NCBI GenBank assembly: GCA_017880805.1 | Contig: JADGRP010000018.1 | Location: 1 to 48,499 of the forward strand | Source: Burkholderiales bacterium | GTDB lineage: Bacteria; Pseudomonadota; Gammaproteobacteria; Burkholderiales; Casimicrobiaceae | Direction of reading: 5' to 3' | Length of the DNA stretch: 48,499 nucleotides | In this document: one piece after another, positions 1 through 48,499 of the stretch | How the letters are laid out: each line of letters begins with the position of its first letter | How positions within the stretch are numbered: position 1 is the first letter of the stretch | Position numbers and translations under genes: made by a program | Notes under the pieces: model-generated | What the model saw: the letters and a program-made list of their open reading frames with translations, nothing else | Databases searched by the model: none | Told to the model about the DNA's origin: nothing

Positions 1-376
1 GAATGAAAATCGAATACAGACCGTACCACTCGATGTAGACGAAAAAATACTGCGCCGGCAAGACGATGAAAAAACTCGCCGCGAGCGCGTTGTGGTCGCC
101 GCTGCGGGTGTAAGTCAGGGTCATGAATTCGCGCAGGGCGACGAAGGATATGAACAGGAACAGCACGATCACGCCGTCCTTCCCGAACAGGAAGGCGCCG
201 CTGATGACCAGCACCATTACCCACCACGCCTTGATACGCGCGTTGAGATTGTCGATCACGGCATGCGGCTGGCGCTTCGCCACGAACGTCTTAAGGGCGT
301 ACCCGATCAGCGACGCGATGACGAGGATCCCGCCGATGCCGGCGAAGAGCGCCATCGTCTGTTGTTGCATGGTCAT
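1..376 (-). CDS. CdsA-family phosphatidate cytidylyltransferase, C-terminal part cut off by window edge
   Basis: Reading leftward, the frame stays open to base 1 and shows about 125 codons. The ATG at 376 overlaps the TGA of the upstream acyltransferase (ATGA); a second in-frame ATG lies at 370. The visible part is very hydrophobic, with about four membrane segments. It carries the stretch NLNARIKAWW near residue 43 and ALREF near residue 80, both of which I associate with the YnbB-like branch of CdsA proteins. The family makes CDP-diacylglycerol from phosphatidate and CTP at the inner membrane. The catalytic C-terminal signature lies outside the window, so activity cannot be judged. The neighbours (acyltransferase and CDP-alcohol phosphatidyltransferase) fit a phospholipid pathway. 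Confidence 0.82.
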   Translation of the reverse strand, partial: MTMQQQTMALFAGIGGILVIASLIGYALKTFVAKRQPHAVIDNLNARIKAWWVMVLVISGAFLFGKDGVIVLFLFISFVALREFMTLTYTRSGDHNALAASFFIVLPAQYFFVYIEWYGLYSIFI

Positions 377-1056
377 GATTCGGGCGGCATCAGCGCGAGC
401 AGCGCGCCGCGCGCGCGTTCGACGAACGCATCCTTTCCCTCGTCTGCATCGAGCTTGATCGGCGCGCCGACCGACAAGGTGCAGAGCAAGGGCACCGGCA
501 GTAGCTGCCCCTTCGGCATGACCCGGCGTGAATTCTCGATCCAGACCGGAACGAACTCGACGTCCGGGCAGGCGTGCGCCAGATGATAGATCCCGCTCTT
601 GAACGGCAGCAGCGTCGCCTCGGTCGTGTTGCGCGTTCCTTCCGGGAATACGATCAGCGAATCGCCGTTCCCGATCGCGTCGGCCATCTGGCGAATCGGG
701 TCCAGGGTGCGCGTCGCGGGGTTGCGATCGATCAACACCGCGTTGATCAGGTGAAGGGCGACGTACTTCCGAAGCGCACCGCTGCACCAGTAGTCGGAGC
801 CGGCAACCGGACGTGTTCGGTTGCGCAGATCAGGCGGCAGGCACGACCATATCAGCGCAAAGTCGCCGTGGCTCCCGTGGTTGCCGAAATAGACCCGCTG
901 CGTCGCGTCCGGCGCGCAGCCGAGCCAGAGGATCCGCGCGCCGGTGAGCGCCCTGGTGAAGCCACACAAGGCACGAGCGGCAAGCGTGTCCAAAATCACG
1001 GTTTCGTCGCCGCCGTCGCAATCATCGTTTCGCGTCGTCGATTCAGGCCGATACAT
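373..1056 (-). CDS. Lysophospholipid acyltransferase (PlsC-like)
   Basis: A protein of 227 residues with the two hallmark acyltransferase blocks: NHGSHGDF near residue 58 (the H-x4-D catalytic pair) and FPEGTR near residue 137. The family transfers an acyl chain to a lysophospholipid or glycerol-3-phosphate derivative at the inner membrane. The substrate cannot be read from the sequence. It is the middle gene of a tight minus-strand set: its ATG lies 18 bp after the CDP-alcohol phosphatidyltransferase stop, and its TGA overlaps the start of the CdsA-like gene. The N-terminal 20 residues are polar and not conserved-looking, so a later start is possible, but no better in-frame ATG precedes the catalytic block. 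Confidence 0.88.
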   Translation of the reverse strand: MYRPESTTRNDDCDGGDETVILDTLAARALCGFTRALTGARILWLGCAPDATQRVYFGNHGSHGDFALIWSCLPPDLRNRTRPVAGSDYWCSGALRKYVALHLINAVLIDRNPATRTLDPIRQMADAIGNGDSLIVFPEGTRNTTEATLLPFKSGIYHLAHACPDVEFVPVWIENSRRVMPKGQLLPVPLLCTLSVGAPIKLDADEGKDAFVERARGALLALMPPES

Positions 1057-1074
1057 GTCGGCGCGCGGCGCATG

Positions 1075-1716
1075 TCACTGTCCTTCCTTCAATCCGCGGC
1101 GAACACGATTGACGATGGTGACTCCGATCAGCAATGCAAGCAGCGGCATCAACCAGGCGAGCCACTCCGGCAGCACGTAGCCGAGACCGGCCCACAGCCC
1201 GAGCGCGCCGAACACAAATGCGCGATCACTCTTGCCCATCGGCCCGTCGTAGCGGCGCGACGCGCCCACCGCCGGTCCCAGAACGCCGGCGAATTCTGAC
1301 ATCACGGCCAGCACGATCACGATCCCGGTCCACAGCGGCGAAAAGGGCGGCAGGAATGCGAATGGCAGATATAAAGCCGCGTCGGACACAACGTCCGTCA
1401 GCTCATTGAGATATGCGCCGAGGCGGCTTTTCTGACCGAACTCGCGCGCAAGCATGCCGTCGATCGCATTCAGCGCCATGCGCAGGAACATCCACAAGGG
1501 CAGGAGCAGAAAGAGCCAGCGTTCCGGTGCTCGCCACGCGATGAACACACCGAGGGCCACGGACACGATGGCAGCGGCAAGCGTCACTTGATTGGCCGTC
1601 ACGCCGATTCGCGCCAACGCAGCTGTCAGTGGACGCAACAGCCCTTGGAATTTCGGCTTCAGCGTATAAATCGACAACGCTGTTCTCCCTGTTCCGGGAT
1701 CGGGCGTGTCTTTCAT
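1075..1716 (-). CDS. CDP-alcohol phosphatidyltransferase family membrane protein
   Basis: A protein of 213 residues with about six membrane segments. It contains the CDP-alcohol phosphotransferase signature around residues 82-111, read as NAIDGMLAR, then eight residues, then GAYLNELTDVVSD. The family displaces CMP from a CDP-linked lipid using an alcohol acceptor, with catalysis in the membrane. In the standard signature (D-x2-D-G-x2-A-R-x8-G-x3-D-x3-D) the first and third acidic residues are Asp; here both are Asn, while the second and fourth Asp are kept. From memory this resembles the YnbA-like subfamily, so it may be a subfamily trait and not decay. It is first in the set with the acyltransferase and CdsA-like gene. 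The acceptor alcohol is unknown. Confidence 0.85.
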   Translation of the reverse strand: MKDTPDPGTGRTALSIYTLKPKFQGLLRPLTAALARIGVTANQVTLAAAIVSVALGVFIAWRAPERWLFLLLPLWMFLRMALNAIDGMLAREFGQKSRLGAYLNELTDVVSDAALYLPFAFLPPFSPLWTGIVIVLAVMSEFAGVLGPAVGASRRYDGPMGKSDRAFVFGALGLWAGLGYVLPEWLAWLMPLLALLIGVTIVNRVRRGLKEGQ

Positions 1717-1779
1717 CGACGCGGTCCGTCCCGGGATTCGACGAGTGCAGGGGAGTCTACCGCAACCGCTGTCGAGTGA

Positions 1780-3144
1780 TTATTTTCCGATGCAGAAACG
1801 ACTGAAGATCGCACCTAGCAGGTCGTCCGCGGTGTGCGCCCCGGTGATCGCGCCGAGCGCGTCATGCGCCTGGCGCAACTCTTCGGCACAGAGCTCGAGC
1901 GCGGGAGCCGACGCAGGGGAGAGGTGCGTCGCCGCGAGGGCAAGATGTACGCGAGCCGCGTCGAGCGCTCGCACATGGCGCTCGCGTCCCAGAAAGGCGT
2001 CGTGGCTGTTTTCTTCCGCACCGGCAACTTCCAGAATCGCTCGGCGAAGGAGATCGACGCCGGTTCCGGTCTTCGCAGACAACCAGATCTCGGCGACGCC
2101 GTCGATCGTGCTGCGGTGGGCTTTCATTCCCGCGAGGTCGATCTTGTTGCGCACGACCAACCGCGGCAGTGACGGACGAAGCCGGGCGACGATCGCCGTA
2201 TCTCCCGCATGCTGCGGCTCGCGCGCGTCGGTAATGATCAGCGCCAGATCGGCGCGCTCGATTTCCGCCCACGCACGCGCGATGCCGACTTGCTCGACGG
2301 CGTCGCTCGTCTCGCGCAGACCCGCGGTGTCGATGGCGTGCAAGGGAATGCCATCGACCTCAACGCTGCTTCGAATCGCATCGCGTGTCGTGCCGGGGAC
2401 GGGCGTCACGATCGCACGATCCTCGCCGACAAGCTGATTGAGCAGGCTCGACTTGCCGACGTTGGGCTGTCCGATCAGGACGACTTCGAGGCCCTCGAGC
2501 AGCAGCCGTCCCTGGCGGGAGCGTGCAAGCAGGCCATCGAGTGTTTGCTGCAAGTGCTGGATTTTCGCGGCGACGTCCGCAGCGTGGATGAAGTCGACAT
2601 CCTCCTCCGGAAAATCGAGCGTTGCTTCGATAAATACCCGGAGATCCACCAACCGGTCGAGGAGCGCATGAATCTCGCGCGAAAATTCGCCTACCAGGCT
2701 GCGCGTTGCTGCGCGGACGCCAGCCGCCGTCGTGGCGCTGATGAGATCCACCACCGCTTCCGCCTGGGCGAGGTCGATCTTGTCATTGAGATATGCACGC
2801 TTGGTGAACTCGCCCGGCTCGGCAAGGCGCGCGCCGAGGTCCAGGCAGCGCTTCATCACCAGCGCCAGAACGGCCGGGCCGCCGTGTCCTTGCAGCTCGA
2901 GAACGTTTTCTCCGGTGTACGACGCTGGCGAGGGGAAGAACAACGCGATGCCATGATCGAGCGTATCGCCACGCGCGCCCAGGAACGGCGCGCTCGTCGC
3001 CACGCGAGGCGCCAGCGGGCGGCCGACAATCCCGTCGACGATACGGGTGAGATCTGGCCCCGACACCCGAACGATGCCGATGCCGCCGCGTCCGGGCGGC
3101 GTCGCGATCGCGGCGATGACGTCGGCGTCAGCGGGTTTGGACAT
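1780..3144 (-). CDS. mnmE: tRNA uridine-5-carboxymethylaminomethyl modification GTPase MnmE
   Basis: A full-length protein of 454 residues (family about 450). It has the N-terminal tetrahydrofolate-binding domain, a helical domain interrupted by a G domain, and the C-terminal FCIGK motif with the catalytic cysteine. G-domain motifs are visible: GQPNVGKSS (residues 225-233), the GTTRD loop (251-255), DTAGL (272-276) and NKID near 335. With MnmG it installs the cmnm5 group at wobble uridine 34 of certain tRNAs in the cytoplasm. It is the last gene of the rpmH-rnpA-yidD-yidC-mnmE series, a very common order. A 125-bp gap separates it from yidC and contains a small direct repeat (TGAGGCGGC at 3171 and 3181). 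Confidence 0.98.
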   Translation of the reverse strand: MSKPADADVIAAIATPPGRGGIGIVRVSGPDLTRIVDGIVGRPLAPRVATSAPFLGARGDTLDHGIALFFPSPASYTGENVLELQGHGGPAVLALVMKRCLDLGARLAEPGEFTKRAYLNDKIDLAQAEAVVDLISATTAAGVRAATRSLVGEFSREIHALLDRLVDLRVFIEATLDFPEEDVDFIHAADVAAKIQHLQQTLDGLLARSRQGRLLLEGLEVVLIGQPNVGKSSLLNQLVGEDRAIVTPVPGTTRDAIRSSVEVDGIPLHAIDTAGLRETSDAVEQVGIARAWAEIERADLALIITDAREPQHAGDTAIVARLRPSLPRLVVRNKIDLAGMKAHRSTIDGVAEIWLSAKTGTGVDLLRRAILEVAGAEENSHDAFLGRERHVRALDAARVHLALAATHLSPASAPALELCAEELRQAHDALGAITGAHTADDLLGAIFSRFCIGK

Positions 3145-3269
3145 GCGAAGCGCTCATGCCCGAAGTGGCCTGAGGCGGCGTGAGGCGGCCGATGGCTGCG
3201 CTCACAGCATCCGCGATCTCGGTCGCGCCCTCACCACGGGGCCCGCTACCTTCCTCATCATCGTCCTCA

Positions 3270-4958
3270 TTACCGTCTCTTGGCGGCCACGGCAGCAGTC
3301 TCGCGTTCGAGCACGCGGTTCATATGCCATTGCTGGAAAATCTGCAGCGAGTTATTGATCAACCAGTAGAGCACCAGACCCGACGGGAAAAAAATGAACA
3401 TCACCGAGAACGCGATCGGCATGATCTGCATCACCTTGGCCTGCACCGGGTCCTGAATAGGCGTCGGCGACAACTTCACCTGCAGATACGCGGTAATCGC
3501 GTAGACAACCGGCAACACGAAATATGGATCGGGCGCGGAAAGGTCGTGAATCCACGCGATCCACGGCGCGTGGCGCAGCTCTACCGCGGAAAGCAGCACC
3601 CAGTACAGCGCGATGAACACCGGAATCTGGACCACGATGGGAAGGCAGCCGCCGAGCGGGTTGATCTTCTCGGTCTTGTACATTTCCATCATCTTGATCT
3701 GCAGCTGCTGCTTGTCGCTCGCGTATTGCGCCTGCAAGGCCTTGAGCTTGGGCGCGATCACTTTCATCTTCGCCATCGAACGCGCGCTGGCGTGATTGAG
3801 CGGATAGAACACGCTCTTGATGATGATCGTCAGCAGAACGATGGCCCAACCCCAGTTGTGCACCAGACCGTCCAGCCATTTCAACAACCAGAACAAAGGC
3901 GCAGAAATGACGGTGAAGATGCCGTAGTCGACGACGAGGTCGAGCCCCTTCGCGAGGCTCTTCAGCGTGTCCTGTTCCTGCGGGCCGACGTATAGCGGCA
4001 CCTTGATTTCGCCGGTTGCGCCGGGCGCGATAGGTGCGGCCTGCACAATGACGCCGTCAGCGTACAACCCGTTGTCGAGCTTCTTGGCGTAGAACTCGCG
4101 CGGCGTTTTCAGCTCCTCGGAAGGCAACCACGCGGCGACGAAATAATGTTCGACCATGCCGACCCAGCCGTTGTCGTTGCTCTTGGTATACGGGAGTTTG
4201 CGGTTCGGGTCGGCGGCGAGCTTGTCGAGCTCGGCGAAATCGATTTTCTTGAACTTGTCGGTTTCGTTATAGAGCACCGCACCGGTATACGCGGCAGGCG
4301 CCATCGAGCTCTGCACCACTGGCGTCTTGGTGTCGCGCGTGAATTGAAAATAGGCGTAGGGCGTGATTGGCGCAGCGCCGGCGTTGGTTACGTCGTACGC
4401 AACGTAGATGACATAGCTGCCGCGATGAAAGGTGAGCTTCTGTTCGACCTTGTCGCCGTTGGCGGCTGTTGCCTGCAGCGTGAGCACGAGCTCGTTCACA
4501 CCGGGAGCCAACTCGCGCGGCCCAGGCAGCGCTTGCCAGAGTGTTCGATGGTTCGGAAATCCGTCGCCCAGCAGTCCTGTCTGCGCGACAAAGGTCCGCT
4601 CTGCGTTTTGTTGCAGCAATACGTAAGGCTTGTTCTCGTCGTGCGTATCACGGTGCGCCGCCAGGGCGACCTCGGTCAGAACCGCGCCGAGGGTATCGAC
4701 CGCAGCGGCGTACAGATCGGTCTTGACGACAATTTTCTCGCTTGGCGGGCTTGCGGCGGTGGCAACTCCCGGCACCGCGCCGGGCGGCGGCGGCGACGTG
4801 GGGCCTGCGGGAACGGGCGCATCCAAACCTGTCGCGGGTACCGCCTGCTGCACCGCCGGCGGCGCGACCGGCGGCCGATGCTCGGACTGCCACCGCTCCC
4901 AGAGGAACAGCGCCGAAAAGGAAAAAATGACGAACAGGATCAGACGTTGGGTATCCAT
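3270..4958 (-). CDS. yidC: Membrane protein insertase YidC
   Basis: A protein of 562 residues, close to the usual 540-560 for the proteobacterial form. The N-terminus MDTQRLILFVIFSFSALFL forms the first membrane segment. A proline/alanine-rich linker follows to about residue 70, then the large periplasmic domain. The conserved five-helix insertase core occupies roughly residues 355-540 and includes the stretch NPLGGCLPIVVQIPVFIALY. The C-terminus is basic (ends AAKRR), as expected for ribosome contact. YidC inserts and folds inner-membrane proteins alone or with SecYEG. It lies 35 bp downstream of yidD in the rpmH operon. No clear Shine-Dalgarno sequence precedes the ATG. Confidence 0.98.
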   Translation of the reverse strand: MDTQRLILFVIFSFSALFLWERWQSEHRPPVAPPAVQQAVPATGLDAPVPAGPTSPPPPGAVPGVATAASPPSEKIVVKTDLYAAAVDTLGAVLTEVALAAHRDTHDENKPYVLLQQNAERTFVAQTGLLGDGFPNHRTLWQALPGPRELAPGVNELVLTLQATAANGDKVEQKLTFHRGSYVIYVAYDVTNAGAAPITPYAYFQFTRDTKTPVVQSSMAPAAYTGAVLYNETDKFKKIDFAELDKLAADPNRKLPYTKSNDNGWVGMVEHYFVAAWLPSEELKTPREFYAKKLDNGLYADGVIVQAAPIAPGATGEIKVPLYVGPQEQDTLKSLAKGLDLVVDYGIFTVISAPLFWLLKWLDGLVHNWGWAIVLLTIIIKSVFYPLNHASARSMAKMKVIAPKLKALQAQYASDKQQLQIKMMEMYKTEKINPLGGCLPIVVQIPVFIALYWVLLSAVELRHAPWIAWIHDLSAPDPYFVLPVVYAITAYLQVKLSPTPIQDPVQAKVMQIMPIAFSVMFIFFPSGLVLYWLINNSLQIFQQWHMNRVLERETAAVAAKRR

Positions 4959-4993
4959 GAGCCAGTCAGAAATGAGGTGTTCTCGAGCCTAGC

Positions 4994-5203
4994 TCAAGGG
5001 ACCGGGTCGTACCCGCCCGGATGATACGGATGACACCGCGCGACGCGGCGCGCGGCCAGCCACGCACCCTTCGCCGCGCCATGCCGCTCAACGGCCTCGC
5101 GTGCATAGTCGGAGCAGCTCGGAAAAAAACGGCAGTTCGCTCCCATAAGCGGACGGATAGCGTATTGGTAGCCCCGCAGCATGAGAAGCAGAAACGCTTT
5201 CAT
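4994..5203 (-). CDS. yidD: Membrane protein insertion efficiency factor YidD
   Basis: A small basic protein of 69 residues starting [19 protein letters not shown], with the family motifs [11 protein letters not shown] near residue 27 and [12 protein letters not shown] at the C-terminus. The open frame runs further upstream, but the ATG at 5203 is preferred because it matches the family N-terminus and sits in a TGATG junction, sharing one base with the rnpA stop codon. YidD is a membrane-associated factor that assists YidC-dependent insertion. The position between rnpA and yidC is the standard one, and the overlap suggests translational coupling to rnpA. Confidence 0.95.
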
Positions 5204-5496
5204 CAATGGGGTGCATCCGTCAGCGTACCAAGCAGCTCGGACGCTTCGCGCAACAGTCCGGGCAGCGTCGCCGGGGAACATGGGATTCGCAACCGAAACA
5301 CGATATCGAACGCGTCCAAGGCGGGCCGGCGCTGGCGCACGGCTTCGCGAAGAAGCCGCCGAACATAATTGCGCTCGACTGCACTAGCGAGCTGCTTCTT
5401 GCCGATGACGAATCCGACGCGACCGGTCGAGCGTTCCGCGGGCGACGCGAGCAACTGGAGATGCGCCCCGTTGAGCCGCCGACCTGCCTGGAACAA
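5203..5496 (-). CDS. rnpA: Ribonuclease P protein component, start codon unresolved (conserved N-terminus begins upstream)
   Basis: The frame carries the RnpA core: [10 protein letters not shown] and then [12 protein letters not shown], the RNR-type basic helix that binds RNase P RNA. RnpA helps the ribozyme process tRNA 5' ends. The coordinates given begin at TTG 5496, the only standard start codon available. They cut into the fold, because the same frame continues upstream through [13 protein letters not shown], which matches the usual RnpA N-terminal helix. Upstream of that there is no ATG, GTG or TTG: the frame remains open through all of rpmH to a stop at 5755-5757. Candidate starts are CTG codons at 5553, 5565 and 5598; none has a good Shine-Dalgarno. 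The true gene probably spans about 5203 to 5553-5598. Confidence 0.88.
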
Positions 5497-5594
5497 ACCG
5501 GCAAATGCCGCCGCGCCCCGAAGTCGGTGGCGTTGGTTCGAGCCTATCGCCAGGGTCGCGGTCAGAGAGGTGTTGGCTGCGCCGGATGCCGCGT

Positions 5595-5729
5595 TCAGAC
5601 GGCAAGCCGCACGCGGCCCTTCGCCCGACGGGCGCGCAGGACCTTGCGGCCGCCAATACTCTTCATGCGGGCACGAAAACCGTGTGTCCGCTTGCGGCGA
5701 ACGACGGAGGGTTGGTAGGTACGTTTCAT
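5595..5729 (-). CDS. rpmH: 50S ribosomal protein L34
   Basis: A very short gene of 44 residues beginning [20 protein letters not shown] and ending GRVRLAV, nearly identical in pattern to L34 of other proteobacteria. L34 is a small basic protein of the large ribosomal subunit. It is the first gene of the operon with rnpA, yidD, yidC and mnmE, behind a strong sigma70-type promoter at 5759-5788. The rnpA frame is open throughout this gene in another register, which makes the exact rnpA start ambiguous. Confidence 0.98.
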
Positions 5730-5758
5730 GGTGCCGCCTTCGATGGAAAAAGCCTTAC

Positions 5759-5788
5759 ATTAGAGCGCTTTGCGTACCGCTCTGTCAA
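5759..5788 (-). promoter_or_regulatory. Sigma70-type promoter of the rpmH operon
   Basis: On the minus strand a perfect -35 hexamer TTGACA (5783-5788) is followed after 18 bp by TCTAAT (5759-5764), which matches the -10 consensus at five of six positions. It lies about 30 bp ahead of the rpmH start codon and is the strongest sigma70-like promoter I noticed by eye in the window, in keeping with an abundant ribosomal protein. Confidence 0.75.
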
Positions 5789-5809
5789 GGATCATCGTCG
5801 TTAGCGCGC

Positions 5810-5818
5810 TGTGGATAA
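5810..5818 (-). promoter_or_regulatory. DnaA box in the rpmH-dnaA intergenic region
   Basis: The minus strand reads TTATCCACA, a perfect match to the classical DnaA-binding consensus. It sits in the 175-bp divergent gap between rpmH and dnaA, upstream of the rpmH promoter and at the presumed -35 region of dnaA. It could serve autoregulation of dnaA, origin function, or both. Only this one perfect box was seen in the gap, fewer than a typical full origin carries. Confidence 0.75.
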
Positions 5819-5835
5819 CTCGAGTTCGAGCGGAG

Positions 5836-5841
5836 TACAAT
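5836..5841 (+). promoter_or_regulatory. Possible -10 element of dnaA
   Basis: The hexamer TACAAT lies 64 bp ahead of the dnaA start. The region where a -35 would fall (about 5812-5818) is poor in consensus but overlaps the DnaA box. That arrangement would let DnaA repress its own promoter. This is inferred from position and one hexamer only. Confidence 0.4.
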
Positions 5842-5904
5842 GATCTCGACGGGCTCCAGACGGCGCCCGCTCTTTTTTTCCAGCTTGGCCCCTAGCAGGT
5901 ATCC

Positions 5905-7245
5905 ATGTCGACCCCCGCATTCTGGCAAAGTTGCCTCGAGTCGTTTCAGCGAGAGTTGACGCAACAGCAGTTCAACACCTGGATTCGCCCGCTTCGGCTC
6001 GAATTGGCTGGAGACGGGTTGCGTCTGATCGCCCCCAACCGCTTTGTCTTGCAATGGGTCAAGGAGCGCTTCGCCGGGCGCATCGAGGAACTTGCGGCGG
6101 TCGCAGTGGGCCGTCCGCTGCGGCTCGCTTTTGTCGTCGCCGACGCGGCGGACCGTCCGGCGCCAGCGCCTGCTGCGACTGTCGCGAGCGCTCCGGAGCT
6201 CAGGCCCGTGGCGGCTCGTCGCGGCGAGCAGGCAAGCCTGAATCTCGGGTTTACGTTCGAGAGTTTTGTGTCCGGCAAAGCCAACCAACTCGCCCGCGCA
6301 GGCGGGCTTCAGGTTGCCGAGCATCCGACATCGTACAACCCGTTGTTCGTTTACGGCGGCGTCGGTCTCGGCAAGACGCATCTAATCCAAGCCATCGGCA
6401 ATCACATTCTCGAAAACAATCCTAACGCGCGCATTCGCTACATCCATGCCGAGACGTACGTGTCGGACGTCGTTCGCGCGTATCAGCACAAGGCGTTCGA
6501 CGACTTCAAGCGCTATTACCGCTCTCTCGACCTTTTGCTCATCGACGACATTCAGTTTTTCAGCAACAAGAGTCGCACCCAGGAAGAGTTTTTCTACCTC
6601 TTCAATACGCTTATCGAGGCGCACAAGCAGGTTGTGATTACCTGCGATACCTATCCCAAGGAAATTGAAGGCATCGAAGAACGGCTCATCTCCCGATTCG
6701 GGTGGGGCCTGACCGTGGCGCTCGAACCGCCCGAACTCGAAATGCGGGTGGCGATTCTTCTTTCCAAGGCGGCGCAGACAGGAATGAAGCTCGACGAGCA
6801 AGTCGCGTTCTTCATCGCTAAGCACATTCGTTCCAACGTTCGCGAGCTTGAAGGCGCGCTGAAGCGCGTCACGGCCTACTCGAGTTTCCACGGCCAGGAG
6901 ATTTCGCTGACGGTCGCCAAAGATGCTCTGCGCGATCTGCTTGCGGTTCAGAACCGGCAGATCTCCATCGAGAACATCCAAAAGACCGTTGCTGATTACT
7001 ACAAGATCCGCATTTCCGACATGCATTCGAAAAAGCGGTCGCGCGCGATTGCCCGACCGCGCCAGGTCGCGATGGCGCTGGCGAAGGAACTTACGCAGCT
7101 TTCCCTTCCGGAAATCGGCAGCAACTTTGGCGGTCGCGACCACACCACCGTGCTTCATGCCTGCCGCCAGATCGCAAAGCTCCGGGACTCCGTGCCAGAA
7201 ATGACACACGACGTAAATTTCCTGCTCCAGGTCCTTCGCAACTAG
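5905..7245 (+). CDS. dnaA: Chromosomal replication initiator protein DnaA
   Basis: A protein of 446 residues with all four DnaA domains. Domain I starts [13 protein letters not shown]. Domain II is a short alanine/proline-rich linker (about 82-110). The AAA+ domain III has Walker [10 protein letters not shown] (151-159) and Walker [10 protein letters not shown] (about 210-218). Domain IV has the DNA-binding signature [13 protein letters not shown] near the C-terminus. DnaA-ATP binds DnaA boxes at oriC and opens the duplex. The start ATG follows AGCAGGT, a plausible ribosome site. dnaN and gyrB follow on the same strand while rpmH diverges, the classical origin-proximal order. Confidence 0.99.
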
Positions 7246-7328
7246 CCCCGACACTGTATAAATCGACCCCGAAACAGTTTATAATTTGTTGATTGACCGC
7301 CTCAAACGTGAACCTCAGTTTCTGTCCC

Positions 7329-7357
7329 CAAACCGTCAACAGGCCGCACACGGTTTG
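7329..7357. repeat. Inverted repeat in the dnaA-dnaN gap
   Basis: CAAACCG at 7329-7335 pairs with CGGTTTG at 7351-7357 across a 15-nt spacer. It lies in the 213-bp dnaA-dnaN gap, downstream of a TATAAT hexamer (7280-7285). It could be an operator or leader RNA structure; no protein partner can be named. Confidence 0.45.
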
Positions 7358-7422
7358 TACAGATCGAGACGTCGGTCCCAAGTGACGGACAACGCAGAGG
7401 TTTCCGTACTTGTCCCCGTTTC

Positions 7423-7445
7423 GAACAATCTCCTATTAGTTGTTC
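7423..7445. repeat. Inverted repeat just ahead of the dnaN start
   Basis: GAACAA (7423-7428) and TTGTTC (7440-7445) form a 6-bp inverted repeat with an 11-nt spacer ending 13 bp before the dnaN ATG. In mRNA it would place a hairpin next to the ribosome-binding region. It is short, so chance occurrence is possible. Confidence 0.35.
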
Positions 7446-7458
7446 TTAGGTTTAGATA

Positions 7459-8562
7459 ATGCAATTAAAGCAAATACCAAGAGACGCATTACTCAAGCCT
7501 TTGCAAGCTGTTTCAGGCATTGTCGAGCGCCGACAGACGCTGCCGATACTCGCCAACGTCCTCGTCGAGCAAAAAGACGGACGGCTGTTCATGACCGCAA
7601 CCGATCTCGAAATGCAGATCACCGCGCACAGCGAGCTCGCGGGAAAACAAGATCAATCGGTGACGGTCGCGGCACGCAAGCTGCAGGATCTGTTGAGGGC
7701 GCTTCCCGACGACGCGATCGTGAACGTCGACACGTCGGCAAGCAAGATGACGGTGCGCGCGAATCGCTCGCGCTTTAATCTGCAAACGCTGCCGGCCAGT
7801 GATTATCCGCGCATCAACCTCGCGCAGGAACAGCAGCAGACGATCACGCTGCCACAGCGCGAGTTTCGCGGATTGCTCAAGCTTGCCGAGTTCGCGATGG
7901 CGCAACAGGATATCCGCTATTACCTCAACGGGATGCTACTGGTCGTGGACAAGGGCTCGCTACAGACAGTGGCGACCGACGGCCACCGGCTGTCATATGC
8001 GAGCCTCTCGGTTCCCGGAAGCTACACGCGCCAGGAAGTGATTCTTCCGCGCAAGACCGTGCTGGAGGTTGGCAAGCTTCTTGAAGAAAGCGACGACGAG
8101 CTGACTATTGATCTGCTCGCTAACCAAGTGCGCTTTCGCTTTGCCAACATCGAATTGGTGAGCAAGGTGGTCGACGGAAAATTTCCGGACTACAACCGAG
8201 TCATTCCGACGGGGCACTCGAAGCAGATCGAGCTTTCGCGAACCGAACTGCTGCAAGCGCTGCAGCGCGCTGCCATTCTTTCGAACGAAAAATTTCGCGG
8301 AGTGAGGATAGTCCTGGGTACCGATCAACTGAAGATCATCTGCACCAACAGCGAACAGGAAGAAGCGGAAGAGGAACTCGAGATCGACTACAAGGGAGAA
8401 GCGCTCGACATCGGATTCAACATCACTTATCTGCTGGATGTTTTGCACAACCTCGCAACCGAGCGCGTCCTGCTGGCTTTCGGAGACGCCAATTCCAGCG
8501 CGTTGATCACGATGCCTGATCGAGGCGATTACAAGTACGTCGTGATGCCGATGCGCATCTGA
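7459..8562 (+). CDS. dnaN: DNA polymerase III subunit beta (sliding clamp)
   Basis: A protein of 367 residues (family about 366-370), starting MQLKQIPRDALLKPLQAVSG and ending with the conserved YVVMPMRI. Three homologous clamp domains are discernible. The dimer forms the ring that tethers DNA polymerase III and other clamp-binding proteins to DNA. It lies 213 bp after dnaA; that gap contains a TATAAT hexamer and two inverted repeats, so dnaN may have its own promoter. gyrB follows after 89 bp. Confidence 0.99.
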   Translation: MQLKQIPRDALLKPLQAVSGIVERRQTLPILANVLVEQKDGRLFMTATDLEMQITAHSELAGKQDQSVTVAARKLQDLLRALPDDAIVNVDTSASKMTVRANRSRFNLQTLPASDYPRINLAQEQQQTITLPQREFRGLLKLAEFAMAQQDIRYYLNGMLLVVDKGSLQTVATDGHRLSYASLSVPGSYTRQEVILPRKTVLEVGKLLEESDDELTIDLLANQVRFRFANIELVSKVVDGKFPDYNRVIPTGHSKQIELSRTELLQALQRAAILSNEKFRGVRIVLGTDQLKIICTNSEQEEAEEELEIDYKGEALDIGFNITYLLDVLHNLATERVLLAFGDANSSALITMPDRGDYKYVVMPMRI

Positions 8563-8592
8563 CGAAAAATTGCGTGCAAGCCCAGCCTGTGG

Positions 8593-8611
8593 CGCCGACT
8601 CCAAGTCGGCG
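8593..8611. repeat. Stem-loop in the dnaN-gyrB gap
   Basis: CGCCGACT (8593-8600), loop CCA, AGTCGGCG (8604-8611) gives an 8-bp perfect stem with a 3-nt loop. There is no T-run after it, so it is not a typical intrinsic terminator. It may be an mRNA processing or stability element between dnaN and gyrB. Confidence 0.55.
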
Positions 8612-8633
8612 TCGACGCTTTAGAAGGTCATAA

Positions 8634-11075
<2,442 letters not shown>

Positions 11076-11087
11076 GCCGGAGACGTG

Positions 11088-13214
11088 ATGTTGCGTTGGT
11101 GCCGGATCGGTCTTACTTCCGTACTCGCGCTCGCGGCGGCGTCATTGTTTGCGGCGCCGGCATCGGAATCGACGACACGGCAGTTGATCGTCAAGTTCAA
11201 GGACGACGGGACGACGAGACGAGCGTTGCCGCTGCAAAATCGTCTCGCGTTGCTGGCTGACGACGCAGGCACGACGCTTTCCTATGTACGGCCGATGGCA
11301 CTCGATGCGCACGTTGTTGCGCTCGACCACGCGGTGCCCTTGAACGAAGCGCGAGACATCGCCGCGATGCTTGCGACCAATGCAGATGTTGAATATGCGC
11401 AGGCGGATCGCTGGCTCAAGCCAAGTCTCCTTCCCAACGACGAGTTCATCAACCAGCAGACGTATCTGGCCGACGGCCCTGCCGGAATCAGCGCTTTTGC
11501 CGCCTGGGAGGTTACGACCGGAAGCTCCAACGTCATCGTTGCGGTGGTCGATACCGGTTTCCGGCCGCACACGGGGCTCGCCGGCCGATTTGTTCAGGGA
11601 TACGACTTCGTCTCCGACCCCGCGATTGCGAACGATGGCGACGGACGCGATCCGGACGCCTCCGATCCGGGCGATTGGGTGAGCCAGGCGGACAAGGATG
11701 GTGCGTTGAGGGGCCATGATTGTTCGGTCGCCAACAGCAGTTGGCACGGCACCGCGGTTGCGAGCGTCATCGGCGCCAACGGCAACGATCACATCTGGAC
11801 CGCCGGCATCAATTGGTCGGCGAGGATTCTTCCGGTACGCGTGCTTGGAAAATGCGGCGGAAGTTTTTCGGACATTCTCGACGGTGTCGCGTGGGCGGCT
11901 GGCCTCGCGGTGCCCGGAGTTCCCGACAATACCACGCCGGCGCAGGTGATCAACATGAGCCTCGGCGACGACTCGACGAGTCCCTGCGCGGCGGCCGAAC
12001 AATCGGTGTTCAACGCGGCGCTTGCGCACGGCGTCACACGGGCGATCGTGATTGCTGCGGGAAACCAATCCGACAATGTCGCTAACCACGTTCCCGCGAA
12101 TTGCAGCGGCATCATTTCGGTTGGAGCCACCACTTCGGCCGGGAATCGCACCGCCTACAGCAACTTCGGGCCCACGCTGACCTTGAGCGCACCCGGCGGA
12201 CAGTATCCGCAGTTAGACGGAATCTACACGCTCGCCGACAGCGGCAAGACGACGCCAGCGGGCGATTCAGTGGCGATTTCCAATGGAACGAGTTTTTCCG
12301 CGCCGATGGTTTCCGGTGTCGTGTCGTTGATGCTTGCCGTGGCGCCCAATCTCACCGCGGATCAGGTGCGCGCGCTGCTCATTTCATCGGCAAAGCCGTT
12401 TTCCCCTTTGTCCAATTGCTCGACGAGTCTTTGCGGCGCGGGCATCGTTAACGCGCAAGGCGCAGTTCAGGCGGCGCAAGCCTTGATCGGAGGCGTCAAT
12501 TACACGGATCTCTGGTGGTTCGGGCAGGCCTATAACGGCACCGGCATCAGCATTATCGAGCACCACGACGTCCTTTTCGCGACCTGGTATATCTATGCCG
12601 CCAACGGCGAGGGAAGCTGGTTCGTGATGCCCGGCGGCGCATGGAACGCGACCCATACGCTTTTTTCCGGAGCGATGTATGCGACCGTCGGCGCACCATT
12701 CGACAATTACTCGCCGCCCGCGACCTTGCTTCAGGCGGGAACGCTGTCGTTGCAGTTCTCGGACAAGAGCAACGGGACACTCTCCTATGTGCTGACAACC
12801 GGGCAAAGCGGAGCGATTGCGATGACCCGGCAGCCGTTTGGGGCGGTCGTTGCGCCGACGCACCTCGACTACAGCGATTTGTGGTGGGGCGGGACTGCGC
12901 AGGACGGATGGGGCCTGACGCTCAACCAGCATTACGATACGCTGGTCGCGATCTGGTACACCTACGGACTCGACGGCAAACCTGTCTTCTACTTCATCCC
13001 TAACGGAACCTGGATCAACGGCACGACCATCAGCGGAGCCATCTACGCGACGACGGGCACTCCATTTGGACTGCCTTACAATGCCGTGCAGTTCGGCATC
13101 GGCACGGTCGGCAATGCGACCTTCTCATTCTCTGATGCGAGCCACGCGACGTTCACCTACACCATCGACGGCATCGCTACGCAGAGCAAGGCCGTGGTCC
13201 GCCAGGCTTTCTGA
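11088..13214 (+). CDS. Secreted S8 family serine peptidase with duplicated C-terminal module
   Basis: A protein of 708 residues counted from ATG 11088, chosen because CCGGAGA lies just upstream; the GTG at 11085 is too close to it. A signal peptide (LTSVLALAAASLFAAPA) is followed by an inhibitor-like prodomain to about residue 115. The subtilisin triad is complete: Asp155 in AVVDTG, His220 in SSWHGTAVAS and Ser402 in NGTSFSAPMVSG, with oxyanion Asn326 in AAGN. After about residue 470 come two similar modules (about 472-585 and 594-708), each with DLWW, a following Gly-rich turn, an H-x-D/H-x-Y-D segment, a W-x-Y/T-Y strand and SGA-x-YAT-x-G-x-PF. The substrate is unknown. It begins only 12 bp after gyrB, so co-transcription is possible. 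Confidence 0.93.
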   Translation: MLRWCRIGLTSVLALAAASLFAAPASESTTRQLIVKFKDDGTTRRALPLQNRLALLADDAGTTLSYVRPMALDAHVVALDHAVPLNEARDIAAMLATNADVEYAQADRWLKPSLLPNDEFINQQTYLADGPAGISAFAAWEVTTGSSNVIVAVVDTGFRPHTGLAGRFVQGYDFVSDPAIANDGDGRDPDASDPGDWVSQADKDGALRGHDCSVANSSWHGTAVASVIGANGNDHIWTAGINWSARILPVRVLGKCGGSFSDILDGVAWAAGLAVPGVPDNTTPAQVINMSLGDDSTSPCAAAEQSVFNAALAHGVTRAIVIAAGNQSDNVANHVPANCSGIISVGATTSAGNRTAYSNFGPTLTLSAPGGQYPQLDGIYTLADSGKTTPAGDSVAISNGTSFSAPMVSGVVSLMLAVAPNLTADQVRALLISSAKPFSPLSNCSTSLCGAGIVNAQGAVQAAQALIGGVNYTDLWWFGQAYNGTGISIIEHHDVLFATWYIYAANGEGSWFVMPGGAWNATHTLFSGAMYATVGAPFDNYSPPATLLQAGTLSLQFSDKSNGTLSYVLTTGQSGAIAMTRQPFGAVVAPTHLDYSDLWWGGTAQDGWGLTLNQHYDTLVAIWYTYGLDGKPVFYFIPNGTWINGTTISGAIYATTGTPFGLPYNAVQFGIGTVGNATFSFSDASHATFTYTIDGIATQSKAVVRQAF

Positions 13215-13222
13215 TTACTGGA

Positions 13223-13265
13223 CAAGCGCCGCTAGTGTGCTGAGTCACACTAGGTGTTGCGCTTG
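13223..13265. terminator. Long hairpin between the convergent subtilase and topB genes
   Basis: Inner stem CTAGTGTG (13232-13239) pairs perfectly with CACACTAG (13246-13253) across the 6-nt loop CTGAGT. An outer stem CAAGCGC (13223-13229) pairs with GCGCTTG (13259-13265). The topB stop codon (13250-13252) lies inside the inner stem. There is no T-run on either strand, so if this ends transcription it would do so as a bidirectional, non-canonical element. Confidence 0.55.
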
Positions 13266-16117
13266 CGGATCCTTGCCTTCGGTTTTGCGGCGACTTTCGC
13301 GAGCTTGGTCGATGTTGTCGCCTTCGCGACCTTTCCCGTTGTCGACTTTGCCACCTTCGCCTTGGTCCCGGCTGTCACCTTTGCGACCGCCTTCCCATTT
13401 GTCGCCTTCGGCGTCTTGGCGCCGCGGCTCGTGCTCGCGGATTTGCCTGCCAATTTGCCTGACTTGGCGTCGAGTAGCGCGACCGCGTCCGCCAACGTCA
13501 ATGCGTCCATGCCGTCCTTGTCCGGCAAGGTAGCATTGACGGCGCCATGTCTTACATACGGACCGTAGCGTCCCGCATGCAACTCTACCGGCCGCTTGTC
13601 TTTGGGATGCGCGCCGAGTACCCGTAGCGCCGCGCCGCCGCGCGCACCACGGGCACCGCGCCCCTTGGCGCCGTCCCTGGCCTGAAACTCGAAGCCGATC
13701 TTGCCATCGTCCTGCCTCACCAGGAATGCGGCAAACGGGCGGCGCGTTCGCGAGGAGACGAACTGCAGCAAATCCGTCTTGCCGGTCGCAAGCAGCTTCT
13801 GCATCTGCGCGCGCTCGACGGGGCGCTGCAATATCACCCGTCCGGAACGGAAGTCGCATGTCTTCTCCGGACCGACCGCCTTTTCGCAAACATAGGCGGC
13901 GGGTAGCTCAAAAACCGCATTGCCGCATTTCGGGCAGGGGCCGAGCGATTCCTGGCCGGTGAAATCCGGTGCGACGGCGTCGCTTGCCTCACCCGAGCCG
14001 TCGCCGAAGTCGAATTGAACTTCGTTGGCGTCGTTGAGCTTGAGCTTCGCGGCGAACGGACGCCCCAGCTTGCTTCGGAATCCTTCCAGCGGTCCCACTT
14101 CGCGCTGCGTGAGGAGCGTCTCGGCCTCCGCGACGTCGAACTGGCGGCCAGCAACGATCTTCCAGAAACCAAAATCGCACGACTGACACTGAATCTTCTT
14201 GTAGTTCTCGTGCATTTCTCCGCCGCACTTCGGGCAGCGGGCGCTCAAGGTCGCAAAGTCCCCAGCGATGGTGTCGCTTTCGTAATTCTTCGCCTGACCG
14301 ACGAGGTGCCGGGTCATCTTGACGATTTCGCGCATGAATTGCTCGCGCTTGAGCTTGCCGTGCTCCATCTGCGAAAGCTTGAATTCCCATTCCGCGGTCA
14401 ATTCCGGGGAGAAGAGCTCGGGGATGCCCAGGCCATGCAACAGCGTCATCAACGAGAACGCCTTCGCCGTGGGCTGAAGTTCGCGTCCCTCGCGCAGCAC
14501 GTATTTCTCGAGGATCAGTCCTTCGATGATCTGCGCGCGCGTCGCCGGCGTGCCGAGGCCCTTTTCGCGCATCGCCTCGCGCAGCTCGTCGTCATCGATC
14601 AGCTTTCCAGCGCCTTCCATCGCCGACAGCAGCGTCGCTTCGGTGAAGCGCGCCGGAGGCTTGGTCTGATTGGCGACGACCCGGATTTCCTGGGTCGCGA
14701 CCTTCTCGTTCGCCCTTACGGCGGCAAGCGTCGGATCGGTGTCTGCCTGCGCTTCCTTGCCGTAGACCGTCAGCCAGCCCGGCGAAGTCAGCACCTTGCC
14801 CTCGGTCTTGAATGGTTCGCCGGCGACGCGCGTGATGCGCGTCGTCAACAGATATTCTGCGGGAGGATAGAACACCGCCAGGAATCGCTTGACCACGAGA
14901 TCGTAGAGCTTGGCCTCGAGCTCGTTGAGGTTTTTCGGATGCTGCAGCGTCGGAATGATCGCGAAGTGGTCGGAGATCTTACTGTTGTCGAAGATACGCT
15001 TGTTGGGCTTGACCCATTTTGCCTTCAGCACCTGGCCGGCCAAGACTGAATAAGCGTTCGATTCGCGCAACGACTCAAGCGTTTCCTTGACCGTTGCCAG
15101 ATAATCCTCCGGCAGCGCGCGAGCGTCGGTGCGAGGATAGGTCAGCACCTTGTGCTTCTCGTAAAGCGCCTGCGCGAGCGACAGGGTCGTGCGCGCGGAC
15201 AGGCCGAATCGGCCATTGGCTTCGCGCTGCAGGCTGGTCAGGTCGTAGAGCAGCGGCGACATCTGCGTCGAAGGCTTGGTCTCTTCGGTGACGGTGCCCG
15301 GTTGTCCTTCGCATTTGGCGGCGATTGCGCCGGCGGCCGCTTCGTCCCAGAGCCTTTCAGCGCGGGCATCAGCATCGTCGTCGGATTTCTTGAAGCCCTC
15401 ATCGAACCAGCGGCCGTCGTATTCGCCACTCGCGGCGCGAAACGTCCCGTGCACTTCCCAGTAACCACGGGCGCGAAATGCGCGGATTTTCTCTTCGCGC
15501 TCGACCAGGATGGCAAGCGTCGGTGTCTGAACACGGCCGACCGTCGTCAACTGGAAACCGCCCGACTTCGAATTGAACGCGGTCATGGCCCGTGTGCCGT
15601 TGATGCCGACCAGCCAATCGGATTCAGACCTGCAAACCGCAGCGTCGGCAAGTGGTCGCATCGTCTCGTCCGCGCGCAGGTTGCCGAATGCGTCCCGGAT
15701 GGAGCCCTGAGTCATCGACTGCAGCCACAGACGCTTGATCGGCTTGGCGGTCTTGGCGTACTGCGCGATATTACGGAAGATCAACTCACCTTCCCGGCCC
15801 GCATCGCAGGCGTTGACGAGGGCCGTCACGTCCTTGCGCTTCAACAGCTTCAGCAGCAATCGCAGGCGGGCCTCCGCCTTTTCGATCGGCTTGAGCGCGA
15901 ACTTCGACGGAATTGCGGGCAACTGCGCGAACGTCCACTTGCCGCGCTTGACCTCCTCTTCCTCGGGCATGCCCAGCTCGAGCAGATGGCCAATCGCCGA
16001 CGACAGCACGTAGCGATCGCTTTCGAAGTAGTCGGCGTGTCGTGTAAAGCCGCCCAGTGCACGCGCGATATCGGCGGCAACGGAAGGCTTCTCGGCGATG
16101 ATCAGGCTCTTGGCCAT
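13250..16117 (-). CDS. topB: DNA topoisomerase III with extended C-terminus
   Basis: A type IA topoisomerase of 955 residues counted from ATG 16117 (MAKSLIIAEKPSVAADIARA, the family start). An upstream in-frame TTG at 16183 would add 22 unlikely residues. The TOPRIM domain has DAGREGE (105-111), and the active-site tyrosine is Tyr327 in TYPRTDAR. The family relaxes and decatenates DNA by single-strand passage. Beyond the core are cysteine pairs CPKCGGEM and CPKCGN with partner cysteines (zinc-finger-like), then a TopA-type C-terminal repeat (HAGRYGPYVRHG), and finally a Lys/Ala/Thr-rich tail of about 60 residues. Escherichia coli TopB is about 650 residues, so this is a long form. dprA lies upstream on the same strand. 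Confidence 0.95.
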   Translation of the reverse strand: MAKSLIIAEKPSVAADIARALGGFTRHADYFESDRYVLSSAIGHLLELGMPEEEEVKRGKWTFAQLPAIPSKFALKPIEKAEARLRLLLKLLKRKDVTALVNACDAGREGELIFRNIAQYAKTAKPIKRLWLQSMTQGSIRDAFGNLRADETMRPLADAAVCRSESDWLVGINGTRAMTAFNSKSGGFQLTTVGRVQTPTLAILVEREEKIRAFRARGYWEVHGTFRAASGEYDGRWFDEGFKKSDDDADARAERLWDEAAAGAIAAKCEGQPGTVTEETKPSTQMSPLLYDLTSLQREANGRFGLSARTTLSLAQALYEKHKVLTYPRTDARALPEDYLATVKETLESLRESNAYSVLAGQVLKAKWVKPNKRIFDNSKISDHFAIIPTLQHPKNLNELEAKLYDLVVKRFLAVFYPPAEYLLTTRITRVAGEPFKTEGKVLTSPGWLTVYGKEAQADTDPTLAAVRANEKVATQEIRVVANQTKPPARFTEATLLSAMEGAGKLIDDDELREAMREKGLGTPATRAQIIEGLILEKYVLREGRELQPTAKAFSLMTLLHGLGIPELFSPELTAEWEFKLSQMEHGKLKREQFMREIVKMTRHLVGQAKNYESDTIAGDFATLSARCPKCGGEMHENYKKIQCQSCDFGFWKIVAGRQFDVAEAETLLTQREVGPLEGFRSKLGRPFAAKLKLNDANEVQFDFGDGSGEASDAVAPDFTGQESLGPCPKCGNAVFELPAAYVCEKAVGPEKTCDFRSGRVILQRPVERAQMQKLLATGKTDLLQFVSSRTRRPFAAFLVRQDDGKIGFEFQARDGAKGRGARGARGGAALRVLGAHPKDKRPVELHAGRYGPYVRHGAVNATLPDKDGMDALTLADAVALLDAKSGKLAGKSASTSRGAKTPKATNGKAVAKVTAGTKAKVAKSTTGKVAKATTSTKLAKVAAKPKARIRKRNT

Positions 16118-16216
16118 CGGGTCTTTAGGGGTTCGGCGGGGCAAACGAGGGGCAGATGATAGCAAGGACCGCCTCGAGGACAAGGTACGCTTGGCCGCAG
16201 ATGGGGACGTTTCGTC

Positions 16217-17308
16217 TTAACGCACGCGCTGGAACGCGCCGCCGGGGAGCGGTGTGATGCGACCGGAGAGCTCCAGTTCGACCAGCGCGACGGATACCGC
16301 CCCGGCTCCGAGACCGGTGCGCGCGGTCAGCGCATCGACGCCGGCCGGGTCGTGTCCGAGCGCCTCGAGCACCCGTCCGGCGTCGCCTTGCACATCCGGC
16401 GCAGGTGACTGGGTACCGGAAGTTAACGTGGGCGCCAGCCCGCCGAGCTCCTCCAGCACGTCCTGCGCGGTCTCGACCAACTTGGCGCCGTCCTTGATCA
16501 GACGGTGGCTGCCCTTGGAGAACGGGGAATGAATCGAACCCGGAACAGCAAATACCTCGCGACCCTGCTCCGCGGCGAACCGCGCGGTGATCAGCGACCC
16601 GCTGGCGAGCGTCGCCTCGACGACAAGAACTCCCCGGGAGAGGCCGCTCAATAGACGATTCCGGCGCGGAAAGTTGGCGGGAAAGGGCGGTGTGCCGAGG
16701 GAAAACTCCGACAACAAGCCGCCTTCCGCGGCAAGACGATGGCCAAGGTCGCGGTTTGCCGCCGGATAGATGCGATCCGGGCCGGTCCCGATCACCGCGA
16801 TGCTGCGCCCGGCGCCGCTCAAGCCGCCTCGATGCGCCGCGGTGTCGATTCCCAGGGCAAGCCCGCTGATGATCGTGAATCCTGCGTCGGAGAGCGCGGC
16901 CGCAAACGACTCGGCGTTGTCCATTCCCTGCGCGGTCGCGTTTCGGCTGCCCACGATCGCGATCGATGGCTGATTGAGAAGCTCATGCCGGCCACAATAG
17001 TAAAACGCCGGCGGAGGATCGCTTATCGTCAGTAGCGCGCGCGGATAATCGGCATCGTCCCACGCGACCAGAGCGTGTCCCGGCTCGGCAATCCAGGAGA
17101 GCGTTCGCTTGAGCAGTGAGGGTTCCGGTCCGCGTTCGATCGCCATTGCGATCTCGGTGGGTACGAGCCTGCCCAGACTGGCGCGAGAGGCGCCGCGCAC
17201 TTCTTCGGGTCCGCCGAAGGCCTTGAGCAGGCCCGCCAGAACGCGGGCGGACACGCCCGGCAGAAGCTGTAGCGACGCCCATGCCTCGACGCGGGCGTCG
17301 ATCTCCAT
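16217..17308 (-). CDS. dprA: DNA-processing protein DprA
   Basis: A protein of 363 residues with an N-terminal helix-hairpin-helix-like region and the central DprA Rossmann fold: AIVGSRNAT, SGLALGIDTAAH, then PRRNRLLSGLSRGVLVVEA. The C-terminal 60 residues resemble the winged-helix domain seen in many DprA proteins. DprA binds incoming single-stranded DNA and loads RecA during natural transformation. It lies between the LysM-protein gene (30 bp upstream) and topB on the same strand. In related genomes a small gene, smg (DUF494), is often found between dprA and the topoisomerase gene; it is absent here. Confidence 0.97.
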   Translation of the reverse strand: MEIDARVEAWASLQLLPGVSARVLAGLLKAFGGPEEVRGASRASLGRLVPTEIAMAIERGPEPSLLKRTLSWIAEPGHALVAWDDADYPRALLTISDPPPAFYYCGRHELLNQPSIAIVGSRNATAQGMDNAESFAAALSDAGFTIISGLALGIDTAAHRGGLSGAGRSIAVIGTGPDRIYPAANRDLGHRLAAEGGLLSEFSLGTPPFPANFPRRNRLLSGLSRGVLVVEATLASGSLITARFAAEQGREVFAVPGSIHSPFSKGSHRLIKDGAKLVETAQDVLEELGGLAPTLTSGTQSPAPDVQGDAGRVLEALGHDPAGVDALTARTGLGAGAVSVALVELELSGRITPLPGGAFQRVR

Positions 17309-17338
17309 CGCGTAGCTACGCCGCCGACGCGTTGAGAC

Positions 17339-18466
17339 TCAGGGCTTGCGCACGAGGTCGCCGACGACGACCGGCTCGGCCGCGTTCAGCACCAGCGCGT
17401 AGGCGACTTTGTCGAACGTCCGGAATACGAACAGCAGTCCTGAACGCTCGGGCGGAATGTTGAGGTAGGTTGTCGGCCGCACGATGGTCCGGGTCTGGTC
17501 GACAAACCTGGCAAGGATGTCAGGGCCTTCGTAGGCGCGGGGATCGGCGATGACCGGCGTGGGGTGATAAATCGCCAGTACGTGCCCGACCTCGATACCG
17601 TCGCGCGTTCCCCGATCGACGGTGACGATGAATCCGCGGCCGGCTTCGGCGCTATTGCTCCCAAGGGCGATGATGCGGCCGTCCACGATCTTGTCCGGGG
17701 CGTGAGGCACATAATTCACCAACTCTTCCCGCGGAGCCGGAAGGAGCAGATCGTTGAACAGAATCTCCTCGCGCGCAGTGGTGATCTCCATTCGGGCGAC
17801 CTCGCCGAAGCGATCGACGCGCGCCGTGCCCAGATAGCGCATTTCGTAGCCCAGCGCTTCGTTGCTGTCGAAAGAATGCAGTACCTTGCCCGGGCGATAG
17901 ATGTACCACTGCGTGCCCGATTTCTCGTCGACGTTGATCGCATAGACGAAGTCGCCTACGCCGCGCACGACGCGATTGTCGCGGGCAGCAATGATCTTGG
18001 CCGCGCCAGGAATGCCGTCAGCTTCGGTCACGAGGGGCAGGGACAGGAACGGAGCGAGGTCACCTGGCGGGATGCTGGGAATCGCTTCGGTATCCAGGCT
18101 GTCGACGCGTATGGAGGGCGATAGCCGCACATCTGGCCGCGGGCCGACAGGGCCGCCAGCGCGCTGCGCGAGGGAAAGGCGCCATTCGCCGTTGACCTTG
18201 TCCAGCGCGATGACGTCACCGGGATAGATCAAGTGCGGATTTCTGATCTGATCGCGGTTCATGCGCCAGATTTCGGGCCAGCGCCAGGGCTGCTTCAGAA
18301 ACTTTCCGGAAATGCCCCAAAGCGTGTCGCCTTTTTGCACGGTGTACCGGTCGGGGGGGTTGTCCTGGAGCTGGAGATCCTCCGCGCGGACAGCCGACGC
18401 CGAGAGCAGAAACGGCAACACGCAGGCCGAAAACAGCAGGGGCGCTATGATAGACTTTAGGCGCAT
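17339..18466 (-). CDS. LysM peptidoglycan-binding domain protein, exported
   Basis: A protein of 375 residues from ATG 18466, preceded by GGAGAGG at good spacing. The frame extends upstream, but this start gives a clean signal peptide: MRLKSIIAPLLFSACVLPFL, ending near ASAVRA. A LysM domain follows at about residues 38-90 (YTVQKGDTLWGISGKFL, then NPHLIYPGDVIAL). The remaining 280 residues are a family-specific periplasmic region of unknown role. LysM domains bind peptidoglycan glycan chains. It is divergent from def and upstream of dprA, an arrangement I recognise from other betaproteobacteria. Confidence 0.9.
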   Translation of the reverse strand: MRLKSIIAPLLFSACVLPFLLSASAVRAEDLQLQDNPPDRYTVQKGDTLWGISGKFLKQPWRWPEIWRMNRDQIRNPHLIYPGDVIALDKVNGEWRLSLAQRAGGPVGPRPDVRLSPSIRVDSLDTEAIPSIPPGDLAPFLSLPLVTEADGIPGAAKIIAARDNRVVRGVGDFVYAINVDEKSGTQWYIYRPGKVLHSFDSNEALGYEMRYLGTARVDRFGEVARMEITTAREEILFNDLLLPAPREELVNYVPHAPDKIVDGRIIALGSNSAEAGRGFIVTVDRGTRDGIEVGHVLAIYHPTPVIADPRAYEGPDILARFVDQTRTIVRPTTYLNIPPERSGLLFVFRTFDKVAYALVLNAAEPVVVGDLVRKP

Positions 18467-18508
18467 GAGGCCTCTCCAAGAGACGGCGGCAGGGTAACTT
18501 GCAAACGT

Positions 18509-18537
18509 CCTAAACCGCCGCAAAATAAGGGTTTAGG
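18509..18537. repeat. Inverted repeat in the divergent LysM-def promoter region
   Basis: CCTAAACC (18509-18516) and GGTTTAGG (18530-18537) form a perfect 8-bp inverted repeat with a 13-nt AT-rich spacer. It lies in the 110-bp region between the divergent LysM-protein and def genes, which also has two TTGCAA copies (18499, 18565). An operator is possible; the regulator is unknown. Confidence 0.5.
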
Positions 18538-18576
18538 GGTGATTCTGCATCCCGAGTATGCATTTTGCAAGCATTT

Positions 18577-19077
18577 ATGGTTCTGGACATTCTTGAGTAC
18601 CCCGATTCCCGGCTGAGAAAGATAGCCTCGCCGGTCGCCGCGGTCACCGCCGACATCCGCAAACTGGTCGCCGACATGGCCGAGACCATGTACACCGCGC
18701 CCGGCGTGGGGCTGGCCGCGACCCAGGTCAATGTGCACAAGCGGGTGCTGGTGATCGACGTCAGCGAAGCGCGCAACGACCTGCGGGTTTTCATCAACCC
18801 GGAAATCGTCGCGGCAGAGGGCGAGGCCGAGTGCGAAGAGGGCTGCCTCTCGGTGCCGGGGTATTACGACAAGGTCATCCGGGCGGCCGAAATCACGGTT
18901 CGCGCGCAAAACGAGCACGGAGAGATGTTCGAGCTGTCGACCGACGGCATGCTCGCGGTGTGCATCCAGCACGAGATGGACCATCTGATCGGCAAGGTCT
19001 TCGTCGACTATCTGTCGCCGCTGAAACGCGCTCGCCTTTCGGCGCGACTCCGAAAAAAACAGCGGCTCGCCGGCTGA
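18577..19077 (+). CDS. def: Peptide deformylase
   Basis: A protein of 166 residues from ATG 18577 ([20 protein letters not shown]); an in-frame TTG at 18565 would add four residues. All three family motifs are intact: GVGLAATQ (44-51), EGCLSVPG with metal ligand Cys90, and QHEMDH with His132, catalytic Glu133 and His136. The enzyme removes the formyl group from nascent polypeptides at the ribosome exit. fmt, which makes formyl-Met-tRNA, follows after 83 bp containing a 12-bp tandem repeat. Confidence 0.98.
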
Positions 19078-19111
19078 TCTGGGTTCCGGCCTCTGCCGCC
19101 TCGGACCCTTA

Positions 19112-19159
19112 CTCAGTTCCCTGCTCAGTCCTCCACTCAGTCTTCCACTCAGTCCCCAT
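19112..19159 (+). repeat. Four tandem 12-bp units between def and fmt
   Basis: Units begin at 19112, 19124, 19136 and 19148, all starting CTCAGT: CTCAGTTCCCTG, CTCAGTCCTCCA, CTCAGTCTTCCA, CTCAGTCCCCAT. The array ends one base before the TTG taken as the fmt start, so it occupies the position of the ribosome-binding site, and no purine-rich Shine-Dalgarno is visible. Confidence 0.85.
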
Positions 19160-19160
19160 A

Positions 19161-20117
19161 TTGGCAGCCGCTCTGCGAGTCGGGTTCGCTGGCACGCCGC
19201 CGTTCGCCGCTGCGGCTCTGACGGCGATCCTGGGCGCCGGATTCCACGTCGCAGCGGTCCTGACCCGGCCCGACCGCCCGCGGGGGCGCGGACTCAAGCT
19301 CACGCCCAGCGCGGTGAAGTCGCTCGCGCTCGAACAAGGATTGGCGCTGTTCCAACCCGCCACGCTCAACGAGGATGGCGCCCGGGCACAACTTGCCGGC
19401 GCCGCGCTCGACGTGCTCGTGGTTGCGGCCTATGGTTTGATCCTGCCACAGCCGGTCCTTGACGATCCACGGCACGGCTGCATCAACATCCATGCCTCGC
19501 TGCTGCCGCGGTGGCGAGGCGCGGCGCCGATCCAGCGCGCCTTGCTCGAGGGCGATTCGAAAACGGGAATCAGCATCATGCAGATGGACGCAGGGCTGGA
19601 CACCGGCGCGATCATCTTGGCGCGCGGAGTTCCCATCGGGCCGCGCGACAACGCGGCGACGCTCACCGAAAGGCTTGCTGCTGCGGGCGCGGAAGCGATC
19701 GTCGAGACGCTTACGAGGCTTCAGCGCGACGGCCGCGTCGATGCTCTTCTGCAACACGAAGACGGCGCGAGCTACGCCCGCAAAATCTCCCGCGACGACG
19801 CGGCCATCGATTGGCTAGCACCCGCGGTCCAGATCGATCGCCAGGTGAGGGCGCTCAATCCCATTCCCGGCGCGTTTACCATGCTGGACGGGAAACCGGT
19901 CAAGATCTGGGCTTCGGAGCCGGCGTCGGGCCGCTTTGGCGCTCCGGGCGTCGTCGTGAGAGCAGACAGTGGCGGCTTGGTCATCGCCTGCGGCGAAGGA
20001 GCGCTCGCCGTGCGCGAATTGCAGCGTGCCGGAGGCAAACGCCTGAGCACGGCAGATTTCCTGACCGGCAACCTGATCCGGACAGGGAGCCGCGTGGGCG
20101 AAACACCAGTCAACTAA
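19161..20117 (+). CDS. fmt: Methionyl-tRNA formyltransferase
   Basis: A protein of 318 residues if started at TTG 19161, giving MAAALRVGFAGTPPFAAAAL, which matches the usual Fmt N-terminus. The frame is open much further upstream through def, but no ATG or GTG lies near the domain start. Family motifs are visible: NIHASLLPRWRGAAPIQRAL near residue 110 (His and the SLLP loop) and MDAGLDTG. The enzyme formylates Met-tRNAfMet with 10-formyl-tetrahydrofolate for translation initiation. It works opposite to Def, its upstream neighbour. The 12-bp tandem array directly ahead of the start could affect its translation. Confidence 0.97.
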   Translation: MAAALRVGFAGTPPFAAAALTAILGAGFHVAAVLTRPDRPRGRGLKLTPSAVKSLALEQGLALFQPATLNEDGARAQLAGAALDVLVVAAYGLILPQPVLDDPRHGCINIHASLLPRWRGAAPIQRALLEGDSKTGISIMQMDAGLDTGAIILARGVPIGPRDNAATLTERLAAAGAEAIVETLTRLQRDGRVDALLQHEDGASYARKISRDDAAIDWLAPAVQIDRQVRALNPIPGAFTMLDGKPVKIWASEPASGRFGAPGVVVRADSGGLVIACGEGALAVRELQRAGGKRLSTADFLTGNLIRTGSRVGETPVN

Positions 20118-20175
20118 GCGCAGCCCAACTGTAGGCAAGTTTCAGCGTTGAGTCGTTTGAGCAACATACCGAGCC

Positions 20176-20204
20176 GTTGAATCATTACCCGTCCGCTACC
20201 ATCT
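20176..20204 (+). promoter_or_regulatory. Candidate sigma32 (heat-shock) promoter of htpX
   Basis: GTTGAAT (20176-20182) resembles the -35 consensus CTTGAAA, and TACCATCT (20197-20204) resembles the -10 consensus CCCCATnT, with a 14-nt spacer that fits sigma32. It lies 52 bp ahead of the htpX ATG. Each half has about two mismatches, so this is a prediction supported mainly by the heat-shock role of htpX. Confidence 0.5.
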
Positions 20205-20256
20205 AACGGATCGGAAGGTCACTGAATACCCGCAACGGGCGGGTGGAAAGGCGACG

Positions 20257-21096
20257 ATGTTCGGCAACTGGTTCAAAACGAGTTTGTTGATGGCCGCCAT
20301 CATGGCCTTGTTCGGCATGGTGGGAGCAGTGTTGGGCGGAGCACAGGGAATGTTGTTGGCTTTGGCGCTTGGATTGGCCACCAACCTGTGGGCGTACTGG
20401 TACTCCGACACGATGGTGCTCAAGCTGTACAACGCACGTGAGGTCGACGCGACATCCGCACCGCAACTCTATGCCACGGTGCAAGATCTCGCCGGCCGCG
20501 CGGGGTTGCCGATGCCGCGGGTCTACTTGATCGATGAAGCGCAGCCCAACGCGTTCGCGACCGGGCGCAGCCCGGAACACGCGGCACTCGCTGCCACGAC
20601 CGGCATCGTGCAGTTGCTGACCGCGCGGGAGTTGCGCGGCGTATTGGGACATGAGCTCGCGCATGTGCGAAACCGCGACATACTCACCTCCACCATGACC
20701 GCATCGATCGCGGGCGCGATCTCGACGCTGGCGCACTTCGGCATGTTTTTCGGGCGCAATGATGATGACCATCGCAATCCGGTCCTGGCAATCCTGGTCC
20801 TCATCCTGGCGCCGATTGCCGCGTTGCTGATTCAGCTCGCAATTTCGCGCGGTCGCGAGTACGAAGCCGATCGCAGAGGCTCGGAAATTTCCGGCGATCC
20901 GCGGGCTCTTGCCGACGCGCTCGCCAAAATCGATCGCTACGCCAAAGGGCTGCCGCTGGAAACAGCCGAAGCGCATCCGGCGACTGCGCAAATGATGATC
21001 ATCAACCCGCTGCACGGCGGTGGCATCGCCGGACTTTTCAGTACCCATCCGCCGACCGAGGAGCGTGTACACCGCCTGCTCGCGCTTGTCCGGTAG
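20257..21096 (+). CDS. htpX: Protease HtpX (membrane M48 metalloprotease)
   Basis: A protein of 279 residues with two N-terminal membrane segments (about 8-25 and 30-48), the zinc motif HELAH (His132, Glu133, His136), two further membrane segments (about 148-200), and the downstream glutamate ligand in REYEADRRG near residue 208. HtpX degrades misfolded inner-membrane proteins and is heat-inducible in Escherichia coli. GGAAAGG precedes the ATG at good spacing. The 139-bp gap after fmt holds a sigma32-like promoter, which suggests independent stress control. Confidence 0.98.
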
Positions 21097-21118
21097 CGCG
21101 GCTGTTCGCCCCACCGCG

Positions 21119-22402
21119 ATGGAGCAGGCGCAACGCATCGCGGCAAAGGCAGTGCGCAGGGTCCTTGCCGGTGTCACGCTGGGGGGGGCGCTCAAGGACG
21201 CGGGCGCATCGAAAGCGCCGGAACGCGCTCTCGCCACCGACCTCGCCTACGGCACGCTTCGCTTTCTGGGTCAGGCGCGGGCAGCCGTACGGATGCTCGC
21301 GGAGCGTCCGCTGACGGACCCGAGCATCGAGGCGCTGCTTTGGGTGGCCCTGTACCAGCTGATCCACACGACAGCGCCGGCCCATGCGGTGGTCGACAGC
21401 GCGGTGCGGGCGACGGATCAATTGAAGCGTACGTCTGCGAAGGGTCTCACCAACGCCATCCTGCGCACTTTTCTGCGCCGCCGCGAAAGTGTTCTCGGCG
21501 AAATCTCCCGCGATGCGGAAGGGCGCTATTCGTATCAGCGGTGGTGGATCGATCGCGTATTCGCAGAGTATCCCGGCCACGCGCCGGAGATTCTCGATGC
21601 AGGCAACGCCCGGCCGCCACTGACGCTGCGCGTGAATTGCCGCGAAACATCGCGCGACGAATACCTCGGTTCCTTGAGGCTGGCGAACATTGCCGCGAGT
21701 CCCGTCGGCGCGTCCGGTGTGATCGTTGCCGAGCCGCGCCGCGTCGAAGATCTGCCTGGCTATGCCGAGGGCTGGTTTTCGGTGCAGGACGCTGGAGCGC
21801 AGCTCGCGGCGGAATTGCTGGATGCGCGTGACGGCATGCGCGTGCTCGACGCCTGCGCTGCGCCTGGCGGTAAGACGACTCATCTCGCGGAGCTTGCCAG
21901 GCTCGATCTCATCGCGCTCGACGATGACGAAGCGCGGCTCGAGCGCGTGGCCCGCAATCTCTCACGGCTGCGTCTGACCGCGAAGCTGCATCTGGTCGAC
22001 GCAGCCGACATAGGCGCGTGGTGGGACGGAGCGACATTCGATCGTGTCCTGCTCGATGCTCCCTGCACCGCATCGGGGGTCGTACGCCGTCATCCTGATG
22101 GCAAGTGGCTGCGGCGCGAAAGCGATGTCGACGGGTTCGTCGCGCAGCAGAAGCGCTTGCTGGATGCGCTCTGGCCCTGTCTCAAGTCTGGTGGCAGGCT
22201 GCTCTATGCGACGTGTTCGATATTTGACGCGGAGAATGGCCATCAGATCGAGACATTTCTCATGGCTCACCGCGACGCATCGCGAGCGCAATGTGCTCTG
22301 TCCGCCGACGTTGGCGCCACGGGTGGACAACTCTTGCCAGCGGGGGCCGGCGCAGCGCACAATCACGACGGGTTTTTCTACGCCCTCCTCCAGAAAATCT
22401 GA
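21119..22402 (+). CDS. rsmB: 16S rRNA (cytosine-967-C5)-methyltransferase RsmB
   Basis: A protein of 427 residues from ATG 21119 (MEQAQRIAAKAVRRVLAGV); longer starts would run into htpX. The N-terminal NusB-like RNA-binding domain spans about residues 1-140. The SAM-dependent methyltransferase follows with LDACAAPGGKTTHLAEL, the DAPCTASGVVRRHPD loop with its cysteine, and the second cysteine in YATCSIF. It methylates C967 of 16S rRNA. It sits 22 bp after htpX and is followed closely by the DUF4390 gene. Confidence 0.97.
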   Translation: MEQAQRIAAKAVRRVLAGVTLGGALKDAGASKAPERALATDLAYGTLRFLGQARAAVRMLAERPLTDPSIEALLWVALYQLIHTTAPAHAVVDSAVRATDQLKRTSAKGLTNAILRTFLRRRESVLGEISRDAEGRYSYQRWWIDRVFAEYPGHAPEILDAGNARPPLTLRVNCRETSRDEYLGSLRLANIAASPVGASGVIVAEPRRVEDLPGYAEGWFSVQDAGAQLAAELLDARDGMRVLDACAAPGGKTTHLAELARLDLIALDDDEARLERVARNLSRLRLTAKLHLVDAADIGAWWDGATFDRVLLDAPCTASGVVRRHPDGKWLRRESDVDGFVAQQKRLLDALWPCLKSGGRLLYATCSIFDAENGHQIETFLMAHRDASRAQCALSADVGATGGQLLPAGAGAAHNHDGFFYALLQKI

Positions 22403-22446
22403 TCGCTTCCGAAAGAGACTGTGCGCGGCCCGACGCCGCTCGCGGC

Positions 22447-23010
22447 ATGTCGCCAATGTCCCGTTTTGTCTTCGGCTTTCTCTGCGTGGCTCTGTTGCTG
22501 CCGCCGCTCGCGGCGCCGGTCCGCGCCGATACGATCGGAGTGCAGTCGGCAGAGCTGGTGCCTGACGAAGACGAGTACGTCCTCAGTGCGCAGTTCGACG
22601 TCGCGATCAATCCGACGTTGGAAGAGGCGCTGCAGAATGGCGTGTCGCTCTATTTCGTCCTGGAATTCGAGCTTGGACGGCCGCGTTGGTACTGGCTCGA
22701 TGAGAAGGTCGCGCAACTGACGGTTCAATATCGATTGACCTACTCGCCGTTGACGCGGCAATACCGCGTGACCACGGGCCTTTTGGGTCAGCAACTCGAC
22801 TCGCTCGATGAAGTACAGCGCGTTTTGTCTCGCGTTGCGGCACGGCCCGTGGTCAAGAAGGATGCTCTGGTCCCTGGCGCGCGCTACGACGCTGCCGTTC
22901 GCTTGCGTCTGGACGTCGCGCAGCTTCCCAAGCCATTCCAGATCAACGCGCTGGCGTCGCGCGACTGGTCGTTGCAATCGGAATGGCATCGCTGGAGCTT
23001 CGTCCCATGA
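22447..23010 (+). CDS. DUF4390 domain exported protein
   Basis: A protein of 187 residues from ATG 22447 (a second ATG at 22456 is equally possible; neither has a clear ribosome site). A signal peptide (FVFGFLCVALLLPPLAAPVRA) is followed by a beta-rich domain ending QSEWHRWSFVP, which I recognise as the DUF4390 family found just upstream of ntrY in betaproteobacteria. Biochemical function is unknown. Its stop overlaps the ntrY start (ATGA), so the two are probably translationally coupled and could function together in the envelope. Confidence 0.85.
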   Translation: MSPMSRFVFGFLCVALLLPPLAAPVRADTIGVQSAELVPDEDEYVLSAQFDVAINPTLEEALQNGVSLYFVLEFELGRPRWYWLDEKVAQLTVQYRLTYSPLTRQYRVTTGLLGQQLDSLDEVQRVLSRVAARPVVKKDALVPGARYDAAVRLRLDVAQLPKPFQINALASRDWSLQSEWHRWSFVP

Positions 23011-25154
23011 GCAGCGTGCTCGCGCCGCGCCTGATCCGCTACATCGTGCTGGGCTGCGCCGTCTTGGGCACGGTGTTCCTGTTTCTGCTCGCGACGGCCA
23101 GCGCCAACACTACCTTGTTTGCGAAGAACTATACGTTGCTCGTGATTCTCAACGGCACCCTCGTGATGGTGCTCATGGCGCTGGTCGCCTACCAGCTCTG
23201 GCGATTGCGCAAGAATCTCAAGGAAGGCGTCTTCGGTTCGCGACTGGCGGCCCGGTTGGTGCTGCTGTTCGCGCTTGTCGCCGTCTTGCCGGGTGCGCTG
23301 CTCTATGGCGTGTCGATACAGTTTCTCGGCAAGAGCATCGAGTCATGGTTCGACGTGCGCGTCGATCGTGCGCTCGAAGGTGGACTCAATCTTGGCCGCA
23401 ACGCACTCCAATATCTGCTGAAGGAAACGACCAACAAGGCGACACAGCTTGCCCTGACGCTGCAGGAAAGCGACCGTGGCGGCTTAGCGGCAACGCTCAA
23501 TCGCGCCAGCGAGCAAGCAGGCATATATGAGGCCGCGCTGTTTTCATCCAACGGTAGCGTGCTCGCCGTCGGCGGCATCTCCGGTTCGATGGCTACGCCG
23601 GAGCCTCCGCCGGCACAGGCCCTCTTGCGCGCTCGGCTGCAGGAGACATTTGCGGCTATCGAGCAGGACGGGCTGCTGCTCCGGGTCGTAGTGCCTGTCA
23701 ACAGCTCAGACCCGAAGGAGTCGCTCCGCGTTTTGCAGGTCGTCGAGCTGGTGCCGAAGCAATTGCAACAAGACGCCGAGAAGGTTCAGAAGGCCTATAG
23801 CGACTACCAGGAAATCTCATATTCACGCGTCGCGCTGAAGCGTTTGTATGCCATGACGCTCACGCTCACGCTGCTGCTGGCGCTTTTCTCGGCGCTCGGC
23901 CTCGCTGTCGTGCTCTCCGAGCAGTTCAGTCTGCCGCTGGCGCTGCTCGCGGAAGGCACGCGCGCGGTTGCACAGGGTGACTTCAGCCGCCGTCACCCGG
24001 TCCAAAGTCGCGACGAGCTGGGCGTGCTTACGGAATCGTTCAATACCATGACGGCGCAGCTTGCCGAAGCAAAACAAAAAGGCGAGGAAAGCCACCGCGC
24101 CATCGAAACGACGAGAGCCTATCTCGAAAGCATCCTGGCCAATCTGTCAGCGGGAGTGCTGGCGTTCGACAATGCGTTCCAGCTGCGAACGGCGAATCCA
24201 AGTGCGGCGGTGATTTTGCAGCAGCCACTGGCCGACCTGATCGGCATTCCTCTGGCCTCTTGGGGCCGACGGCTGCCGGCTCTCGAGGCGTTTGCGAACC
24301 TTATCGCCGAGGGCTTTCGTACCGGTCGCGACGGACAGTGGCAACGTCAGGCGCAACTCGCGGTGTCAAATCACACGCGTGCGCTGCTCATGCGCGGCTC
24401 CGGGCTTCCGGGCGAGCCGGCACCGGGCTGTGTCGTGGTGTTCGACGATGTGACCGAGCTGGCGGACGCGCAGCGGGACGCCGCGTGGGCCGAGGTCGCG
24501 AGACGACTTGCTCACGAAATCAAGAACCCGTTGACGCCGATCCAGCTTTCCGCCGAGCGACTCGCCGTCAAGCTCACCGGCAAGCTGGACGCTACCGACG
24601 AAGAGACACTGCTGCGTGGAACCCGGACGATTGTGACGCAGGTGGCGGCGATGAAGAATATGGTCGACGACTTCGCCATCTATGCCCGGCAGCCTCGACC
24701 CGGGAGAATGCAAGCGGTCGACATCAACGCGCTCTTGCTCGATGTGCTCGCCTTGTACGAAAATCTTCGCCCCTATGTTTCGCTCAAGCTTGTCGACGAC
24801 AATCCCGTCATACAGGGCGAACCGACCCGATTGCGCCAGGTATTTCATAATCTGCTCCAGAACGCAGTCGATGCTCAGGCAGACTCCGCTGCTCCCGCGT
24901 ACGATATCGCGGTTGAGATCCGCGGCAGCGAGCTTGCGCTCTCGATCGGCGATCGCGGCAGCGGCTTTCCGGAAGACATGATTCGCCGGGCGTTCGAACC
25001 TTACGTAACAACCAAAGCCAAAGGCACAGGCCTTGGCCTTGCCATTGTCAAGAAGATCATTGAAGAACATCACGGCCGCGTCACCGTCGAGAACCGTCCG
25101 CAAAATGGAGCGCTGGTGACGCTCTATTTCCCGCTTGAAGGAATCACGAATTGA
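23007..25154 (+). CDS. ntrY: Sensor histidine kinase NtrY
   Basis: A membrane histidine kinase of 715 residues. The start ATG 23007 overlaps the DUF4390 stop; an earlier ATG at 22983 lies inside that gene. Three membrane segments fall in residues 8-100, then a periplasmic or extracytoplasmic region to about 275, a fourth membrane segment and a HAMP domain (about 300-355). A PAS-like domain (about 380-480) precedes the phosphoacceptor HEIKNP motif at about His503. The HATPase shows NAVDAQ, GDRGSGFP and GTGLGLAIV. NtrY pairs with NtrX, encoded immediately downstream with a 4-bp overlap. The signal is not known from sequence; nitrogen and redox cues are reported for the family. Confidence 0.95.
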   Translation: MSSVLAPRLIRYIVLGCAVLGTVFLFLLATASANTTLFAKNYTLLVILNGTLVMVLMALVAYQLWRLRKNLKEGVFGSRLAARLVLLFALVAVLPGALLYGVSIQFLGKSIESWFDVRVDRALEGGLNLGRNALQYLLKETTNKATQLALTLQESDRGGLAATLNRASEQAGIYEAALFSSNGSVLAVGGISGSMATPEPPPAQALLRARLQETFAAIEQDGLLLRVVVPVNSSDPKESLRVLQVVELVPKQLQQDAEKVQKAYSDYQEISYSRVALKRLYAMTLTLTLLLALFSALGLAVVLSEQFSLPLALLAEGTRAVAQGDFSRRHPVQSRDELGVLTESFNTMTAQLAEAKQKGEESHRAIETTRAYLESILANLSAGVLAFDNAFQLRTANPSAAVILQQPLADLIGIPLASWGRRLPALEAFANLIAEGFRTGRDGQWQRQAQLAVSNHTRALLMRGSGLPGEPAPGCVVVFDDVTELADAQRDAAWAEVARRLAHEIKNPLTPIQLSAERLAVKLTGKLDATDEETLLRGTRTIVTQVAAMKNMVDDFAIYARQPRPGRMQAVDINALLLDVLALYENLRPYVSLKLVDDNPVIQGEPTRLRQVFHNLLQNAVDAQADSAAPAYDIAVEIRGSELALSIGDRGSGFPEDMIRRAFEPYVTTKAKGTGLGLAIVKKIIEEHHGRVTVENRPQNGALVTLYFPLEGITN

Positions 25155-26437
25155 TAGCGCAGCCGAACGAAATTCTGATTGTCGACGACGAAGTCGGCAT
25201 CCGCGACTTGCTCTCCGAAATTTTGCAGGACGAAGGCTACCAGGTCAGCGTGGCGGAAAACGCCGGCCAGGCCCGCAGCTACCGCGCGCGTGCGCAGCCG
25301 TCCCTGGTCTTGCTCGACATCTGGATGCCCGACACCGACGGCGTCACGCTGCTGCGTGAATGGGCGGCCAACGGACAGTTGACCATGCCGGTGGTCATCA
25401 TGTCCGGTCATGGCACCATCGAAACGGCGGTTGAAGCGACCAAGATCGGCGCGTTCGACTTTCTGGAAAAGCCGGTCGGATTGCAAAAGCTCCTGTCGAC
25501 GGTGACACGCGCCCTCAAGGCCGCGGCAGGGCAAGCGCCGCGTTGTATATCTCTCACGGCTCTTGGCACCAGTGCTCCGGTGATCGAAGTCGAGCGTGCG
25601 ATCGAACAGTTGCTGCGCGCCAACCGGCCAGTGCTGGTCATAGGCGAGCCTGGCACGGGACAGGAGATCGTAGCGCGGTCCGTGCACGCGCCCGACACGC
25701 CGTATGTCACGCTTGTCAACGGGGGCCGCCTGGCGACGAATCCACTGCCGCTTCTCGAGGAAGCACGCGACGGCACGCTTTACTGCGCGGAGATCGGGAG
25801 CTATACCAAGGCCGAGCAGAAAGGACTCGCGTTTCTCCTGCCCAAGCTCGAAAAGCACAACACGGTCCTGGTTTGCACCAGCAGCGAGCAGCTTGGCAAC
25901 CTCGCTGCGGAAGGGCGGTTCGATGCCGGGTTGCTCGCAAGTCTTTCTGTCGGAGCGGTCATGCTTCCGCCGCTGCGGCAGAGACGCGAAGATCTCCCCG
26001 CGCTTATCGACCGGTTCTGGCGCGACATTACGGCGAGTCAGCGAACGATAGGCAGATTGCACGCGGCCGCGGTGGCCGCGCTTTCGGCCGCGTATTGGCC
26101 CGGAAATCTCGACCACCTGCACAACGTCATGGCCAACCTCGCGCTCACGGTCGACAGCGAGATCACCGCCGAACACGTGCGCCGCCTCCTCGGCGAGACC
26201 GCGCTGCCGCCCGCTTCGGCGATCTCGCCTGAAGTTACCGCGCGGTTTTTCGAGTTGCCGCTCAGAGAGGCCCGCGAGGCTTTCGAAAGAATCTACTTCG
26301 AGCACCTGCTTGGTAAAGAACAAAGCAATATGAGTCGCGTCGCAGAGCGCGCGGGCCTCGAGCGGACGCATCTTTACCGCAAGCTCAAGCAGCTCAATAT
26401 CCGTTTCTCGAGGCGCTCCGACGAGGTAGTATCCTGA
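25151..26437 (+). CDS. ntrX: Response regulator NtrX with degenerate ATPase domain
   Basis: A protein of 428 residues starting at TTG 25151, overlapping the ntrY stop. The receiver domain is intact: acidic pocket in LIVDDE, phosphoacceptor Asp56 in LLDIWMP, and Lys in EKP near 107. The central region aligns with a sigma54-activator AAA+ domain but is degraded. Walker A reads GEPGTGQE, with Gln171 in place of the catalytic Lys. The Walker B region reads DGTLYCAEI, with one acidic residue lost. No GAFTGA sigma54-contact loop is present. The C-terminal Fis-type helix-turn-helix (NMSRVAERAGLERTHLYRKL) looks intact. I infer a DNA-binding regulator that does not remodel sigma54 holoenzyme. Confidence 0.93.
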   Translation: MIAQPNEILIVDDEVGIRDLLSEILQDEGYQVSVAENAGQARSYRARAQPSLVLLDIWMPDTDGVTLLREWAANGQLTMPVVIMSGHGTIETAVEATKIGAFDFLEKPVGLQKLLSTVTRALKAAAGQAPRCISLTALGTSAPVIEVERAIEQLLRANRPVLVIGEPGTGQEIVARSVHAPDTPYVTLVNGGRLATNPLPLLEEARDGTLYCAEIGSYTKAEQKGLAFLLPKLEKHNTVLVCTSSEQLGNLAAEGRFDAGLLASLSVGAVMLPPLRQRREDLPALIDRFWRDITASQRTIGRLHAAAVAALSAAYWPGNLDHLHNVMANLALTVDSEITAEHVRRLLGETALPPASAISPEVTARFFELPLREAREAFERIYFEHLLGKEQSNMSRVAERAGLERTHLYRKLKQLNIRFSRRSDEVVS

Positions 26438-26463
26438 AGCAACCCGGCGCGGTCGCGCCGGAA

Positions 26464-28335
26464 TTGGCGCCGCTCGTCCGGAAGCCCCTCGCGCCGCTCG
26501 TCATCGGAGCGATCGGCGTTGTCTTCGGCGACATCGGCACCAGCCCGCTGTACACCCTTCGTGAGTGTTTCACCGGTCCGCACGGTTTGCCGCTGACGCC
26601 GGACAACGTGCTCGGGATTTTGTCGGTGGTGTTCTGGGCGATCATGATCGTCGTCACGCTCAAGTACGTGACGCTGATCATGCGCGCCGACAATCGCGGA
26701 GAGGGCGGCATCATGGCGCTGACCGCGCTGGCTTCCCGAGGTCTCGAGAACCGCCGCACACGGTGGTGGGTGGTCGGATTCGGTATTTTCGGTGGCGCGA
26801 TGTTCTACGGCGACGGCATGATAACGCCGGCGATTTCGGTGCTCTCCGCGGTCGAAGGGCTCGAGATCACCGCGCCGATGCTGACACCCTATGTCGTGCC
26901 TGTCACGATGGTGATACTGATCGGATTGTTCTGGATCCAGCGGCACGGAACGGCAAGGGTCGGCAGGCTGTTCGGGCCGGTCATGTGTCTCTGGTTCATT
27001 ACGATCGCGGTGCTCGGAGCGATTGAAATCGCCACGTCGCCGGCCGTGCTGGCGGCGCTCAGTCCCGCATACGCCGTCGGATTTCTGGTGGGCAATCCGG
27101 TCGCCGCATTTCTGGCGCTGGGCGCGGTGGTGCTCGCCGTGACCGGGACCGAAGCCCTTTACGCCGACATGGGTCACTTCGGCGCGACGCCGATCCAGCG
27201 CGCCTGGCTCTTATTTGTCCTGCCGGCGCTGGTGCTCAATTATTTCGGGCAGGGCGCCCTGATCATGCATGACGCCGCGGCAGTCAAGAATCCGTTCTAT
27301 CTGCTCGCCCCGGCGTGGGCGCTCCTCCCGATGGTCGTGCTTGCTACGTGTGCCACGGTCATCGCTTCGCAGGCGGTCATCTCGGGCGCTTTTTCATTGA
27401 CGCGGCAAGCCATACAGATGGGATATTGCCCCCGGCTGACCATCATGCACACGTCCGAGCGCGAAATCGGGCAGATCTACGTGCCGTTCATCAATTGGAC
27501 GCTGCTCTGCGCGGTGATGCTGCTGGTCGCCGGCTTTCGGAGCTCCAGCAATCTGGCAGCCGCGTACGGCATCGCCGTCACGCTGGCGATGGCGATCGAT
27601 TCGCTGCTGATCTTCGTCGTCATGACAAGACTGTGGCATTGGAACCGGTTTGTCGCACTCGCCATCGTCGTCCCGCTGGTAACGATAGACGTATCGTTTC
27701 TCGCGTCGAACGCGCTCAAGATTCCGCAGGGCGGCTGGTTCCCGATCGTCATCGGCGGCATCGTCTTTACGCTCCTCACCACCTGGAAGCGGGGACGTTC
27801 GATACTGCACGAGCGCCTGTCGAAGGAGACGATGCCGCTGGATGTGTTCATCGACAGCATCGGATCGAATCCACCCGTTCGCGTTCCGGGCACGGCGGTG
27901 TTTCTGACCAACATGCCCGGCCGGGTGCCGCACGCGCTGCTGCACAACCTCAAACACAACAAGGTGCTTCACGAGCGCGTGGTGCTGTTGACGGTAACCA
28001 CGCGCGACATTCCGAAAGTCGCGCCGGCGGAACGGTTGCGGATCGAAGAGCTCGGTTGCAGCTTTCAGCAGATCGAAGCGTTCTTTGGGTTCAAGGAAGA
28101 TCCGGACGTTCCGAAGCTTCTTGAAGAGTGTGGTCGCCGCGGCTTTCCGTTCGACATGATGGACACCTCGTTTTTTGTTTCGCGCGAGACGCTGATCGCA
28201 ACGGTCGCTCCGGGCATGGCGCTTTGGCGCGAGCGATTGTTTGTCTCGATGTCCAAGAACGCGACCAAGGCGAGCGAATTCTTCAACGTTCCCACCAACC
28301 GCGTCGTCGAGCTCGGCACCCAGGTGGAGCTGTAA
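26464..28335 (+). CDS. kup: Potassium transport protein Kup
   Basis: A protein of 623 residues with about 12 membrane segments in the first 440 residues and a soluble C-terminal domain, as in Escherichia coli Kup (622). Diagnostic stretches include GDIGTSPLYTLRECF near residue 25, MRADNRGEGGIMAL, YADMGHFG and ATVIASQAVISGAFSLTRQA. The C-terminus NRVVELGTQVEL matches the family. It is a proton-coupled K+ uptake system in the inner membrane. The start is uncertain: TTG 26464 is used because no ATG or GTG lies between the ntrX stop and the conserved N-terminus. Only 26 bp separate it from ntrX, so it may be co-transcribed with ntrYX. Confidence 0.97.
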   Translation: MAPLVRKPLAPLVIGAIGVVFGDIGTSPLYTLRECFTGPHGLPLTPDNVLGILSVVFWAIMIVVTLKYVTLIMRADNRGEGGIMALTALASRGLENRRTRWWVVGFGIFGGAMFYGDGMITPAISVLSAVEGLEITAPMLTPYVVPVTMVILIGLFWIQRHGTARVGRLFGPVMCLWFITIAVLGAIEIATSPAVLAALSPAYAVGFLVGNPVAAFLALGAVVLAVTGTEALYADMGHFGATPIQRAWLLFVLPALVLNYFGQGALIMHDAAAVKNPFYLLAPAWALLPMVVLATCATVIASQAVISGAFSLTRQAIQMGYCPRLTIMHTSEREIGQIYVPFINWTLLCAVMLLVAGFRSSSNLAAAYGIAVTLAMAIDSLLIFVVMTRLWHWNRFVALAIVVPLVTIDVSFLASNALKIPQGGWFPIVIGGIVFTLLTTWKRGRSILHERLSKETMPLDVFIDSIGSNPPVRVPGTAVFLTNMPGRVPHALLHNLKHNKVLHERVVLLTVTTRDIPKVAPAERLRIEELGCSFQQIEAFFGFKEDPDVPKLLEECGRRGFPFDMMDTSFFVSRETLIATVAPGMALWRERLFVSMSKNATKASEFFNVPTNRVVELGTQVEL

Positions 28336-28339
28336 AAGA

Positions 28340-28363
28340 AAAGCGCCCGGATTCGGGCGCTTT
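28340..28363. terminator. Intrinsic terminator between convergent kup and rpoH
   Basis: A perfect 10-bp stem AAAGCGCCCG (28340-28349) / CGGGCGCTTT (28354-28363) with loop GATT. On the minus strand the stem is followed by TTTTCTTTT, a good terminator for rpoH. On the plus strand it ends in TTT directly after kup. It therefore probably works in both directions. Confidence 0.88.
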
Positions 28364-28417
28364 CAACGGGTATTGCTTGCCGGCGCGATCGCTATCGGCG
28401 CGCTCCTGCGCAAAGCG

Positions 28418-29278
28418 TCATTGCGACGCGTCCATCTGCCCGCGCATGGTCTTGATCGCCTTGCTCTCGATCTGACGGATACGTTCCGCCGACACGCCGA
28501 ACCTGTCGGCGAGCGTCTGAAGCGTCGCTGCGTCATCGTCTTCCCGCAACCATCGCGCCTCGATGATCTCCCTGCTCCGGTCGTCGAGTTGCGCCAGCGC
28601 GCCTTTTAGTCCGTCGCTGCGATTGCGCGACGTTTCGGCCCGTTCGAGAATCTGCGCGGGCTCTGCCTCGGTGTCGGTCAGATACGCGATCGGCGTCATG
28701 GTCTCGCCTTCGTCTCCTGCCGGCGGGTCCAGCGCAACTTCCTGGCCCGTGAGCCGCGTTTCCATCTCCAACACTTCTTCCGGCTTGACGTTCAGCGCCT
28801 GCGCAATCCCGCGCGCCTCGGCCCGAGTGAGCGCGTGGCTACCGGTCTTCATGCTGCGCAGGTTGAAAAACAGCTTTCGCTGCGCCTTGGTCGTCGCAAT
28901 CTTGACCAGTCGCCAATTGCGCAATACGTGCTCGTGTATTTCTGCCTTGATCCAATGCAGCGCGAACGAAACCAGGCGGACACCGCGCTCCGGATCGAAG
29001 CGCCGCACCGCCTTCATGAGACCGATGTTTCCTTCCTGGATCAAGTCCGCCTGCGGCAATCCGTAGCCCAGATAGTTGCGGCTGATCGCGACCACCAGAC
29101 GCAAATGGGACAACACCAGCTGGCGAGCGGCATCCAGGTCGCCATCCCGTTGCAGCCGGCGTCCAAGCTCAACCTCCTGCTCCGCCGAAAGAAGCGGGAA
29201 CCGGTTCACGGCCTGGATGTAATGATCGAGGCTCCCCAGTGATGCCGGGGTTGGAAATGCCAAGGTACTTGCAGACAT
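28418..29278 (-). CDS. rpoH: RNA polymerase heat-shock sigma factor RpoH (sigma32)
   Basis: A protein of 286 residues (family about 284). Region 2 contains DLIQEGNIGLMKAVRRFDP and FALHWIKAEI. The sigma32-specific RpoH box QRKLFFNLR is at residues 133-141. Region 4.2 ends with the helix-turn-helix LADRFGVSAERIRQIESKA. RpoH directs RNA polymerase to heat-shock promoters. A strong ribosome site (GAAGGAGA) precedes the ATG. The promoter upstream is overlapped by a near-perfect CIRCE element, implying repression by HrcA. The usual neighbours ftsE and ftsX between ftsY and rpoH are absent. Confidence 0.98.
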   Translation of the reverse strand: MSASTLAFPTPASLGSLDHYIQAVNRFPLLSAEQEVELGRRLQRDGDLDAARQLVLSHLRLVVAISRNYLGYGLPQADLIQEGNIGLMKAVRRFDPERGVRLVSFALHWIKAEIHEHVLRNWRLVKIATTKAQRKLFFNLRSMKTGSHALTRAEARGIAQALNVKPEEVLEMETRLTGQEVALDPPAGDEGETMTPIAYLTDTEAEPAQILERAETSRNRSDGLKGALAQLDDRSREIIEARWLREDDDAATLQTLADRFGVSAERIRQIESKAIKTMRGQMDASQ

Positions 29279-29305
29279 CTAAATGGTCTCCTTCTGAACA
29301 CCTAA

Positions 29306-29335
29306 ATTTTAGCAGTCAAGCTATAAGAGTGCCAA
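29306..29335 (-). promoter_or_regulatory. Sigma70-type promoter of rpoH
   Basis: On the minus strand TTGGCA (29330-29335) and TAAAAT (29306-29311) are separated by 18 bp, each close to the sigma70 consensus. The start of transcription would fall about 20 bp ahead of the rpoH ATG, leaving room for the GAAGGAGA ribosome site. Confidence 0.65.
29309..29335. promoter_or_regulatory. CIRCE operator (HrcA site) over the rpoH promoter
   Basis: The plus strand reads TTAGCAGTC, nine bases, GAGTGCCAA. The CIRCE consensus is TTAGCACTC-N9-GAGTGCTAA, so 16 of 18 positions match with exactly the right spacing, one mismatch per arm. It covers the -35 and reaches into the -10 of the rpoH promoter, the expected position for repression by HrcA. 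The hrcA gene is not in this window. Confidence 0.85.
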
Positions 29336-29363
29336 CGCGCCCGGAAGTTCCGCCAAGCAATGT

Positions 29364-29396
29364 GGCATTAGTGTGCGCTCGCACTCTTTGAATGCC
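29364..29396. repeat. Imperfect hairpin upstream of the rpoH promoter
   Basis: GGCATT (29364-29369) pairs with AATGCC (29391-29396), and inside it AGTGTGCG pairs with CGCACTCT with one mismatch. It lies between the ftsY stop and the rpoH promoter. There is no T-run after it on the minus strand, so it could be a weak ftsY terminator or an upstream operator. Confidence 0.4.
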
Positions 29397-29463
29397 GCCA
29401 GTGTGGAGGCGTGTCAGCGAAGCGACCCAAGGGCTGCCTTCGAGCGGATGGCCGCGCGTGCGG

Positions 29464-30402
29464 TCATCCGACAAGGGCATCGACGAACTCGGCAGCGCGG
29501 AAAGCCCGAAGGTCGTCGACGCCTTCTCCGATGCCGATCAGCTTGATCGGAACGGGCTGAGTTTTCGCGATGGCCGCGACCACCCCTCCCTTTGCGGTCC
29601 CATCCAGCTTGGTCAAGACGAGCCCGGTCAGATCAAGCGCGGCATCAAAGGCCGCGACTTGGGCAAGGGCGTTCTGGCCGGTGTTGGCGTCCAGCACCAG
29701 CAGCGTCTCGTGCGGGGCTCCCGGCTGTGCTTTCGCCAGCACGCGCCGAATCTTCTTCAGCTCCTCCATTAAGTGCAGTTGCGTCGGGAGGCGGCCCGCG
29801 GTGTCGGCAAGGACGACGTCGATGCCGCGAGCGCGTGCGGCGGCGATCGCGTCGAACATGACGGCGGCCGGATCGCCACCATGCTGGGAGATGACCGGGA
29901 CGCTGTTGCGCTCGCCCCAGATTTCGAGCTGTTCACGGGCGGCAGCGCGAAAGGTGTCGCCGGCGGCAAGCAAGACCGAATAGCCCTGCCCCTGGAGGTA
30001 CTTGGCAAGCTTGCCTATGGAAGTCGTCTTGCCGGCGCCGTTGACACCGGCAATCATCACGACGAAGGGCCGCTCGGGGCCGATGATCAGCGCTTGCTCG
30101 AGCGGCGCAAGCAGCTCGGTCATTACCGCCTTGAGCAATGTACGCGCGTCGGCTTCGCTGTCGGCGCGCTTGGCGCGGGCGGCGAGCTCGGCAAGCAGAT
30201 GCGTCGTCGCGGGAAGGCCGACATCGGCTTCGAGAAGCGCGGCTTCGAGCTCTTCGAGGGTCTCGTCCGAAAGCGCCGCGCGCCCGAACATGGCGTTGAG
30301 TGGACGGGTGAGACGCTCACGCGAAAGCCCCAGACTCGCCTTCAATCGCTCGCCCCAGGGACGGCGATCGGATTCGGCGGGGCGTTTGAACAGATCGAAC
30401 AT
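29464..30402 (-). CDS. ftsY: Signal recognition particle receptor FtsY
   Basis: A protein of 312 residues from ATG 30402 (MFDLFKR); an in-frame TTG four codons upstream is less likely. The N domain precedes the SRP-type GTPase, with GVNGAGKTTSIGKLA (119-133), DTFRAAAREQL, ADTAGRLPTQ (about 201-210) and TKLDGTAKGG (about 261). FtsY docks SRP-ribosome complexes at the inner membrane. The acidic A domain seen in Escherichia coli FtsY is essentially missing; the N-terminal part ahead of the N domain is only about 20 residues. It is transcribed toward rpoH and diverges from rsmD across 55 bp. Confidence 0.97.
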   Translation of the reverse strand: MFDLFKRPAESDRRPWGERLKASLGLSRERLTRPLNAMFGRAALSDETLEELEAALLEADVGLPATTHLLAELAARAKRADSEADARTLLKAVMTELLAPLEQALIIGPERPFVVMIAGVNGAGKTTSIGKLAKYLQGQGYSVLLAAGDTFRAAAREQLEIWGERNSVPVISQHGGDPAAVMFDAIAAARARGIDVVLADTAGRLPTQLHLMEELKKIRRVLAKAQPGAPHETLLVLDANTGQNALAQVAAFDAALDLTGLVLTKLDGTAKGGVVAAIAKTQPVPIKLIGIGEGVDDLRAFRAAEFVDALVG

Positions 30403-30457
30403 GGGGTCCAGCAAGGAGTTGCGAAGCGAAAGCTATAATTCTACCTTTCCGCCCAGC

Positions 30458-31855
<1,398 letters not shown>

Positions 31856-31865
31856 CTTTAGTAGA

Positions 31866-33833
31866 CTAGCCGTTTGCGGCCAGAGGCATTAGCTCCGGCT
31901 GCTGGATAATCGCGACAATGGCGGCGAGCTCTCGCTCCAGCGCGCCAATCTGGCCCCGTATGCCTGCTTCCGATTGCTCCAGCTCGGTCAAGCGCTCCTC
32001 GAGCTCGTCGCTTGCGCGATGGATGCGCTTGACGCTTTCAAGGCGCCGGCGCAGTTGGATGTGATGTTCGCGCACCTGGGTTTCCAGCGGTGACATGACT
32101 GCCTTGAGCCAGCTTTCCAGATCGCGATTGGCGATGTCGTAGACGTGCTTGACGCGAATCGCGATGGTCTCGAAGAAGCGTTTCATCAGCGTGAACTTGG
32201 CCTTGCTCACCATGTTCCACAAGGTATTGAAGTGGACGTTGTAGGCACGCTCGAGCCGTTCGACTTCTTTCTGATACTTGAGCATCGAAAAAGTTGGCGG
32301 CGTGAATGGATCGATTCCGTGCTCGCTCGCAAATCGCGCATACATCGCAATCATCATTTCGTGGATTTCCGCTGTCTGCCGCGCGCTTTGTTCGATCCCA
32401 CCGTGGATCTGGGCGAAGAAGTCGTTCATCGCCGAGCGCACGCCCTTGGTGAAGGGGCTGTCTTCGATGCGCTTGCGGGTTTCTCCGGCTGTCGCGCGCA
32501 GCTTCTCCAGCCCGATGCATTCGTAAAGTGTGTTGGTCTGCTGTGTGAACACCGTTCGCAGTGCGGTGTAGCGCTGCATGCCGCGCTCGAACAAATCCTT
32601 CTCCTGCTGGATGCGTTCCATCATGTGCTCGACCACATCCTGATTCTTGCCACGCAAGCCACGCAGCTCACCCAGTTGCTCGTGAATGCCCGCGACGCGG
32701 CTGTCGAGTATCGTGCGCGTGCTCGCAGCCAGGGAACGGATTTCGGCGTGCGTCGCCGATCCGACGATGTGCCGCTTGGCGGGAATGAGTTCTTTCGACA
32801 GAGCCAGTTCAAGCTGGGGCAGTCGGCTCTTGGCGAGGAGCGCGTCGTCGCCGTTGACCTTGGCCAGGAGCGCCTTCTGCGCCGACACAGGGAAAACTTG
32901 CGCCGGCGGGATCGCAAGCAGTTCTGCGCTGCTGCGCACCTGGCGCGCGATTTCGGACTCGATTTCGGACGGCGACCGAAGATCGTCCCACAGCCCGTCA
33001 ATCTTGTTCAGTATGACGAGCCGGCCCTCCTTGGTGGCAGGGCTATCGCCGACGAGGTGGTTTTGCCACACGTCGATGTCGGTCTTGGTCACGCCGGCAT
33101 CCGCGGCGAGGATGAACAGCACCGCATGTGCGTTGGGCAGCAGGTTGAGCGTAAGTTCGGGCTCGGTTCCAATCGCGTTCAGGCCCGGCGTGTCGAGAAT
33201 CACCAAACCTTGCTGCAAAAGCGGATGCGGGAAATTGATCACCGCGTGACGCCAGCACGGAATGTCGACGGCGGCCTCGTCGGCGACGGACATCGGAGCC
33301 AGCATGTCGCCATCCTCGTAAAGTCCGTATTTGCGCGCCAGTACGATCGGCACGCGTTTGGTCTGAGAGACTTGCGACAGGACTTCGCTCATCCTGTCCG
33401 CCGACGATAGATCGAGGGCAAGCGTTACCCACTCGTCGGCGTAATTCTTGAACTCGGTCACCGAGCCATCGCGCGCCCGCGTTTCGATCGGCAACAGACG
33501 AATCGACGGCGGCCGCGTGGAATCGTAGAGCAGCTCCGTCGGACACATGGTGGTGCGGCCGGCCGCGGACGGGAGCAAACGCTGTCCGAAGTCGGCGAAA
33601 AAGATGGCGTTGATCAACTCCGACTTGCCGCGCGAGAATTCCGCGACAAAGGCCACGACCAGTTGATCCTGGTGCAGCCGTTCGAGCAAGTGCTGGATGG
33701 TGAGATCGGCGTGGGCGTCGGCCAATTCCTGCTGTGAGAGCCATTCATGCAGGCCGGAAATGCCCGCGGACAGACGCCGGCGCCAGTCGCTGTATGCCTC
33801 GAATCGAGCTGCCAGATCCCTCGATTGCATCAT
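31866..33833 (-). CDS. Bacterial dynamin-like GTPase
   Basis: A large protein of 655 residues. G-domain motifs: P-loop AEFSRGKS (64-71), switch threonines in GRTTMCPTEL (92-101), DTPGLNAIG (214-222) and NKIDG (276-280). The rest, about 350 to 655, is predicted mostly helical with coiled-coil-like heptads, especially the last 100 residues, as expected for a dynamin stalk. No clear membrane segment or paddle is evident. Bacterial dynamin-like proteins remodel membranes, but this subfamily's role is unproven. It is one gene without a tandem partner, lying between ferredoxin (convergent) and mutM (same strand, 221 bp upstream). Confidence 0.9.
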   Translation of the reverse strand: MMQSRDLAARFEAYSDWRRRLSAGISGLHEWLSQQELADAHADLTIQHLLERLHQDQLVVAFVAEFSRGKSELINAIFFADFGQRLLPSAAGRTTMCPTELLYDSTRPPSIRLLPIETRARDGSVTEFKNYADEWVTLALDLSSADRMSEVLSQVSQTKRVPIVLARKYGLYEDGDMLAPMSVADEAAVDIPCWRHAVINFPHPLLQQGLVILDTPGLNAIGTEPELTLNLLPNAHAVLFILAADAGVTKTDIDVWQNHLVGDSPATKEGRLVILNKIDGLWDDLRSPSEIESEIARQVRSSAELLAIPPAQVFPVSAQKALLAKVNGDDALLAKSRLPQLELALSKELIPAKRHIVGSATHAEIRSLAASTRTILDSRVAGIHEQLGELRGLRGKNQDVVEHMMERIQQEKDLFERGMQRYTALRTVFTQQTNTLYECIGLEKLRATAGETRKRIEDSPFTKGVRSAMNDFFAQIHGGIEQSARQTAEIHEMMIAMYARFASEHGIDPFTPPTFSMLKYQKEVERLERAYNVHFNTLWNMVSKAKFTLMKRFFETIAIRVKHVYDIANRDLESWLKAVMSPLETQVREHHIQLRRRLESVKRIHRASDELEERLTELEQSEAGIRGQIGALERELAAIVAIIQQPELMPLAANG

Positions 33834-34054
33834 TATTGCGCCTCCCTCGGGCGCGAGCCTGAATTTGCGGGCGCAAACGCCCAGACTTTACAGCGGTCCT
33901 CGGCCACGGAAATCGAGCGCCAGCCAGCCCTGACCCGGAGGCCCGACGCCCCTCGTTCCGCTCCGTCGTCGTGCCGGGAACTCTAGCATAAAGCGCGCCA
34001 CGTCGATCCCGGGACAACACCCTGCTTGGCGCCGTTTCCATAGGCTGTTGGGGA

Positions 34055-34867
34055 TCAGCGCTGGCATTCGGGACAGAAGTTCGTTGCGCGGCCGCCAAGC
34101 CGGACCGAGCGGATCACGGTTCCGCATACACGGCATGGCCGCCCCTCGCGACCGTAGACAAAGCAGTGCATTTGAAAGTAGCCGGCCGCGCCGTCGCCGT
34201 CGACATAATCCCTCAGGGTGCTGCCGCCCTTCGCGATTGCATCGGAAAGGGTCTCGCGCACCGCCTCGCGCAGTCGCCTCAGCCGTTGGCCCGAAATCCG
34301 GTTGGCGGCACGGGTCGGTCGGATGCCGGCGCGGAACAGGGACTCGTTGGCGTAGATGTTGCCGACACCGACGACCACGCGATTGTCCATCAGCGCGAGC
34401 TTGATCGCGGTTCGGCGCTTGCGCGTGGCGCGAAACAGGTGATCCGGATCGAAATCGGCGCCGAGCGGTTCGGGTCCGAGTCCGACCAGCAGCGGGTGAA
34501 GCGCGACGCCCGGCGACCACAGTACCGCGCCGAAGCGTCTGGGGTCGTGATAGCGCAGCACGACGCCGTTGCCAAATTCGAGGTCTACATGGTCGTGGAT
34601 GCGTTTGGCCGGAGCATCCTTGTAAACACGCAGACTGCCGGTCATGCCGAGATGGATGAGCAGCGTATCCATACCCAGTCGGAACAGCAGATACTTGCTG
34701 CGCCGCTCGACCCTATCGACGACCCGCCCGATGAGTCGGTGCGGCAGATCTTCAGGAACCGGCCAGCGCAACCGGCGGTCGTATAGTCTTACTGCGGTCA
34801 CTTTCTGCCGTTCCACGTAAGGCGCAATCCCGCGCCGGGTGGTTTCGACTTCGGGGAGTTCGGGCAT
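34055..34867 (-). CDS. mutM: Formamidopyrimidine-DNA glycosylase (MutM/Fpg)
   Basis: A protein of 270 residues. The catalytic N-terminus MPELPEVETTRRGI gives Pro1 (after Met removal) and Glu2. The beta-site lysine is in RRSKYLLF near residue 58. The helix-two-turn-helix carries GVGNIYANESLF. The C-terminal zinc finger is CRVCGTVIRS followed by GRATNFCPECQR. It excises 8-oxoguanine and formamidopyrimidines in base-excision repair. It is divergent from the TPR-protein gene across about 90 bp, which includes a small CCGGC-attac-GCCGG hairpin at 34922-34936. Confidence 0.98.
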   Translation of the reverse strand: MPELPEVETTRRGIAPYVERQKVTAVRLYDRRLRWPVPEDLPHRLIGRVVDRVERRSKYLLFRLGMDTLLIHLGMTGSLRVYKDAPAKRIHDHVDLEFGNGVVLRYHDPRRFGAVLWSPGVALHPLLVGLGPEPLGADFDPDHLFRATRKRRTAIKLALMDNRVVVGVGNIYANESLFRAGIRPTRAANRISGQRLRRLREAVRETLSDAIAKGGSTLRDYVDGDGAAGYFQMHCFVYGREGRPCRVCGTVIRSVRLGGRATNFCPECQR

Positions 34868-34956
34868 GGGCGGCGGGCGCGTTTGTTGCGGCGCCCAATA
34901 TAACCTAAGATTGAAGGCGCTCCGGCATTACGCCGGCAGCACAGAAAGTGATTTGC

Positions 34957-36714
34957 ATGTTCCCTTATAGCTCGCATTCCTTGTCCCGGCTGGCGCTGAA
35001 TCTGGCGCTTCTGCTGGGAGCCGCCGGCACCGGCTTCGGCGCGGTGGCGCAAACGGCGCCCGATATGCCAACATCCCCGGACGCCGTGGGCGCCCCGGTC
35101 GTGGATTCGCATCCGCTGACCGCCGAGCTCGTCTACCGGATATTGGTGGGCGACATCGCCCTGCAGCGCGGCGCGCCGGCGCTCGCGGCGCGCGCCTACT
35201 TCGAAGCGGCTCGGGACGCACAAGACGCGCAGCTCGCGCGCCGCGCGACCGAGGTCGCGTTGTTTGCCCGGCAACGCGATCTTGCCCTCGAGGCCGCGAG
35301 GCTGTGGTTGAAGCTCAACCCGAGCGCCGATCGCGCCAAGCAGATGGTCGCAACGCTGTCGCAACCGGGCGCCGGTGGTGACATGAAGGCGGAGCTCGAA
35401 CGCGTGCTGGCCGAGGCGGGTGCGGACAGCAAGACGCTGGGCGACGCATTTGTACAGTTGAATCAGGCGCTTGCCGCGCAGACGGACAAAACCGTGGTCT
35501 ACCGCCTCATCGTCGAGCTGGCGAAGCCGTACCCCGGCGTCGCGGAGGCGCAGTTCGCCGTTGCGCTGGCGGGCTACAACACCGGACTTGCAGATCTGGA
35601 AATTGCCGCCGCATCGATCCGCGCGGCCGACCGTGCGCTGGAACTCAAGCCTGGCTGGGAGCGCGCGGCGCTCATCAAGGCCGACATTCTCGCGAAGGCG
35701 TCCCCGGAAGGCGCGATTCGCTTCTTGAATGGCTTCCTTTCGAGCGCGCCCGAGTCGCGCGCAGCGACCGGCGCTCTGGCGCAGCTCTACGTCGAGCAAA
35801 AGCGGCTTGGTGAGGCCCGCGCGCTGTTCCAGCGCTTGCTCGACGAAGACAAGTCCGACCGCGACATTCAGTTCGCCGTCGGGGCGATCTCGGTGCAGAT
35901 GAAAGACTACGTCACCGCGGAGCGCATTTTCGAGGAGCTCCGAAGCGAAGGCGTCGATCCCGGCTCGGTCGCGTTCTATCTGGGACAGATCGCCGAGGAG
36001 ACCAAGCGCTATGACGAGGCGATCGCGCGCTATCATGAAGTTATCGATGGAGAGCGGGGCTGGATCGCGACGCTGCGGATTGGCACCGTGCTGGCACGAA
36101 AGGGCGACATCGACGGCGCGCGCCGATATCTGGCAACGCTCAAGCCGGAGAACCGCGAGCGCGGCATCGAAATACATCAGACCGAAGCGCAGATCCTGCG
36201 CGATGCGGGCGATTACAAGGGCGCCTACGCAGTGCTTTCCAGCGCGCTGGCGGCGGAGCCGAATTCGGCCGAGCTGATCTACGACGTCGCCATGGTCGCG
36301 GAAAAACTCGACCGTCTCGACGAAGTGGAATCGCGGCTGACACGCCTGATCGAACTCAAGCCCGACAATCCACAGGCGCTCAACGCGCTCGGCTACACGC
36401 TTGTCGACCGCACGCCGCGGACCGCGGAAGGGCTGAAGCTGATCGAGAAGGCGCTTACGCTCGCGCCCGAAGATCCGTCGATCCTCGACAGCATGGGATG
36501 GGCGCACTTCCGGATGGGCAATCTCGGCGATTCGGAGAAATTTCTGCGCCGCGCGCTCGCTGACCGGCCCGATCCCGAGATCGCCGCGCACCTGGGCGAA
36601 GTTTTGTGGGCCAAGGGAGAGCGCGACCATGCCAAGGAGGTCTGGCAGTCGCAACTCAAGGAGACGCCGGACAACGCGCTTCTTCTCGAGACCGTGCGTC
36701 GACTTGCGCCGTAG
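34957..36714 (+). CDS. Exported tetratricopeptide-repeat protein
   Basis: A protein of 585 residues from ATG 34957; a GTG at 34948 is an alternative. A signal peptide (LSRLALNLALLLGAAGTGFGAVAQ) is followed by a long helical repeat protein with recognisable TPR units, for example near residues 320-390 and 420-560 (NPQALNALGYTLVDR, then DPSILDSMGWAHFRMGNLGD). TPR superhelices mediate protein contacts; the partner is unknown. It stands directly upstream of lolB and ispE, a conserved betaproteobacterial arrangement, hinting at a role in the outer membrane or lipoprotein pathway. Confidence 0.9.
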   Translation: MFPYSSHSLSRLALNLALLLGAAGTGFGAVAQTAPDMPTSPDAVGAPVVDSHPLTAELVYRILVGDIALQRGAPALAARAYFEAARDAQDAQLARRATEVALFARQRDLALEAARLWLKLNPSADRAKQMVATLSQPGAGGDMKAELERVLAEAGADSKTLGDAFVQLNQALAAQTDKTVVYRLIVELAKPYPGVAEAQFAVALAGYNTGLADLEIAAASIRAADRALELKPGWERAALIKADILAKASPEGAIRFLNGFLSSAPESRAATGALAQLYVEQKRLGEARALFQRLLDEDKSDRDIQFAVGAISVQMKDYVTAERIFEELRSEGVDPGSVAFYLGQIAEETKRYDEAIARYHEVIDGERGWIATLRIGTVLARKGDIDGARRYLATLKPENRERGIEIHQTEAQILRDAGDYKGAYAVLSSALAAEPNSAELIYDVAMVAEKLDRLDEVESRLTRLIELKPDNPQALNALGYTLVDRTPRTAEGLKLIEKALTLAPEDPSILDSMGWAHFRMGNLGDSEKFLRRALADRPDPEIAAHLGEVLWAKGERDHAKEVWQSQLKETPDNALLLETVRRLAP

Positions 36715-36739
36715 CGCGCAAGGCACCCCGCACTCGCTG

Positions 36740-37324
36740 ATGCACTTGCCACGCCGCGTCGCGCGCCTCGCGGCGATCGCGAGTCTGGTCATGCTCGCCG
36801 GATGCGCGTCGACTCTGACCGCGCGCGATGCAGCGCAATTCAAGTTTTCCGATACACGGACCGTCTACGAAATCGCCGGCAGGCTCTCGGCCCGTCATGA
36901 TGTCGACGCGTTCGCCGCCGGCTTTCACTGGAGCCACGCTGGCGACCGCGACGAACTGGATCTCACTTCGCCGCTGGGCCAGACCGTTGCCCGCCTGATC
37001 GGAGACGCACGCGGTGTCCAGATGCAAACACCGGACGGCAAAGTGGAGACCGCAAACGACTGGACGACGTTGACCTCGCGCGGGCTTGGCTGGGCGTTGC
37101 CCGTTGAGGGCTTGGCGTACTGGATTCAGGGCGCGCCCAGAAAGGATGCGCCGTTCACGGCCGAATCCGGGGACGACGGCGCGCCAGGCGTATTGCGTCA
37201 GGATGGATGGACTATCGTCTATCAGTCGTTTGCAAAGGACGCATCGGGCGCATCGCGTCCGGCTCGAATGACGCTCGATTACCCCGGCGTCGAATTGCGG
37301 CTGGTGATCGACACGTGGCAGTGA
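36740..37324 (+). CDS. lolB: Outer-membrane lipoprotein insertion protein LolB
   Basis: A protein of 194 residues from ATG 36740, giving a lipoprotein signal peptide MHLPRRVARLAAIASLVMLA with lipobox LAGC and lipidated Cys22. The mature part includes GRLSARHD, SPLGQTVARL and GLGWALPVEGLAYWIQG, matching the LolB pattern. LolB accepts lipoproteins from LolA and inserts them in the outer membrane, being itself a lipoprotein. Its TGA overlaps the ispE GTG (GTGA), which suggests coupling with ispE. Confidence 0.94.
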   Translation: MHLPRRVARLAAIASLVMLAGCASTLTARDAAQFKFSDTRTVYEIAGRLSARHDVDAFAAGFHWSHAGDRDELDLTSPLGQTVARLIGDARGVQMQTPDGKVETANDWTTLTSRGLGWALPVEGLAYWIQGAPRKDAPFTAESGDDGAPGVLRQDGWTIVYQSFAKDASGASRPARMTLDYPGVELRLVIDTWQ

Positions 37325-38172
37325 CGCCGACGCCAGGCCTGACGCTTCCTGCCCCGGCAAAGCTCAACCTTTTTCTTCACGTCACAGGACGACGGCCGGA
37401 CGGCTACCACACGCTCGAATCGCTGGTCGTGCCGATCGACCGCGCCGACTTCATTACGCTCTCGCTGCGCGAAGATGGCGCGGTGACCCGTACGCACGGC
37501 GCAGGCGGCGTTGCGGTGGACGACGATCTCGCAGTCCTCGCAGCTCGGCTTCTCCAGCGCGAGCGCGGTGTCGCCTGCGGCGTTGCGATTGGCATCGATA
37601 AGCGCCTTCCGATGGGCGCGGGCCTGGGCGGCGGCAGCTCGGACGCCGCGACCGTGCTCCTTGGTCTGAACCGCATGTGGCGGCTCGGCTTGTCGCGTGA
37701 GACCCTCATGCAACTTGCGCTGAAGCTTGGCGCAGACGTGCCGTTCTTCGTCTTTGGCGAGCCGGCGTTTGCGTGCGGCATCGGCGAAAAATTGCAGGCC
37801 TGCAGCGTGCCCCCCACTTGGTTCGCGGTGGTCGTACCGCCGATCCACGTCTCGACGTCGGACATCTTCGCAGCGGCCGAATTGACACGCAACAGCGAGT
37901 CCGCGAAAATGTCAGTCTTTTCCGAGGGCTACGGACGCAACGATCTGCAACCGGTGGCGGTTGCCCGGTTCCAGGAGATCGCTGACGCTCTCGAGACGTT
38001 TGGTGGCGTGGCATCGGAGGCAGGAACGCGCATGACGGGCTCGGGTGCGTGTGTGGCGACTGCCTTTGCGAACGAACAGGCAGCGCAACAGGCGCTCTCT
38101 CGGCTGCCGCGCGGAATGACCGGCTTTGTTGCGCGCGCACTCGATCGTCACCCGCTTTGGTCGTTTGCCTAG
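37321..38172 (+). CDS. ispE: 4-diphosphocytidyl-2-C-methyl-D-erythritol kinase
   Basis: A protein of 283 residues starting at GTG 37321, overlapping the lolB stop by four bases; a longer start would extend into lolB. GHMP-kinase motifs are clear: PAPAKLNLFLHVTGRRPDGY near the N-terminus, the P-loop MGAGLGGGSSDAA near residue 97, and MTGSGACV near the C-terminus. It phosphorylates CDP-methylerythritol in the MEP isoprenoid pathway. tRNA-Gln and prs follow in the same direction. Confidence 0.98.
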   Translation: MTPTPGLTLPAPAKLNLFLHVTGRRPDGYHTLESLVVPIDRADFITLSLREDGAVTRTHGAGGVAVDDDLAVLAARLLQRERGVACGVAIGIDKRLPMGAGLGGGSSDAATVLLGLNRMWRLGLSRETLMQLALKLGADVPFFVFGEPAFACGIGEKLQACSVPPTWFAVVVPPIHVSTSDIFAAAELTRNSESAKMSVFSEGYGRNDLQPVAVARFQEIADALETFGGVASEAGTRMTGSGACVATAFANEQAAQQALSRLPRGMTGFVARALDRHPLWSFA

Positions 38173-38214
38173 GCGATGTCGGCCGACAAGCATTTCGGAC
38201 GTGACAGTTTCCCT

Positions 38215-38289
38215 TGGGGAGTCGCCAAGTGGTAAGGCACCGGATTTTGATTCCGGCATTCGTAGGTTCGATCCCTACCTCCCCAGCCA
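38215..38289 (+). tRNA. tRNA-Gln (anticodon TTG)
   Basis: A 75-nt tRNA beginning TGGGGAG, with acceptor partner CTCCCCA, discriminator G and an encoded CCA end. The anticodon stem CCGGA/TCCGG encloses loop TTTTGAT, giving anticodon TTG at 38247-38249 (reads CAA, and CAG by wobble). The T arm contains GGTTCGATCC. It lies between ispE and prs, a frequent proteobacterial position, and no att-like duplication of its 3' end is seen in the window. Confidence 0.98.
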
Positions 38290-38364
38290 ACTCTGCGACG
38301 GAAAGGCCGCGCGACATACGCAGCCTTCCCGGCTCGTTTCTGGCGATTGCCTCCGGGCGGTGCG

Positions 38365-39315
38365 ATGAAGTTTGAACGCATGCGCATCTTCACCGGCAAC
38401 GCCAACCCGAAGCTCGCGGAAGCGGTCGTCAAGCACATGAACATCAGTCTGGGCCGATGTATCGTCGGCCGCTTTTCCGATGGCGAGGTGATGGTCGAGC
38501 TGCTGGAAAACGTTCGCGGGCGCGATGTATTCATCCTCCAATCCACCTGTGCGCCGACCAACGACAACCTCATGGAAATTCTGGTGATGGTCGATGCGCT
38601 GAAACGCGCTTCGGCGGGAAGAATTACCGCCGCGATCCCGTATCTCGGATACGCCCGTCAGGACCGCCGTCCGCGCTCGGCACGGGTGGCGATCACCGCC
38701 AAGGTCATCGCCGACATGATAACGACCGTCGGCGTGGATCGCGTGATGACCATGGACCTGCACGCCGATCAGATTCAGGGCTTTTTCAATATCCCGGTCG
38801 ACAACATCTACGCGACGCCAGTGTTGCTAGGCGACCTCTGGAAGCAAAACTACGAAAACCTGCTCGTCGTATCTCCGGACGTAGGCGGGGTGGTGCGCGC
38901 ACGGGCCATCGCCAAGCGCCTGGACTCCGACCTTGCGATCATCGACAAGCGCCGTCCGAAGGCCAATGTCGCCGAAGTGATGAACATCATCGGCGACGTT
39001 GAAGGCCGTACGTGCGTAATCATGGATGACATAGTGGATACCGCGAATACGCTCTGCAAGGCGGCTGCGGCACTGAAAGAAAACGGCGCGCAGAAGGTGA
39101 TCGCGTACTGCACGCACCCGGTGCTGTCAGGCGGCGCGGTGGCGCGCATCGCCGAATCTCAGCTCGATGAAATCGTCGTCACCGACACGATTCCGCTTTC
39201 CGACGAAGCTCGGGCGTGCAAGCGCATACGGCAACTCTCCTGCGCTCAGCTTCTTGCCGAAACGATGACGCGGATCTCGAATGAAGAATCGGTGAGCTCG
39301 CTATTCACCGAGTAG
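38365..39315 (+). CDS. prs: Ribose-phosphate pyrophosphokinase
   Basis: A protein of 316 residues from ATG 38365 ([20 protein letters not shown]), the usual family length; an in-frame TTG at 38347 is less likely. Conserved blocks are [45 protein letters not shown] and the PRPP-binding [14 protein letters not shown]. The enzyme makes PRPP from ribose-5-phosphate and ATP for nucleotide, histidine and tryptophan synthesis. It follows tRNA-Gln by 75 bp and precedes rplY after 182 bp holding a promoter and a tandem repeat. Confidence 0.98.
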
Positions 39316-39326
39316 GTCCGCACTCC

Positions 39327-39356
39327 TTGCGCCGGCCGCTGGAATCAGGTTACAAT
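39327..39356 (+). promoter_or_regulatory. Candidate sigma70 promoter of rplY
   Basis: TTGCGC (39327-39332) and TACAAT (39351-39356) are separated by 18 bp in the 182-bp gap between prs and rplY. The predicted transcript leader of about 135 nt would contain the 10-bp tandem repeat array. Confidence 0.5.
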
Positions 39357-39424
39357 TCAAGGCTTTCCGCTTATTTGTCTCATTTGCCCTAAGCGGCATG
39401 TCGCCACAGCCGGACGACTGTCGG

Positions 39425-39464
39425 GCCAGCCGAAGCCAACTGAGGCCAACTGAGGCCAGCTGAG
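39425..39464 (+). repeat. Four tandem 10-bp units in the rplY leader
   Basis: Units start at 39425, 39435, 39445 and 39455: GCCAGCCGAA, GCCAACTGAG, GCCAACTGAG, GCCAGCTGAG. The middle two are identical and the fourth differs at one base. The array lies 34 bp ahead of the rplY start, downstream of the predicted promoter, so it would be in the untranslated leader. Confidence 0.85.
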
Positions 39465-39497
39465 AGCCCCGGGAGGCCGCAGACAAGGAACTTTGCC

Positions 39498-40247
39498 ATG
39501 CAACAGTCAACGCAGCAGCCGCAACAATCATTCACCGCATTCCCGCGCGGCGCGGAAGGCCGGGGCGCGAGCCGCCGCCTTCGCGTGACCGGACGGGCAC
39601 CCGGCATCGTCTATGGCGGCGCCGACAAGCCGCAGACGATCGCGCTCGATCACAACGCGTTGATCCACGCGCTGAAAAAAGAAGCGTTTCATTCGACCAT
39701 CCTGGCCATGACGTTGGGCGAGACGACACAACGTGTCTTGCTGCGCGACGTGCAAATGCATCCGTTCCGTCACGAAGTGCTGCACATAGATTTCCAGCGC
39801 GTCGACGAGAACCGCAAGATCCGCATGAAGGTGCCGCTCCATTTCGCCAACGGCGAGAACTCTCCGGCGGCTTCCACTGACGCGATCATCAGCCACGTGC
39901 TGACGGAGCTCGACGTGTCATGCTTGCCGAAGGATCTGCCAGCGTTCATCGAGGTCGATCTTTCGACGCTCGCGGTCGGGCAGTCGATCCACGTCGCGAA
40001 CCTGACTTTGCCGGCCGGGGTAACAGCGGTGACGCGCGGCGGCGAGAGCCCGGTGGTCGCGACTGCGATCGTGCCGCGAGTGATTGCCGAAGTCGAAGAA
40101 GTCGCCGCGGTGGTCGAGCCAGGTGCTGTCGAAGGCGCACCGGTGGAAGCCGGCAAGGAAGGCGAGAAAGCGCCCGAAAAGGGTAGCGAGAAGGGTTCGG
40201 ACAAGGGCGCGGAGAAAGCCCCCGCGAAGAAGGACGACAAGAAATAG
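39498..40247 (+). CDS. rplY: 50S ribosomal protein L25 (Ctc/TL5 form)
   Basis: A protein of 249 residues. The N-terminal L25 domain (about 10-105; [20 protein letters not shown]) binds 5S rRNA. A C-terminal TL5 beta domain covers about 105-195. A charged low-complexity tail of about 45 residues rich in Lys, Glu, Gly and Ala ends APAKKDDKK. This is the long Ctc form common outside enterobacteria. It precedes pth and ychF, as is typical, but an intrinsic terminator lies right behind it, so pth may depend on readthrough or another promoter. Confidence 0.97.
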
Positions 40248-40267
40248 CCCGTTGTCCGCGCACGAAG

Positions 40268-40298
40268 GCCCGCCTGGCGGTTCCCGGCGGGCTTTTTT
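40268..40298 (+). terminator. Intrinsic terminator after rplY
   Basis: GCCCGCC (40268-40274) pairs with GGCGGGC (40286-40292) around an 11-nt loop and is followed by six T residues (40293-40298). It is a classical rho-independent terminator between rplY and pth. Confidence 0.9.
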
Positions 40299-40329
40299 GT
40301 TGGAGCCGGCGTGATACACAGGCACAACC

Positions 40330-41052
40330 ATGACGCCATTGCGTTTGATCGTCGGCATAGGTAACCCCGGCAGCGAATACCACGCGACCCGGCATAATGC
40401 CGGCGCGTGGTTCGTCGAGCGCCTTGCGCAGGCAACAGGCGCGTCACTCGGCATGCAGGTGAAGTTTCAGGCCATCGTTGGCAGCGTGCGCTCGAGCGAT
40501 CGCGTCGACCGGCGATTGGCATTGCCGCAAACTTTTATGAATCGAAGCGGACTGGCGGTGTCCGCGCTGGCGCGTTTCTATCGCATCGCGCCCGAGGAAA
40601 TCCTGATCGCGCACGACGAGCTCGACTTGAAGCCGGGCGCCGTCAAGCTTAAGCAGGGCGGCGGGAACGCTGGTCACAACGGACTCAAGGACATCGTCGC
40701 GTCGCTCGGCACGCCGGCCTTCTGGCGGCTCAGAATCGGCATTGGCCACCCCCGCGAGGGTGAGCTTTCCGAACAAGAGGTGGCCGATTACGTTCTTCAC
40801 CGGCCGCGCCTCGAAGAGCAGCAGGCGATCGACGAAGCCATCGTCCGCGCACTCGCGGTCTGGCCCTCGCTCGAGGCGGGCGACACCGAGCGCGCGATGC
40901 ACGAACTGCATACGGTGCCGAAGGCCCCCAAGGCAGGCGAGGCGGGCCCAACGCAGCCAACCGCGGCAATCGGCACAGACAAGCAACCTCCACCGGCCTC
41001 TTCGCAAGACAGCGGCGATAAGGCCAAAGAAAAGGGATCGAAGGCGACATGA
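40330..41052 (+). CDS. pth: Peptidyl-tRNA hydrolase with C-terminal tail
   Basis: A protein of 240 residues. The catalytic core (1-190) shows [18 protein letters not shown] with Asn12 and catalytic His22, [14 protein letters not shown] with the catalytic Asp, and [13 protein letters not shown]. It releases peptides from peptidyl-tRNA that drops off ribosomes. The last 45-50 residues are low-complexity (Pro, Ala, Gly, Lys, Thr), beyond the usual length of about 190. The stop overlaps the ychF start (ATGA). The upstream rplY terminator suggests partly separate expression. Confidence 0.97.
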
Positions 41053-42143
41053 GTCTCAGATGCGGAATCGTCGGATTGCCGAACGTCGGCAAGTCAACGC
41101 TGTTCAACGCGCTGACAAAAGCCGGGATCGCCGCCGAAAACTATCCGTTTTGCACCATCGAGCCCAACATCGGCATCGTCGAAGTGCCCGATCCGCGTCT
41201 TGCGCCCTTGGCCGCGATTGCGCGTCCTGAGCGCATCCTTCCGGCGACGGTCGAATTCGTCGATATCGCGGGCTTGGTCGCCGGCGCTTCCAAGGGGGAG
41301 GGACTCGGCAATCAGTTTCTGGCCACCATTCGTGAGACCGACGCGATCGCGCATGTGGTTCGCTGCTTCGAGGACGATAACGTCGTCCACGTTGCAGGAA
41401 AAATCGACCCCGTCTCCGACATCGAGACGATCAACACCGAGCTGGCGCTGGCGGACCTCGCCACGGTGGACAAGCAGCTTGCCAAACACGCCAAGGCAGC
41501 CAAAGCGGGTGGGGACAAGGAGTCCCAGCGCCTGGTCGCCGCGCTGGAGAAAGTCGGCGCCGCGCTGAACGAGGCCAGGCCCGCGCGCTCGGTCGATCTC
41601 TATCCCGAAGAGCGCGCGGTGCTCAAGCCCCTCTTCCTGCTGACGATGAAACCGACCCTGTACGTCGCCAACGTGGCCGAGCATGGCTTCGCCGACAATC
41701 TGCTGCTCGCCGCCGTCGAGCAATACGCGCAGCGCGAAGGTGCGCCGGTGGTAGCGATCAGCGCGGCGCTGGAATCGCAGATCGCGGACCTCGAGCCTCA
41801 AGACAAGCGGATATTTCTTGCCGACATGGGACTGACCGAGGCGGGGCTCGATCGGCTGGTCCACGCTGGGTACAAGCTGCTGGGCCTCGAGACGTACTTC
41901 ACCGCCGGACCGAAGGAGGTTCGTGCCTGGACGGTGAAGGGCGGCAGCACGGCACCGCAAGCCGCCGGCGTGATCCATACCGACTTCGAAAAGGGTTTCA
42001 TTCGCGCGGAGGTGATCGCCTACGACGACTTTATCGCCTGCAAAGGCGAGCACGGCGCCAAGGATGCGGGCAAAATGCGCCTGGAAGGCAAGGACTATGT
42101 CGTGCGCGACGGCGATGTCATGCATTTTCGCTTCAATGTCTGA
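41049..42143 (+). CDS. ychF: Redox-regulated ATPase/GTPase YchF
   Basis: A protein of 364 residues (family 363-364). The P-loop is GLPNVGKST (residues 8-16), followed by [12 protein letters not shown] and [20 protein letters not shown]. The G4 position reads YVANVAE, the altered specificity motif of the OLA1/YchF group, which prefers ATP. The C-terminal TGS-like domain ends VMHFRFNV. YchF associates with ribosomes and stress responses. It overlaps pth by four bases, a nearly universal pairing. Confidence 0.98.
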
Positions 42144-42194
42144 CGCTTGTCTGTCAACCCCGGCGAACATCTGAACGTGACATCAATGTCTGAC
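42133..42194 (+). repeat. 12-bp direct repeat bracketing the ychF-LEA14 junction
   Basis: TCAATGTCTGAC occurs at 42133-42144 and again at 42183-42194, exactly 50 bp apart. The first copy contains the last codons and stop of ychF; the second contains the start codon of the LEA14-like gene. It looks like a local duplication of the gene end. Confidence 0.75.
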
Positions 42195-42692
42195 CGGATG
42201 TCAGGCCACCGGACGACGGTCGTGGCAATGGTGGCATTCACGCTCGCCCTTTCTGTGCTTGCGGCCTGCGCAAGCGTCGGAGCCCGCCTCGCTGCTCCCA
42301 AGGTAACCGTCGAAAGCATTTCCGTCGGTGGAATCCGGGGCACCGACGCGATGGTCACGCTGTCCTTGCGAGTCGAGAACCCGAATGCAATCGATTTGAT
42401 GCTCCAGTCGCTTCGATTCGGCTTGAGCATCGATGACATTGCGCTGACGAGCGGGACGACCGCGCGTAGCGAGACCATCGTGGCCGGCGGCAGCGCAGTG
42501 ATCGAGCTCGAGACGCGCACCAACATCAACGCGGTCCTGCAACTGATCACGCTGTCGGCCAACCGTCGCATGCCATCGCTGCAATATGCGCTCGACGGGG
42601 AGGCGATCGTTCAGAACGGTATTCGTCTGCCGTTCGCGCGCCGTGGCGACATTCCGCTGCCAGCGGCATCGGCGCCGACGTACAGCCGATGA
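42186..42692 (+). CDS. LEA14-like (LEA type 2 / WHy domain) lipoprotein
   Basis: A protein of 168 residues from ATG 42186; ATG 42198 is possible, and a TTG start further upstream is unlikely. The N-terminal hydrophobic stretch [16 protein letters not shown] gives a lipobox with Cys28. The mature part has the LEA2/WHy pattern, for example [19 protein letters not shown] and a beta-rich fold. Bacterial members are envelope lipoproteins, with desiccation or stress links suggested by homology only. It lies between ychF and dapF; dapF begins 7 bp after its stop, so the two are probably co-transcribed. Confidence 0.85.
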
Positions 42693-42699
42693 GCCGGAC

Positions 42700-43536
42700 G
42701 TGCGCCTGAAATTCACCAAAATGCAAGGCCTGGGCAATGATTTCGTCGTGCTCGACGGCATCGCGCAGCAGATCGACCTGAGCTCGCAACAGCTGAAGCG
42801 CCTTGCCGACCGCCACTTCGGTGTGGGCTGCGATCAGATATTGGTTGTGGAAAAGCCGAGCCGTGCCGACGTCGACTTTCGCTACCGGATTTTCAACGCC
42901 GATGGAGGCGAGGTCGAGCAATGCGGCAACGGCGCACGCTGCTTTGTGCAGTTTGTCCGCAACCGCGGGTTGACCGCGAAGCGCGTCATCCGGGTCGAGA
43001 CGCGCGGCGGCATTATCGAGCCGCGCGTGGAAGACGACGGCCAGGTCACCGTTGACATGGGGATCCCGCGTTTCGAGTCTGTGGAGATTCCGTTTGTCGG
43101 CGGCAGCGCCGCGATCGTTCAACCGCTGGAGGTCGACGGCGCTGCTGTCTCGTTGAGCGTTGTGTCCATGGGCAATCCACACGCGGTCCAAGTCGTGGAC
43201 AACGTGGACGACGCGCCGGTCTTGACACAGGGACCGCGCATCGAGCGCCATCCTCGGTTTCCGAATGGGGTCAACGCGGGCTACATGCAGATCGCCGATC
43301 GCGCTAACATTCGCCTGCGGGTTTGGGAACGCGGCGCGGGAGAGACGCTGGCGTGCGGCACCGGCGCATGCGCGGCGGTGGTGAGCGGCATCCGGCTTGG
43401 CCTACTCGATTCGCCGGTGCGCGTCGAGACGCGCGGTGGGACGTTGACGATCGCGTGGCACGGCGGACAATCGCCGGTGTTCATGACCGGGCCGGCTGCC
43501 ACCGTGTTCGACGGCGAGTGGCAGGTGAGCGAGTGA
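42700..43536 (+). CDS. dapF: Diaminopimelate epimerase
   Basis: A protein of 278 residues starting at GTG 42700 ([19 protein letters not shown]), matching the family N-terminus; earlier in-frame starts would overlap the upstream gene. The two catalytic cysteines are in [16 protein letters not shown] (Cys75) and ACGTGACA (about Cys222). It interconverts LL- and meso-diaminopimelate for lysine and peptidoglycan synthesis. DUF484 and xerC follow, the same order as dapF-yigA-xerC in Escherichia coli. Confidence 0.98.
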
Positions 43537-43565
43537 CAAATAAGTGATAAATGAGCGACCGATGA
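43533..43565 (+). repeat. Three imperfect 11-bp units across the dapF stop and DUF484 start
   Basis: Units GTGACAAATAA (43533), GTGATAAATGA (43544) and GCGACCGATGA (43555) run head to tail; the first two differ at two positions and the third is more diverged. They contain the dapF stop, a possible GTG start, a four-codon reading frame (ATG 43551 to TGA 43565) and the preferred DUF484 start ATG 43562, which overlaps that TGA. Confidence 0.65.
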
Positions 43566-44242
43566 GCGCATCAGACGAGGGAATGCCGATGGACGCGAAT
43601 GCCGTCGCCGATTATCTCCAGCAGCACCCGGAGTTTTTTGCGGAGTACGCCGACCTTCTGGCCGATATTTATGTTCCGCATCCGCACGGCGGCCACGCAA
43701 TCCCGATCGCCGAACGTCAAATCGTTACCTTGCGCGAGAAGAACGGTCAGCTAGAGACCAAGCTGCACGAGTTGATACAGTTCGGCAGTGAGAACGACAG
43801 CATCAGCGAAAAGTTGCATCGCTCGACGCTGGCTCTTTTTTCCGCCGCGGATCTCGAAACGACCTTGGGCGTTCTCTATCACAGCCTGAAAGATGATTTT
43901 CACGTTCCGCATGTTGCTCTGCGCTTGTGGGGCAAGGTTCCGGAACAGTCGTACCTGCCGGAACTCGCGGCGACCAGCCAGGAGCTGCGCGACTATGCGG
44001 CTACCCTGGATGGGCCGTATTGCGGAGCACAGGCGCCTTTCGAATCGCGGGATTGGTTCGATGGCGCGCCGTCCCTGAGGTCCTTTGCATTCCTGCCTTT
44101 GCGCACGCATCCGACGTTTGGATTGCTCGCCCTCGGCGCAGATGATCCGGCACGGTTCTATGCGGGAATGGGGACGATGTATCTGACGCGGCTGTCCGAG
44201 GTCGCAAGCGTTGCCACCGCCCGCTTTTTGCCGCAAGGCTAG
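43562..44242 (+). CDS. DUF484 family protein (YigA-like)
   Basis: A protein of 226 residues from ATG 43562; GTG 43544 and ATG 43586 are alternatives in frame. The opening DANAVADYLQQHPEFFAEYADLL and the following AIPIAERQIVTLREKN coiled segment are typical of DUF484. The C-terminal 130 residues are a GAF-like domain. The family is conserved between dapF and xerC in beta- and gammaproteobacteria, but its function is not established. xerC begins 47 bp later. Confidence 0.88.
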   Translation: MSASDEGMPMDANAVADYLQQHPEFFAEYADLLADIYVPHPHGGHAIPIAERQIVTLREKNGQLETKLHELIQFGSENDSISEKLHRSTLALFSAADLETTLGVLYHSLKDDFHVPHVALRLWGKVPEQSYLPELAATSQELRDYAATLDGPYCGAQAPFESRDWFDGAPSLRSFAFLPLRTHPTFGLLALGADDPARFYAGMGTMYLTRLSEVASVATARFLPQG

Positions 44243-44289
44243 TTTCTGACGCAGTACACTACGTCGATGCGTCCTTCGCCGAAGCGCCG

Positions 44290-45216
44290 ATGAACGCGCC
44301 GTCGCGCGTGGACGCGACGCTGCTCGACGCCTATGGGCGTTATCTTGCGACGAGGCCGGCGCACACACGCGACGCGTATCTGCGCGACGTCGCAGCGCTC
44401 AAGGCGCTTGCAGGGGAAGAGCCGCTCGCCGGGCTTTCCGCCGCCGATCTGCGGCGCTTTCTCGCCATCCTGCACGGCCGCGGACTTTCGGGAAGAAGCC
44501 TTGCTCGATTGCTTTCCGGTTGGAGGGCATTTTTTCGTTTTGCGATGGATCGTGACCCTTTGTTCAAGGACAATCCTTGCAGGGGGCTCAAAGCGCCAAA
44601 GGCGAAGCGGCGTCTGCCGTCCGCGCTTTCGCCGGATGAGGCAGTGCAACTGGTGGCGATCGAGGGCGACGACGCACTTGCGTTACGCGATCGGGCATTG
44701 CTCGAACTCGCCTACTCTTCCGGACTGCGTGTCGCCGAGCTATCGGGGATGAATCTCTCGATGCTCGACCTGGCCTCGGGAGAGGTGCGGGTCTGGGGCA
44801 AGGGCTCGAAAGAACGCATCGTACCGGTTGGCGCACCGGCGCGCGCTGCGCTGAAGGCGTGGATCGCAAGGCGTGTTTCGTTCCCGGTTCGCGATACGGA
44901 GGCGCTTTTCCTAAGCCGCACCGGGCGGCGTCTCGCGCCGCGCGCGATTCAGCAGCGTCTCGCGGAGTGGGCGGTCAAGCGTGGATTGAAACGCCACGTC
45001 CATCCACACATGTTGCGCCACTCCTTCGCGTCGCATTTGCTGCAATCCTCGGGCGACCTGCGCGCGGTGCAGGAACTGCTTGGACACGCGAGCATCGCCA
45101 GTACGCAGGTGTACACGCACCTCGACTTCCAATACCTGGCGAAGGTTTATGACGAGGCGCATCCGCGCGCAAGAAAAGGCGGTCCGCTCGGCAAGGCGCC
45201 GAAGACCGCCAAATAG
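44290..45216 (+). CDS. xerC: Tyrosine recombinase XerC
   Basis: A protein of 308 residues with an N-terminal SAM-like core-binding domain (about 5-90) and the catalytic domain. The active-site set is complete: Arg147 in SGLRVAEL, Lys171 in GKGSKERI, His240 and Arg243 in HMLRHSFASHLL, His266 in LGHASI and Tyr275 in QVYTHLD. With XerD it resolves chromosome dimers at dif. The dapF-DUF484-xerC context shows it is the housekeeping enzyme and not a mobile-element integrase. It is convergent with the DinB-like gene, with only 9 bp between stops. Confidence 0.97.
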   Translation: MNAPSRVDATLLDAYGRYLATRPAHTRDAYLRDVAALKALAGEEPLAGLSAADLRRFLAILHGRGLSGRSLARLLSGWRAFFRFAMDRDPLFKDNPCRGLKAPKAKRRLPSALSPDEAVQLVAIEGDDALALRDRALLELAYSSGLRVAELSGMNLSMLDLASGEVRVWGKGSKERIVPVGAPARAALKAWIARRVSFPVRDTEALFLSRTGRRLAPRAIQQRLAEWAVKRGLKRHVHPHMLRHSFASHLLQSSGDLRAVQELLGHASIASTQVYTHLDFQYLAKVYDEAHPRARKGGPLGKAPKTAK

Positions 45217-45225
45217 CCATTCGGA

Positions 45226-45738
45226 TCAGTCGAGGATCCGGACGATCCCCGGCAGCCACGGCAAGTCGGTCACTCCAGGCGCGACATCCGCCTGCTTCAT
45301 CAGCGTCGTCAACTGCCCGCGGTGATGGGTCCCGTGGTTGAATAAATGCACCGCAGCGACCGCCGCCGGCAGGCGCCGCGTTTTGCCGTCGACCTTGCTT
45401 GTGTATTCGATCGTCGATTCCAGCCATTCGCGCGTTATGTTGCCTGCCCATTGCAGCATCGCGGTGTCCGTTTCCTGCCGCTCGCGTCGCAGGTCATCGA
45501 ATTTCTGGAACATGTCGGCGCCGAACGCCGGGTGATCGCAGGCGGGACCGACGAAGCGTCCAAGCCACATCCGGTCACCCCAGAGCAGATGATTCAGCGT
45601 GCCGTGAATCGACCCGAAAAATGCGCGCCGGTCGCGAGTGCGTTCATCCGCCGGCATTTCCGCGCACGCGGAATACAGCCGCTCGTTCATCCAGGCGTTG
45701 TAGCGCGCCATCAACTGACAATACTCGCGGGAGATCAT
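45226..45738 (-). CDS. DinB family protein
   Basis: A protein of 170 residues from ATG 45738 (MISREYCQLMARYNAWMNER); the frame extends upstream through the amtB terminator, which argues for this later start. The DinB/YfiT four-helix fold is indicated by ARYNAWMNERLY, the metal-type histidine in LNHLLWGDRMWL near residue 50, and HLFNHGTHHRGQL near residue 128, giving a probable three-His metal site. Family members are metal-dependent transferases or of unknown activity; the substrate here is unknown. It lies downstream of amtB, beyond its terminator. Confidence 0.88.
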   Translation of the reverse strand: MISREYCQLMARYNAWMNERLYSACAEMPADERTRDRRAFFGSIHGTLNHLLWGDRMWLGRFVGPACDHPAFGADMFQKFDDLRRERQETDTAMLQWAGNITREWLESTIEYTSKVDGKTRRLPAAVAAVHLFNHGTHHRGQLTTLMKQADVAPGVTDLPWLPGIVRILD

Positions 45739-45853
45739 GCAACAGGTCGGGTAAGCGGCGCGGCTGAAGGATGAGAAGCCATGACAGTTCAGGCAGGTCG
45801 ACGGAGATTGTAGCGGATGGGCCACGGCCAGTCGCGCTCTCCGGGGCGGACCC

Positions 45854-45882
45854 AAAAAAACGGGGCGCTTGGAGGCGCCCCG
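45854..45882 (-). terminator. Intrinsic terminator of the glnK-amtB transcript
   Basis: An 8-bp perfect stem CGGGGCGC (45861-45868) / GCGCCCCG (45875-45882) with a 6-nt loop. On the minus strand it is followed by seven T residues (45854-45860 read as A on the plus strand). It lies 40 bp downstream of the amtB stop. Confidence 0.92.
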
Positions 45883-45921
45883 AAAAGCCACTGAGGAGAA
45901 ACTCGAGCGTAACTTGCGTGA

Positions 45922-47397
45922 CTACTCCACCCGCTCGCCGTGAAGACTTATGTCGAGACCCTCGCGCTCCTCTTCCTCGGAGACGCGCAGGCCGACAACC
46001 ATATCGATTACCTTGAGGATGATGAAGCTCCCGACTCCCGAGTACACCAAGGTCGTGCAAACCGCGCCAAGCTGCACCAGGAAGTCGCCGTCGGCGCCGC
46101 TGATGTCCTTGACATTGAACACACCGGTCAGCAGAGCGCCGACGATACCGCCGATGCAGTGCACGCCGAACGCGTCGAGCGAATCATCGTAGCCGAACAT
46201 CTTCTTGACGGTGGTTGCCGCGAAGAAACAGAGGATGCCCGCAGCGATGCCGATGACGAATGCGCCAGTGACGCCGACGAAGCCCGACGCCGGTGTGATC
46301 GCGACCAGACCCGCAACCGCGCCCGACGCGATGCCCAGCACGGAGGGCTTACCTTTGGCCATCCACTCCGTGAACATCCACGCCAGCGCGGCAACGGCGG
46401 TTGCGAGCTGCGTCACGACCATCGCCATGCCGGCACGGCCATCGGCGGCAACCGCGGAACCCGCGTTGAAGCCGAACCAGCCCACCCACAACAGTGAGGC
46501 GCCGATTAGAGTCAGCGTGAGGTTATGCGGCGCCATCGCTTCCTTGCCGTAGCCCATCCGTTTGCCGAGCACCAGAGCGCAGACCAGGCCCGAAATTCCG
46601 GCGTTGATGTGCACGACCGTGCCGCCGGCGAAATCGAGCACACCTTTCGCTGCCCAAAAACCGGACGGCTCCCACATCATGTGCGCGATGGGCGAATAGA
46701 TGAGCAGCGACCACAATCCGATGAACCACAGCATCGCCGAGAATTTCATCCGGTCGGCGAAGGCGCCTGCGATCAGCGCGGGCGTGATAATCGCAAAGGT
46801 CATCTGGAACGTCATGTAGACGGATTCCGGGATCGTGAGCCCGAGGTGCGACACGCTTACCTTCCCCGCGTCATGCTGGAACAGCATGCCGTTGAGGAAG
46901 AGTCGATCGAGGCTGCCGACAAACGAGCCCCCGGGCATGAACGCGAGGCTGTAGCCCGCGATTACCCAGAGCACCGTGACCAGGCAAGTGATCGCGAAGC
47001 TCTGCATCAGCGTCGCGAGCACATTCTTCTTGCGCACCATCCCGCCATAGAACAGCGCAAGCCCTGGGATCGTCATCAGCAACACCAGCGCCGTCGAGGT
47101 AAGCATCCAGGCCGTGTCGCCGCTGTTGATTTTGTCGACGCCGATCACTTGCGGCGATGTCGGCGCGGGCGGCGCGGCCGCGGGCGCAGCGGCTGCGTCC
47201 GCCTTGGGTGGCTCCGCCTTCGAATCCGCTGCGGGTGCTGCTGCGGCAGGTGCAGGTGCGGCCGCAGGTGCAGGAGCGGGGGCCGTCGCGGCGGGCGCGG
47301 CAGCCTTGTCTTTGTCCTGTGCGGACGAAACGGTGGATACGCTGAAGGCGCCGATCAATATTCCGACGGAGGCGATCAACGCTAGGAATTGCTTCAT
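45922..47397 (-). CDS. amtB: Ammonium transporter AmtB with signal peptide and long Ala/Pro linker
   Basis: A protein of 491 residues from ATG 47397, preceded by AAGGGGA that overlaps the glnK stop. A cleavable-looking signal (MKQFLALIASVGILIGAFSV) is followed by about 60 residues of Ala/Pro/Lys low complexity before the transporter core. The core has about 11 membrane segments with TIPGLALFYGGMVRKKNVL, LDFAGGTVVHINAG (Asp and first pore His) and FGVHCIGGIVGALLTG (second pore His). The extreme C-terminal region is the GlnK-contact tail. AmtB conducts ammonium and is gated by GlnK, encoded just upstream. A good intrinsic terminator follows. Confidence 0.97.
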   Translation of the reverse strand: MKQFLALIASVGILIGAFSVSTVSSAQDKDKAAAPAATAPAPAPAAAPAPAAAAPAADSKAEPPKADAAAAPAAAPPAPTSPQVIGVDKINSGDTAWMLTSTALVLLMTIPGLALFYGGMVRKKNVLATLMQSFAITCLVTVLWVIAGYSLAFMPGGSFVGSLDRLFLNGMLFQHDAGKVSVSHLGLTIPESVYMTFQMTFAIITPALIAGAFADRMKFSAMLWFIGLWSLLIYSPIAHMMWEPSGFWAAKGVLDFAGGTVVHINAGISGLVCALVLGKRMGYGKEAMAPHNLTLTLIGASLLWVGWFGFNAGSAVAADGRAGMAMVVTQLATAVAALAWMFTEWMAKGKPSVLGIASGAVAGLVAITPASGFVGVTGAFVIGIAAGILCFFAATTVKKMFGYDDSLDAFGVHCIGGIVGALLTGVFNVKDISGADGDFLVQLGAVCTTLVYSGVGSFIILKVIDMVVGLRVSEEEEREGLDISLHGERVE

Positions 47398-47407
47398 AGT
47401 GTTCCCC

Positions 47408-47794
<387 letters not shown>

Positions 47795-48499
47795 TCAGAA
47801 CGTCTTCTGAATGAATACGGTTCCAGTGGACTTGCCGATGTTTTTGCCCGCAAGCGTGTAGCCGGCGTCCTTGGCGTTGGTGTCGCTGTAGTACGCGCCG
47901 ACGTTGTATCCGGCAACGAGCCATGTCACGCCGAGTTTCCAGTCGGTGTAATTCAGGGAGTCGCCGTTGCTGAACCCGCCGTTGTCTCCCTTGTATTCCT
48001 GCCGCCCGACGTGGGCGTTGAGCGTCCACGCATCGTTGATCGGATAGTTCGCCGACGCGTCGAGATACCAGCTGTTCTTGGAATTCGGGATTCCGAACGT
48101 GTTGCTGACCGCGTGCGAGTACTTGAGCGACGCCCACTTCCACGAGCCGGCGACATAGATCTCGGTAGTGTTGGGCTTGGTGACGCCATCGAAGTAGCTG
48201 CCGGGATAGTAGTAGTAGAGAACCCCTACGTCGGTGCCCCAGTCATCGTTGATCGCGTACTTGTAGCCACCGTACAGGTCCCATTCCAGGCTGCAGCCGT
48301 GCGCGCACGCGCCTGCATCGTGCAGCCAGCTGATATTCGAACCCCACGTTCCAAGATAGAAGCCATTGGTATGCGCGAAGTCGAAGCCGCCCTGGAATGC
48401 GGGCTTGGTGTCGGTCTGCGTCAGGCCGCGAAAGATGTACTGGCTATAAATGCCAAAATTGCCGGTGATCGTGTACGGCTCGGCCGGCTTGGCATCCGC
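47795..48499 (-). CDS. TorF family putative porin, N-terminal part cut off by window edge
   Basis: The minus-strand frame is open from base 48499 to the stop at 47795-47797, showing 234 residues. It is beta-rich with many aromatic residues, includes TITGNFGIYSQYIFRGLTQT and FYLGTWGSNISWL, and ends TVFIQKTF with a terminal Phe as expected for an outer-membrane beta-barrel. I recognise these as the TorF putative porin family. The signal peptide lies outside the window. It stands 48 bp upstream of glnK-amtB, the common betaproteobacterial arrangement, which suggests a role in passage of nitrogen compounds across the outer membrane; this is inference from context. Confidence 0.9.
   Translation of the reverse strand, partial: ADAKPAEPYTITGNFGIYSQYIFRGLTQTDTKPAFQGGFDFAHTNGFYLGTWGSNISWLHDAGACAHGCSLEWDLYGGYKYAINDDWGTDVGVLYYYYPGSYFDGVTKPNTTEIYVAGSWKWASLKYSHAVSNTFGIPNSKNSWYLDASANYPINDAWTLNAHVGRQEYKGDNGGFSNGDSLNYTDWKLGVTWLVAGYNVGAYYSDTNAKDAGYTLAGKNIGKSTGTVFIQKTF

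Follow-up and report, generated by a model that had tools for sequence, protein, structure and literature searches.

In Escherichia coli, textbook control of rpoH, which encodes the heat-shock factor sigma32, is translational, and the gene is transcribed from sigma70 promoters as well as from P3, a promoter that depends on sigmaE. The locus described here resembles that arrangement in having sigma70- and sigmaE-type promoters 5' of rpoH and 3' of the ftsY region. It differs in that E. coli has no HrcA (our control search with PF01628 was negative there), so no operator lies over its promoters. The initial annotation of this DNA mentioned betaproteobacterial reports of CIRCE, the operator of HrcA, upstream of rpoH and suspected that the logic might be known. 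The report it had in mind is probably that of Permina and Gelfand, who in 2003 treated the heat-shock regulons of beta-, gamma- and epsilon-proteobacteria and may already have listed betaproteobacterial rpoH sites.

The suspicion is borne out by Geobacter sulfurreducens, for which CIRCE upstream of rpoH is listed in a table and its accompanying text (Table 8 in PMC545781). As in our locus, CIRCE stands at both groESL and rpoH in that organism, and two heat-shock systems are joined via rpoH; unlike in our locus, where groES and rpoH alone have the element, it is also found at hrcA-grpE-dnaKJ, and that table and text make no mention of a sigmaE-type promoter under the operator (PMC545781). A second comparison comes from Agrobacterium, in which groE is described as being under RpoH and HrcA (PMC11764788). 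The likeness to the present case is that the groE operon answers to both regulators, but the title of a paper cited there calls them independent (PMC11764788), whereas here HrcA would stand above RpoH. The wiring from HrcA to rpoH is known in kind, and the composite operator over a sigmaE promoter is likely a new variant; a search of the open-access literature, which mostly leaves subscription papers outside its scope, returned no report of an rpoH gene at which CIRCE and a sigmaE promoter overlap.

The rpoH locus and its CIRCE element

The window, meaning the whole stretch of 48,499 nucleotides that we analysed, carries rpoH and its upstream neighbour ftsY on the same strand. The following features, listed by window position, define the region.

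28418-29278, minus strand: rpoH, heat-shock sigma factor sigma32, 286 aa (TIGR02392, 391 bits; cut-off 323.1)
29288-29293, minus strand: AAGGAG, likely ribosome-binding site of rpoH (read from the sequence)
29306-29311, minus strand: TAAAAT, sigma70-type -10-like sequence, beginning in the last 3 bases of the second CIRCE arm (promoter scan; conservation of AT)
29309-29335, minus strand: CIRCE-type putative HrcA operator, TTGGCACTC-N9-GACTGCTAA (16/18 match, kept at rpoH in relatives)
29324-29328, minus strand: TCTTA, sigmaE-type -10, formed by the last 2 bases of the first arm and the first 3 of the N9 spacer (register analysis)
29330-29335, minus strand: TTGGCA, sigma70-type -35-like sequence in the first CIRCE arm (10/12 jointly with the -10)
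29345-29351, minus strand: GGAACTT, sigmaE-type -35, 16 nt 5' of TCTTA (GGAAC register in relatives)
29464-30414, minus strand: ftsY (TIGR00064, 330 bits; cut-off 260.7)

No terminator was found between ftsY and rpoH, so read-through from ftsY into rpoH is possible. Around the two genes, no RNA family, such as a thermometer, reached the Rfam gathering thresholds.

We searched for CIRCE as TTAGCACTC-N9-GAGTGCTAA, holding the spacing exact and allowing up to 3 mismatches. The element reads TTAGCAGTC-N9-GAGTGCCAA on the plus strand at 29309-29335 and TTGGCACTC-TTATAGCTT-GACTGCTAA on the rpoH strand, and agrees with CIRCE at 16 of 18 positions with the exact N9 spacing, as the initial annotation had stated; the range given there, 29306-29335, comprises CIRCE plus the end of the sigma70-type -10. 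Nothing else in the window matches, and 100 shuffles of the window that preserved its dinucleotides gave no match at all. The host genome (G000; 3.9 Mb, 353 contigs, 93.8% complete) holds exactly two sites at this tolerance, one without mismatches 5' of groES and the present one 5' of rpoH with 2, and the reversed control pattern matched nowhere in it. A scan of this kind had been proposed with sites at groES and dnaK in view; the former was found and the latter was not, neither dnaK nor hrcA having CIRCE at ≤3 mismatches in this genome and the 110 bp 5' of hrcA showing none by eye. The hrcA gene itself is present (TIGR00331, 329.6 bits; cut-off 197.2). On sequence grounds, the element at 29309-29335 is a predicted HrcA operator.

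Conservation in relatives and association with hrcA

We examined 31 genomes, the host and 30 relatives. RpoH was matched at E<=1e-70 in 28 of them, and CIRCE with at most 3 mismatches lies 5' of rpoH in 27 of these 28 (its placement in G071 was taken from match coordinates). The exception, G077, has hrcA and an rpoH site with 4 mismatches. Every groES locus analysed carries CIRCE with 0-1 mismatch (29/29; 30 were fetched and 1 was dropped), and these loci, which all come from the 31 genomes, supply the groES control used below. Exactly two CIRCE sites occur in 23 of the 31 genomes, and hrcA was found in 30, G053 being the one in which it was not. Altogether, the set contains 66 CIRCE sites versus 27 matches to the reversed control; most real sites have 0-2 mismatches, and lone matches with 3 are at noise level in these 31 genomes. 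The predicted HrcA sites seen in the host and in most relatives are those of groESL and rpoH alone.

Two relatives hold additional CIRCE-like sites. The one in G078 (contig C23:12323-12349) has 2 mismatches and brings the total to three, next to those of groES and rpoH; the one in G073 (contig C10:89042-89068, near L175) has 3 mismatches and immediately precedes a second copy of groES.

We also collected named rpoH loci, taking the best 80 of at least 592 matches listed, and sought CIRCE within 300 bp upstream. Among these best 80, 52 have the element with at most 3 mismatches (36 of them perfect), 27 are without it, and L060, from Xanthomonas, has a variant with 5 mismatches, which equals the lowest background value and was counted by position alone; elsewhere in these loci, 330-bp stretches gave best matches with 5-8 mismatches. 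All 33 of the best 80 whose titles name genera that we take to be betaproteobacterial carry CIRCE with 0-1 mismatch. Two findings named in the initial annotation as able to refute it, a genome devoid of hrcA and an element not conserved in relatives, are contradicted by these data.

The association with hrcA could be followed in 50 of these 80 genomes (again from the best 80 of at least 592 matches), 23 of which have the gene. CIRCE precedes rpoH in 22 of the 23, the remaining one being L060 with its 5-mismatch variant, and it is missing from 25 of the 27 hrcA-negative genomes, these counts, like the other association statistics below, being uncorrected for kinship. L055 and L062, which have the site but gave no hrcA match, were both assembled from metagenomes and have a perfect CIRCE at groES as well; in these a missing hrcA contig is therefore likely. 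Three rows were dropped from the analysis: L101 (a duplicate of L009), L115 (RpoH motif missed by the script) and L175 (GroES motif missed). The dropped L115 still has a perfect CIRCE 129 bp upstream of rpoH. Together, the site, the presence of hrcA and the conservation lend support to the initial proposal that HrcA probably controls the sigma32 gene.

Several loci show variants of this layout. G051 has rpoH twice (L093 and L116), in both cases at 82% identity to the window RpoH and with a perfect CIRCE of its own; the G051 bin is 6% contaminated, so the copies may stem from two strains. Pseudoalteromonas luteoviolacea (L226, on contig C100 of G047, and L209) encodes a very divergent HrcA-like ORF of 314 aa (PF01628, 46.6 bits), flanked by ORFs resembling nadK and grpE. 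Its sole perfect CIRCE is at rpoH, with three further matches of 3 mismatches each, and rpoH may be all that is left of its HrcA regulon. In the rpoH operators of L060, L063 and L087 (Xanthomonas, Luteimonas and Lysobacteraceae), an arm with GCAGTC or GACTGC replaces GCACTC/GAGTGC, and the identical G to C substitution occurs in the second arm of the window operator. No further CIRCE at ≤3 mismatches was found in the genomes of L063 and L087, where groES therefore seems to be without a standard site.

Two promoter-like sequences across the operator

The initial annotation placed the element over the -35 and -10 of the rpoH promoter, and our scan recovered this overlap. TTGGCA (29335-29330) and TAAAAT (29311-29306), separated by 18 nt, match the sigma70 hexamers at 10 of 12 positions with TG before the -10, and are the sole sigma70-like match in 29200-29480 (shuffles, mean 0.1). 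The AT that completes the -10, two bases past the second arm, is found at 70/80 rpoH sites versus 2/29 groES sites, and like-for-like in relatives at 22/28 versus 2/29. The groES sites have a different layout, with TTGA/TTGC in 28/29 and TAT/TAC immediately 5' of CIRCE in 29/29; judged by the sigma32 consensus, such a layout is expected of a sigma32 promoter with CIRCE at the start site.

Promoters recognized by sigmaE (RpoE) have the consensus GGAACTT, a spacer of about 16 nt and TCNNA. A sequence of this type, absent from the initial annotation, stretches across the same site: GGAACTT (29351-29345), 16 nt and TCTTA (29328-29324), with the -10 inside CIRCE. When rpoH upstream regions are aligned on CIRCE, relatives likewise show GGAACTT upstream.

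The most resilient alternative, though an unlikely one, is that HrcA acts through the sigma70-type promoter alone, whose hexamers are clear, and that GGAACTT and TCTNA are incidental to the promoter region or to base composition. The distribution of GGAAC argues otherwise: 43 of 80 rpoH CIRCE sites have it in register, 36 at -16/-17 and 7 at -12/-13, versus 0 of 29 groES sites. In the first register the TC of the -10 is supplied by CIRCE, which makes register 1 alone weak evidence for a sigmaE-type promoter; with that TC fixed, it is the A at spacer position 3 that carries information. This free A follows GGAAC, occurring in 33/36 sites with GGAAC at -16/-17 versus 6/44 other rpoH sites (Fisher 5e-13, uncorrected for kinship). 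The second register places every one of the three fixed -10 bases in the free spacer, and -35 and -10 have moved jointly by 4 bp, TCNNA lying exactly 4 bp further in 7/7 sites versus 0/73 (also uncorrected for kinship). By title, 5 of these 7 are Comamonadaceae; members of the family with another arrangement are L035, L040 and L050. L019, L025 and L030 are among a few sites with a sigmaE-type -10 placed 3-5 bp before CIRCE.

A matrix scan at the 95% shuffle level identified a sigmaE-like promoter in 55/80 rpoH sites versus 0/29 groES sites, a count that includes the 29 of 36 register-1 sites on which the matrix was trained and which pass by construction. Independently of training, 12 of 37 sites without in-register GGAAC exceed the threshold, as do 7/7 register-2 sites and 0/29 groES sites. 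Nothing sigmaE-like passes this level at the other 25 of the 80 rpoH CIRCE sites, a result that suits an exclusive role for sigma70, and we rejected the register model as a universal one on this count. CIRCE-less rpoH loci exceed their own 95% shuffle level with a sigmaE-like match in 12/27 cases.

The composite pattern GGAACN{11,12}TTRGCACTCTNA, which excludes the second CIRCE arm, matched in 72 of the 369 class genomes, representing 59 of 272 genera, and its reversed control in 0. We fetched loci for matches from 30 of the 72 genomes, the host included; 29 of the 30 lie directly 5' of rpoH and contain a whole CIRCE with 0-2 mismatches. L195 is the lone composite match with neither an RpoH match in its 3 kb nor a whole CIRCE.

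RpoE itself exceeds the family cut-off in 29 of the 31 genomes, which also speaks against sigma70 acting alone; the two below it are the host assembly, a point in favour of that alternative, and G077. The host assembly also yields no match over cut-off for lepA, a nearly universal gene that neighbours the rpoE operon in betaproteobacteria; the absence of RpoE is therefore likely an assembly gap. G077, at 99% completeness, combines no RpoE over cut-off with a degenerate rpoH CIRCE and no GGAAC, a single case suggestive of a link between these losses.

Next in standing, and improbable as well, is the possibility that the window copy is a decaying operator which HrcA binds weakly owing to its two mismatches, with rpoH driven mainly by its promoters. 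The site does have 2 mismatches to CIRCE, versus 0-1 in congeners and 0 at the host groES, and these may lower the affinity of the predicted operator. They are A3 to G and G21 to C, and all remaining positions are intact. The first, a point for decay, brings the -35 closer to TTGACA and is shared by 16/81 rpoH sites; the second recurs in 5/81 rpoH sites versus 0/29 groES sites, a pattern that tuning of rpoH operators fits at least equally well.

To a chance palindrome or promoter-derived likeness unrelated to HrcA we give almost no credence: the match does share some of its bases with promoter hexamers, and 3-mismatch matches do arise by chance, as the reversed control in the 31 genomes illustrates, but the perfect or near-perfect copies in the nearest relatives, and a site that is present with hrcA and absent without it, refute this in practice. 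The window shuffles, the reversed control in the host genome and the 5 or more mismatches elsewhere in the same loci rule out a chance match.

Predicted gating of rpoH by HrcA

We favour an HrcA operator that gates rpoH and groESL and lies, at rpoH, over both sigma70- and sigmaE-type promoters, and we put the probability of this reading at roughly 0.8. What the sequences show is the operator, how unique and how conserved it is, that it occurs together with hrcA and that it overlaps two promoter-like sequences; its effect on transcription is inferred. HrcA very probably controls rpoH through this conserved site, and it probably gates both promoters.

At normal temperature, HrcA on 29309-29335 would keep RNA polymerase off rpoH by blocking TTGGCA-N18-TAAAAT and GGAACTT-N16-TCTTA simultaneously. 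Once GroE is occupied by unfolded protein, HrcA would lose activity; such inactivation upon GroE occupation is established for the HrcA of Bacillus subtilis. With HrcA off, groESL and rpoH would be derepressed together, and new sigma32 would drive the remaining heat-shock genes. SigmaE would provide a second input, reporting envelope stress, that is effective solely when HrcA is off or limiting. An observation from Xylella counts against this mechanism: under nitrogen starvation, hrcA is up four-fold at 2 h and yet rpoH two-fold at 8 and 12 h (PMC3224663), which differs from the prediction of simple repression.

Looking beyond this genome, we lean towards a wider view in which the rpoH promoter of hrcA-bearing beta- and gammaproteobacteria would be an old composite, one HrcA operator over sigma70- and sigmaE-type promoters, with the state of GroE gating the rise of sigma32 under envelope stress. 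Operator and sigmaE promoter would have drifted relative to each other into a few discrete registers with their overlap kept, and lineages that lost hrcA would have kept or lost the sigmaE promoter alone.

If our reading is true, the master heat-shock sigma factor of many beta- and gammaproteobacteria would be placed, at the level of transcription, under a repressor that senses GroE, in contrast to the translational control of sigma32 in E. coli. Cytosolic and envelope stress would converge on one 45-bp stretch of DNA, and the induction of rpoH by sigmaE should depend on the activity state of HrcA.
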